A stretch of 42,583 bases of DNA from positions 133-42,715 of the forward strand of contig PMIP01000019.1 in the NCBI GenBank assembly GCA_003158295.1. Direction: 5' to 3'. The position numbers and the translations under genes were made by a program. The DNA is from Chloroflexota bacterium. Its GTDB lineage: Bacteria; Chloroflexota; Limnocylindria; Limnocylindrales; CSP1-4. The notes beneath the pieces were generated by a model. The model was not told the DNA's origin, searched no databases, and was given only the letters and a program-made list of their open reading frames with translations. This document shows positions 1 through 42,583 of the stretch, piece after piece. Each line of letters starts with the position of its first letter. Position 1 is the stretch's first letter.

Positions 1-1
1 C

Positions 2-289
2 TTCTCGGTCAGCGACACGGCCGAGTACGGCGACTATGTCTCCGGACCGCGGATCATCGACGCTCGCGTACGCGCCGAGATGAAGAAGGTCCTGGGCGAG
101 ATCCAGGACGGCAGCTTCGCCGCCCGCTGGATCGCGGAGAACGAGGCCGGCTTGCCCGAGTTCAAGAAGATGCGCGAAGCCGGCCGCGACCACCAGGTCG
201 AACAGGTCGGCGCTAGGCTGCGCAAGGCCATGCCGTTCCTCAATCCCGTGGAAGTCGTCGACGGGCAGCCGCAAGCGGCGGCCGAGTAG
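2..289 (+). CDS. ilvC: Ketol-acid reductoisomerase, C-terminal part (5' end outside window)
   Basis: Open frame from the window edge: FSVSDTAEYGDYVSGPRIID..MKKVLGEIQDGSFAARWIAENEAG, typical IlvC C-terminus; followed by leuB. Confidence 0.93.
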   Translation, partial: FSVSDTAEYGDYVSGPRIIDARVRAEMKKVLGEIQDGSFAARWIAENEAGLPEFKKMREAGRDHQVEQVGARLRKAMPFLNPVEVVDGQPQAAAE

Positions 290-315
290 TTCAAGGCGAA
301 CCTCGGAGGGTGGGC

Positions 316-1545
316 ATGAGCGAGAACGTACCCGGCTATGTACCCAGCCGGGGTGTAACCCCGGGAGCGGCTGTGGGTACGCCACTGCCCAGATACCGGC
401 TCGTGGTCGTTCCCGGCGACGGGATCGGCCCCGAGGTGATCGCCGGCGGCCGGCGCGTCCTCGAGGCCGCCGGTCGACTCTTCGGCTTCGGCATCGAGTG
501 GACCGAAGTGCTCGTCGGCGGCGTCGCGATCGACGCGTACGGCGTCGGCGTCCGAGACGAAGACGTCGACGCGTGCGCAGCCGCCGACGCCGTCTATTTC
601 GGCGCTATCGGGGATCCGCGGTTCAGCGACCCCAAGTCGAAAGTTCGGCCCGAACAGGCGCTCCTGAGGCTCCGCAAGGACCTCTGTCTGTACGCGAACC
701 TTCGGCCGGTCAAGGTCCAGCCCATCCTTGCGGCCAGTTCGCCCGTTCGCGAGTCGCTGGTCAGGGACGTGGATCTGCTTATCGTGCGGGAGCTGACCGG
801 TGGCCTGTACTTCGGCAAGCCGTCGGAGACGCGGGTCACGCCTGCCGGGCGCGAGGTCGTCGACACGCTCACCTACACCGAGCATGAGATCCGTCGCGTG
901 GTGAAGCTCGGCTTCGAGCTGGCGCGTAGCCGGCGAAAGAAGCTGACCAGCGTCGACAAGGCCAACGTCCTCGAATCGAGCCGGCTGTGGCGGACGATCG
1001 TCGAGGAGGTCAAGCCCGAGTACCCCGATGTTGAACTGGAGCATCGGCTGGTGGACGCCTGTGCGATGTCGCTCGTCACCCGCCCCGCCCAGTTCGATGT
1101 GATGGTCATGGAGAACCTGTTCGGCGACATCCTCTCCGACGAGGCCAGCGTGCTGGCCGGGTCGCTCGGGATGCTGCCGTCCGCGTCCATCGGCGAGAAG
1201 CGGACCGCCCACGGAGTCCACGGCCTGTACGAGCCGATCCACGGTTCCGCTCCCGACATCGCCGGCCAGGACGTCGCCAATCCGCTGGCGACGATCCTCT
1301 CTGGGGCGATGATGCTGCGCTGGTCGCTGGGCCAGCCGGCCGCGGCCGAGGCGATCGAGAGGGCCGTCGCCGATGCCCTCGCCCAGGGCTATCGAACCCC
1401 CGACCTGGTCGCCGCAACCGGCGAGCAGCCGGGCCAACGGAAGGTCGGCACCCAGGCCATGGCCGACGCGGTCGCGGCGGCCCTCGAGGCCGGTGCGAAC
1501 GCCGGGGCGAAGGCCGGCGCCGCCGCAGCTGGAGCTCAACCATGA
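316..1545 (+). CDS. leuB: 3-isopropylmalate dehydrogenase
   Basis: YRLVVVPGDGIGPEVIAGG, YFGKPSETR, DKANVLESSRLWR, ENLFGDILSDEASVLAGSLGMLPSAS, YEPIHGSAPDIAGQ motifs; ATG at 316 preceded by GGAGGG (ORF track start at 310 is a GTG). Confidence 0.95.
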   Translation: MSENVPGYVPSRGVTPGAAVGTPLPRYRLVVVPGDGIGPEVIAGGRRVLEAAGRLFGFGIEWTEVLVGGVAIDAYGVGVRDEDVDACAAADAVYFGAIGDPRFSDPKSKVRPEQALLRLRKDLCLYANLRPVKVQPILAASSPVRESLVRDVDLLIVRELTGGLYFGKPSETRVTPAGREVVDTLTYTEHEIRRVVKLGFELARSRRKKLTSVDKANVLESSRLWRTIVEEVKPEYPDVELEHRLVDACAMSLVTRPAQFDVMVMENLFGDILSDEASVLAGSLGMLPSASIGEKRTAHGVHGLYEPIHGSAPDIAGQDVANPLATILSGAMMLRWSLGQPAAAEAIERAVADALAQGYRTPDLVAATGEQPGQRKVGTQAMADAVAAALEAGANAGAKAGAAAAGAQP

Positions 1546-3212
1546 GCGAGCGAGTCATCCTCTACGACACGACGCTGCGCGACGGCACGCAGCGCGAAGG
1601 ACTGGTCCTTTCGCTCGCCGACAAGATCAAGATCGCCCGCCGCCTGGACGAATTCGGGCTGACCTACGTCGAGGGCGGGTGGCCCGGTTCGAACCCCAAG
1701 GACGCCGACTTCTTCGCGGCCGCCAGGTCGATCCCCTGGAAGAACGCGAAGCTGGTCGCCTTCGGCTCGACTCGCCATCGCAACAACCGCGCCGAAACCG
1801 ACCCCAATCTGGTGGCGATCGTGGGCGCCGAAACGCCGGCCGTGTGCATCTTCGGCAAGAGCTGGTTGCTCCACGTGCGCGAGGTCCTGGGCGCCACGCC
1901 CGATGAGAACCTGGCCATGGTGGCCGATTCGGTCGCCTATCCGGTCGCTGCCGGACGCGAAACGATCTACGACGCCGAGCACTACTTCGACGGCTACAAA
2001 GACGATCCGGCCTACGCTCTGGCCACTCTGCGGGCCGCCCGCGGCGCGGGCGCACGGACTCTCGTCCTGTGCGAGACCAACGGCGGGGCGCTTCCCGACG
2101 AAGTCACTGCGATCGTCCGCGCCACGATGGACGCGCTCGCCGCCGACGGCGGCCCCGAGGTGGTGTGGGGGATTCATTGCCACAACGACTCGGAGCTGGC
2201 GGTGGCCAACTCCCTGGCCGCGGTCAACGCGGGATGCCGCCACGTCCAGGGCACGATCAACGGCTACGGCGAGCGTTGTGGCAACGCCAACCTCGTGAGC
2301 ATCATGGCCGATCTGGAGCTCAAGACAAAGTACGAGCCTGTGCCTTCCGGGCGTCTTCGCGATCTCACGGACCTGGCGCGCTACGTGGCGGAGATCGTGA
2401 ACATCACCCCGGACGACCACCAGCCCTACGTCGGACGGTCCGCGTTCGCCCACAAGGGCGGCGTTCACGGCGCCGCCACGGCCCGCGCCAGCGGCGCCTA
2501 CCAGCACGTGGATCCGGGGGTGGTCGGAAACGTCATGCGCCTGGTCGTGAGCGAGCTGGGCGGCAAGGCCAACACCCAGTTGCGGGCGGAGCAGCTCGGT
2601 CAGCAGCTGGACGGGGTCGATTCCAAGGCGCTCAGCCAGATCATCAAGCAGCTGGAGGCGGATGGGCTCGCGTTCGAAGGCGCGGAAGCCTCCTTCGAGC
2701 TGCTCGTGAAGCGCCACAAGGCCGGCTATCTGCGACCCTTCGAGCTGTGCGACTTCACCGTTCTGGTGGAGCAGCGGGGCGGCGCCGAGCTCCTGGCGGA
2801 GGCCACGGTCAAGGTGGAGGTCGCCGGCGAGGTCCTGCATACCGCGGCGGACGGCAATGGCCCGGTCAACGCCCTGGACTCTGCGCTGCGCAAAGCCCTT
2901 GGCGCGTTCTACCCTCAGCTGGACGCGGTCCACTTGGTCGACTACAAGGTTCGCATCCTCGACAGCGAGGAGGCCACGGGCGCCCAGACGCGCGTCATCA
3001 TCGACTCGTCGAACGGAGCCCTGGAGTGGTCGACGATGGGTAGCGGTACCAACATAATCGCCGCCTCTTGCCAGGCCTTGTGCGACTCGCTCGAGTACGC
3101 GATCTGGAAATCGGGCGCGAAGGTGCGGCGACGCGACGAGCGCCACTTCACGACCGTGGCCCAGCCCGGCAACGGAGCGGCCTCGGCCTCCCGTACCAGG
3201 CGCTCCGAATAG
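1542..3212 (+). CDS. cimA: Citramalate synthase (2-isopropylmalate/homocitrate synthase family)
   Basis: YDTTLRDGTQREGLVLSLADKIKIARRLDEFGLTYVEGGWPGSNPKDADFF and GIHCHNDSELAVANSLAAVNAGCRHVQGTINGYGERCGNANL; ATGA overlap with leuB. Confidence 0.92.
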   Translation: MSERVILYDTTLRDGTQREGLVLSLADKIKIARRLDEFGLTYVEGGWPGSNPKDADFFAAARSIPWKNAKLVAFGSTRHRNNRAETDPNLVAIVGAETPAVCIFGKSWLLHVREVLGATPDENLAMVADSVAYPVAAGRETIYDAEHYFDGYKDDPAYALATLRAARGAGARTLVLCETNGGALPDEVTAIVRATMDALAADGGPEVVWGIHCHNDSELAVANSLAAVNAGCRHVQGTINGYGERCGNANLVSIMADLELKTKYEPVPSGRLRDLTDLARYVAEIVNITPDDHQPYVGRSAFAHKGGVHGAATARASGAYQHVDPGVVGNVMRLVVSELGGKANTQLRAEQLGQQLDGVDSKALSQIIKQLEADGLAFEGAEASFELLVKRHKAGYLRPFELCDFTVLVEQRGGAELLAEATVKVEVAGEVLHTAADGNGPVNALDSALRKALGAFYPQLDAVHLVDYKVRILDSEEATGAQTRVIIDSSNGALEWSTMGSGTNIIAASCQALCDSLEYAIWKSGAKVRRRDERHFTTVAQPGNGAASASRTRRSE

Positions 3213-3226
3213 CCCGCGGAGGTCAG

Positions 3227-4135
3227 ATGGCAGCGCCCACATCCGGCGGTTCCTCCGGCATCGGGGCAAGCGGTCCCGGCGATGCCGTCTCGCCTCGCGT
3301 CGCCTTCCAGGGCGAGCCCGGAGCCTTCAGCGAAGAGGGGGTCCTGTCCGCCTTCGTGGCGCCCGAGGCGGTGGCTCTGCCGACATGGCGAGCGGTCTTC
3401 GAGGCGATCCAGGACGGGAGGGTGGAGGCCGGCGTCGTACCCATCGAGAGGTCGTCGGGAGGCAGCGTCCGAGAGGTCTACGACCTTCTCTTCAAGTTCG
3501 ACGAAGTGCGGATCGTGGCCGAGGTCTCGGTTCCCGTAAACCTCGCGCTGCTGGCGCTTCCCGGCCAGACCCTGGAGCAGATAGAGCGTGTCTACAGCAT
3601 CGCTCAGGCACTGGACCAGGCGGACGAATTCTTGAGGTCGCGGCCGTGGTCCGTGCTGACCAGCTACAACACGGCGGGCGCGGCCAAGTCCATCGCCGAC
3701 AAGCAAGAGCTCGGCGCGGCGGCGATTGCTTCGGCCCGGGTCGCTCCACTGTACGGCCTGGAGGTCCTCGCCGCCGACATCCAGACTGGTACCGCCAACC
3801 GGACCCGCTTCGCCGTCCTCGCTCGCGAGCAGCTCCCACCAACGTGGTTCACTCCGGCAACCCAGGCCGGCCCGTTGAAGACGACCCTGGTGTGGGCCGT
3901 TCGCAACGTCCCCGGCAGCCTGTATCGCTGCCTGGGCTGCTTCGCCGGGCGGAACATCAATCTCTCGCGCCTTGAATCGCGGCCGAGCCGGGGCGTTCGC
4001 TGGGAGTACGTCTTCTGGGCCGACATGGACTCCGATCCGGCTGCTCCCGACTGCGCCGCCGCCCTGGCGGCCCTCCTGGCCGAGGCGGTAATGGTCAGGG
4101 TCGCAGGGGTATATCACCGGGCTGCAGAGGACTAG
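3227..4135 (+). CDS. pheA: Prephenate dehydratase (PDT plus ACT domain)
   Basis: VAFQGEPGAFSEEGVLSAF..., GVVPIERSSGGSVREVYDLL, TRFAVLAREQ, then ACT-like SLYRCLGCFAGRNINLSRLESRPSR; ATG at 3227 after GGAGGTC. Confidence 0.92.
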   Translation: MAAPTSGGSSGIGASGPGDAVSPRVAFQGEPGAFSEEGVLSAFVAPEAVALPTWRAVFEAIQDGRVEAGVVPIERSSGGSVREVYDLLFKFDEVRIVAEVSVPVNLALLALPGQTLEQIERVYSIAQALDQADEFLRSRPWSVLTSYNTAGAAKSIADKQELGAAAIASARVAPLYGLEVLAADIQTGTANRTRFAVLAREQLPPTWFTPATQAGPLKTTLVWAVRNVPGSLYRCLGCFAGRNINLSRLESRPSRGVRWEYVFWADMDSDPAAPDCAAALAALLAEAVMVRVAGVYHRAAED

Positions 4136-4159
4136 TCGCCGCGCGGGGGGTGGGTGCGG

Positions 4160-4186
4160 TCGGGCTGACCTTCGAGCGGAGCCCGA
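4160..4186 (+). terminator. Candidate terminator hairpin downstream of pheA
   Basis: Perfect 7-bp inverted repeat TCGGGCT ... AGCCCGA starting 25 nt after the pheA stop; no strong T-tract. Confidence 0.4.
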
Positions 4187-4253
4187 TAGCCCACTCGTCC
4201 GGCGTACTTGCTGCCGCCTCAACCAGTCGCTTGGATGCTGCGCGGCAGCACCA

Positions 4254-4419
4254 GCTCAGGTGCCGGCCTGCAACGGCTTTGTGCTCAGGTGCCCGTTTCG
4301 GGCGACCAAAGTACCAAGAACGCCAATCAGGAGGTCCCGTTGTCGTCTACGGAAACCGGGCGTTTGATGTACTCACCGCGACGGGGGAGTCTTCGAGACG
4401 CGGTGCCTCCTGGCACCGC
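4254..4419 (+). promoter_or_regulatory. Structured leader upstream of first exported-protein gene
   Basis: Direct repeat GCTCAGGTGCC at 4254-4264 and 4283-4293; nested hairpin CTTTG(4277-4281)..GGTGCCCG-TTT-CGGGCGACC..CAAAG(4307-4311); perfect 8-bp hairpin GCGGTGCC-TCCT-GGCACCGC at 4400-4419, immediately preceded by GTCT-TCG-AGAC. All lie in the non-coding 5' region of the 4531 CDS. Confidence 0.4.
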
Positions 4420-4530
4420 GGCAAGGAACTCGCTGCCCTGGCGCCCGGAGTTGCCGGCCCGGCACACAGGGAGATCGATCTGCCGGCGAAACGGACTCAT
4501 CGGACAGCTTCTATACGAAGGAGAGAGACA

Positions 4531-5004
4531 ATGAAGAGGCGGAAGGTAATTCCCGCGGCAATCGCCCTCGTGGCGGTCATCGCGGTCAGCGGCATCGCTT
4601 ATGCGTACTGGACAAGCAACGGCTCGGGTTCCGGAACCGGCAGCACCACCGCCGGCGCGGCCAACATCCTGACCGCCACTTCGCCCGCGCTCGATCCGAT
4701 GTACCCCGGTGACGTAGCCCAGACCGTCGTCATCACCGTCAGCAACACCTCGGCTACTCAAGCGGCCTACGCCACGCAGGTGGTCGTCGCCGTCACGACC
4801 GGCAACCCCGGCTGCAGCGCCAGCGATTTCACCTTGACCGGCGGTACGGTGGCTGTCGGCAAGGACATCGCAGCAGGGGGCAGTCTTGTCCTCAGCACAG
4901 CAAATGGGTTTGTCCCTCCTACGATCAAGTTCTTCGACGATCCGAACAAGAACCAGAACGTTTGCCAGAGCGCGACGGTCACCCTCACCTACACGATCTC
5001 GTAA
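4531..5004 (+). CDS. Exported protein with SipW/TasA-like AYWT signal-peptide motif
   Basis: MKRRKVIPAAIALVAVIAVSGIAYAYWTSNGSGSGTG start with RBS GGAGAGAG; C-terminal domain ending NQNVCQSATVTLTYTIS; ORF-track start (4150) is upstream of any convincing RBS. Confidence 0.75.
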   Translation: MKRRKVIPAAIALVAVIAVSGIAYAYWTSNGSGSGTGSTTAGAANILTATSPALDPMYPGDVAQTVVITVSNTSATQAAYATQVVVAVTTGNPGCSASDFTLTGGTVAVGKDIAAGGSLVLSTANGFVPPTIKFFDDPNKNQNVCQSATVTLTYTIS

Positions 5005-5018
5005 CGACACCGCGTAGA

Positions 5019-5044
5019 GGGGCGGCCTAGAACCGGGCCGCCCC
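5019..5044 (+). terminator. Intercistronic terminator/attenuator hairpin
   Basis: Perfect 9-bp stem GGGGCGGCC-TAGAACCG-GGCCGCCCC, 14 nt after the stop of the 4531 CDS. Confidence 0.65.
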
Positions 5045-5101
5045 TGCTTCCCCATCCCTCACAGACAGTCGGTCGGGGGAGCATCGAGAGGACTTGGTCA
5101 G

Positions 5102-8121
<3,020 letters not shown>

Positions 8122-8333
8122 CCACAGTCTCGTGGCGCGGCCAGCAAAGGCAGGCTTAGCAACCGCGCCCCTGACCATGATCGCCGCCTGGGGGCCGACC
8201 AGGGCGAGCCGGAACTGTCGGCCTTCTCAACGCTCCATGTTTCGGCCGTGCGGGCCCGCCAGACCGGGCGACCGTCGGGCGTGGCAAGATGAGGCATCAG
8301 TTATCTATCCCGCGGGTGCGGTACCAGAACGAG

Positions 8334-9971
8334 ATGACGGTGAGCGTGACTCTCTCGGGTGAAGTGGAGTCGATTCGTCGGCAAGCGGCAGAGATCGCCG
8401 CGGGACTCTCGAAGACCGCTCGCCGTTCGGCGACGATCGCCCAGGAGCGAGCCGTCCTGCGCATGCTCGGCGTCGACGGGCTGGATCTGGAGGGCCGGCC
8501 CCTCGCGGCCTCCCTGGCCGAGCGCTACTGCGGCGCCGATCCCGCCCGGCTTGCTCAGGGAGTGATCCTGCCCTTCGTCGTGGCCATGCTCGAGTACGAC
8601 CTGCCGGCCCGCGAGCTGGCCCTCGAGGGCGTGCGGGGCGCCGTGGACCTGTGTCTGGAGGCCGAATTGCTCGATCGGCCCGACCGGCTGGCGGGCGCGG
8701 AAGTGCTGGCCTCGCAACTGCTCGGCTCGGCCTTCCACCGGTTCGATGCCAACCGCACGGCCGCTCGGGAGATGCGCGAGGTTCTGGGCGTCTCCGACGA
8801 GCCCTGGCTGGCGGTCGCCCTCCGTGCCTCCGAGGTGGAATCGGCGGCCGGCGAGATCGGAGCCGTCGTGAGCGGGGGCGCCGACGTCGTCCAGATCCGT
8901 GTCCCGGCGAGCTGGGAATTTGCCGAAGCTCGGCGCCAGGTCGGCCTGGATACCCCGGACGCCTACGAGGTGACGAGACGCGGGTCGCGGCCCGGTGGTC
9001 GCCGCTGGCGCGCCCGGGCGGAGCGTCCGGCTCGGCCGGCGCGATCTGGCTCGGACCCGGTGCCCGCGGGAAGCCAGCGCGGCCTGACGTCGCTGCGCAC
9101 GGCGGCCGACGAGGCGGCGGCGGAGCGTGGCCGCTATGCGAGCTTGATGACGGTCACCTCCGCTTTCGCAGCGCCGGAGCAGGCGGTGGTGGCGGCCTTC
9201 GAGCGGATAGACCTGGTCGAAGCGGACCCGATCCGTGAGATCGTCGAGGACAACGTGGATCCGGAGCGGGCGCTCGCCGACCACGCATTTGCCCACCGAT
9301 TACAGGCCCGGGCGGGCTGCCGCGTCGTCATGGGACCCGGGCCGCTGGCCCTTGGGGCGGACGTCGCCAGCGGTCTTCCCTCCGATGCGGCGACGCGGGC
9401 GGGCCGCAGCCTGGCCCTGCAGGCGCTTGGCGTGGAACTGGCCCTCGTGGACGGGCTGCCGGCCGAACGCCTGCTGATCGGCGCCCTGCCGCGCTGGGTC
9501 GCCGACGAGGGAGATGCGCGCGCCATTCTCGTTCAGGCCTGGCTTCGGCATCTGGTCTTCTCTGGACACAGCCTCGTTGTCACGGAGTCAGACGCGGAGC
9601 CACAGGCCCATACGGCCGTTGCAGTGCTGATGACGGCCATGGCGGGCGCCGCGGCGTCACTGGTCGTGAGGCACGTCGGCCCGAGTGGAGTCCCCGCCGC
9701 GTCCCGCGACCTGCGCACCGCAGCCTCGGCTGCGGCGGCGCTGAGGGCTTCGCTCGGCGACGGAGCGCTCCGCGGAGACGCTGCGGACCTGGCTGCGCGG
9801 ACAGTTCGCGCCGCCGGGGCCACGCTGGAGCGGCTGGCGGCAGAGGGGTGGTCCAGCTTGCTCGGCCCGGGCGGCGGCCGTTCGGAGGCGGAGCGCCTGG
9901 GACGTGCGGCCGTGGTCGAGCGAGCCACCGGTCCAAAGTCGGGAGCGCATCTGCTGGCAAGCCTGGTCTAG
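8334..9971 (+). CDS. Lysine 5,6-aminomutase alpha subunit (KamD)-like TIM-barrel protein
   Basis: Recognisable KamD-like segments: RSATIAQERAVLRMLGVDGLD, AAGEIGAVVSGGADVVQIRVP, AERGRYASLMTVTSAFAAPEQAVVAAFERIDLVEADPIREIVEDNVDPERALADHAFAHRLQARAGC, LERLAAEGWSSLLGPG. Upstream in-frame ATG at 8289 also possible. Confidence 0.68.
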   Translation: MTVSVTLSGEVESIRRQAAEIAAGLSKTARRSATIAQERAVLRMLGVDGLDLEGRPLAASLAERYCGADPARLAQGVILPFVVAMLEYDLPARELALEGVRGAVDLCLEAELLDRPDRLAGAEVLASQLLGSAFHRFDANRTAAREMREVLGVSDEPWLAVALRASEVESAAGEIGAVVSGGADVVQIRVPASWEFAEARRQVGLDTPDAYEVTRRGSRPGGRRWRARAERPARPARSGSDPVPAGSQRGLTSLRTAADEAAAERGRYASLMTVTSAFAAPEQAVVAAFERIDLVEADPIREIVEDNVDPERALADHAFAHRLQARAGCRVVMGPGPLALGADVASGLPSDAATRAGRSLALQALGVELALVDGLPAERLLIGALPRWVADEGDARAILVQAWLRHLVFSGHSLVVTESDAEPQAHTAVAVLMTAMAGAAASLVVRHVGPSGVPAASRDLRTAASAAAALRASLGDGALRGDAADLAARTVRAAGATLERLAAEGWSSLLGPGGGRSEAERLGRAAVVERATGPKSGAHLLASLV

Positions 9972-10027
9972 GGGAGTCCGGGGCGGGCTGCCGGTGCTAG
10001 CATGCCGGCGGGGCAGGCGGGAGCAGC

Positions 10028-10996
10028 ATGGCGAGGAGAACCTCTCTGGACGGATCCGGCGGGCGGACAATCGCGCTCTGGGGACGGCGCGTACCTGTTC
10101 TTGTCCCGGCGGGCATCGTGGCCCTTGCCGTCGCCTGGCTTGGAATCGTCTACTTCGCCGAGCCGTGGGGGACTTCCCTTCTGCCCTCCGGCATGGACGC
10201 CCGCTGCTACTGGGCGCCCGATCTCGCCAATCCGTATCTCCACTCCAACTGGACCGATCAGATCGCCTATCCATACTCGCCCGCCTTCCTGCAGATCCTG
10301 CAGCCGATCCGCTTGCTGCCGTGGCCGGTCTTCATGGCGATCTGGGCGGCGCTCCTCATGGCGGCGATGGTCTACCTCACCGGCCCGAGGCTCATCTTCC
10401 TGGGCCTGGCCTTCTTCGGCCTGATAGAGATCTGGGGCGGCAACATCGAGATGCTGGTGGCCCTGGCCATCGTTCTTGGCTTCCGCTGGCCGGCGACCTG
10501 GTCGTTCGTGCTTCTGACCAAGATCACGCCGGGGATCGGGCTGCTGTGGTTCGCGGTCCGCCGTGAATGGCGCTCTCTGGCGATCGCACTAGGCGCGACG
10601 GCGGCCGTCGTTGCCGTCTCGGCCGCCATCCAACCCGCTGCTTGGGGCCGCTGGGTCGAAGTTCTTCAGGCAAACGCGGGCAAGAACGGAACTTGGGCGG
10701 CGGTCCCGATTCCGTTCGTGATCCGTCTTCCTTTCGCGCTCGTGCTCGTTGTCTGGGGCGCCCGAACCAACCACCGCTGGACCGTCCCCGTGTCGTCTAT
10801 GCTGGCCCTCCCCGCCCTCTGGTACGGCGGCCTCTCCATCATGATCGCCACTCTCCCGCTGCTGGGGGCGCGGTCGTGGGGAGACCTGAGTCGGGTCGCC
10901 GATCAGGCCCGCACCGACCTGGAGGCCTCAGTCATCGGCGCTCGCCTCCCATGGCGTCGCCGTCGGACCGCCGAACCGATCGCACACCCCGATTGA
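10028..10996 (+). CDS. Polytopic membrane protein, GT87/DUF2029-like glycosyltransferase
   Basis: Multiple TM helices; DQIAYPYSPAFLQILQPIRLLPWPVFMAIW, GNIEMLVALAIVLGFRWPATWSFVLLTKITPGIGLLWFAVRREWR typical of DUF2029. Confidence 0.7.
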   Translation: MARRTSLDGSGGRTIALWGRRVPVLVPAGIVALAVAWLGIVYFAEPWGTSLLPSGMDARCYWAPDLANPYLHSNWTDQIAYPYSPAFLQILQPIRLLPWPVFMAIWAALLMAAMVYLTGPRLIFLGLAFFGLIEIWGGNIEMLVALAIVLGFRWPATWSFVLLTKITPGIGLLWFAVRREWRSLAIALGATAAVVAVSAAIQPAAWGRWVEVLQANAGKNGTWAAVPIPFVIRLPFALVLVVWGARTNHRWTVPVSSMLALPALWYGGLSIMIATLPLLGARSWGDLSRVADQARTDLEASVIGARLPWRRRRTAEPIAHPD

Positions 10997-11077
10997 AGCC
11001 CTGCCCGCGCGTCGAGGTCTCTCACCTCGTACGATGGGGCCTAACAGCCAGGAACCCGCGCCACGGAGGAGAAACCA

Positions 11078-11752
11078 GTGCCGGACACCTCTCCAATGCC
11101 GGTTCGCGACACCGCGTGGCCCACGCTCCACGTCTCGCGCCATCCGGCGATCCTCCATAAGCTGCGCATCCTGCGCGACGAGTCCACCGAGCCAAAGAAA
11201 TTCCGCGAAGTGGTCCGCGAGCTCTCGTGGCTGCTTGGTTACGAGGCCCTGGCGGACGTCGAGGTCCGCCCCCGGCCGGTCAACACGCCGCTCGAACGAA
11301 CGGATGCCCACGAGCTTGGTGTCCGCATCGGCCTCGTGCCGATCCTTCGGGCCGGCCTGGGGATGGTCGACGCCATGCTGGAGCTGATGCCCACGGCGGA
11401 GGTCTGGCACCTGGGGCTCTTCCGGGACGAGCGAACGCTTCGACCGGTCGAGTACTACAACAAGCTGCCCGACTCAGCCACCGTGGACCTGTGCTTGATC
11501 CTCGATCCCATGCTGGCCACGGGCGGGTCCGCCACGGCCGCCATCGAGGTCCTCAAGCGCTGGGGCGCCACGCGGATCAAGCTGGTGAACCTGATCGTGG
11601 CTCCGGAAGGACTGGACGCGGTCACCAAGGCCCACCCCGACGTCGAGATCTACTGCGCCGCCGTGGACCGGCAGCTCAACGAGCACGGCTACATCATGCC
11701 GGGCCTGGGCGATGCAGGCGACCGCCAGTTCGGAACCGGTCGCCCCGGGTAG
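11078..11752 (+). CDS. upp: Uracil phosphoribosyltransferase
   Basis: [93 protein letters not shown]. Confidence 0.95.
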
Positions 11753-11773
11753 CCGGCCTTTCGCCAAAGAGAA

Positions 11774-11795
11774 CGGGCGGCCTTCCGGCCGCCCG
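11774..11795. terminator. Bidirectional terminator between convergent upp and uraA
   Basis: Perfect 9-bp stem CGGGCGGCC-TTCC-GGCCGCCCG between two convergent stops. Confidence 0.8.
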
Positions 11796-11818
11796 CTTCG
11801 TATTTGCGAGGGTAAACG

Positions 11819-13192
11819 TCAGGAGATCGGCGCCGGCTCCCCCGCCACTTGCTCCTCTTCCTTGCCTCCACGCCCGAAGGCGTTGAGAACCTGGTACAGG
11901 ATGATCGCGCCGAAGCATGCCGTGCCGATGCCGCCGAGGGAGAAATCGCCCCAGGTGATCGTCAGGTTGCCCGCGCCCATCGTGAGGGCCGCCGCCGCCG
12001 TGATCAGGTTCTTGTTCTGCGAGAAGTCGACTTTGTTCTCGACCCAGATGCGTCCGCCCGTGGCGGCGATCAGGCCGAAGAGGACGATCGCGAGGCCGCC
12101 GAGAACCGGAACCGGGATCGTGTGGATCAGTGCCCCGAACTTGGGGCAGAACCCCATGGCCAGAGCTACGAAGGCAGCGATCAGGAATACGAGGCTTGAG
12201 TAGATCTTGGTGACAGCCATGACGCCGATGTTCTCGGCGTAGGTGGTGACCCCGGGGCCACCACCGGAGCCGGAGATCATGGTCGCGATGCCGTCGCCGA
12301 GGAATGCCCGACCGATGTAGGGATCGAGATCCCGCTTCGTCATGGCGGCCACCGCCTTGACGTGGCCGAGGTTCTCGGCGACCAAAACGATCGCAACGGG
12401 AGCGATGAGTGTGATCGCGTGGCCGTCGAACTGTGGTGCGGTGAAATTGGGCAGACCGATCCAGTTGCTGTGCCAGACCGTGTCGAAGCTGACCTGCACG
12501 GAGGCCGGCACGAGGTTCATGACGTTGCCCAGGACGAAGTAGATGAGGTAGCCGATGACTCCGCCGATGAGGATCGGCAGAGGTCGAATCACGCGAGGGG
12601 CGTAGACGGCGACGCCCGCGACGGCCAGGGCCGTCAGCAGGCCGATGACGACGCCCAGCGTGTCGAGGTCCGGGTTGTTGAACGCGGGCGTGTTGATCTT
12701 GAGATCGCCAATGGCCGTCGTCGCGAGGTTGAGACCGATGACCGCCACGATCGTGCCGGTGACGACAGGCGGCATGATGAACTCGATCCACTTGTAGCCT
12801 ACGGCCATGACGATCAGGCCGATCAACGCATAGATCGCCCCGCAGGCGATGATCCCGCCCAGCGCGACCGGGATGTTGTGCCCCGCGCCGATCGCCTCCG
12901 CGGAGAGGACCACGGCGATGAACGAGAAGCTCGAGCCGAGATAGCTCGGCACCCGGCCGCGGACGCAGATAAAGAAGATGATCGTGCCGATGCCGGAGAA
13001 GAAGATGGCCGTGTTCGGGTCGAAGCCCATGAGGATCGGCGCCAGGACCGTCGCCCCGAACATGGCGAATATGTGCTGCAGACCCAGCGCTATCGATTGT
13101 CCGGCCGGCGGCCGCTCGTCGGGAGCGATGATCCCTTCGCGCTTGACGGTCCACTGGAACATGCCACGGACGTACCCGATGGCAGCAGCCAT
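11819..13192 (-). CDS. uraA: Uracil permease, NCS2 (uracil/xanthine permease) family
   Basis: LQHIFAMFGATVLAPILMGFDPNTAIFFSGIGTIIFF, VAENLGHVKAVAAMTKRDLDPYIGRAFLGDGIATMISGSGGGPGVTTYAENIGVMAVTKIYS; start placed at MAAAIGYVRG (13192) preceded by GGAGGTCGCT; adjacent to upp. Confidence 0.92.
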   Translation of the reverse strand: MAAAIGYVRGMFQWTVKREGIIAPDERPPAGQSIALGLQHIFAMFGATVLAPILMGFDPNTAIFFSGIGTIIFFICVRGRVPSYLGSSFSFIAVVLSAEAIGAGHNIPVALGGIIACGAIYALIGLIVMAVGYKWIEFIMPPVVTGTIVAVIGLNLATTAIGDLKINTPAFNNPDLDTLGVVIGLLTALAVAGVAVYAPRVIRPLPILIGGVIGYLIYFVLGNVMNLVPASVQVSFDTVWHSNWIGLPNFTAPQFDGHAITLIAPVAIVLVAENLGHVKAVAAMTKRDLDPYIGRAFLGDGIATMISGSGGGPGVTTYAENIGVMAVTKIYSSLVFLIAAFVALAMGFCPKFGALIHTIPVPVLGGLAIVLFGLIAATGGRIWVENKVDFSQNKNLITAAAALTMGAGNLTITWGDFSLGGIGTACFGAIILYQVLNAFGRGGKEEEQVAGEPAPIS

Positions 13193-13483
13193 GAGCGACC
13201 TCCTCCGACGTATGAACTCTTCCCGGGGCAAGACGGACTGGCTCCACGGGCTGCCCGGGTCTGAGGAGTAGCGTGTCAAAGACCGGACCGCTTCGCATGT
13301 CGTTTGTGACTGAGGATGTGCTCCGACTGTGGATAAACTGACCGTTTGGGGTCCGTCGATGGCGTCGGCAGGGCTGCCGGTCTGGCATCGGGACCGGGCG
13401 GGCTGTCAATTGACCGATCGTGGAGTGAGGTAGCACTCGAACCGTCACGGTGGGTTCGCCGCGAAACCGCTAGCATCGGCGCG

Positions 13484-16372
13484 ATGGCCTCCCGAGCGAC
13501 TCCGAAACGAAAGCCCACCGCACCCACGGCGGCGGCCAAAGGTGCGGCGGCCTCGAGCGCCCAGCCCACCGCGGCGGCCAAAGGTGCGGCGGCCTCGGGT
13601 GCCCAGCCCACCGCGACGGCCAAAGGTGCGGCGGCCAAAGGTGCGGCGGCCAAAGGTGCGGCGGCCAAGGATTCGACGGCGTCGGGCGCCTCCGGCGCCT
13701 CAACCGCGGTCCCGGCGGCTACGGGCGCCGAGGCCGCTCCGGCGGCCACGGGACTGACCTCGGCCGAGGCCGCGCGCCAACTTCACACCGACGGCCCGAA
13801 TGCCGTCGGGCGCGAGGGCCACCGCGGACCTCTGGCGATCCTCATTTCGCAGTTCACCAGCCCGCTGGTGCTGATCCTCCTTGCGGCCTGCCTCGTGAGC
13901 TTCGTGGTCGGCGATCCGGTGGAGGCCACGATCATCCTCACCATCGTGCTGTTGAGCGCGGCTCTCGGCTTCGTCCAGGAGGCACGATCCGCGGCGGCGG
14001 TGGAGGCGCTCCAGGCCCGGCTCGCGCTCAAGGCTACGGTCGTTCGCGACGGCAAGCAGGAGGAGCTGCCGATCGTCCAGCTCGTCTGCGGCGATCTCAT
14101 CCTCCTTGGGGCCGGCGACATCGTCCCGGCCGACGCCCGCATCCTCGAGTCGAACCACCTCTACATCGACGAGTCGTCGCTCACCGGCGAGTCCGCGGCC
14201 TCGGCCAAGGTCTCGAAGGACGGCAACCTGGATCCCGCCAAGGAGGGCGATCGCGACGGCCTGGCCTTCTTCGGGACGAGCGTCGTCAGCGGCAGCGGCA
14301 AGGCCCTCGTAACCGCGACCGGCGCACGAACGAGCTACGGCGCCATCGCCCGCCGGTTGCTCGAGCGTGCCCCGCGTACCGACTTCCAGGAGGGTGTCCG
14401 CGCCTTCGGGTTCCTGATCACCAAAGTGACGCTCGTACTGGTCGTGGGCGTCTTTGCCATCAACGTGGCGCTCCAGCGTCCGATCCTGGACGCCCTCCTC
14501 TTCTCGGTGGCCCTTGCCGTAGGTCTGACGCCCGAGCTGCTGCCGGCGATCGTGACCCTCAACCTGACCCGCGGTGCCCGTGCTCTGAGCGCTCACGGCG
14601 TGCTGGTCAAGCGGCTGCCGGCGATCCAGAACCTGGGCAGCGTCACGGTCCTCTGCACCGACAAGACCGGCACGCTCACGCAGGGCAAGCTCCAGCTGGT
14701 GAAGGCGGTCGGCATCGACAAGGACGACGCCGGCGAGGCCACGCAATCCCTGACGCTGGCCTACCTCAACAGCCACTTCCAGACCAGCTTCGAAAACCCG
14801 CTCGACACGGCGATATTGGCGAAGGCGCCCAAGCCGAAGGACCTGGCGACCTACACGAAGCTCGCCGAGCTGCCCTACGACTTCAGCCGCCGGCTGCTCA
14901 GCGTCGTCGTCTCGCAGAAGGGCCAGCCGCCGCTGCTGGTCACCAAGGGCGCGCCCGAATCGGTCATGGCCCGCTGCAGCAAGGTTCGGGAGGATCACAC
15001 TGCACGGCCGATCCGGGCCGCGGAGCATGCCAGGCTCAAGAAGCTCGTGGACGGCTCGTCCGCCGATGGCTTCCGGCTGGTCGCGGTCGCATCTCGCACG
15101 CTCGCTCCGGCGGATGTCAAGTCGGCGCAACCGTCGGAGCCGGCTGCCAGTCTGGCCGACGCCGATCGCCTCGAGAAGGATCTCACCTTCGAAGGCGTAA
15201 TCCTCTTCAGCGACCCGCCGAAGCCAGGTGTCGACAAGACGATCGCCGAGCTTGCCCGGCAGGGGATCGCCCTCAAGATCATCACCGGCGACAACGACCT
15301 GGTGGCGCGGCACGTCGCCGAACAGGTCGGCCTGCAGGTGGACGGGGTCCTGACCGGCGACCAGATGCGCAAGATGACCCACCCGGCCCTGGTGGCGCGG
15401 ATCGGGCGAACCACCATCTTCGCCCGCGTGGATCCGGACCAGAAGCTGCAGATCGTGCGCGCCGTGCACGAGTCCGGGCACGTCGTCGGCTACATGGGCG
15501 ACGGCATCAACGACGCCCCGGCCCTGCACGTCGCCGACGTCGGCATCAGCGTCGACAACGCCACTGACGTCGCCCGCTCCGCGGCCGACATCATCCTGCT
15601 GGAGTCGAGCCTGGAGGCGATCAGCCAGGGAGTCGTCGAGGGCCGGCGGACCTTCGCGAATACCCTCAAGTACATCCGCATGGGCACCAGCTCGAACTTC
15701 GGGAACATGCTGAGCATGGCCGGCGCGGCGCTGCTGATCAGGAACTTCCTGCCGATGACGCCGGGCCAGATACTGCTCAACAACCTGATCTATGACGCCT
15801 CGCAGACGGCCATCCCGACCGATCACGTCGATCCGGACGTGGAGGCCGTGCCGGCTCGCTGGGACGTCCATTCGATCGAGCGGTTCATGATCTTGTTCGG
15901 TCCGATCTCATCGATCTTCGACTACGCCACGTTCGGCCTGCTGCTCCTTCTGCTCGGGTCGGGTCCGAACTCGGCCGCGGCGTTCCACACCGGCTGGTTC
16001 GTGGAGTCGCTCTTCACCCAGATCCTGGTGGTCCTGGTGATCCGAACTCGGATGAGCCCGTTCTGGCGGAGCCGGCCCAGCCGCGAGCTGGCCTTGGCCA
16101 TCTTCGCGGCGCTGGTGGTGGCGGTGGTCGTGCCGATCAGCCCGCTCGGGTCGGTGCTGGGCTTCGGAGCTCTTCCGATCGCCTTCTGGTTCCTGCTGGT
16201 GGGGATCGTGGCCGCCTACCTGACCATGGTCGAGATCGCGAAGCGGATCTACGACAACCACGAAGCGGGACGTGCCGCCCAGGCCGCCGCTGCCCCGGCC
16301 GTCCCCGCCCCGGCCGTCGCCGGGCCGGCCGGGACTCCTCCGGCCGTAGCTCGTCGCCGGCCGGCTCGCTAG
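13484..16372 (+). CDS. mgtA: Magnesium-translocating-type P-type ATPase (MgtA/MgtB-like) with Ala/Lys-rich repetitive N-terminal extension
   Basis: TSAEAARQLHTDGPNAVG..., DESSLTGESA, CTDKTGTLTQGKL, GDGINDAPALHVADVGISVDNATDVARSAADIILLE, QILLNNLIYDASQTAIPTDHVD. Confidence 0.88.
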   Translation: MASRATPKRKPTAPTAAAKGAAASSAQPTAAAKGAAASGAQPTATAKGAAAKGAAAKGAAAKDSTASGASGASTAVPAATGAEAAPAATGLTSAEAARQLHTDGPNAVGREGHRGPLAILISQFTSPLVLILLAACLVSFVVGDPVEATIILTIVLLSAALGFVQEARSAAAVEALQARLALKATVVRDGKQEELPIVQLVCGDLILLGAGDIVPADARILESNHLYIDESSLTGESAASAKVSKDGNLDPAKEGDRDGLAFFGTSVVSGSGKALVTATGARTSYGAIARRLLERAPRTDFQEGVRAFGFLITKVTLVLVVGVFAINVALQRPILDALLFSVALAVGLTPELLPAIVTLNLTRGARALSAHGVLVKRLPAIQNLGSVTVLCTDKTGTLTQGKLQLVKAVGIDKDDAGEATQSLTLAYLNSHFQTSFENPLDTAILAKAPKPKDLATYTKLAELPYDFSRRLLSVVVSQKGQPPLLVTKGAPESVMARCSKVREDHTARPIRAAEHARLKKLVDGSSADGFRLVAVASRTLAPADVKSAQPSEPAASLADADRLEKDLTFEGVILFSDPPKPGVDKTIAELARQGIALKIITGDNDLVARHVAEQVGLQVDGVLTGDQMRKMTHPALVARIGRTTIFARVDPDQKLQIVRAVHESGHVVGYMGDGINDAPALHVADVGISVDNATDVARSAADIILLESSLEAISQGVVEGRRTFANTLKYIRMGTSSNFGNMLSMAGAALLIRNFLPMTPGQILLNNLIYDASQTAIPTDHVDPDVEAVPARWDVHSIERFMILFGPISSIFDYATFGLLLLLLGSGPNSAAAFHTGWFVESLFTQILVVLVIRTRMSPFWRSRPSRELALAIFAALVVAVVVPISPLGSVLGFGALPIAFWFLLVGIVAAYLTMVEIAKRIYDNHEAGRAAQAAAAPAVPAPAVAGPAGTPPAVARRRPAR
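13533..13672 (+). repeat. Tandem 42-bp then 15-bp repeats in the 5' end of mgtA-like gene
   Basis: gcggccaaaggtgcg motif with CCAAAG at 13536, 13578, 13620 (42-bp spacing) then 13635, 13650 and a variant at 13665 (15-bp spacing); encodes AKGAAAS.AQPTA and AAAKG repeats. Confidence 0.9.
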
Positions 16373-16437
16373 ATCGCGGCCTCGGGCTCCGAGTCACCGT
16401 CCCGTGCAACAGTGGCGGCGCCAGCCGGGTTAACAGT

Positions 16438-16459
16438 GTGTAGGACGCTACCGCTACAC
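16438..16459. promoter_or_regulatory. Candidate operator-like inverted repeat upstream of sigma factor gene
   Basis: GTGTAG-N10-CTACAC perfect 6-bp arms, ending 25 bp before the annotated start at 16485. Confidence 0.35.
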
Positions 16460-16484
16460 GAGGCAACTACATGACGGCGACCGC

Positions 16485-16979
16485 ATGGTAGGAGCGGAGG
16501 CCATCCGCGCCGGCGCCGCGTCGCTCGACGAGGCCTTTCGGCTTCACCAACCTCGGTTGGTTCGGCGACTCGCGCTGGTCGTGGGTGATGCGGAGGAGGC
16601 CAAGGACCTCGCACAACGGACATTCGTGCGCGCGGCCGAGCGATGGCCTCTGCCGCCGGACCAGGATGTGGCCAGCTGGCTATCCGTCGTAGGGCTGCGG
16701 CTGGCTCTGAACGAACGCCGGCGGCGGAAGGTCTGGGGCTTCGCCTCCGTCAAGGAGACGGACGCGACGTGGGCGATCCAGGTCGACCCCGACCTCTGGC
16801 ACGCCCTCGCCACCCTGGACCGGCGGACTCGTGCCGCACTCGTTCTGACCGTTCTGGACGGCTACACGCAGGAGGAAGTCGCGGGCGCACTCGGAGTGGC
16901 TCGCGGGACCGTGGCCAGCTGGCTCTCGCGGGCGCGTGACCGGCTGCAGCCGATCCTGGAGGAGAACCCTGATGACTGA
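16485..16979 (+). CDS. RNA polymerase sigma factor, sigma-70 family (ECF-type)
   Basis: DAEEAKDLAQRTFVRAAERWP (region 2), LATLDRRTRAALVLTVLDGYTQEEVAGALGVARGTVASWLSRARDRLQPIL (region 4). Confidence 0.85.
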   Translation: MVGAEAIRAGAASLDEAFRLHQPRLVRRLALVVGDAEEAKDLAQRTFVRAAERWPLPPDQDVASWLSVVGLRLALNERRRRKVWGFASVKETDATWAIQVDPDLWHALATLDRRTRAALVLTVLDGYTQEEVAGALGVARGTVASWLSRARDRLQPILEENPDD

Positions 16980-18378
16980 CAACTACGAATCTCGACTGCG
17001 GGCGCGGCTTGGCGCCCTCGAAGGGGCGGTCCCGGTTTCGAGTGAGGCGATCCGGGCCGGCGAGACGATCCACCGAGGGACGAGAGTTCGATCGGCATTG
17101 CCCGTCGGGTCGCTCGTGGCGGCCGGCCTGGTCGTCATGGTCGTCGTGGGCCTCGTGCCGCGTCTGGCACCCGCGGGTGCGGGCGCGTCCCCGTCTGCCC
17201 TCGGCGCGGTCACGCCCGGCGTTTCTTCGTCGGTCGCCGCGACGAGCACCGCCACGCCGGGCCCGTCGGCGTCAAACGCGGCCGCGAGCCCGTCTGCGTC
17301 ACTCGTACTCGCCAGCCCGATGGCGCCGGTCCGCCCGAGCTCGATCTCGAAGATCGACTGGAAGACGGTGCCAATGCCTGACGGCGTCACCGTGGACACC
17401 ACGACCGGCAATATCACCGCCGCGGCCCAACCCATGGTTGCCGGGTTTGGCGGCAATCTCGTCATGCTTGCGATGGCCGGGGTTTACTCCCTGGACCTGA
17501 CCACTGACAAATGGACCAGGCTGGCCGGTCCGGAAGCGTTCGGCGGATACGTCCCCTTGTCCGGCCTCATCGATGACGGGCGAGGTGGCTTGATGGCGTG
17601 GGGAAGTGAGGGCATATTCGGATCTCGCGACGGTCGCACCTGGCAGAAGACGCTGCCCACCGTACCCAACGTCAACGAGATCGAGTTCTTGACCGTCACG
17701 CCGACTGGATACCTGGCGGTGGGTAACCCACCCGGCCAATCCGCCGTGGCCTTCACGTCCGCCGACGGCACGCTCTGGACCCGCCGGAACCTGCCGGACG
17801 CCACCAACTGGGATGCGTATCAGGCCTTCGTCTGGAATGGCAAGCTCGCAATCGACGCGGTCTGGGCGAACCCGGACGGCCAGCAGTTGATTCCGGGCCA
17901 GGTGCCGGTAATCCCAACCAGGGTCTGGCTGTCGTCTGACGGCACCTCCTGGGAAACCAGGTCGGTGTTGACTGGCTTCTTGCTTCCCCGGTTCGTGTCG
18001 CTGGGCGACGTCACAGTTGCCTACGAGGGCATGCATGACCCCACTATCGACGGCCGCCCTATCCTGGGCCTGAGCAAGAGCCCGGTGAGCTCTACCAACC
18101 TGACGGACTGGCACCGGGTGACCGTGACACCGGCGACCGGCTTCACGTCGGGTGTCGATGACATCGAGCCCCTGGGATCTGAACTCATGGCGGCACAACC
18201 GGACGGATCCGTCCTGACGTCCGCCGACGGCGTGTCCTGGAAGCTCCAGTCGTCGTCCGGCCCGTCTGGGTGGCTGCAGGATGGGCTCCTGAGCCCGGTT
18301 GGGGATTTGCTCGTGGACACCACCGTGAAACTGCCTTCCGGCAAGCCTGCTCTGCTGATCGTGACGCCGGTGGAGTAG
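16972..18378 (+). CDS. Single-pass membrane protein, putative anti-sigma/sensor, ectodomain with Asp-box-like repeats
   Basis: ATG overlaps the sigma factor stop; TM SLVAAGLVVMVVVGLVP; S/T/A/P linker; ectodomain repeats SRDGRTWQKT, SADGTLWTRR, SSDGTSWETR, SADGVSWKLQ. Confidence 0.7.
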   Translation: MTDNYESRLRARLGALEGAVPVSSEAIRAGETIHRGTRVRSALPVGSLVAAGLVVMVVVGLVPRLAPAGAGASPSALGAVTPGVSSSVAATSTATPGPSASNAAASPSASLVLASPMAPVRPSSISKIDWKTVPMPDGVTVDTTTGNITAAAQPMVAGFGGNLVMLAMAGVYSLDLTTDKWTRLAGPEAFGGYVPLSGLIDDGRGGLMAWGSEGIFGSRDGRTWQKTLPTVPNVNEIEFLTVTPTGYLAVGNPPGQSAVAFTSADGTLWTRRNLPDATNWDAYQAFVWNGKLAIDAVWANPDGQQLIPGQVPVIPTRVWLSSDGTSWETRSVLTGFLLPRFVSLGDVTVAYEGMHDPTIDGRPILGLSKSPVSSTNLTDWHRVTVTPATGFTSGVDDIEPLGSELMAAQPDGSVLTSADGVSWKLQSSSGPSGWLQDGLLSPVGDLLVDTTVKLPSGKPALLIVTPVE

Positions 18379-18411
18379 CAGTCCGCGCGAAAGCGTCCAC
18401 CAATTCGCCAA

Positions 18412-18435
18412 GCGGTGGTCCTTCGGGGCCGCCGC
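18412..18435 (+). terminator. Rho-independent-like terminator after sigma/membrane protein operon
   Basis: GCGGTGGTCC-TTCG-GGGCCGCCGC: 10-bp stem with two G-U wobbles and TTCG loop, 34 bp past the stop. Confidence 0.65.
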
Positions 18436-18486
18436 TTGAGTCATGACGACGACTGGGACGAGAGCGGCTCCGCCGCCGAAGTGCTG

Positions 18487-18714
18487 TTACATGTCCCCCT
18501 TTTCGATCGCTCGCACGCGAACCTCGTACTCAGCGGGTGAGATCTCACCGGCAGCCAACCGACGCTTGAGTTCCGCGATGCCGGGATCCTCGGCGGGAGG
18601 GATCGCCCGTCGCAGCGCAAAGACGATCACGCCCACGACGAGCAGAGTTGTCACGAGTATCGAGAGTAACGTCCCGGCGACTATCACCAGCGCCAGATCG
18701 GAACCGGAGTTCAT
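18487..18714 (-). CDS. Small single-TM protein with C-terminal SHOCT-like motif
   Basis: MNSGSDLALVIVAGTLLSILVTTLLVVGVIVFALRR..DPGIAELKRRLAAGEISPAEYEVRVRAIEKGDM; SHOCT-like tail (LKRRLAAGEISPAEYE). Confidence 0.7.
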   Translation of the reverse strand: MNSGSDLALVIVAGTLLSILVTTLLVVGVIVFALRRAIPPAEDPGIAELKRRLAAGEISPAEYEVRVRAIEKGDM

Positions 18715-18836
18715 TGCACGCTCCGCTGGTCCAGGTGGCCGGCACGCTGTCATGGTCCGTGCCCCGGCCATTGTGTTCGGACCCCATCTGGAGTCAAGTC
18801 CAAGCCCCTGGCGCCGCAGATCAGCTTCGCACAGCT

Positions 18837-18855
18837 GCCCCTCAGTTAGAGGGGC
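18837..18855 (-). terminator. Candidate terminator downstream of tRNA-Gly
   Basis: Perfect 7-bp stem GCCCCTC-AGTTA-GAGGGGC ~27 nt past the tRNA 3' end on the minus strand. Confidence 0.5.
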
Positions 18856-18881
18856 TCTCGGAGCGTGAAACTGGGTTTTGG

Positions 18882-18954
18882 AGCGGGAGACGGGATTCGA
18901 ACCCGCGACATTCTGCTTGGGAAGCAGACACTCTGCCAGCTGAGTTACTCCCGC
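18882..18954 (-). tRNA. tRNA-Gly (anticodon CCC)
   Basis: Reverse complement GCGGGAGTAACTCAGCTGGCAGAGTGTCTGCTTCCCAAGCAGAATGTCGCGGGTTCGAATCCCGTCTCCCGCT: 7-bp acceptor, anticodon stem TCTGC/GCAGA, loop TTCCCAA, T arm CGGGTTCGAATCCCG. Confidence 0.93.
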
Positions 18955-19102
18955 TCGGGAGGCCCCGGGCACAGGCCCTGTTGCGCGGCAGAGATTATCA
19001 CGGGCTCTGTGCCAGGTACACCCATCGCCAGACCGATCGATACCGGGCATCGAACTCGAGCCGCTTGAGGTTGGCGCCGCACGTCGCCGGCTCGGACTGC
19101 GA

Positions 19103-19222
19103 CTAGGTCTCGACGAGTCGGTAGCCGAGGCCGTACACAGTTCCGATGACCGTATCCGGGATGACGACTGCGAGCTTGGCCCGCAGGTTCCGGACCGCGA
19201 CCTGTAGAAGGTGAGTGCGAAA
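19103..19222 (-). pseudogene. C-terminal remnant of an OmpR-family response-regulator DNA-binding domain
   Basis: Minus-strand frame ending at 19103: FRTHLLQVAVRNLRAKLAVVIPDTVIGTVYGLGYRLVET*, matching winged-helix end (VRNLRxKL..I.TVyGlGYRL); no upstream CDS remains; not in the ORF track. Confidence 0.65.
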
Positions 19223-19348
19223 CCGCCTCGGGTGTGCGCGTCTCATTCAGCCTGCCACGCTACCGGCCCGATTCGGCGTCCGTCGAGAGGCCGGGCGCGC
19301 ACGTCATGGTTGGCGCGCTGATGCTCTGAGATCTTCCGCCGGGCCGCA

Positions 19349-19391
19349 CTTGGGAAGCAGGCACTCTGCCGGCTGAGATGCTCCCGCTCGG
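19349..19391 (-). pseudogene. Partial copy (5' half: acceptor 5' strand, D arm, anticodon arm) of tRNA-Gly
   Basis: cttgggaagcaggcactctgccggctgagatgctcccgctcgg matches 18916-18958 at 39 of 43 positions by eye; T arm and 3' acceptor strand absent. Confidence 0.75.
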
Positions 19392-19470
19392 AGGCGGCGG
19401 GCCGAGGGCTCGCGGTGCGTTGAAGGGCAAGAACCAGATGCTGGGCCGCCGGAATGGGCCACGAGACGGC

Positions 19471-20652
19471 TCACCAGGCCGGCTGGAACTTCATCTTCAC
19501 ATCGTCCAGCTTGGTTCCCAGGATCTCGATATCGCTCAGGCGGTTGGAGCCCAACCCAAGCTGGTAGGCGATGTTGAGGTGATTCTCGGCTCGCAGGAAG
19601 GGTGGATTGGGGTACTCCGCACTCGGATCGAACCCCATCGCCGCGACCGCGATGGTGTCGGTGGCAACAGGGTTCTTGCCCCCGATGAGCAGGCCGGGGC
19701 TCATGGTGTGGAGGTCGTTATTCCAAGGGCCCTCGCTGCCCTCCACCGTCTTGATCCCGTCGATCAGTGACAACTTGACCGGCCGCGCTCGGTTCAGGTC
19801 CAGCACCACTCTGGGCAGTCGCATCTTCGTCTCGGTGTCGGCCCCATGGAACCCGGTGCGATAGCCATCGCCCGCATTGCGCTCGTAGAACTTGTACGGT
19901 GCCAGCCCGACGAGGTTCTTCATGGACTGGGTGATGCCGAGGAGATAGTGGCACTTCATCTTCGCCACCGAGACCAACGTATCCACCTCTTCGAGCACGT
20001 GGTTCACTTTGAAGTTCTCGTACATGAACCAACCACTGCCGACCGGGAGTGAGGCATAGTCGGTGTAGGGACTCGGGCTGTTCAGGTCGAGAAGCGTCGC
20101 CCCGAGGTTCTTGGCCATGTCCACGTAGCCCCAGGACTCGTAGGAGGCCCACTCCCAAACCGACTCAACGACGTAGATCTTGCTGGCGCCTGAGTCGCGC
20201 AGCAGTTCGCCCATGGCCCGCACCACGACTGGATGGGTGACGTAGCTCTCCGGAGCAGTCGTCCCCGGAGGCGGGATGTTGCCCTTCACTCCTCCGGTCA
20301 GATTGACCTTGATGGCAACCTTGTCGCCCGGTCTGACCACATCCTTCAGTCCGCCCAGGCTGTCGAACAGGTTCTGGACTTGGCGGAGCACGAGAGCGGG
20401 GTCATAGGAGCTGGCCTGCGCGATGCCCACCTGGGCGGGGGGCATCGCGACGGGTGAGGCGTACGCCGACGGCGTGTACACCGGCGAGGGGGACACCGGT
20501 GGGGTGTACACCGGTGGGGTGTACACCGGTGGGGTAAGGAGAGGCGACCCCGCGGGAAGGTGGGGCAGACAACCTTCCAGGATCAACCCTCCCGCCACTG
20601 CGCCTGCCAACTTCAAGAAGTCGCGCCGGGAGATGTCGTCGTGTTGGCTCAT
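19471..20652 (-). CDS. DUF362 domain-containing protein with Tat signal/lipobox
   Basis: MSQHDDISRRDFLKLAGAVAGGLILEGC Tat plus lipobox; GDKVAIKVNLTGG, VAKMKCHYLLGITQSMKNLVGLAPYKFYE, IDGIKTVEGSEGPW, GLLIGGKNPVATDTIAVAAMGFDP. Confidence 0.82.
   Translation of the reverse strand: MSQHDDISRRDFLKLAGAVAGGLILEGCLPHLPAGSPLLTPPVYTPPVYTPPVSPSPVYTPSAYASPVAMPPAQVGIAQASSYDPALVLRQVQNLFDSLGGLKDVVRPGDKVAIKVNLTGGVKGNIPPPGTTAPESYVTHPVVVRAMGELLRDSGASKIYVVESVWEWASYESWGYVDMAKNLGATLLDLNSPSPYTDYASLPVGSGWFMYENFKVNHVLEEVDTLVSVAKMKCHYLLGITQSMKNLVGLAPYKFYERNAGDGYRTGFHGADTETKMRLPRVVLDLNRARPVKLSLIDGIKTVEGSEGPWNNDLHTMSPGLLIGGKNPVATDTIAVAAMGFDPSAEYPNPPFLRAENHLNIAYQLGLGSNRLSDIEILGTKLDDVKMKFQPAW
20471..20535 (-). repeat. 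15-bp tandem repeat encoding (TPPVY) in DUF362 protein linker
   Basis: Repeated ggggtgtacaccggt; protein LLTPPVYTPPVYTPPVSPSPVYTP. Confidence 0.85.
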
Positions 20653-21038
20653 GCTTGGATCCTGTGAAGCATTGAAGGGACGGCTCTCGGGATAGAGAAC
20701 GTCGGGATCCGACCTGGCCCAGCGGAGTGACTCAGGCGCAGCGACTACCAGCGATTCGAGGAGGCTTGTCGGCGCCCACGCCCTCGGCCAGCATAGCAAG
20801 CAGGCGTCCCACGAGGCTGTGTCTTTTGCGCCGGCCGCGCCAGAAAGATGAGGCCGGCATCGAGCGGGCGGCGGATGACCGCCCCCTCCGGCAACCCGGT
20901 CAGGGAGTTTCGCGTGCGCAGCGAGTCCGCGCCGGTCTCGGCGGCCGACGGCACCTGATACGATTCGAGCGGCATGGGGGCCGGCCGGCTCCTCGAATCT
21001 GAGGACCGGCTATCGAGCGACGCAGGGGTCGGAGGATC

Positions 21039-21650
21039 ATGGCCAGGTCGAGTGTTACACGATCCGGGAAGCAGGCCGGCATCCAGCCGGGCGAAGAGCA
21101 GGACAGCGAGGGCAGCCGATCGATCGCCATCACGTTCGCCAAGCCTGACGTCGTCTTCGACATCCACCCGGAGCTACTCCAGACCTGGGGAGACGACCCA
21201 TTCCTGGCGATCATGGACGTCGGCTTCTTCTTGCGGGTCGTCCTACAGGTCCGGCTGGACGATGGCTCGCGCGTCGACTTCGGAACCTGGCTCGAGATCC
21301 CCGACGAAGACTTTCGGACTGCCTGGCAGACCTGGAACTTCCCCGAGTACGCGGACCTCGCCGTCGAGGGCTACCTGGCCAACAGCATCGACCCGTGGGG
21401 CCGGTTCCCCCACGTACTGGCCAAGGCCACCATTCGCGACGTCGACGAAGTCCCTGTGCTGACATCGTGCCCCGACCTCGACGTGATGCGCATCATCGAC
21501 GGGATCTGGCCGCGGGATGCGGTTCTCGCCCCTTACGCGGACCTGCTGGACGGCAAGTCCGGATCAGGGCGGCGCGTCTCCGAGCGGCGAAGCGTTGCGA
21601 AGCGCGGCAAGCGGAAGGCCACGGAAGGACCGGGACCGGAAGGACTCTGA
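21039..21650 (+). CDS. DUF2199-like protein
   Basis: FFLRVVLQVRLDDGSRVDFGTWLEIPDEDFRTAWQTWNFPEYADLAVEGYLANSIDPW resembles DUF2199 core; basic C-terminus. Confidence 0.55.
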   Translation: MARSSVTRSGKQAGIQPGEEQDSEGSRSIAITFAKPDVVFDIHPELLQTWGDDPFLAIMDVGFFLRVVLQVRLDDGSRVDFGTWLEIPDEDFRTAWQTWNFPEYADLAVEGYLANSIDPWGRFPHVLAKATIRDVDEVPVLTSCPDLDVMRIIDGIWPRDAVLAPYADLLDGKSGSGRRVSERRSVAKRGKRKATEGPGPEGL

Positions 21651-21755
21651 GCCGAACTTGGGCCGGGGAGCGGCTGGGCTATCGCCTGTCCCCACGAAGA
21701 GATCCGAGTCGCCCCGAACCGGTGGCCGACGCCGCGCTGTCTGTCGCCCGCCGAC

Positions 21756-22580
21756 CTACTTGCCGCCCATGCGAATCAGCACGATGGACGCCTCGAACAG
21801 CCCGTAGAGGACTACCGACATCACCATCGGGCTGACGAAGTCGGCCCCGGGCGTGATGAGGTTGGAGACGACCACGATGGCCAGGATGGCCGGGCGGCGC
21901 GACTTCCTGAGGCCCCGCGACGACACGATCCCCACCTTCGAGAGAAGGACGAGGATGATCGGGAACTCCATCACAAGGCCAAAGGCCAGGAAGAGCGTCG
22001 AGACGAAGCCGAAATAGGCGTCGGCGGTGAGCAGGATGTGGATGTCGTTGCTCTGGAAGTTGTAGAGGAAGCCCGTGGCGTAGGGGAGGATGAAGTAGGC
22101 CACGCCGACTCCGAGGGCGAAGAAGGCCATCGCCAGCGGCACCCATGGCCGGGCGGCGGATCGCTCGGAGGGGGTGAGCCCGGGAGATATGTACGCCCAG
22201 AACTCGTACAGGATCACCGGCATGGCCAGGATGGCCCCCGTGATGAGCGCAACCTGGAGCTGGATCATCAGGGCGTCGGTCAGCCCCAGGGCTTGGAGCG
22301 GCGCGTCGGTGGGGAGCGGCGATCGCAGGAAGTGGATGATCTGGCCGGAGAAAATGAAGCCCAGGATCGTGCCGGGGATAAGCGAGAAGACCGCGATGTA
22401 CACGCGGTTGCGGAGCTCGACGAGATGGCCGACCCAGCTCATCTCGCCTCTGGCTGATCCCTCAGGGGCGCCGCCCCGGCGAAACGGCCGGGGGAGCCGG
22501 CGGCGCCTGCGGGGCGCTGGCTGGGCCGCGGGCGTAGCGACCTCCGACAGGCGGATATCCGGTTCCATGGTCGATCCCAT
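21756..22580 (-). CDS. tatC: Sec-independent protein translocase TatC
   Basis: MSWVGHLVELRNRVYIAVFSLIPGTILGFIFSGQI, YEFWAYISPGLTPSERSAARPWVP, FGLVMEFPIILVLLSKVGIVSS, SNLITPGADFVSPMVMSVVLYGLFEASIVLIR. Confidence 0.93.
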   Translation of the reverse strand: MGSTMEPDIRLSEVATPAAQPAPRRRRRLPRPFRRGGAPEGSARGEMSWVGHLVELRNRVYIAVFSLIPGTILGFIFSGQIIHFLRSPLPTDAPLQALGLTDALMIQLQVALITGAILAMPVILYEFWAYISPGLTPSERSAARPWVPLAMAFFALGVGVAYFILPYATGFLYNFQSNDIHILLTADAYFGFVSTLFLAFGLVMEFPIILVLLSKVGIVSSRGLRKSRRPAILAIVVVSNLITPGADFVSPMVMSVVLYGLFEASIVLIRMGGK

Positions 22581-22740
22581 TTAGCGGCGCCCCGTCGCGA
22601 GGCCCGCATGTTCTGGGCGGCCTTCTCGCGCCTGCGCGGGAAGAAGTATGACGCGCTCCGGCGCAACACTGTCCGGTGGACACGGCCGCGGGAGCGCGTG
22701 CGGCGTCGCGGACCGTCGCGCCGGCTTGGGCATCGCGGCG

Positions 22741-23949
<1,209 letters not shown>

Positions 23950-24119
23950 GTGGTATAGCTCCGTCTCGAGAAGAGTCCGGCCCAGTCCCGGCGCACCTAC
24001 AGAAGCCGACGTGGAAACGGGTGGTCTCGAGCGCCTTCCTCAGTCGACGCGCGTGCTGCTTGCAGGCGATCGGTCGGCGTCGGGAGCGGGCCTGCCCGCG
24101 GCCGGGATGGGCTGGGGTG

Positions 24120-24629
24120 TCACGGGATATCTGGCTTGGACGGTGCGCCCGGCGCAGCGCCCGAGTTCTCGGGCGCTGCCGGGTAGCCGGGGGCCCAGTA
24201 CTGCTGGGCGGGATACGCGGGTGGCTGCAGCGGGTAGCCCTGCTGCGGATAGGGCTGGCCGGGGTAGGGCTGCTGGGCCGGGTAGGCGGGTGGCTGCGGC
24301 GGGTAGCCCTGCTGCGGATAGGGCTGGCCGGGGTATGGCTGCTGGCCGGGGTAGGGCTGCTGGGCCGGATCCGGCATCTGCGCGGATCCAGGCTGGGCGG
24401 CGTAGTAGGACTGGGCCGGCGGCTGCGGCGCGGCCGTCGGTTGGGGCTGCTGCTGAGCCGGGGAGGTTGGCTGGACCGAGATGGAGTCCTGGAGCTGACC
24501 GGACGCCTTTTGGAACTCGCGGAAGCTCTTGCCTATCGCCGCGCCGACTTCGGGCAGCTTGCCCGGGCCGATCACGATCAGGGCAATCACCAGTATCAGC
24601 AGCAGGTGCGCAGGAGTAAGTCCAGCCAT
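24120..24629 (-). CDS. tatA: Twin-arginine translocase subunit TatA-like with Pro/Gln/Tyr-rich repetitive tail
   Basis: [42 protein letters not shown]; tail [23 protein letters not shown] repeated. Confidence 0.85.
24201..24338 (-). repeat. 69-bp tandem repeat x2 in tatA tail
   Basis: ctgctgggc(g/c)ggata/gtaggcggg... units at 24201-24269 and 24270-24338, encoding [15 protein letters not shown](P/L)QPPAYPA-type repeat. Confidence 0.85.
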
Positions 24630-24651
24630 TTTCCAGTCTCCTTCTTGGGCC

Positions 24652-25707
24652 TCAGTCGCTCGGGACAGCGGCCTTGGGGCTAGCGCTCCGTATCGCCGCC
24701 CGCAGTCGGTCCGCGGCGTCTTCCGCGGTCACGTCTCTCTGCGGTTCGGACAGTAACTCGTAGCCCACCATGAACTTGCGGACCGTCGCCTGCAGGAGCG
24801 GCGGGTAGAAGTGGGCGTGTAGCTGCCAGTAGGGTTTGTCGCCTCCGTCGAATGGTGCCTGGTGCCAGCCCATCGAGTACGGGAACGGCAACGAGAAGAG
24901 GGCGTCGTAGCCGCGCAGCAGCGTGGTCAGTCGCTCGGCGAGCGAGTCGCGCTGTGCCTGGTCCAGGTCGGGCACGCGGGCTACCGGACGCCGCGGGATC
25001 AGCAGCGTTTCGAACGGCCAGGCCGCCCAGAACGGCACAACCGCCAGCCAGTCGTCGTCGCCGTCGACCTCGCGCGGGCCGCCGGATTCCTGAGCGGCAT
25101 AGTCCAGTAGCAACGGCCGCCCGTTCGCTTCGTAGTAGCGCTTCTGGCTGGCGTCTTCCTTCTCCCCCTCTCGCGGGACAGCGTCGCCCGCCCAGATCTG
25201 ACCATGCGGATGCGGGTTAGAGGCGCCCATGGCCACGCCCCGGTTCTCGAAGACCTGCACCCAGCGGAACCGCTCACCCAGGGCCGCCGACTGGTCCGCC
25301 CACAAGTCCACGACCGGGCGCGCCTGCGCGGCGCTCATTCGGGCGATGCTGAGATCATGCCGTGGCGAGAAGCAGATCACGAGGCACTCGCCCCGCTCGC
25401 TCTCGGCCCTGAGCAGCCCGTTGTCAATAGACAGGTGCGGAGAATCAGGGCGAAGCGCCGCGAAGTCGTTCGTGAACACGAAAGTCGATTCGTACATCGG
25501 GTTGGTCTCGCCGTTGGCCCTGACGTTGCCCGGGCACAGGTAGCAGTACGGCTCGTAGGTGGGCAGGTCCTCGGGCGGTGCCGCTTCCTGCCGGCCGAGC
25601 CACGGGCGGCTCGTCCTCTCCGGCGATACCAGCAGCCAATCGTCGACGAGCGGGTTGTAGCGGCGGTGCGGCTGGAGCATTGCCCGGGCGGCAGCGCGTC
25701 GGTTCAC
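24652..25707 (-). CDS. galT: Galactose-1-phosphate uridylyltransferase
   Basis: [68 protein letters not shown] start overlapping the deoR stop. Confidence 0.93.
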
Positions 25708-26606
25708 TACCGATCCCCCTCCTGCGATTGGTCCGAGTCTTCCCCAAAGACCTGGGCGTCGCCCGTGGCGGGATCGACAAGGACGAGGTTGCGAACGGCG
25801 GCTGCTATCAGCGTCCTCGCGGCCGAATCCAGGCCCGTGTCCGTGATGACCGTGTCGGCGTCCTCGAGGCGCGCGACGGCGCTGATACCGATCGTTCCCC
25901 ACTTGGTGTGGTCCACCAGCACTACCAGGCGCCTTCCGGCCTCGATCAGCGCACGGTTCGTTTCGGCTTCGAGGATGTTCGGCGTTGTGAGGCCCGTTCG
26001 GGCGTCCAGGCCGTGGCTGCCGAGATACACCGTGTCGACGTGCAGCGACCGGATCACCTCGACGGCGAAGGGTCCGACGAGCGCGTCGGAGGGCGTGCGC
26101 ACGCCGCCACTCAAGATGACCGTCTGATCGGGGCGGCCATCCGCATACAGAACATCCGCGACCGGCACGGAGTTGGTCAGCACCGTGATGCCGGGGCAGT
26201 CGACCAGCAGCCTTGCCAGGGCACAGGTAGTCGTTCCGGCCGAGATGGCGATGGCCGAGCCGGGCGTGACCAGGCCGGCCGCGTAGCCGGCGATGGCACT
26301 CTTCTCGCGTTGCATCAAACTGGACTTCACCCTGAAGCCAGGCTCGAAGAGGGGGCTGCCCTCGATCGCGGCGGCCCCGCCATGGACCTTCTCGAGCAGA
26401 CCCCGCCCATTCAGGATCTCGAGGTCGCGACGAATGGTCATGTCCGACACGCCGAGATCGCGAACGAGATCGGCGACGCGCACGCCACCCTGCTCGCGCA
26501 CGCGCTCAAGGATCAGGTTCTGGCGCAGACGAGCTAGAGCCGGCCTCCGAGTGGCCGTGTCCAGGCCTGCCGCCTCAACCACTCGCTCAGTTGCCTCCGA
26601 GTCCAT
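25707..26606 (-). CDS. DeoR-family transcriptional regulator
   Basis: RQNLILERVREQGGVRVADLVRDLGVSDMTIRRDLEILNGRGLLEKVHGGAA; DeoR C-terminal sensor LSGGVRTPSDALVGPFAVE, GLTTPNILEAETNRALIEA. Confidence 0.92.
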   Translation of the reverse strand: MDSEATERVVEAAGLDTATRRPALARLRQNLILERVREQGGVRVADLVRDLGVSDMTIRRDLEILNGRGLLEKVHGGAAAIEGSPLFEPGFRVKSSLMQREKSAIAGYAAGLVTPGSAIAISAGTTTCALARLLVDCPGITVLTNSVPVADVLYADGRPDQTVILSGGVRTPSDALVGPFAVEVIRSLHVDTVYLGSHGLDARTGLTTPNILEAETNRALIEAGRRLVVLVDHTKWGTIGISAVARLEDADTVITDTGLDSAARTLIAAAVRNLVLVDPATGDAQVFGEDSDQSQEGDR

Positions 26607-26741
26607 CCTTCTCCGCTGCTCCTACCGGCGCACGACAACCCGGCCCAACGCCATGGCGCCGACGGCGATTCATCGTGCCGCAGTCCGGCGGCCAAGTCAA
26701 CGTTTTCCACCACAATCGCACGCATTATGGGTTCTTGCCCC

Positions 26742-26771
26742 TTGACACGTGGAGAGTCAGCGACCGACAAT
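26742..26771 (+). promoter_or_regulatory. Candidate sigma-70 promoter for sugar ABC transporter operon
   Basis: TTGACA (26742-26747), 18-bp spacer, GACAAT (26766-26771), 72 bp upstream of ATG 26844. Confidence 0.45.
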
Positions 26772-26784
26772 CCACCCGTCCTGT

Positions 26785-26821
26785 TGGTTCTTGGTGAACC
26801 ACGATCGCTTCATGCGGTCGT
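26785..26821. promoter_or_regulatory. Tandem inverted repeats in divergent deoR/SBP intergenic region
   Basis: TGGTTC-TTGGT-GAACCA (26785-26801) and ACGATCGC-TTCAT-GCGGTCGT (26801-26821, one G-U/mismatch). Confidence 0.4.
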
Positions 26822-26843
26822 GAAGGGAGGAGTGAGCGCTCAA

Positions 26844-28241
26844 ATGGATGAATCCACCCGCGCCGGCCAGGTCTCACGCCGGGAAGTACTCAAGAAAGGC
26901 CTTGTGGGGGCTGCCGGCCTGACTGTCCTGCCGGCCGTCCTCGCAGCGTGCTCGTCCAGCGCCGCCACGGCCGCAGCGCCCAGCGGCAACGTAAGCGGCA
27001 ATCTAACCGGCACGCTCAAGATCGGCAGCAACCACTCCGACCCGAGCGAGGCCACCGGCATGACGGCGATCAACGCCGCGTTCGCGGCCGCGACCGGCCT
27101 GACGCCGACCATGAACACGGTCGACCACAATACGTTCCAGGATCAGATCAACAACTACCTCCTGGGGACGCCGGACGACGCCTTCACCTGGTTCTCCGGC
27201 TTCCGGATGCGCTTCTTCGCGGACAAGAGCCTGGCCACGAACATCGATGACGTCTGGTCCGCCGTTTCCAGCAACTTCACCTCGGCCTTCGCCACGGCCG
27301 TCACCGGCAACGACTCCCATATCTACGGGATTCCGGTCGACTACTACCCGTGGTGCGTCTTCTATCGCAAGAGCCTCTTCTCGGACAAGGGTTACACGGT
27401 CCCGTCCACCTGGGCCGACTTCATCACCCTCTGCAAGAAGATGCAGACGGACGGCCTCACACCGATCGCCTTCTCCGACAAGGACGGCTGGCCGGCGATG
27501 GGCACGTTCGACATCCTCAACCTCCGCCTCAACGGCTACGACTTCCACGTCGGCCTCATGACCGGCGCGAACAAGTGGACGGACCCAAAGGTTACGGCCG
27601 TCTTCCAGCAGTGGGCCCAGCTCATCCCGTTCTACACCAGCGGTTTTGCGGGCCTGACCTGGCAGCAGGCGTGCGACACGCTGGTCAGCAAGAAGGCCGG
27701 CCTGTTCTTCCTCGGCCTGTTCATGACCGGTGAAGTCGCCACGGTCGACAAGACCGCGGTCGCCGACATCGACTTCTTCCCCTTCCCCTTCCTCGGCAAC
27801 AGCTACGATGCCGAGGCTGCCCTCGACGCCCCGATCGACATCTGGATGCTCAGCGCGAAGTCACCGTCCCTCACGGCCGACCTCATCAACGCGAAGGCTT
27901 ACATGAACTTCTGGGCCAAGGGCTCGACGCAGGTCCTGATGTACAAGGCCAACAATGGCTTCATCCCGACCGCGAATGACGCCGACTCGAGCACTTACGA
28001 CGTCCTGACGAAGAAGGCAGTCTCGATCGTCAGCGCCGCCAAGAAGATCACCCAGTTCATGGACCGCGACACCCGGCCCGACTTCGCCGGCGCGAACGGC
28101 ATGCAGAGCTTCCTCCTCAGCTTCCTCGGGAATCCCACCCAGGACCTGGCTGCGCTCCAGGCGTCGATCCAGGCGTTCTGGGATGCCCTCCCGGCCTACG
28201 TCGTTGCGCCCGTGCCGACGCCCGCGCCAACAGCAAGCTAA
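26844..28241 (+). CDS. Sugar ABC transporter extracellular solute-binding protein (family 1), Tat-type lipoprotein
   Basis: SRREVLKKGLVGAAGLTVLPAVLAAC (twin-Arg plus lipobox); IYGIPVDYYPWCVFYRKSLFSDKGYTVPSTWADFITLCKKMQTDGLTPIAFSDKDGWPAMGTFD. Confidence 0.9.
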   Translation: MDESTRAGQVSRREVLKKGLVGAAGLTVLPAVLAACSSSAATAAAPSGNVSGNLTGTLKIGSNHSDPSEATGMTAINAAFAAATGLTPTMNTVDHNTFQDQINNYLLGTPDDAFTWFSGFRMRFFADKSLATNIDDVWSAVSSNFTSAFATAVTGNDSHIYGIPVDYYPWCVFYRKSLFSDKGYTVPSTWADFITLCKKMQTDGLTPIAFSDKDGWPAMGTFDILNLRLNGYDFHVGLMTGANKWTDPKVTAVFQQWAQLIPFYTSGFAGLTWQQACDTLVSKKAGLFFLGLFMTGEVATVDKTAVADIDFFPFPFLGNSYDAEAALDAPIDIWMLSAKSPSLTADLINAKAYMNFWAKGSTQVLMYKANNGFIPTANDADSSTYDVLTKKAVSIVSAAKKITQFMDRDTRPDFAGANGMQSFLLSFLGNPTQDLAALQASIQAFWDALPAYVVAPVPTPAPTAS

Positions 28242-28285
28242 CGAGATTCGCGGTTTAGTTACAAGTAACTGGTCCGTGTTGTTCA

Positions 28286-29269
28286 ATGTCTGAGATAGAG
28301 CCCAAGGCTCTGACTCCTGCCCCGGCGACCACAGCCGGGGCAGGAGTCGTTGCGCCCGCTGGGCGCCGACGGCACTACAGCGTCCTCACGCGTCGAGACA
28401 AAGTCCTGCTCGCACTGATGGTGGGGGTGCCCCTGTCCATCTTCTTCGTCCTGATCTGGGGCATGGCTCTTGTTTCGGTCGTGCTCTCCTTCACCGACTG
28501 GCAGGGCCAGGGCCCGCTCAACTTCGTCGGCCTGAAGAACTACACCTACCTGATCCAAAGCTACCCGGCGTTCTGGCCTGCCCTCTCGCACAACATCCTC
28601 TGGCTGCTCTCATTCATCTGCTTCGCCACCCCGATGGGGATCCTGCTGGCCGTCTGTCTCGATCGACCGCTGAGGGCGTCGGGACTCTATCAGACCATCT
28701 TCTTCACGCCCGTCGTCCTGTCCCTCGCCGTCGTCGGCTTTATCTGGGAGCTCCAGTACTCGCCGCTCGCGGGCAATGGGTTCATCGACAGCGTTCTGGC
28801 CGCGACGGGCCTCGTGAAGGGAAACGCCACTCCGGACTGGCTCGGCGACCCGTCGATCAATATCTGGGCCGTCATCGTCGCGGCAAGCTGGCGCCACATC
28901 GGCTACATCATGATCCTGTACCTGGCGGGCCTGAAGAGCGTCGATCCGTCGCTGCGTGAGGCGGCTGCCATCGATGGGGCGAACGAGCGCCAGACCTTCT
29001 TCTATGTCGTCTTCCCGGTCATGGCGCCCATCAACGTCGTCATCGTGGTCGTGACGGTGATCGAATCCCTGCGGGCATTCGATATCGCCTACATCATCAA
29101 CCACGGCAAGAACGGCCTGGAGCTGCTCTCCACCCTGATCACCAACAACAGCATCAGCGAGGCCAGCCTCATTGGCTTCGGATCGGCCATCGCGGTCGTG
29201 CTGTTGCTGATCTCGCTCGTTCCCATCGTGCTCTATCTGACGCGTGTGATGCGATCGGAGGAGCAGTGA
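28286..29269 (+). CDS. Sugar ABC transporter permease (MalF/UgpA type)
   Basis: SFTDWQGQGPLNFVGLKNYTYL; EAAAIDGANERQTFFYVVFPVMAPINVVIVVVTVIESLRAFDIAYIINHGKNG EAA loop. Confidence 0.92.
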   Translation: MSEIEPKALTPAPATTAGAGVVAPAGRRRHYSVLTRRDKVLLALMVGVPLSIFFVLIWGMALVSVVLSFTDWQGQGPLNFVGLKNYTYLIQSYPAFWPALSHNILWLLSFICFATPMGILLAVCLDRPLRASGLYQTIFFTPVVLSLAVVGFIWELQYSPLAGNGFIDSVLAATGLVKGNATPDWLGDPSINIWAVIVAASWRHIGYIMILYLAGLKSVDPSLREAAAIDGANERQTFFYVVFPVMAPINVVIVVVTVIESLRAFDIAYIINHGKNGLELLSTLITNNSISEASLIGFGSAIAVVLLLISLVPIVLYLTRVMRSEEQ

Positions 29270-30174
29270 GCGCCTGGGCGGTAGCAGGACAGGGGACGAC
29301 CCACAATCGGGCCAGGCGCCGGCTGAAGCGCGCCGGGCTGCACGTCTTCCTGATCGTGCTGGCCTTCATCTTTATGTGGCCGTTGCTCTACGCGCTCTAC
29401 ACGTCGCTGCGCCCTTACGGCGAGATCGTGGCCAACCCAACCGGGCCGTTCTCGCTGCCAGCCACGCTCAACCTCGACAACTACTTTTCGGTCTGGAACG
29501 CCCAGAACATGCTGGGCTTCTACTGGAACACGGCGGTCATCACCATCCCGGCGGTGATCCTGACCCTGTGGATCTCCTCGATGCTGGCGTTCACTATTTC
29601 CAAGTTCAGCTGGCGCTTCAACCTGCTGGTCCTGATGATCTTCACCGCCGGCAACCTCCTGCCGCCGCAGGTCATCATCGTGCCGCTCCGCCTGGTGTAC
29701 CTGCATCTGCCTCTGCCGGCTCCGCTCAGCGACAACGGATTGATGTATGACCAGTTCACGGGGTTGATCCTGATTCACACTACGTTCCAGACCGGCTTCT
29801 GCACGTTCGTATTGAGCAACTACATGAAGACCTTGTCCAAAGAGCTCATCGAGGCGGCCCAGATAGACGGCGCCGGGATCTTCACGATCTACCGCCGCGT
29901 CGTCCTGCCTCTGTGCACTCCGGCCATTGCCGCACTGGCAACGTTGCTCAGCGTCTGGATCTACAACGACTTCTTCTGGGCGTTGCTGCTGTTCAAGTCT
30001 GGCGACAAGCGCCCGATCACCGCGGCCCTGAACAACCTGTCGGGCGCGTTCTTCACAAATCCCACGCAGCTGGCGGCTGTGTCGGTGATGGCGGCGGTAC
30101 CGACGATCGTGCTATACCTGATCCTGCAGCGCTTCTTCGTCACCGGCCTGACGCTCGGCGCGACCAAGTCTTGA
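29266..30174 (+). CDS. Sugar ABC transporter permease (MalG/UgpE type)
   Basis: IFMWPLLYALYTSLRPYGEI; SKELIEAAQIDGAGIFTIYRRVVLPLCTPAIAALATLLSVWIYNDFFWALLLFKS; 4-bp overlap with upstream permease. Confidence 0.92.
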   Translation: MSAWAVAGQGTTHNRARRRLKRAGLHVFLIVLAFIFMWPLLYALYTSLRPYGEIVANPTGPFSLPATLNLDNYFSVWNAQNMLGFYWNTAVITIPAVILTLWISSMLAFTISKFSWRFNLLVLMIFTAGNLLPPQVIIVPLRLVYLHLPLPAPLSDNGLMYDQFTGLILIHTTFQTGFCTFVLSNYMKTLSKELIEAAQIDGAGIFTIYRRVVLPLCTPAIAALATLLSVWIYNDFFWALLLFKSGDKRPITAALNNLSGAFFTNPTQLAAVSVMAAVPTIVLYLILQRFFVTGLTLGATKS

Positions 30175-30237
30175 CCCGGCGGGAGGTCGAGGGCGGGATC
30201 CGCGACAATCGTTGGACTCGCCGCCACCGGAGATCTG

Positions 30238-32475
30238 ATGTCCATCGAGTGGAACTCTGATACACGCGAGTTTCACCTCCGGAACGATCGGATCAGCTAC
30301 ATCTTCCGCGTGCTCGAAAGCGGCTGGCTCGGTCATCTCCACTTCGGTCCGTCGCTGGCTGCCGGGAAGGCGTACGCGCACCTGGTCCCGGGCGAGTTCT
30401 TCGGCTACTCGAACCGATTGGGTGAACCGGTGCCATTCGAGTGCCCCACCGGCGGCAGCGGCGATTACCGGATCCCCGCCCTGGCCGTCGAACTGGCGGA
30501 CGGCTCGGGCGTCTTGAACCTTCGCTACAGGAGCCATCGGATCGTCGCCGGGAAGCCGCCTATCCCTGGCCTGCCCTCAACCTACACGGAAGTGGGCGGC
30601 GAGGCGGAGACGCTCGAGATCCTGCTGGTCGATTCGGTCGCCGATCTCGAAGTCCGCCTTCTGTACACGATCTACCGTGATCGACCGGTCATCGTTCGAA
30701 GCGCGCGCGTCACCAACGCGAGCAAAGGACCACTGATCGTACGCGCCGCCATGAGCGCATCGATCGATCTTCCGGACGCGGACTGGCAACTGATCACCTT
30801 GAACGGAGATTGGGCCCGAGAGCGCCACATCGACCGGCGCGATCTTCGGCCGGGACGCCAGTCCGTCTCGAGCGTCAGGGGGGCCTCGAGTTCGCAGCAC
30901 AACCCCTTCGTGGCCCTGGTCCGGCCAGCCGCGACCGAGGAGACCGGCGAGGTCATGGGCTTCTCTCTCGTCTACTCGGGCAACTTCCTGGCCGAGGCCG
31001 AGCTGGAGCCTTTCGGGACGACCCGAGTTCGGATGGGCATCAATCCGGACGGGTTCTCGTGGGTCCTGGAGCCGAGTGCTTCTTTCGACACGCCGGAGGC
31101 GATCCTGGTCTACTCCGCCACCGGCCTGGACGAGATGAGCCACGCCTATCACAGCCTCTTCCGCGAACGTCTGGCCCGCGGGGCATGGCGGGACAAACTC
31201 CGGCCGATCCTGATCAACAACTGGGAGGCGACCTACTTCGACTTCGACGAAGCCCGGCTGCTGGAGATCGCAGCCGCGGGTCGCGAGCTCGGGATCGAGT
31301 TGTTCGTGCTTGACGACGGCTGGTTCGGGCAGCGGGACGACGACACGACTTCGCTCGGCGACTGGAAGGTCAACCGGCGCAAGCTTCCTGGGGGCCTCGA
31401 ATCGCTGGCTCGCAAAGTGGAGGCCCTTGGAATGCGCTTCGGGCTCTGGATCGAGCCCGAGATGATGAGCCGGGCCAGCGCCCTTTTTGAGGCTCACGCG
31501 GACTGGGCCGTCGGCATCCCGTCCCGTCCCCTGACCGAGCACCGCAACCAGTACGTCCTGGACATGTCCCGGCCGGAGGTCGTCGATTATCTGTTCGGCG
31601 TGCTGTCGGGCGTGCTGGGCAGCGCCCCCATCTCCTACGTCAAGTGGGACATGAACCGCACCATCACCGAGCCGTTCACGCCGACCATGCCGGCGTGGCG
31701 ACAGGGCGAGTTCCTGCACCGCTACATCCTTGGCGTATACGCGCTCTACGATCGGCTCACCCGGGCCTTCCCCGGGATACTCTTCGAGTCGTGTGCCGGC
31801 GGCGGGGCCAGGTTCGACCCCGGTCTGCTGGCCTACGCCCCGCAGGCCTGGACCAGCGACAACACGGACGCGATAGATCGCCTCAAGATCCAGTACGGCA
31901 CTTCGCTGGCCTACCCGCTGAGCTCGATGGGCGCACACGTGTCGGCCGTGCCAAACCATCAGGGCGGCCGCGTCACGCCACTCGCGACTCGCGCGGCCGT
32001 GGCCTTCTTCGGCGATCTCGGTTACGAACTGGACCCGACCAAGCTGTCGGAGGACGAACGGGCCGCCATCGCCGAGCAGGTCGCTTTCTACAAGCAGTGG
32101 CGCGAGCTGGTCCAATTCGGCCGCTTCCACCGGCTACGCAGCCCGTTCGAGGGCGATGGCAACGAGACGGCCTGGATGGTCGTGGCAGGCGATCGGAAGG
32201 CGGCCCTCGCAGGCTTCTACGAGGTTCTCAACCGGGTCAACATCGGCCCCCGTCGGCTGCGGCTTCGCGGGCTGGACCCCGCGACGCTCTATCGCGTCTC
32301 GGCGTGGCCGCCATCGGCCGCTCCGGATCAGTCGAGCCGACTGATTGGAGGCGATCTCCTGATGGCCGCGGGGCTCGTCATCGAGGCCCGTCGGATGGCG
32401 TTCCCGGTGGGCGATTTCCTCGCCAGGCTGTACGTCCTGGAAGCGGTTGATTCCGAGCCCGGCGGTGCTGAGTGA
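30238..32475 (+). CDS. Alpha-galactosidase, GH36 family
   Basis: LILINNWEATYFDFDEARLLEIAAAGRELGIELFVLDDGWFGQRDDDTTSLGDWKVNRRKLPGGL, GLWIEPEMMS, YVKWDMNRTITEPF, FESCAGGGARFDPGLLAYAPQAWTSDNTDAIDRLKIQYGTSLAYP. Confidence 0.95.
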   Translation: MSIEWNSDTREFHLRNDRISYIFRVLESGWLGHLHFGPSLAAGKAYAHLVPGEFFGYSNRLGEPVPFECPTGGSGDYRIPALAVELADGSGVLNLRYRSHRIVAGKPPIPGLPSTYTEVGGEAETLEILLVDSVADLEVRLLYTIYRDRPVIVRSARVTNASKGPLIVRAAMSASIDLPDADWQLITLNGDWARERHIDRRDLRPGRQSVSSVRGASSSQHNPFVALVRPAATEETGEVMGFSLVYSGNFLAEAELEPFGTTRVRMGINPDGFSWVLEPSASFDTPEAILVYSATGLDEMSHAYHSLFRERLARGAWRDKLRPILINNWEATYFDFDEARLLEIAAAGRELGIELFVLDDGWFGQRDDDTTSLGDWKVNRRKLPGGLESLARKVEALGMRFGLWIEPEMMSRASALFEAHADWAVGIPSRPLTEHRNQYVLDMSRPEVVDYLFGVLSGVLGSAPISYVKWDMNRTITEPFTPTMPAWRQGEFLHRYILGVYALYDRLTRAFPGILFESCAGGGARFDPGLLAYAPQAWTSDNTDAIDRLKIQYGTSLAYPLSSMGAHVSAVPNHQGGRVTPLATRAAVAFFGDLGYELDPTKLSEDERAAIAEQVAFYKQWRELVQFGRFHRLRSPFEGDGNETAWMVVAGDRKAALAGFYEVLNRVNIGPRRLRLRGLDPATLYRVSAWPPSAAPDQSSRLIGGDLLMAAGLVIEARRMAFPVGDFLARLYVLEAVDSEPGGAE

Positions 32476-32492
32476 CCGCAAACCGGGAGTGA

Positions 32493-35585
<3,093 letters not shown>

Positions 35586-35713
35586 CCGGCGCTCTCGAGA
35601 CTTGCCCGTGTTCGCGGGTGTCTCGGCGGCCGCCTGGCCTCGTCCCGGCATGCAACGAGATGCGCCCCGCACCTGGTGCGACGGGCACGATGTGAGCCAC
35701 ACAGGAGGCTGCA

Positions 35714-36676
35714 ATGAGCGAGTTCAAGATCAGCATCAACCTTTGGAGCCAGGCGGCCTCGTGGCAGGAGATGCTCGAGGCGGGCCAGGCCGTTGACCGG
35801 CTCGGCTACGAGCACCTGTGGACATGGGACCATGTCAAGGCCATCTTCGGCGATCCCCACCAGCCGATCTTCGAGGGCTGGACGGTGATCACGGCCTGGG
35901 CGATGGCCACTCACCGGGTCAAGCTGGGGCTGCTGGTCGGTGCCAACACCTTCCGCAATCCGGGTATCGTCGCCAAGATGGCGACAACACTGGATCACGT
36001 GTCGGGTGGACGGGCGATCCTGGGCATCGGCGGCGCCTGGTTCGAGCTGGAGCACAAGGAGTTCGGGATCGACTTCGGGCGCAGCGTGGGCGAGCGTCTT
36101 GATTGGCTCGATGAGTCGGTCGGGGCCATGCGGGCGATCATGGCCGGCGAGAAGGTCACTTCCCCTCAGGGGGGCCGCTACGCTTTCGACGGCCTGGCGA
36201 TCAGCCCGCTGCCGGTCCAGAAGCGGTTGCCCATCATGATCGGCGGCAACGGTCGCACCAAGACGCTCCGGACGGTGGCTCGCTACGCGGACATGTGGAA
36301 CGGTTTCGGGTTGCCGGGCGAGCTCAAGGAACTCCACGGCGTGCTCCGCGAGCACTGTGCGGAGGCCGGCCGGGACCCCGCCGAGATCGATAGCTCGGTG
36401 AACCTGTGGATGGTCATCCGCGACTCCGAGTCCGAGGCGAAGCGAGTCTGGGCTCGGGCCATGGACCGGAACCTGACTCCGGTGGCGGCCACGATCGAGC
36501 CGGCCCGACCGCTTCTGACAACACCCGAGAAGGTCGCCGAGAGGTTGCTCGAATACGTGGAGGCCGGCTGTACGACGGCGCTGGTGGAGATGCCTGCTCC
36601 ATACGACATGGAGACTCTCGAGCGGCTGGCGAGGGAGGTCAGGCCCTTGGTCGAACGGGGGACCGCTCTGACCTGA
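35714..36676 (+). CDS. LLM-class (F420-dependent-type) oxidoreductase
   Basis: GYEHLWTWDHVKAIFGDPHQPIFEGWTVITAWAMATHRVKLGLLVGANTFRNPGIVAKMATTLDHVSGGRAILGIGGAWFELEHKEFGIDF. Confidence 0.9.
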   Translation: MSEFKISINLWSQAASWQEMLEAGQAVDRLGYEHLWTWDHVKAIFGDPHQPIFEGWTVITAWAMATHRVKLGLLVGANTFRNPGIVAKMATTLDHVSGGRAILGIGGAWFELEHKEFGIDFGRSVGERLDWLDESVGAMRAIMAGEKVTSPQGGRYAFDGLAISPLPVQKRLPIMIGGNGRTKTLRTVARYADMWNGFGLPGELKELHGVLREHCAEAGRDPAEIDSSVNLWMVIRDSESEAKRVWARAMDRNLTPVAATIEPARPLLTTPEKVAERLLEYVEAGCTTALVEMPAPYDMETLERLAREVRPLVERGTALT

Positions 36677-36731
36677 GGCCGCGTCGGCCCCTGCGCGGCT
36701 CCGGATCCCGCACCGTGCCTCCGCCGAGGGC

Positions 36732-36971
36732 TCAGCGCGGCGCTAGCAGCGACCCCACCAGGACGCCGAGCACCAGTACGGCGGCGACCATAAGGAAGAA
36801 GACGGGCCACGCGAGGGCCATCGAAAGCCTGGTGCGCATGCTCGCCGGCGCGCCCGCCAATGCCGCCTGCTCGCGCTGACCGCCCAGCCGGGATGCCAAC
36901 GTCCGCATCAAGATCGCCCGAATCGCGACCACGGCAACTGCCGCGACAAGGGCGAGCGCCACGTACTTCAT
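36732..36971 (-). CDS. Small hypothetical membrane protein (two predicted TM helices)
   Basis: MKYVALALVAAVAVVAIRAILM...LSMALAWPVFFLMVAAVLVLGVLVGSLLAPR. Confidence 0.5.
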   Translation of the reverse strand: MKYVALALVAAVAVVAIRAILMRTLASRLGGQREQAALAGAPASMRTRLSMALAWPVFFLMVAAVLVLGVLVGSLLAPR

Positions 36972-37257
36972 TTCTCAAGTGTAGTTGAGCCGGCATGCCG
37001 GGCGGCGATCTGGGTGGTCCCCAGAACCAGGCGCGTCCGACCGCCGAATTGCCCCAATCGCCCCTCCGCCAGCACCGCATGTGGCCATCGAGGAGTATCG
37101 TTGACGTGTTGTCGTCACAGACCGACCGCATCGCGTCGAACTCGGCGGTCGCAAGCACCGCGTCAGTGGCTCGACGAAGGTCGGCCGGGCTTACGTCGGT
37201 TCATTTGCCCCCGGGCAGAGAATGACTCCGCAAGGCGGCCGCAAGGAGAGCTGAAAG

Positions 37258-37842
37258 ATGCCGTGGGGCCTGACTCCAGTCCACCTCATCGTGATCCTGG
37301 TAATCGTTCTGATCGTCGTCGGGCCCGGCAAGCTGCCCGACACTGGCGCCGCCATCGGAAAGGCGCTGCGCGGGTTCAAGGACGCAGTGGACGGCAACGA
37401 TCAGGCCGGCTCGTCACAGCACTCTGACCAGGCGCCCGCCGCACAGGGTCAGCCGCTCCAGTCCAACCCCGGGACTCCGCCGGCCGCAGGCTATCCGCCG
37501 CAGTACGCCCAGCCGCTGCCGCCGCAGTACCCGCCGCAGCCTTACCCGCCGCAGCAGTACCCCCCGCAGCCGTACCCGCCGCAGTACGCGCAGCCGCTGC
37601 CGCCGCAGTACGCGCAGCCGCTGCCGCAGCAGTACCCGCCGCAGCCGGGTATGCCCCAGCAGGCTCCCGTGTACCCCGGTCAGTACCCGCCGCAGCCGTA
37701 CGCGGGGCCGCAACCGAATCTGGTGCCGCCGCCAGGTCCAACGCCCGGCCTGGGCTCCGCGCCATTCCCGGCAGCCCCCTCGGAGCAGCCGGCACAGGGT
37801 CAGACACCTGGGACGGGATCGCAGGAGCCACCTAGGCGCTGA
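37258..37842 (+). CDS. tatA: Second TatA-like protein with Pro/Gln/Tyr-rich repetitive tail
   Basis: MPWGLTPVHLIVILVIVLIVVGPGKLPDTGAAIGKALRGFKDAVDG, tail PPQYPPQPYPPQQYPPQPYPPQYAQPLPPQYAQPLPQQYPPQPG. Confidence 0.85.
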   Translation: MPWGLTPVHLIVILVIVLIVVGPGKLPDTGAAIGKALRGFKDAVDGNDQAGSSQHSDQAPAAQGQPLQSNPGTPPAAGYPPQYAQPLPPQYPPQPYPPQQYPPQPYPPQYAQPLPPQYAQPLPQQYPPQPGMPQQAPVYPGQYPPQPYAGPQPNLVPPPGPTPGLGSAPFPAAPSEQPAQGQTPGTGSQEPPRR

Positions 37843-37943
37843 CGCGAAGCCCCGGAGGCCCCTCAGGATCCTGATTCAGCGAGGCCCGAACCGTCGTCGC
37901 GTGCGGTTCCACACAGTCGTCTTCGAAGCGCCCCGGGGCCAGG

Positions 37944-38867
37944 TCAAAGGCTGCAATCTGCCAGGATCGGCAGTAGCTTCTCGTCGATCTCTGCCTCGCT
38001 CGGGCCGCACTCCAGTTTCGCCAGAGTCCAGGACTCGACGTGGTCGACGCCCTCGCCCGGCTCCAGCCTCGTCAGTGGCCCGAGTGTCTCCACCTCGAGC
38101 ATATCGGAGTCGGCGTACGTCTCCGTGTTGCAGCCCATGTCGGCGTAGGTAGCCCCCGGGTCGTACGGATAGTGGATGATCAGGGCATCGCCGCCGAGGA
38201 GATAGGCTGCCCAGCCCTGCTTGTTGAGGAAGCCGACCTTCTGCTTCGTGGTCGCCTTCGGATCCTGCCGGAGCTGGATGTACTTGCGTCCCCACCTCCA
38301 GCGTGGATCGGTCATGTCCGTGAAATACCAAAGGACGAGCGGTCTGGCCGGAGCAAGCATCTCGGGGTGCGGCCGGAACTCCTCTTGCGGGTAGATCGCG
38401 TGTCCGCCCGGTGCCATGACCGAGAGCGCCCACGGTGCCAGCTCACATGCCCAGGAGCCGCGATTCACGATGCGATGAGCCACCTCCACGCACGGTGACG
38501 TGGGGGACACCGTGACGCGCATCTCCTTGTCCAGCGCGTTGGCGCCTTCGTGATTGCGCAGAACGAGCGTGGTGCCGTCCATGGTGTGCTGGACGGGCTC
38601 ATTGTCCGAGGCGTAGGTTCGGGGGAAGATTTCCGGGGCATGCCAGAGGCGATGGCCGCCGTAGTTGTGCCACTCCGCGTCGCCGGTCCGGCCCAGCGTC
38701 TCCGCGTAGTTGTTGAAGAGGTTCTGGCCGTTGACAAAGCCGAGCCGGATTATGCGGGGTCCGACGTCGGTGGTGGCCACGAGCTCTATCTCCCCGTTGG
38801 AGACGCGGATGCAGTTCGGCCAGCCACCGTATTCGACCATCTCGATCACCAGGGAGCCTTCATTCAT
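37944..38867 (-). CDS. Galactose-mutarotase-like fold protein (DUF4380/DUF4432-like), carbohydrate-associated
   Basis: NGEIELVATTDVGPRIIRLGFVNGQNLFNNY..YGGHRLWHAPEIFPRTYASDNEPVQ; SYxDMGCNTETYADSDMLEVETLGPLTRLEPGEGVDHVESWTL. Confidence 0.6.
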   Translation of the reverse strand: MNEGSLVIEMVEYGGWPNCIRVSNGEIELVATTDVGPRIIRLGFVNGQNLFNNYAETLGRTGDAEWHNYGGHRLWHAPEIFPRTYASDNEPVQHTMDGTTLVLRNHEGANALDKEMRVTVSPTSPCVEVAHRIVNRGSWACELAPWALSVMAPGGHAIYPQEEFRPHPEMLAPARPLVLWYFTDMTDPRWRWGRKYIQLRQDPKATTKQKVGFLNKQGWAAYLLGGDALIIHYPYDPGATYADMGCNTETYADSDMLEVETLGPLTRLEPGEGVDHVESWTLAKLECGPSEAEIDEKLLPILADCSL

Positions 38868-38931
38868 CGGCGACCATCCACCTTCGCATGTGCTGCTGCC
38901 TCTCTGACGGGAATTGTGCCGGATGTGCGTG

Positions 38932-41340
38932 CTAGACGTTCGATGCTGTTGCGGTCTTCGTGTCCGCCCGCGACACGACCGGACTAGTCAGTTCGCCCGG
39001 CTGCCTCTGCTCGATGGCAAGGCCCCGGGCATCGACCTCGTAGTCGCCTCCGTACACTCGCACCCTGACGGGCGCGCCTTCTAGCACCTGCAGGTTCACC
39101 TTCTGATCGTCCACGCGCAGCTCCAGCAAGGCTCCACGATAGTAGACGCGGAACCGGTAGGAACGCCATTGTGACGGCAGCGTGGGCTGGAAGATGAGGA
39201 CGTCGCCGTCCGTGCGCATACCGCCGAACCCGAAGACCATGCTGGCCCAGACACCTGCGGCGGACGTCACATGCAGTCCCTGGTCCGTGTTGCGGTTGTA
39301 GTTGTCCAGATCCATTCGGGCGCCGTACGAGAAGAAGGTGTAGGCGTCCTCGAGCTTGCCGAGCTCCACCGCCAGAATCGAGTGCAGCGAAGGCGACAGC
39401 GACGACTCGTGAATCGTGCGCGCCTCGTAGAAGTCGTAGTTAGCCCGCTTCTCCGCCAGCGTGTAGTCCTGACTGAAGAAGTACATGAGGTTCAACACGT
39501 CCGGCTGTTTGACCATGTCGAACCGGAAGATCTTGATGTACGCCCAGTTCTTGTAGATCGGAATCTCGTCTGGCGGGAAGTGCTCGAGATCGACATGCGG
39601 GAGGTCGAAATAGCCGGCGTGTTGCTCGAATACGCCCGTCTGCTCGTCTTTGGGTATGCGCATCTTCTCGGCCATGTGGGCCCAGCGCGCCGGCTCATCG
39701 GGCTTGAGGTCGGTCTTGGCCAATGCTTCGCGGTAGAGATCTGGCGCCTTGGCCTGCATCTCATCTAGCACGGACAACGTGAACTCGAACGCCTTCTTGC
39801 CCATGACATTCGTGTAGCAGTTGTGGTTCACCATCATGTGGAACTCATCGGGACCCATCACGCCGTAGAAACCGAAGTCACCCTGCGACGGGCTCCAGCC
39901 ACCTGCGCTGGCCAGGAACCGGCAGATCTGAAGCAGCATCTCGATGCCTTCGCGATACAAGAACTCCTTGTCGCGCATGATCACGTCGTGGTGCCAGATG
40001 GCGTACGCAACCGCCATGTCGGCGTGGATTTCGAGATCCACGTGCTGCCAGGTCCCGGAGTCTTCAGTCCCCGTGATCGTGGCAAACGGGAATCGCGCGC
40101 CTTCGCAATCGAGTTGGCGAGCCCGCTCCATCGCCTGCCCGAGGCGATGGTATCGGTACAGGAGCAGGTTCCTGGCGGCGGGCGGGTCGACGAACATCAG
40201 CAGGCGGTGCGAGTAGATCTCGCTGTCCCAGAACACCCAGCCGAAGTAGACCTCGCCGGTCATCCCCTTGCACAGGGCGTTGAGGTCGGCGTTCTCACCG
40301 TGGTACGTCTGATACGTCTGGAAGCACGAGAAGCGCAGGCCCTGCAGAACGCTGGGATCGCCTTCGATCTCGATGTCCATGACATTCCACACGCGCGTCC
40401 AGAAGGCCGAATGCTCGGCGAGCAGGCTGTCGAACGACGCGTTGCGGTGCCGTCGCATCAGCTCGAGGCCATCGGCTCGCAGGGTGTCCGCGTCCGAGGT
40501 CCTTGCCCACTCATTGACCGCGACCCGGTCGACGGCGGTCTCCGTCCCCTGCGTCAGGCTCAGCTCGAAGTCGACACCGATGAACTTGACGTCCTCAACC
40601 AGAGAGGTCTTGAGGAGCTGATCGGCATGGAGATGGAAGCCAGAGAACAGCTGATGACCGCTCCGGAGCGTTTCCGCCTGGATCGCCCAGCCGCCCTCGA
40701 TCGCGCTCTTCCTCCGTGTCTGCCAGAGGTTGATGATCGGGCGGTCCTGGCCTGAGCCGGCGCCGGTCTGATCCCATCCGGCGGCGATCTCGTAGGGAGT
40801 GTTGAAGTCCAGGCCCATTCGAACCCGGACCGTGCCGGAGAAGTCCAGCGGCTCGAAGGCGATGCGCTGGCAGCCGACCCGGGTGGACTGCATGTCCGTG
40901 AAGCGGATGAAGGTCAGCTTGAGGTGCTTGCCGGTGGCGGTCTGCCACACGAACTCGCGGGTAAGCACGCCGTTGCGCATGTCCAGCTTGCGCGTGAAGT
41001 CGGAGAAGGCCGATCTCGCCAGGTCGAGCTGCTCGCCGTCCACCCAGAGCCGCGTGTGAAGCCAATCCACCGCGTTGAGCATCGCCGCGCCCTGCGTGAC
41101 GAAGCCCTTGAAGATCTGGTCGTGGTGGATGTCCATGAGCTCGTAAAGGTGGTTGAAGTAGCTGCCCAGGAGGTGGTCGCCGCTGTAGCCCTCCTCGAAG
41201 TAGCCGCGGACGCCCATGAATTCGTTGGCCACCGAGAACACGGACTCCGCGACGCGCTGGTAACCGGGGTCGAAGCCCTCTTCGACGATCGTCCAGGGAT
41301 CGCCGCGGAAGTAGTCGATGGGCGTCTTGGACGTCTTCAT
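38932..41340 (-). CDS. Glycoside hydrolase family 65 (disaccharide phosphorylase such as maltose/kojibiose/trehalose type)
   Basis: VFSVANEFMGVRGYFEEGYSGDHLLGSYFNHLYE, YFGWVFWDSEIYSHRLLMFVDPPAARNLLLYRYHRLGQAMERARQLDCEGARFPF, YGVMGPDEFHMMVNHNCYTNVMGKKAFEF, ESSLSPSLHSILAVELG; start at MKTSKTPIDYF. Confidence 0.92.
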   Translation of the reverse strand: MKTSKTPIDYFRGDPWTIVEEGFDPGYQRVAESVFSVANEFMGVRGYFEEGYSGDHLLGSYFNHLYELMDIHHDQIFKGFVTQGAAMLNAVDWLHTRLWVDGEQLDLARSAFSDFTRKLDMRNGVLTREFVWQTATGKHLKLTFIRFTDMQSTRVGCQRIAFEPLDFSGTVRVRMGLDFNTPYEIAAGWDQTGAGSGQDRPIINLWQTRRKSAIEGGWAIQAETLRSGHQLFSGFHLHADQLLKTSLVEDVKFIGVDFELSLTQGTETAVDRVAVNEWARTSDADTLRADGLELMRRHRNASFDSLLAEHSAFWTRVWNVMDIEIEGDPSVLQGLRFSCFQTYQTYHGENADLNALCKGMTGEVYFGWVFWDSEIYSHRLLMFVDPPAARNLLLYRYHRLGQAMERARQLDCEGARFPFATITGTEDSGTWQHVDLEIHADMAVAYAIWHHDVIMRDKEFLYREGIEMLLQICRFLASAGGWSPSQGDFGFYGVMGPDEFHMMVNHNCYTNVMGKKAFEFTLSVLDEMQAKAPDLYREALAKTDLKPDEPARWAHMAEKMRIPKDEQTGVFEQHAGYFDLPHVDLEHFPPDEIPIYKNWAYIKIFRFDMVKQPDVLNLMYFFSQDYTLAEKRANYDFYEARTIHESSLSPSLHSILAVELGKLEDAYTFFSYGARMDLDNYNRNTDQGLHVTSAAGVWASMVFGFGGMRTDGDVLIFQPTLPSQWRSYRFRVYYRGALLELRVDDQKVNLQVLEGAPVRVRVYGGDYEVDARGLAIEQRQPGELTSPVVSRADTKTATASNV

Positions 41341-41633
41341 GGTGAGGCTCCGGAAGGCTTGGACGGTGGCGATTTGGTGGCAGGTCGATGGGTCGGGCAG
41401 CGGGCCCGCCTGGAGATCAGGAGGCGGCGGAGGCATTCATCCGCGTCGAGGCGGCGAGTCATGTAGTCCGCCAAGCACGGCGCCGCAGGGCGCCACGCGG
41501 CGGGTGTCGTCGAGGGGGACAGCCTCGTGGAGGCACGTCCGGCCGATGAGTGCGAGATCGGCCTCGCGTGCACCTTGCCGGCCGCCGGCTTCGAGGGCGT
41601 CGCCCGCTCGATCGGTGTTCAAGTTCACCTCAC

Positions 41634-41649
41634 TAGGTTTCGAAGGCTA
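41634..41649. promoter_or_regulatory. Candidate LacI-family operator (CpG-centred palindrome)
   Basis: TAGGTTTCGAAGGCTA: TAGnnTTCGAAnnCTA, 12/16 symmetric positions centred on CG, between lacI-type gene and GH65 gene. Confidence 0.5.
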
Positions 41650-41662
41650 TGACCGTTGGAAT

Positions 41663-41681
41663 GCGCGCGACGGCAGCGCGC
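41663..41681 (-). terminator. Candidate hairpin just downstream of LacI-type gene
   Basis: GCGCGC-GACGGCA-GCGCGC, 35 nt past the stop of the minus-strand regulator. Confidence 0.35.
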
Positions 41682-41715
41682 CTCCCAGCGAGCTGCATCC
41701 GGAGCCAAACCCTCC

Positions 41716-42583
41716 TTAGGCGCTGCCCTCCCTCGGCGGGCACGTGGACCCTCGGATGGTCAGCTCGGGCCGCACCAGCGTCTGTTCGGGATCCGTGCAA
41801 TTGTGCTCCAGCCTGGCCAGCAGCATCCGAGCCGCGACGTTTCCGAGCTCATCCGCGGGGAGGCTGATCGTGGTCAGCGGCGGGGTGGCCAATTCGCTGG
41901 ACGTGTCGCTGAGCATCGCCACCAACGAGAGGTCGTCTGGAATCCGCCGTGCCTGTGCCTGCGCAGCCCGCAAGACCGCGACCGCGGACTGCTCCTGCGG
42001 CGCCACAAAGGCCGTGATCTCAGGGTGCCTGCGGAGCATCTCCTGAGCTGCGGCCGACATCGCCTCGATGGTCAGGCCACCCAGGCATGCGAGCGAGGCC
42101 AGGCCGTACTTGCGGCAGGCCTTCTCATACGCGTCGAGCGCCCAGGTTGTGAAGCCGTAGGTCTTGTCCTGAATGACCGGGTCGAAGGTCAGAAAACCGA
42201 TGGCGCGATGGCCCAGCCCGACCAGGTGCTCGAATGCGACTTCGATGCCGTAGTCGATGTCGATGTCGGCAAAGCTCAGACCACTATTGTCCATTCGGTG
42301 CCCGATCATGACGAACGGGTGACCGTGGTCCCGAAGCAGGCTCGGGCGGGTGTCGTCGGTCAGGATTTCGAGCAGGAGCATTCCGTCCACCTGGCGGCTC
42401 CGGAAGAACGCCAGCAGTTCCGGTTCGTTCAGGGTGCGAGTGATGATGTTGATTGAGTAGCCTGCGTCCTCGACTCCCAGAGCCGCGGCCATGATCACTC
42501 GGAGGTTGGGTGGGTTGAACTCCTGCGGCACATGCATGCCGATGAGACCCGTCCGGCCAGATCGGATCTGGCGCCACGCGCTC
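41716..42583 (-). CDS. LacI-family transcriptional regulator (5' end outside window; frame open to the edge)
   Basis: RQIRSGRTGLIGMHVPQEFN..NLRVIMAAALGVEDAGYSINI, VDGMLLLEI, ALDAYEKACRKYGL, AFVAPQEQSAVAVLRAAQAQARRIPDDLSLVAMLSDTSSELATPPLTTISLPADELGNVAARMLLARLE. Confidence 0.92.
   Translation of the reverse strand, partial: SAWRQIRSGRTGLIGMHVPQEFNPPNLRVIMAAALGVEDAGYSINIITRTLNEPELLAFFRSRQVDGMLLLEILTDDTRPSLLRDHGHPFVMIGHRMDNSGLSFADIDIDYGIEVAFEHLVGLGHRAIGFLTFDPVIQDKTYGFTTWALDAYEKACRKYGLASLACLGGLTIEAMSAAAQEMLRRHPEITAFVAPQEQSAVAVLRAAQAQARRIPDDLSLVAMLSDTSSELATPPLTTISLPADELGNVAARMLLARLEHNCTDPEQTLVRPELTIRGSTCPPREGSA

Follow-up and report, generated by a model that had tools for sequence, protein, structure and literature searches.

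Two TatA-type proteins and a single TatC, with no TatB detected, at a galactose locus of a Chloroflexota bacterium

A galactose locus with tatA1, tatA2, and tatC

The window, by which we mean the whole 42,583-nucleotide stretch of contig PMIP01000019.1 that was analyzed, derives from a 2.7-Mb MAG that is 85% complete. It contains a galactose locus in which the genes of a twin-arginine (Tat) system are placed among genes for galactoside uptake and breakdown. The features of this locus, in order of position, are as follows.

19471..20799, minus strand: DUF362 protein beyond tatC with a Tat lipoprotein signal, SRRDFLKLAGAVAGGLILEGC; probable second cargo (PF04015, TAT_signal match)
21756..22580, minus strand: tatC, sole copy found in the genome (PF00902, E 3e-57; TIGR00945 above cut-off)
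22741..23949, minus strand: galK, galactokinase, between tatA1 and tatC (TIGR00131 above cut-off)
24120..24629, minus strand: tatA1, first TatA, 169 aa, between galT and galK (PF02416, 54.4 bits, E 7e-15)
24652..25902, minus strand: galT, galactose-1-phosphate uridylyltransferase, 22 bp upstream of tatA1 (TIGR00209 above cut-off)
25707..26606, minus strand: DeoR-family regulator at the divergence point (PF00455, PF08220)
26844..28241, plus strand: ABC-type sugar-binding lipoprotein; carries the Tat signal SRREVLKKGLVGAAGLTVLPAVLAAC and is probably an on-site Tat cargo (from its sequence; without a Pfam match)
28286..30174, plus strand: two ABC permeases (PF00528)
30238..35585, plus strand: GH36 alpha-galactosidase and LacZ-type GH2 beta-galactosidase (profile matches)
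35714..36676, plus strand: F420-type LLM oxidoreductase, the usual upstream neighbor of tatA2 (profile matches, locus map)
37243..37248, plus strand: AAGGAG, likely ribosome-binding site of tatA2 (by reading the sequence)
37258..37842, plus strand: tatA2, second TatA-family protein, 194 aa (PF02416, E 7e-14; orthologs in 15 of 21 genus genomes)
37276..37398, plus strand: TatA2 core, comprising a transmembrane (TM) helix (residues 7 to 20), the hinge GPGKLP, and an amphipathic helix (residues 23 to 47) (AlphaFold2, alignment)
37405..37839, plus strand: TatA2 P/Q/Y-rich tail, residues 50 to 194, without predicted secondary structure (AlphaFold2, composition)
37822..37839, plus strand: C-terminal hexapeptide QEPPRR, a local variant of the genus-wide EPPRQG end (ortholog alignment)

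On the minus strand the genes run in the order deoR, galT, tatA1, galK, and tatC. Divergent from deoR are the genes for the binding protein, the two permeases, GH36, LacZ, and the LLM oxidoreductase, followed by tatA2. This arrangement on both sides of the divergence point is kept in the Tat-positive genomes of the genus wherever contigs allow, and in three of them (G005, G014, and G019) the transporter and hydrolase genes are absent from between galT and tatA2 while both tatA genes stay. A second sugar module lies just past tatA2 (window 37944-42537, minus strand) and encodes a DUF4380 protein, a GH65-family enzyme, and a LacI-type regulator; in G015 a GH65 and DUF4380 pair sits elsewhere, beside another galT (L238). 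Farther away, 5590-8121 (plus strand) encodes a large protein in which a 312-bp unit is tandemly repeated about four times. Extra TatA1-type genes outside the galactose locus were seen at L049/L234 (G013:C83), where the gene adjoins another DeoR-family regulator, and at L037 (G004:C8).

The tatA2 gene is an open frame of 194 residues with an ATG start, and a CGCAAGGAG-like motif is found 5' of most TatA2 orthologs in the genus. TatA2 matches the Pfam TatA_B_E family (PF02416) with 51.2 bits (E 7e-14; cut-off 21), which places it in the TatA/B/E superfamily. Its highest-scoring NCBIfam model is TIGR01411 (TatA/TatE; cut-off 53.9), to which TatA2 scores 49.9 bits and TatA1 47.0 bits. Against the TatB model TIGR01410 (cut-off 56.5), TatA2 and TatA1 reach 24.4 and 29.4 bits, which assigns neither to TatB; both score far nearer the TatA/E cut-off than the TatB cut-off. 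The AlphaFold2 model of TatA2 (single sequence; pLDDT mostly 66 to 83 in the helices, a moderate confidence) has helices at residues 7 to 20 and 23 to 47 and coil up to residue 194, and thereby follows the superfamily plan of a TM helix, a short hinge, an amphipathic helix, and a disordered tail. Known TatA topology would put this tail in the cytoplasm. The N-terminus (MPWGLTPVHL) contains neither the Glu3 nor the Lys8 of the TatE-type motif; by alignment, the polar residue where the TM helix begins is His9. Judged by family match and predicted fold, tatA2 is a genuine second TatA, as an earlier, sequence-only reading of this DNA had proposed. That reading had described two similar TatA paralogs in one locus, and their cores are indeed 68% identical over about 41 residues, with starts 12.6 kb apart. 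It made no mention of the genes around tatA1 (tatC, galK, and galT), of the Tat signal on the binding protein, or of the recurrence of both paralogs throughout the genus. TatA2 and its locus are ordinary parts in an unusual setting.

The N-terminus of the binding protein, MDESTRAGQVSRREVLKKGLVGAAGLTVLPAVLAAC, is a twin-arginine lipoprotein signal, and a closely matching signal is present in all 14 readable copies from the other Tat-positive genomes of the genus. Both this protein and the DUF362 protein have predicted Tat lipoprotein signals, as expected of Tat cargo; we infer the sugar-binding role of the former from its lipoprotein signal and the adjacent permeases. Tat-negative genomes hold only more distant homologs (the best, in G012, is 44% identical; G002 has none), and the nearest homologs in the five examined have no such signal. 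Genome-wide counts of Tat signals with PF10518 were too weak to split Tat-positive from Tat-negative genomes, and Tat-negative G016 had the best match.

Distribution of the tat genes and age of the two TatA types

A search of the whole 85%-complete genome with PF02416, a family that covers TatB too, returned only tatA1 and tatA2, and a TatC search returned one copy, the partner that a Tat subunit calls for. All three genes lie in the window, and neither a tatB nor a canonical tatABC operon was found elsewhere in the genome at this completeness, to the extent of which the set matches a minimal TatAC system. The failure of the sequence-only reading to recognize a TatB extends to the genus: no TatB, nor any TatA/B/E gene outside the TatA1 and TatA2 types, was found in its 15 Tat-positive genomes. 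A hidden TatB, or a third short TatA-like protein of the RGPKTLP family, was sought in the genus with an alignment of that family, which returned TatA1 and TatA2 only.

Both tatA genes are present in 15 of the 21 genus genomes and both are absent from the other 6, all of which also lack an intact tatC. Among the Tat-positive genomes, tatC was not found in G005 and G019 because their contigs break in or just after galK. Two Tat-negative genomes, G012 (on a 160-kb contig) and G016 (on a 9-kb contig), keep deoR-galT-galK; the gap between galT and galK where tatA1 would sit is about 170 bp and 71 bp, respectively, which leaves no room for tatA1, and no tatC was detected past galK. The tat genes are therefore likely truly absent from these two. 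All genomes of the genus are incomplete and rpoB was not found in 9 of the 21, so missing sequence could account for part of the joint absence and the number of tat losses is uncertain. In partial rpoB and galT trees the Tat-negative genomes intermingle with the Tat-positive ones, and the poorly resolved partial rpoB tree suggests more than one loss; rpoB was dropped as a genus tree, being missing from those nine genomes. Tat-negative G020 carries a truncated tatC (L056 8231-8665) that is 51% identical to the tatC of the window. It lies inside a 100-kb contig, about 20 kb from the contig end, with no tatA or gal genes near.

To place the paralogs, we used a tree built on 107 cores of TatA proteins in the family (55 columns; many forks open). 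One branch each sets apart the TatA1 and the TatA2 of the genus (SH-aLRT 92 and 99), and TatA2 joins, at moderate support (SH-aLRT 94), a second TatA of other genera that shares LP(E/D)TGAA. Since each type forms its own clade across the 15 genomes, a recent duplication in situ was rejected; the core tree speaks against it in a suggestive rather than firm way, and the duplication would be older than the sequence-only reading implied. The polar TM residue is His in both paralogs (His8 in TatA1, His9 in TatA2); in sister genera the TatA linked to TatC mostly has Glu there. Most sampled sister genera (L078, L061, L065, L082, and others) also encode a short protein, TatA/B-like and with an RGPKTLP hinge, whose gene is on a contig other than that of TatC. 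This short protein is absent from the genus of the window.

The P/Q/Y-rich tails

TRF detected repeats with 24-bp and 30-bp units in the tatA2 tail (37495-37639) and a 69-bp unit in tatA1. Across the genus, the mean tail length of both paralogs is 95 to 97 residues. Tyrosine makes up 6.7% of TatA1 tails and 8.3% of TatA2 tails compared with 0 to 0.3% in other genera of the family, and glutamine 14.5% and 22.6% compared with 3 to 4%, where one comparison entry is overlong from an assembly gap and the TatA1 end of G006 is affected by unknown bases. The TatA tails of those other genera are Ala/Pro-rich. By composition, the P/Q/Y-rich tails are thus a genus trait gained by both paralogs, which bears out the earlier description of tails alike in composition and different in repeat units.

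The same reading had suggested selection on the tail, and this was borne out in part. Composition and short motifs are kept: QSYYA in TatA1 and the C-terminal EPPRQG in TatA2 are conserved above shuffled tails, and the last six residues of TatA2 have 52% pairwise identity among 15 orthologs versus 20% in shuffled tails (maximum of 29% in 500). The constraint, as gauged by substitution rates, is weak: pN/pS of the tails is about 0.3 to 0.4 in close pairs, distant pairs being near saturation and poorly alignable. The TatA2 core is much lower, with a pN of 0.00 to 0.03 in the closest pairs, and is more conserved than that of TatA1.

It is quite possible, if not our first choice, that the P/Q/Y tail does nothing in itself and is low-complexity sequence, nearly neutral to selection, that replication slippage has spread in GC-rich DNA. 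The tails have internal tandem repeats whose units turn over between species, their codons are strongly homogeneous, and TatA tails have been described as not conserved and as dispensable elsewhere (PMC13186574). P/Q/Y-rich sequence is also not unique to Tat proteins, because several other membrane proteins of the genus have such segments. Near-neutrality fits less well with the fact that all 31 tails in the genus have retained their frame and composition, with the enrichment of tyrosine in both paralogs when it is nearly absent in other genera, with the conserved EPPRQG end and QSYYA motif, or with the pN/pS of the close pairs. A further proposal, that matching tails gained in parallel by two old paralogs mediate mixed TatA1-TatA2 assembly or clustering on a Tat translocase dedicated to the galactoside locus, replacing TatB, strikes us as improbable. 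No part of the system is less well explained than the parallel tails. In a search of an open literature library for proline-rich TatA tails, the titles and abstracts of the matches contained nothing about such tails.

The other P/Q/Y-bearing membrane proteins are unrelated (L241, L243, L244, L246, L248, and L258), and by eye include zinc-ribbon-like, RDD-like, and trypsin-like proteins. A QYPPQ DNA pattern was tried as a test of lineage background and set aside: outside tatA2 it occurred no more than at about the reversed-control rate, and several matches were real P/Q/Y-rich membrane proteins.

Proposed working of the Tat system

TatC, TatA1, and TatA2, without TatB, probably make up a Tat translocase, the only one detected in this bacterium, with tatA2 encoding a working TatA-type subunit. 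This reading draws on what the sequences establish about family, fold plan, genus-wide conservation, placement in the galactoside locus, the Tat signal of the cargo, and the joint presence or absence of the tat genes. TatC binds the twin-arginine signal. The chief local cargo would be the galactoside-binding lipoprotein, and we propose that this is why the tat genes are in the gal operon. In Escherichia coli, TatB occupies the polar-cluster site of TatC at rest and is replaced by TatA once cargo binds, and an independent change from TatA to a TatB-like protein is thought to have occurred more than once (PMC5201420). As two TatA types were found but no TatB, the simplest split, and a plausible one, has TatA1 as the TatB-like subunit and TatA2 as the recruited one. 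TatA1 would act mainly with TatC in the receptor, in a TatB-like or bifunctional manner; it is in line with tatC, and its REFQKA-type amphipathic helix resembles the REFRKA of the TatC-linked TatA of sister genera. TatA2, whose helix ends in GFKDA and which probably has its own promoter, would be recruited in number so that folded cargo can pass. The tails would be flexible cytoplasmic extensions whose composition and end motifs are weakly constrained. As the weakest step, they may bring TatA1 and TatA2 together, or lead both to a cytoplasmic partner that they share; hetero-oligomerization of TatA1 and TatA2, which the sequence-only reading had raised, is compatible with the data. The roles may also be reversed, or the two proteins redundant: His is the polar TM residue of both and both fall under the TatB cut-off, which gives no sign of a division of labor.

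Somewhat unlikely, in our judgment, is that TatC works with a bifunctional TatA1 alone, as in the minimal TatAC of Bacillus, and that TatA2 is an auxiliary or dosage copy like E. coli TatE or Bacillus subtilis TatAc. Two-component TatAC systems and auxiliary TatA paralogs have precedents (PMC13186574, PMC5777986), the cores of TatA1 and TatA2 are closely similar, and some genera of the family have TatC plus a single TatA-type gene. However, retention of TatA2 in 15 of 15 Tat-positive genomes, with a core more conserved than that of TatA1, exceeds what would be expected of a dispensable copy. The sequence-only reading had suggested sugar-specific Tat pores, and tatA2 does lie toward the second sugar module (GH65, LacI) while tatA1 is between galT and galK. 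We nevertheless consider it very unlikely that each TatA is a pore for the exported proteins of a different sugar: there is a single TatC, tatA2 stays near galT-tatA1 in the three genomes without the intervening transporter and hydrolase genes, and no GH65 match was seen near tatA2 in the loci of the other genomes. The link to sugar is real, but it concerns a single Tat system that sits in a single galactose locus. That TatA2 is a functionless relic, a view to which only its unusual tail lends anything, is hardly credible given an intact, strongly conserved core and a ribosome-binding site present genus-wide.

The proposed system has partial counterparts. Minimal TatAC systems, for example in Bacillus (PMC13186574), likewise have TatC with TatA-type proteins only and no TatB found; here, however, two conserved TatA types with long P/Q/Y tails accompany one TatC in a galactose locus. 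The chloroplast Hcf106/Tha4 pair, one member of which acts as TatB (PMC5201420), is comparable in having one TatC and two TatA-family proteins that closely resemble each other and carry the same polar TM residue, but differs in its unrelated tails and separate origin, and the role split is only proposed here. TatE-type auxiliary paralogs (PMC5777986) are also extra TatA-family genes apart from tatC, but TatE is short, whereas TatA2 has a long tail and no Glu3/Lys8 motif. In a survey of bacterial tatC neighborhoods, tat genes also adjoin likely cargo genes, and roughly half of bacterial classes are without tatB (PMC3827258); the difference here is that galK and galT are interspersed among the tat genes, with galactosidases and an ABC galactoside transporter alongside.

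Known here from incomplete genomes only, the lineage offers a clear example from nature of two distinct TatA types in a Tat system for which no TatB was found. The system is linked to a defined cargo and gene cluster, and some members of the genus lack it as a whole. Such a case would open two questions to testing: by what route a TatA turns into a TatB-like subunit, and whether the TatA tail, supposedly dispensable, can have a function.
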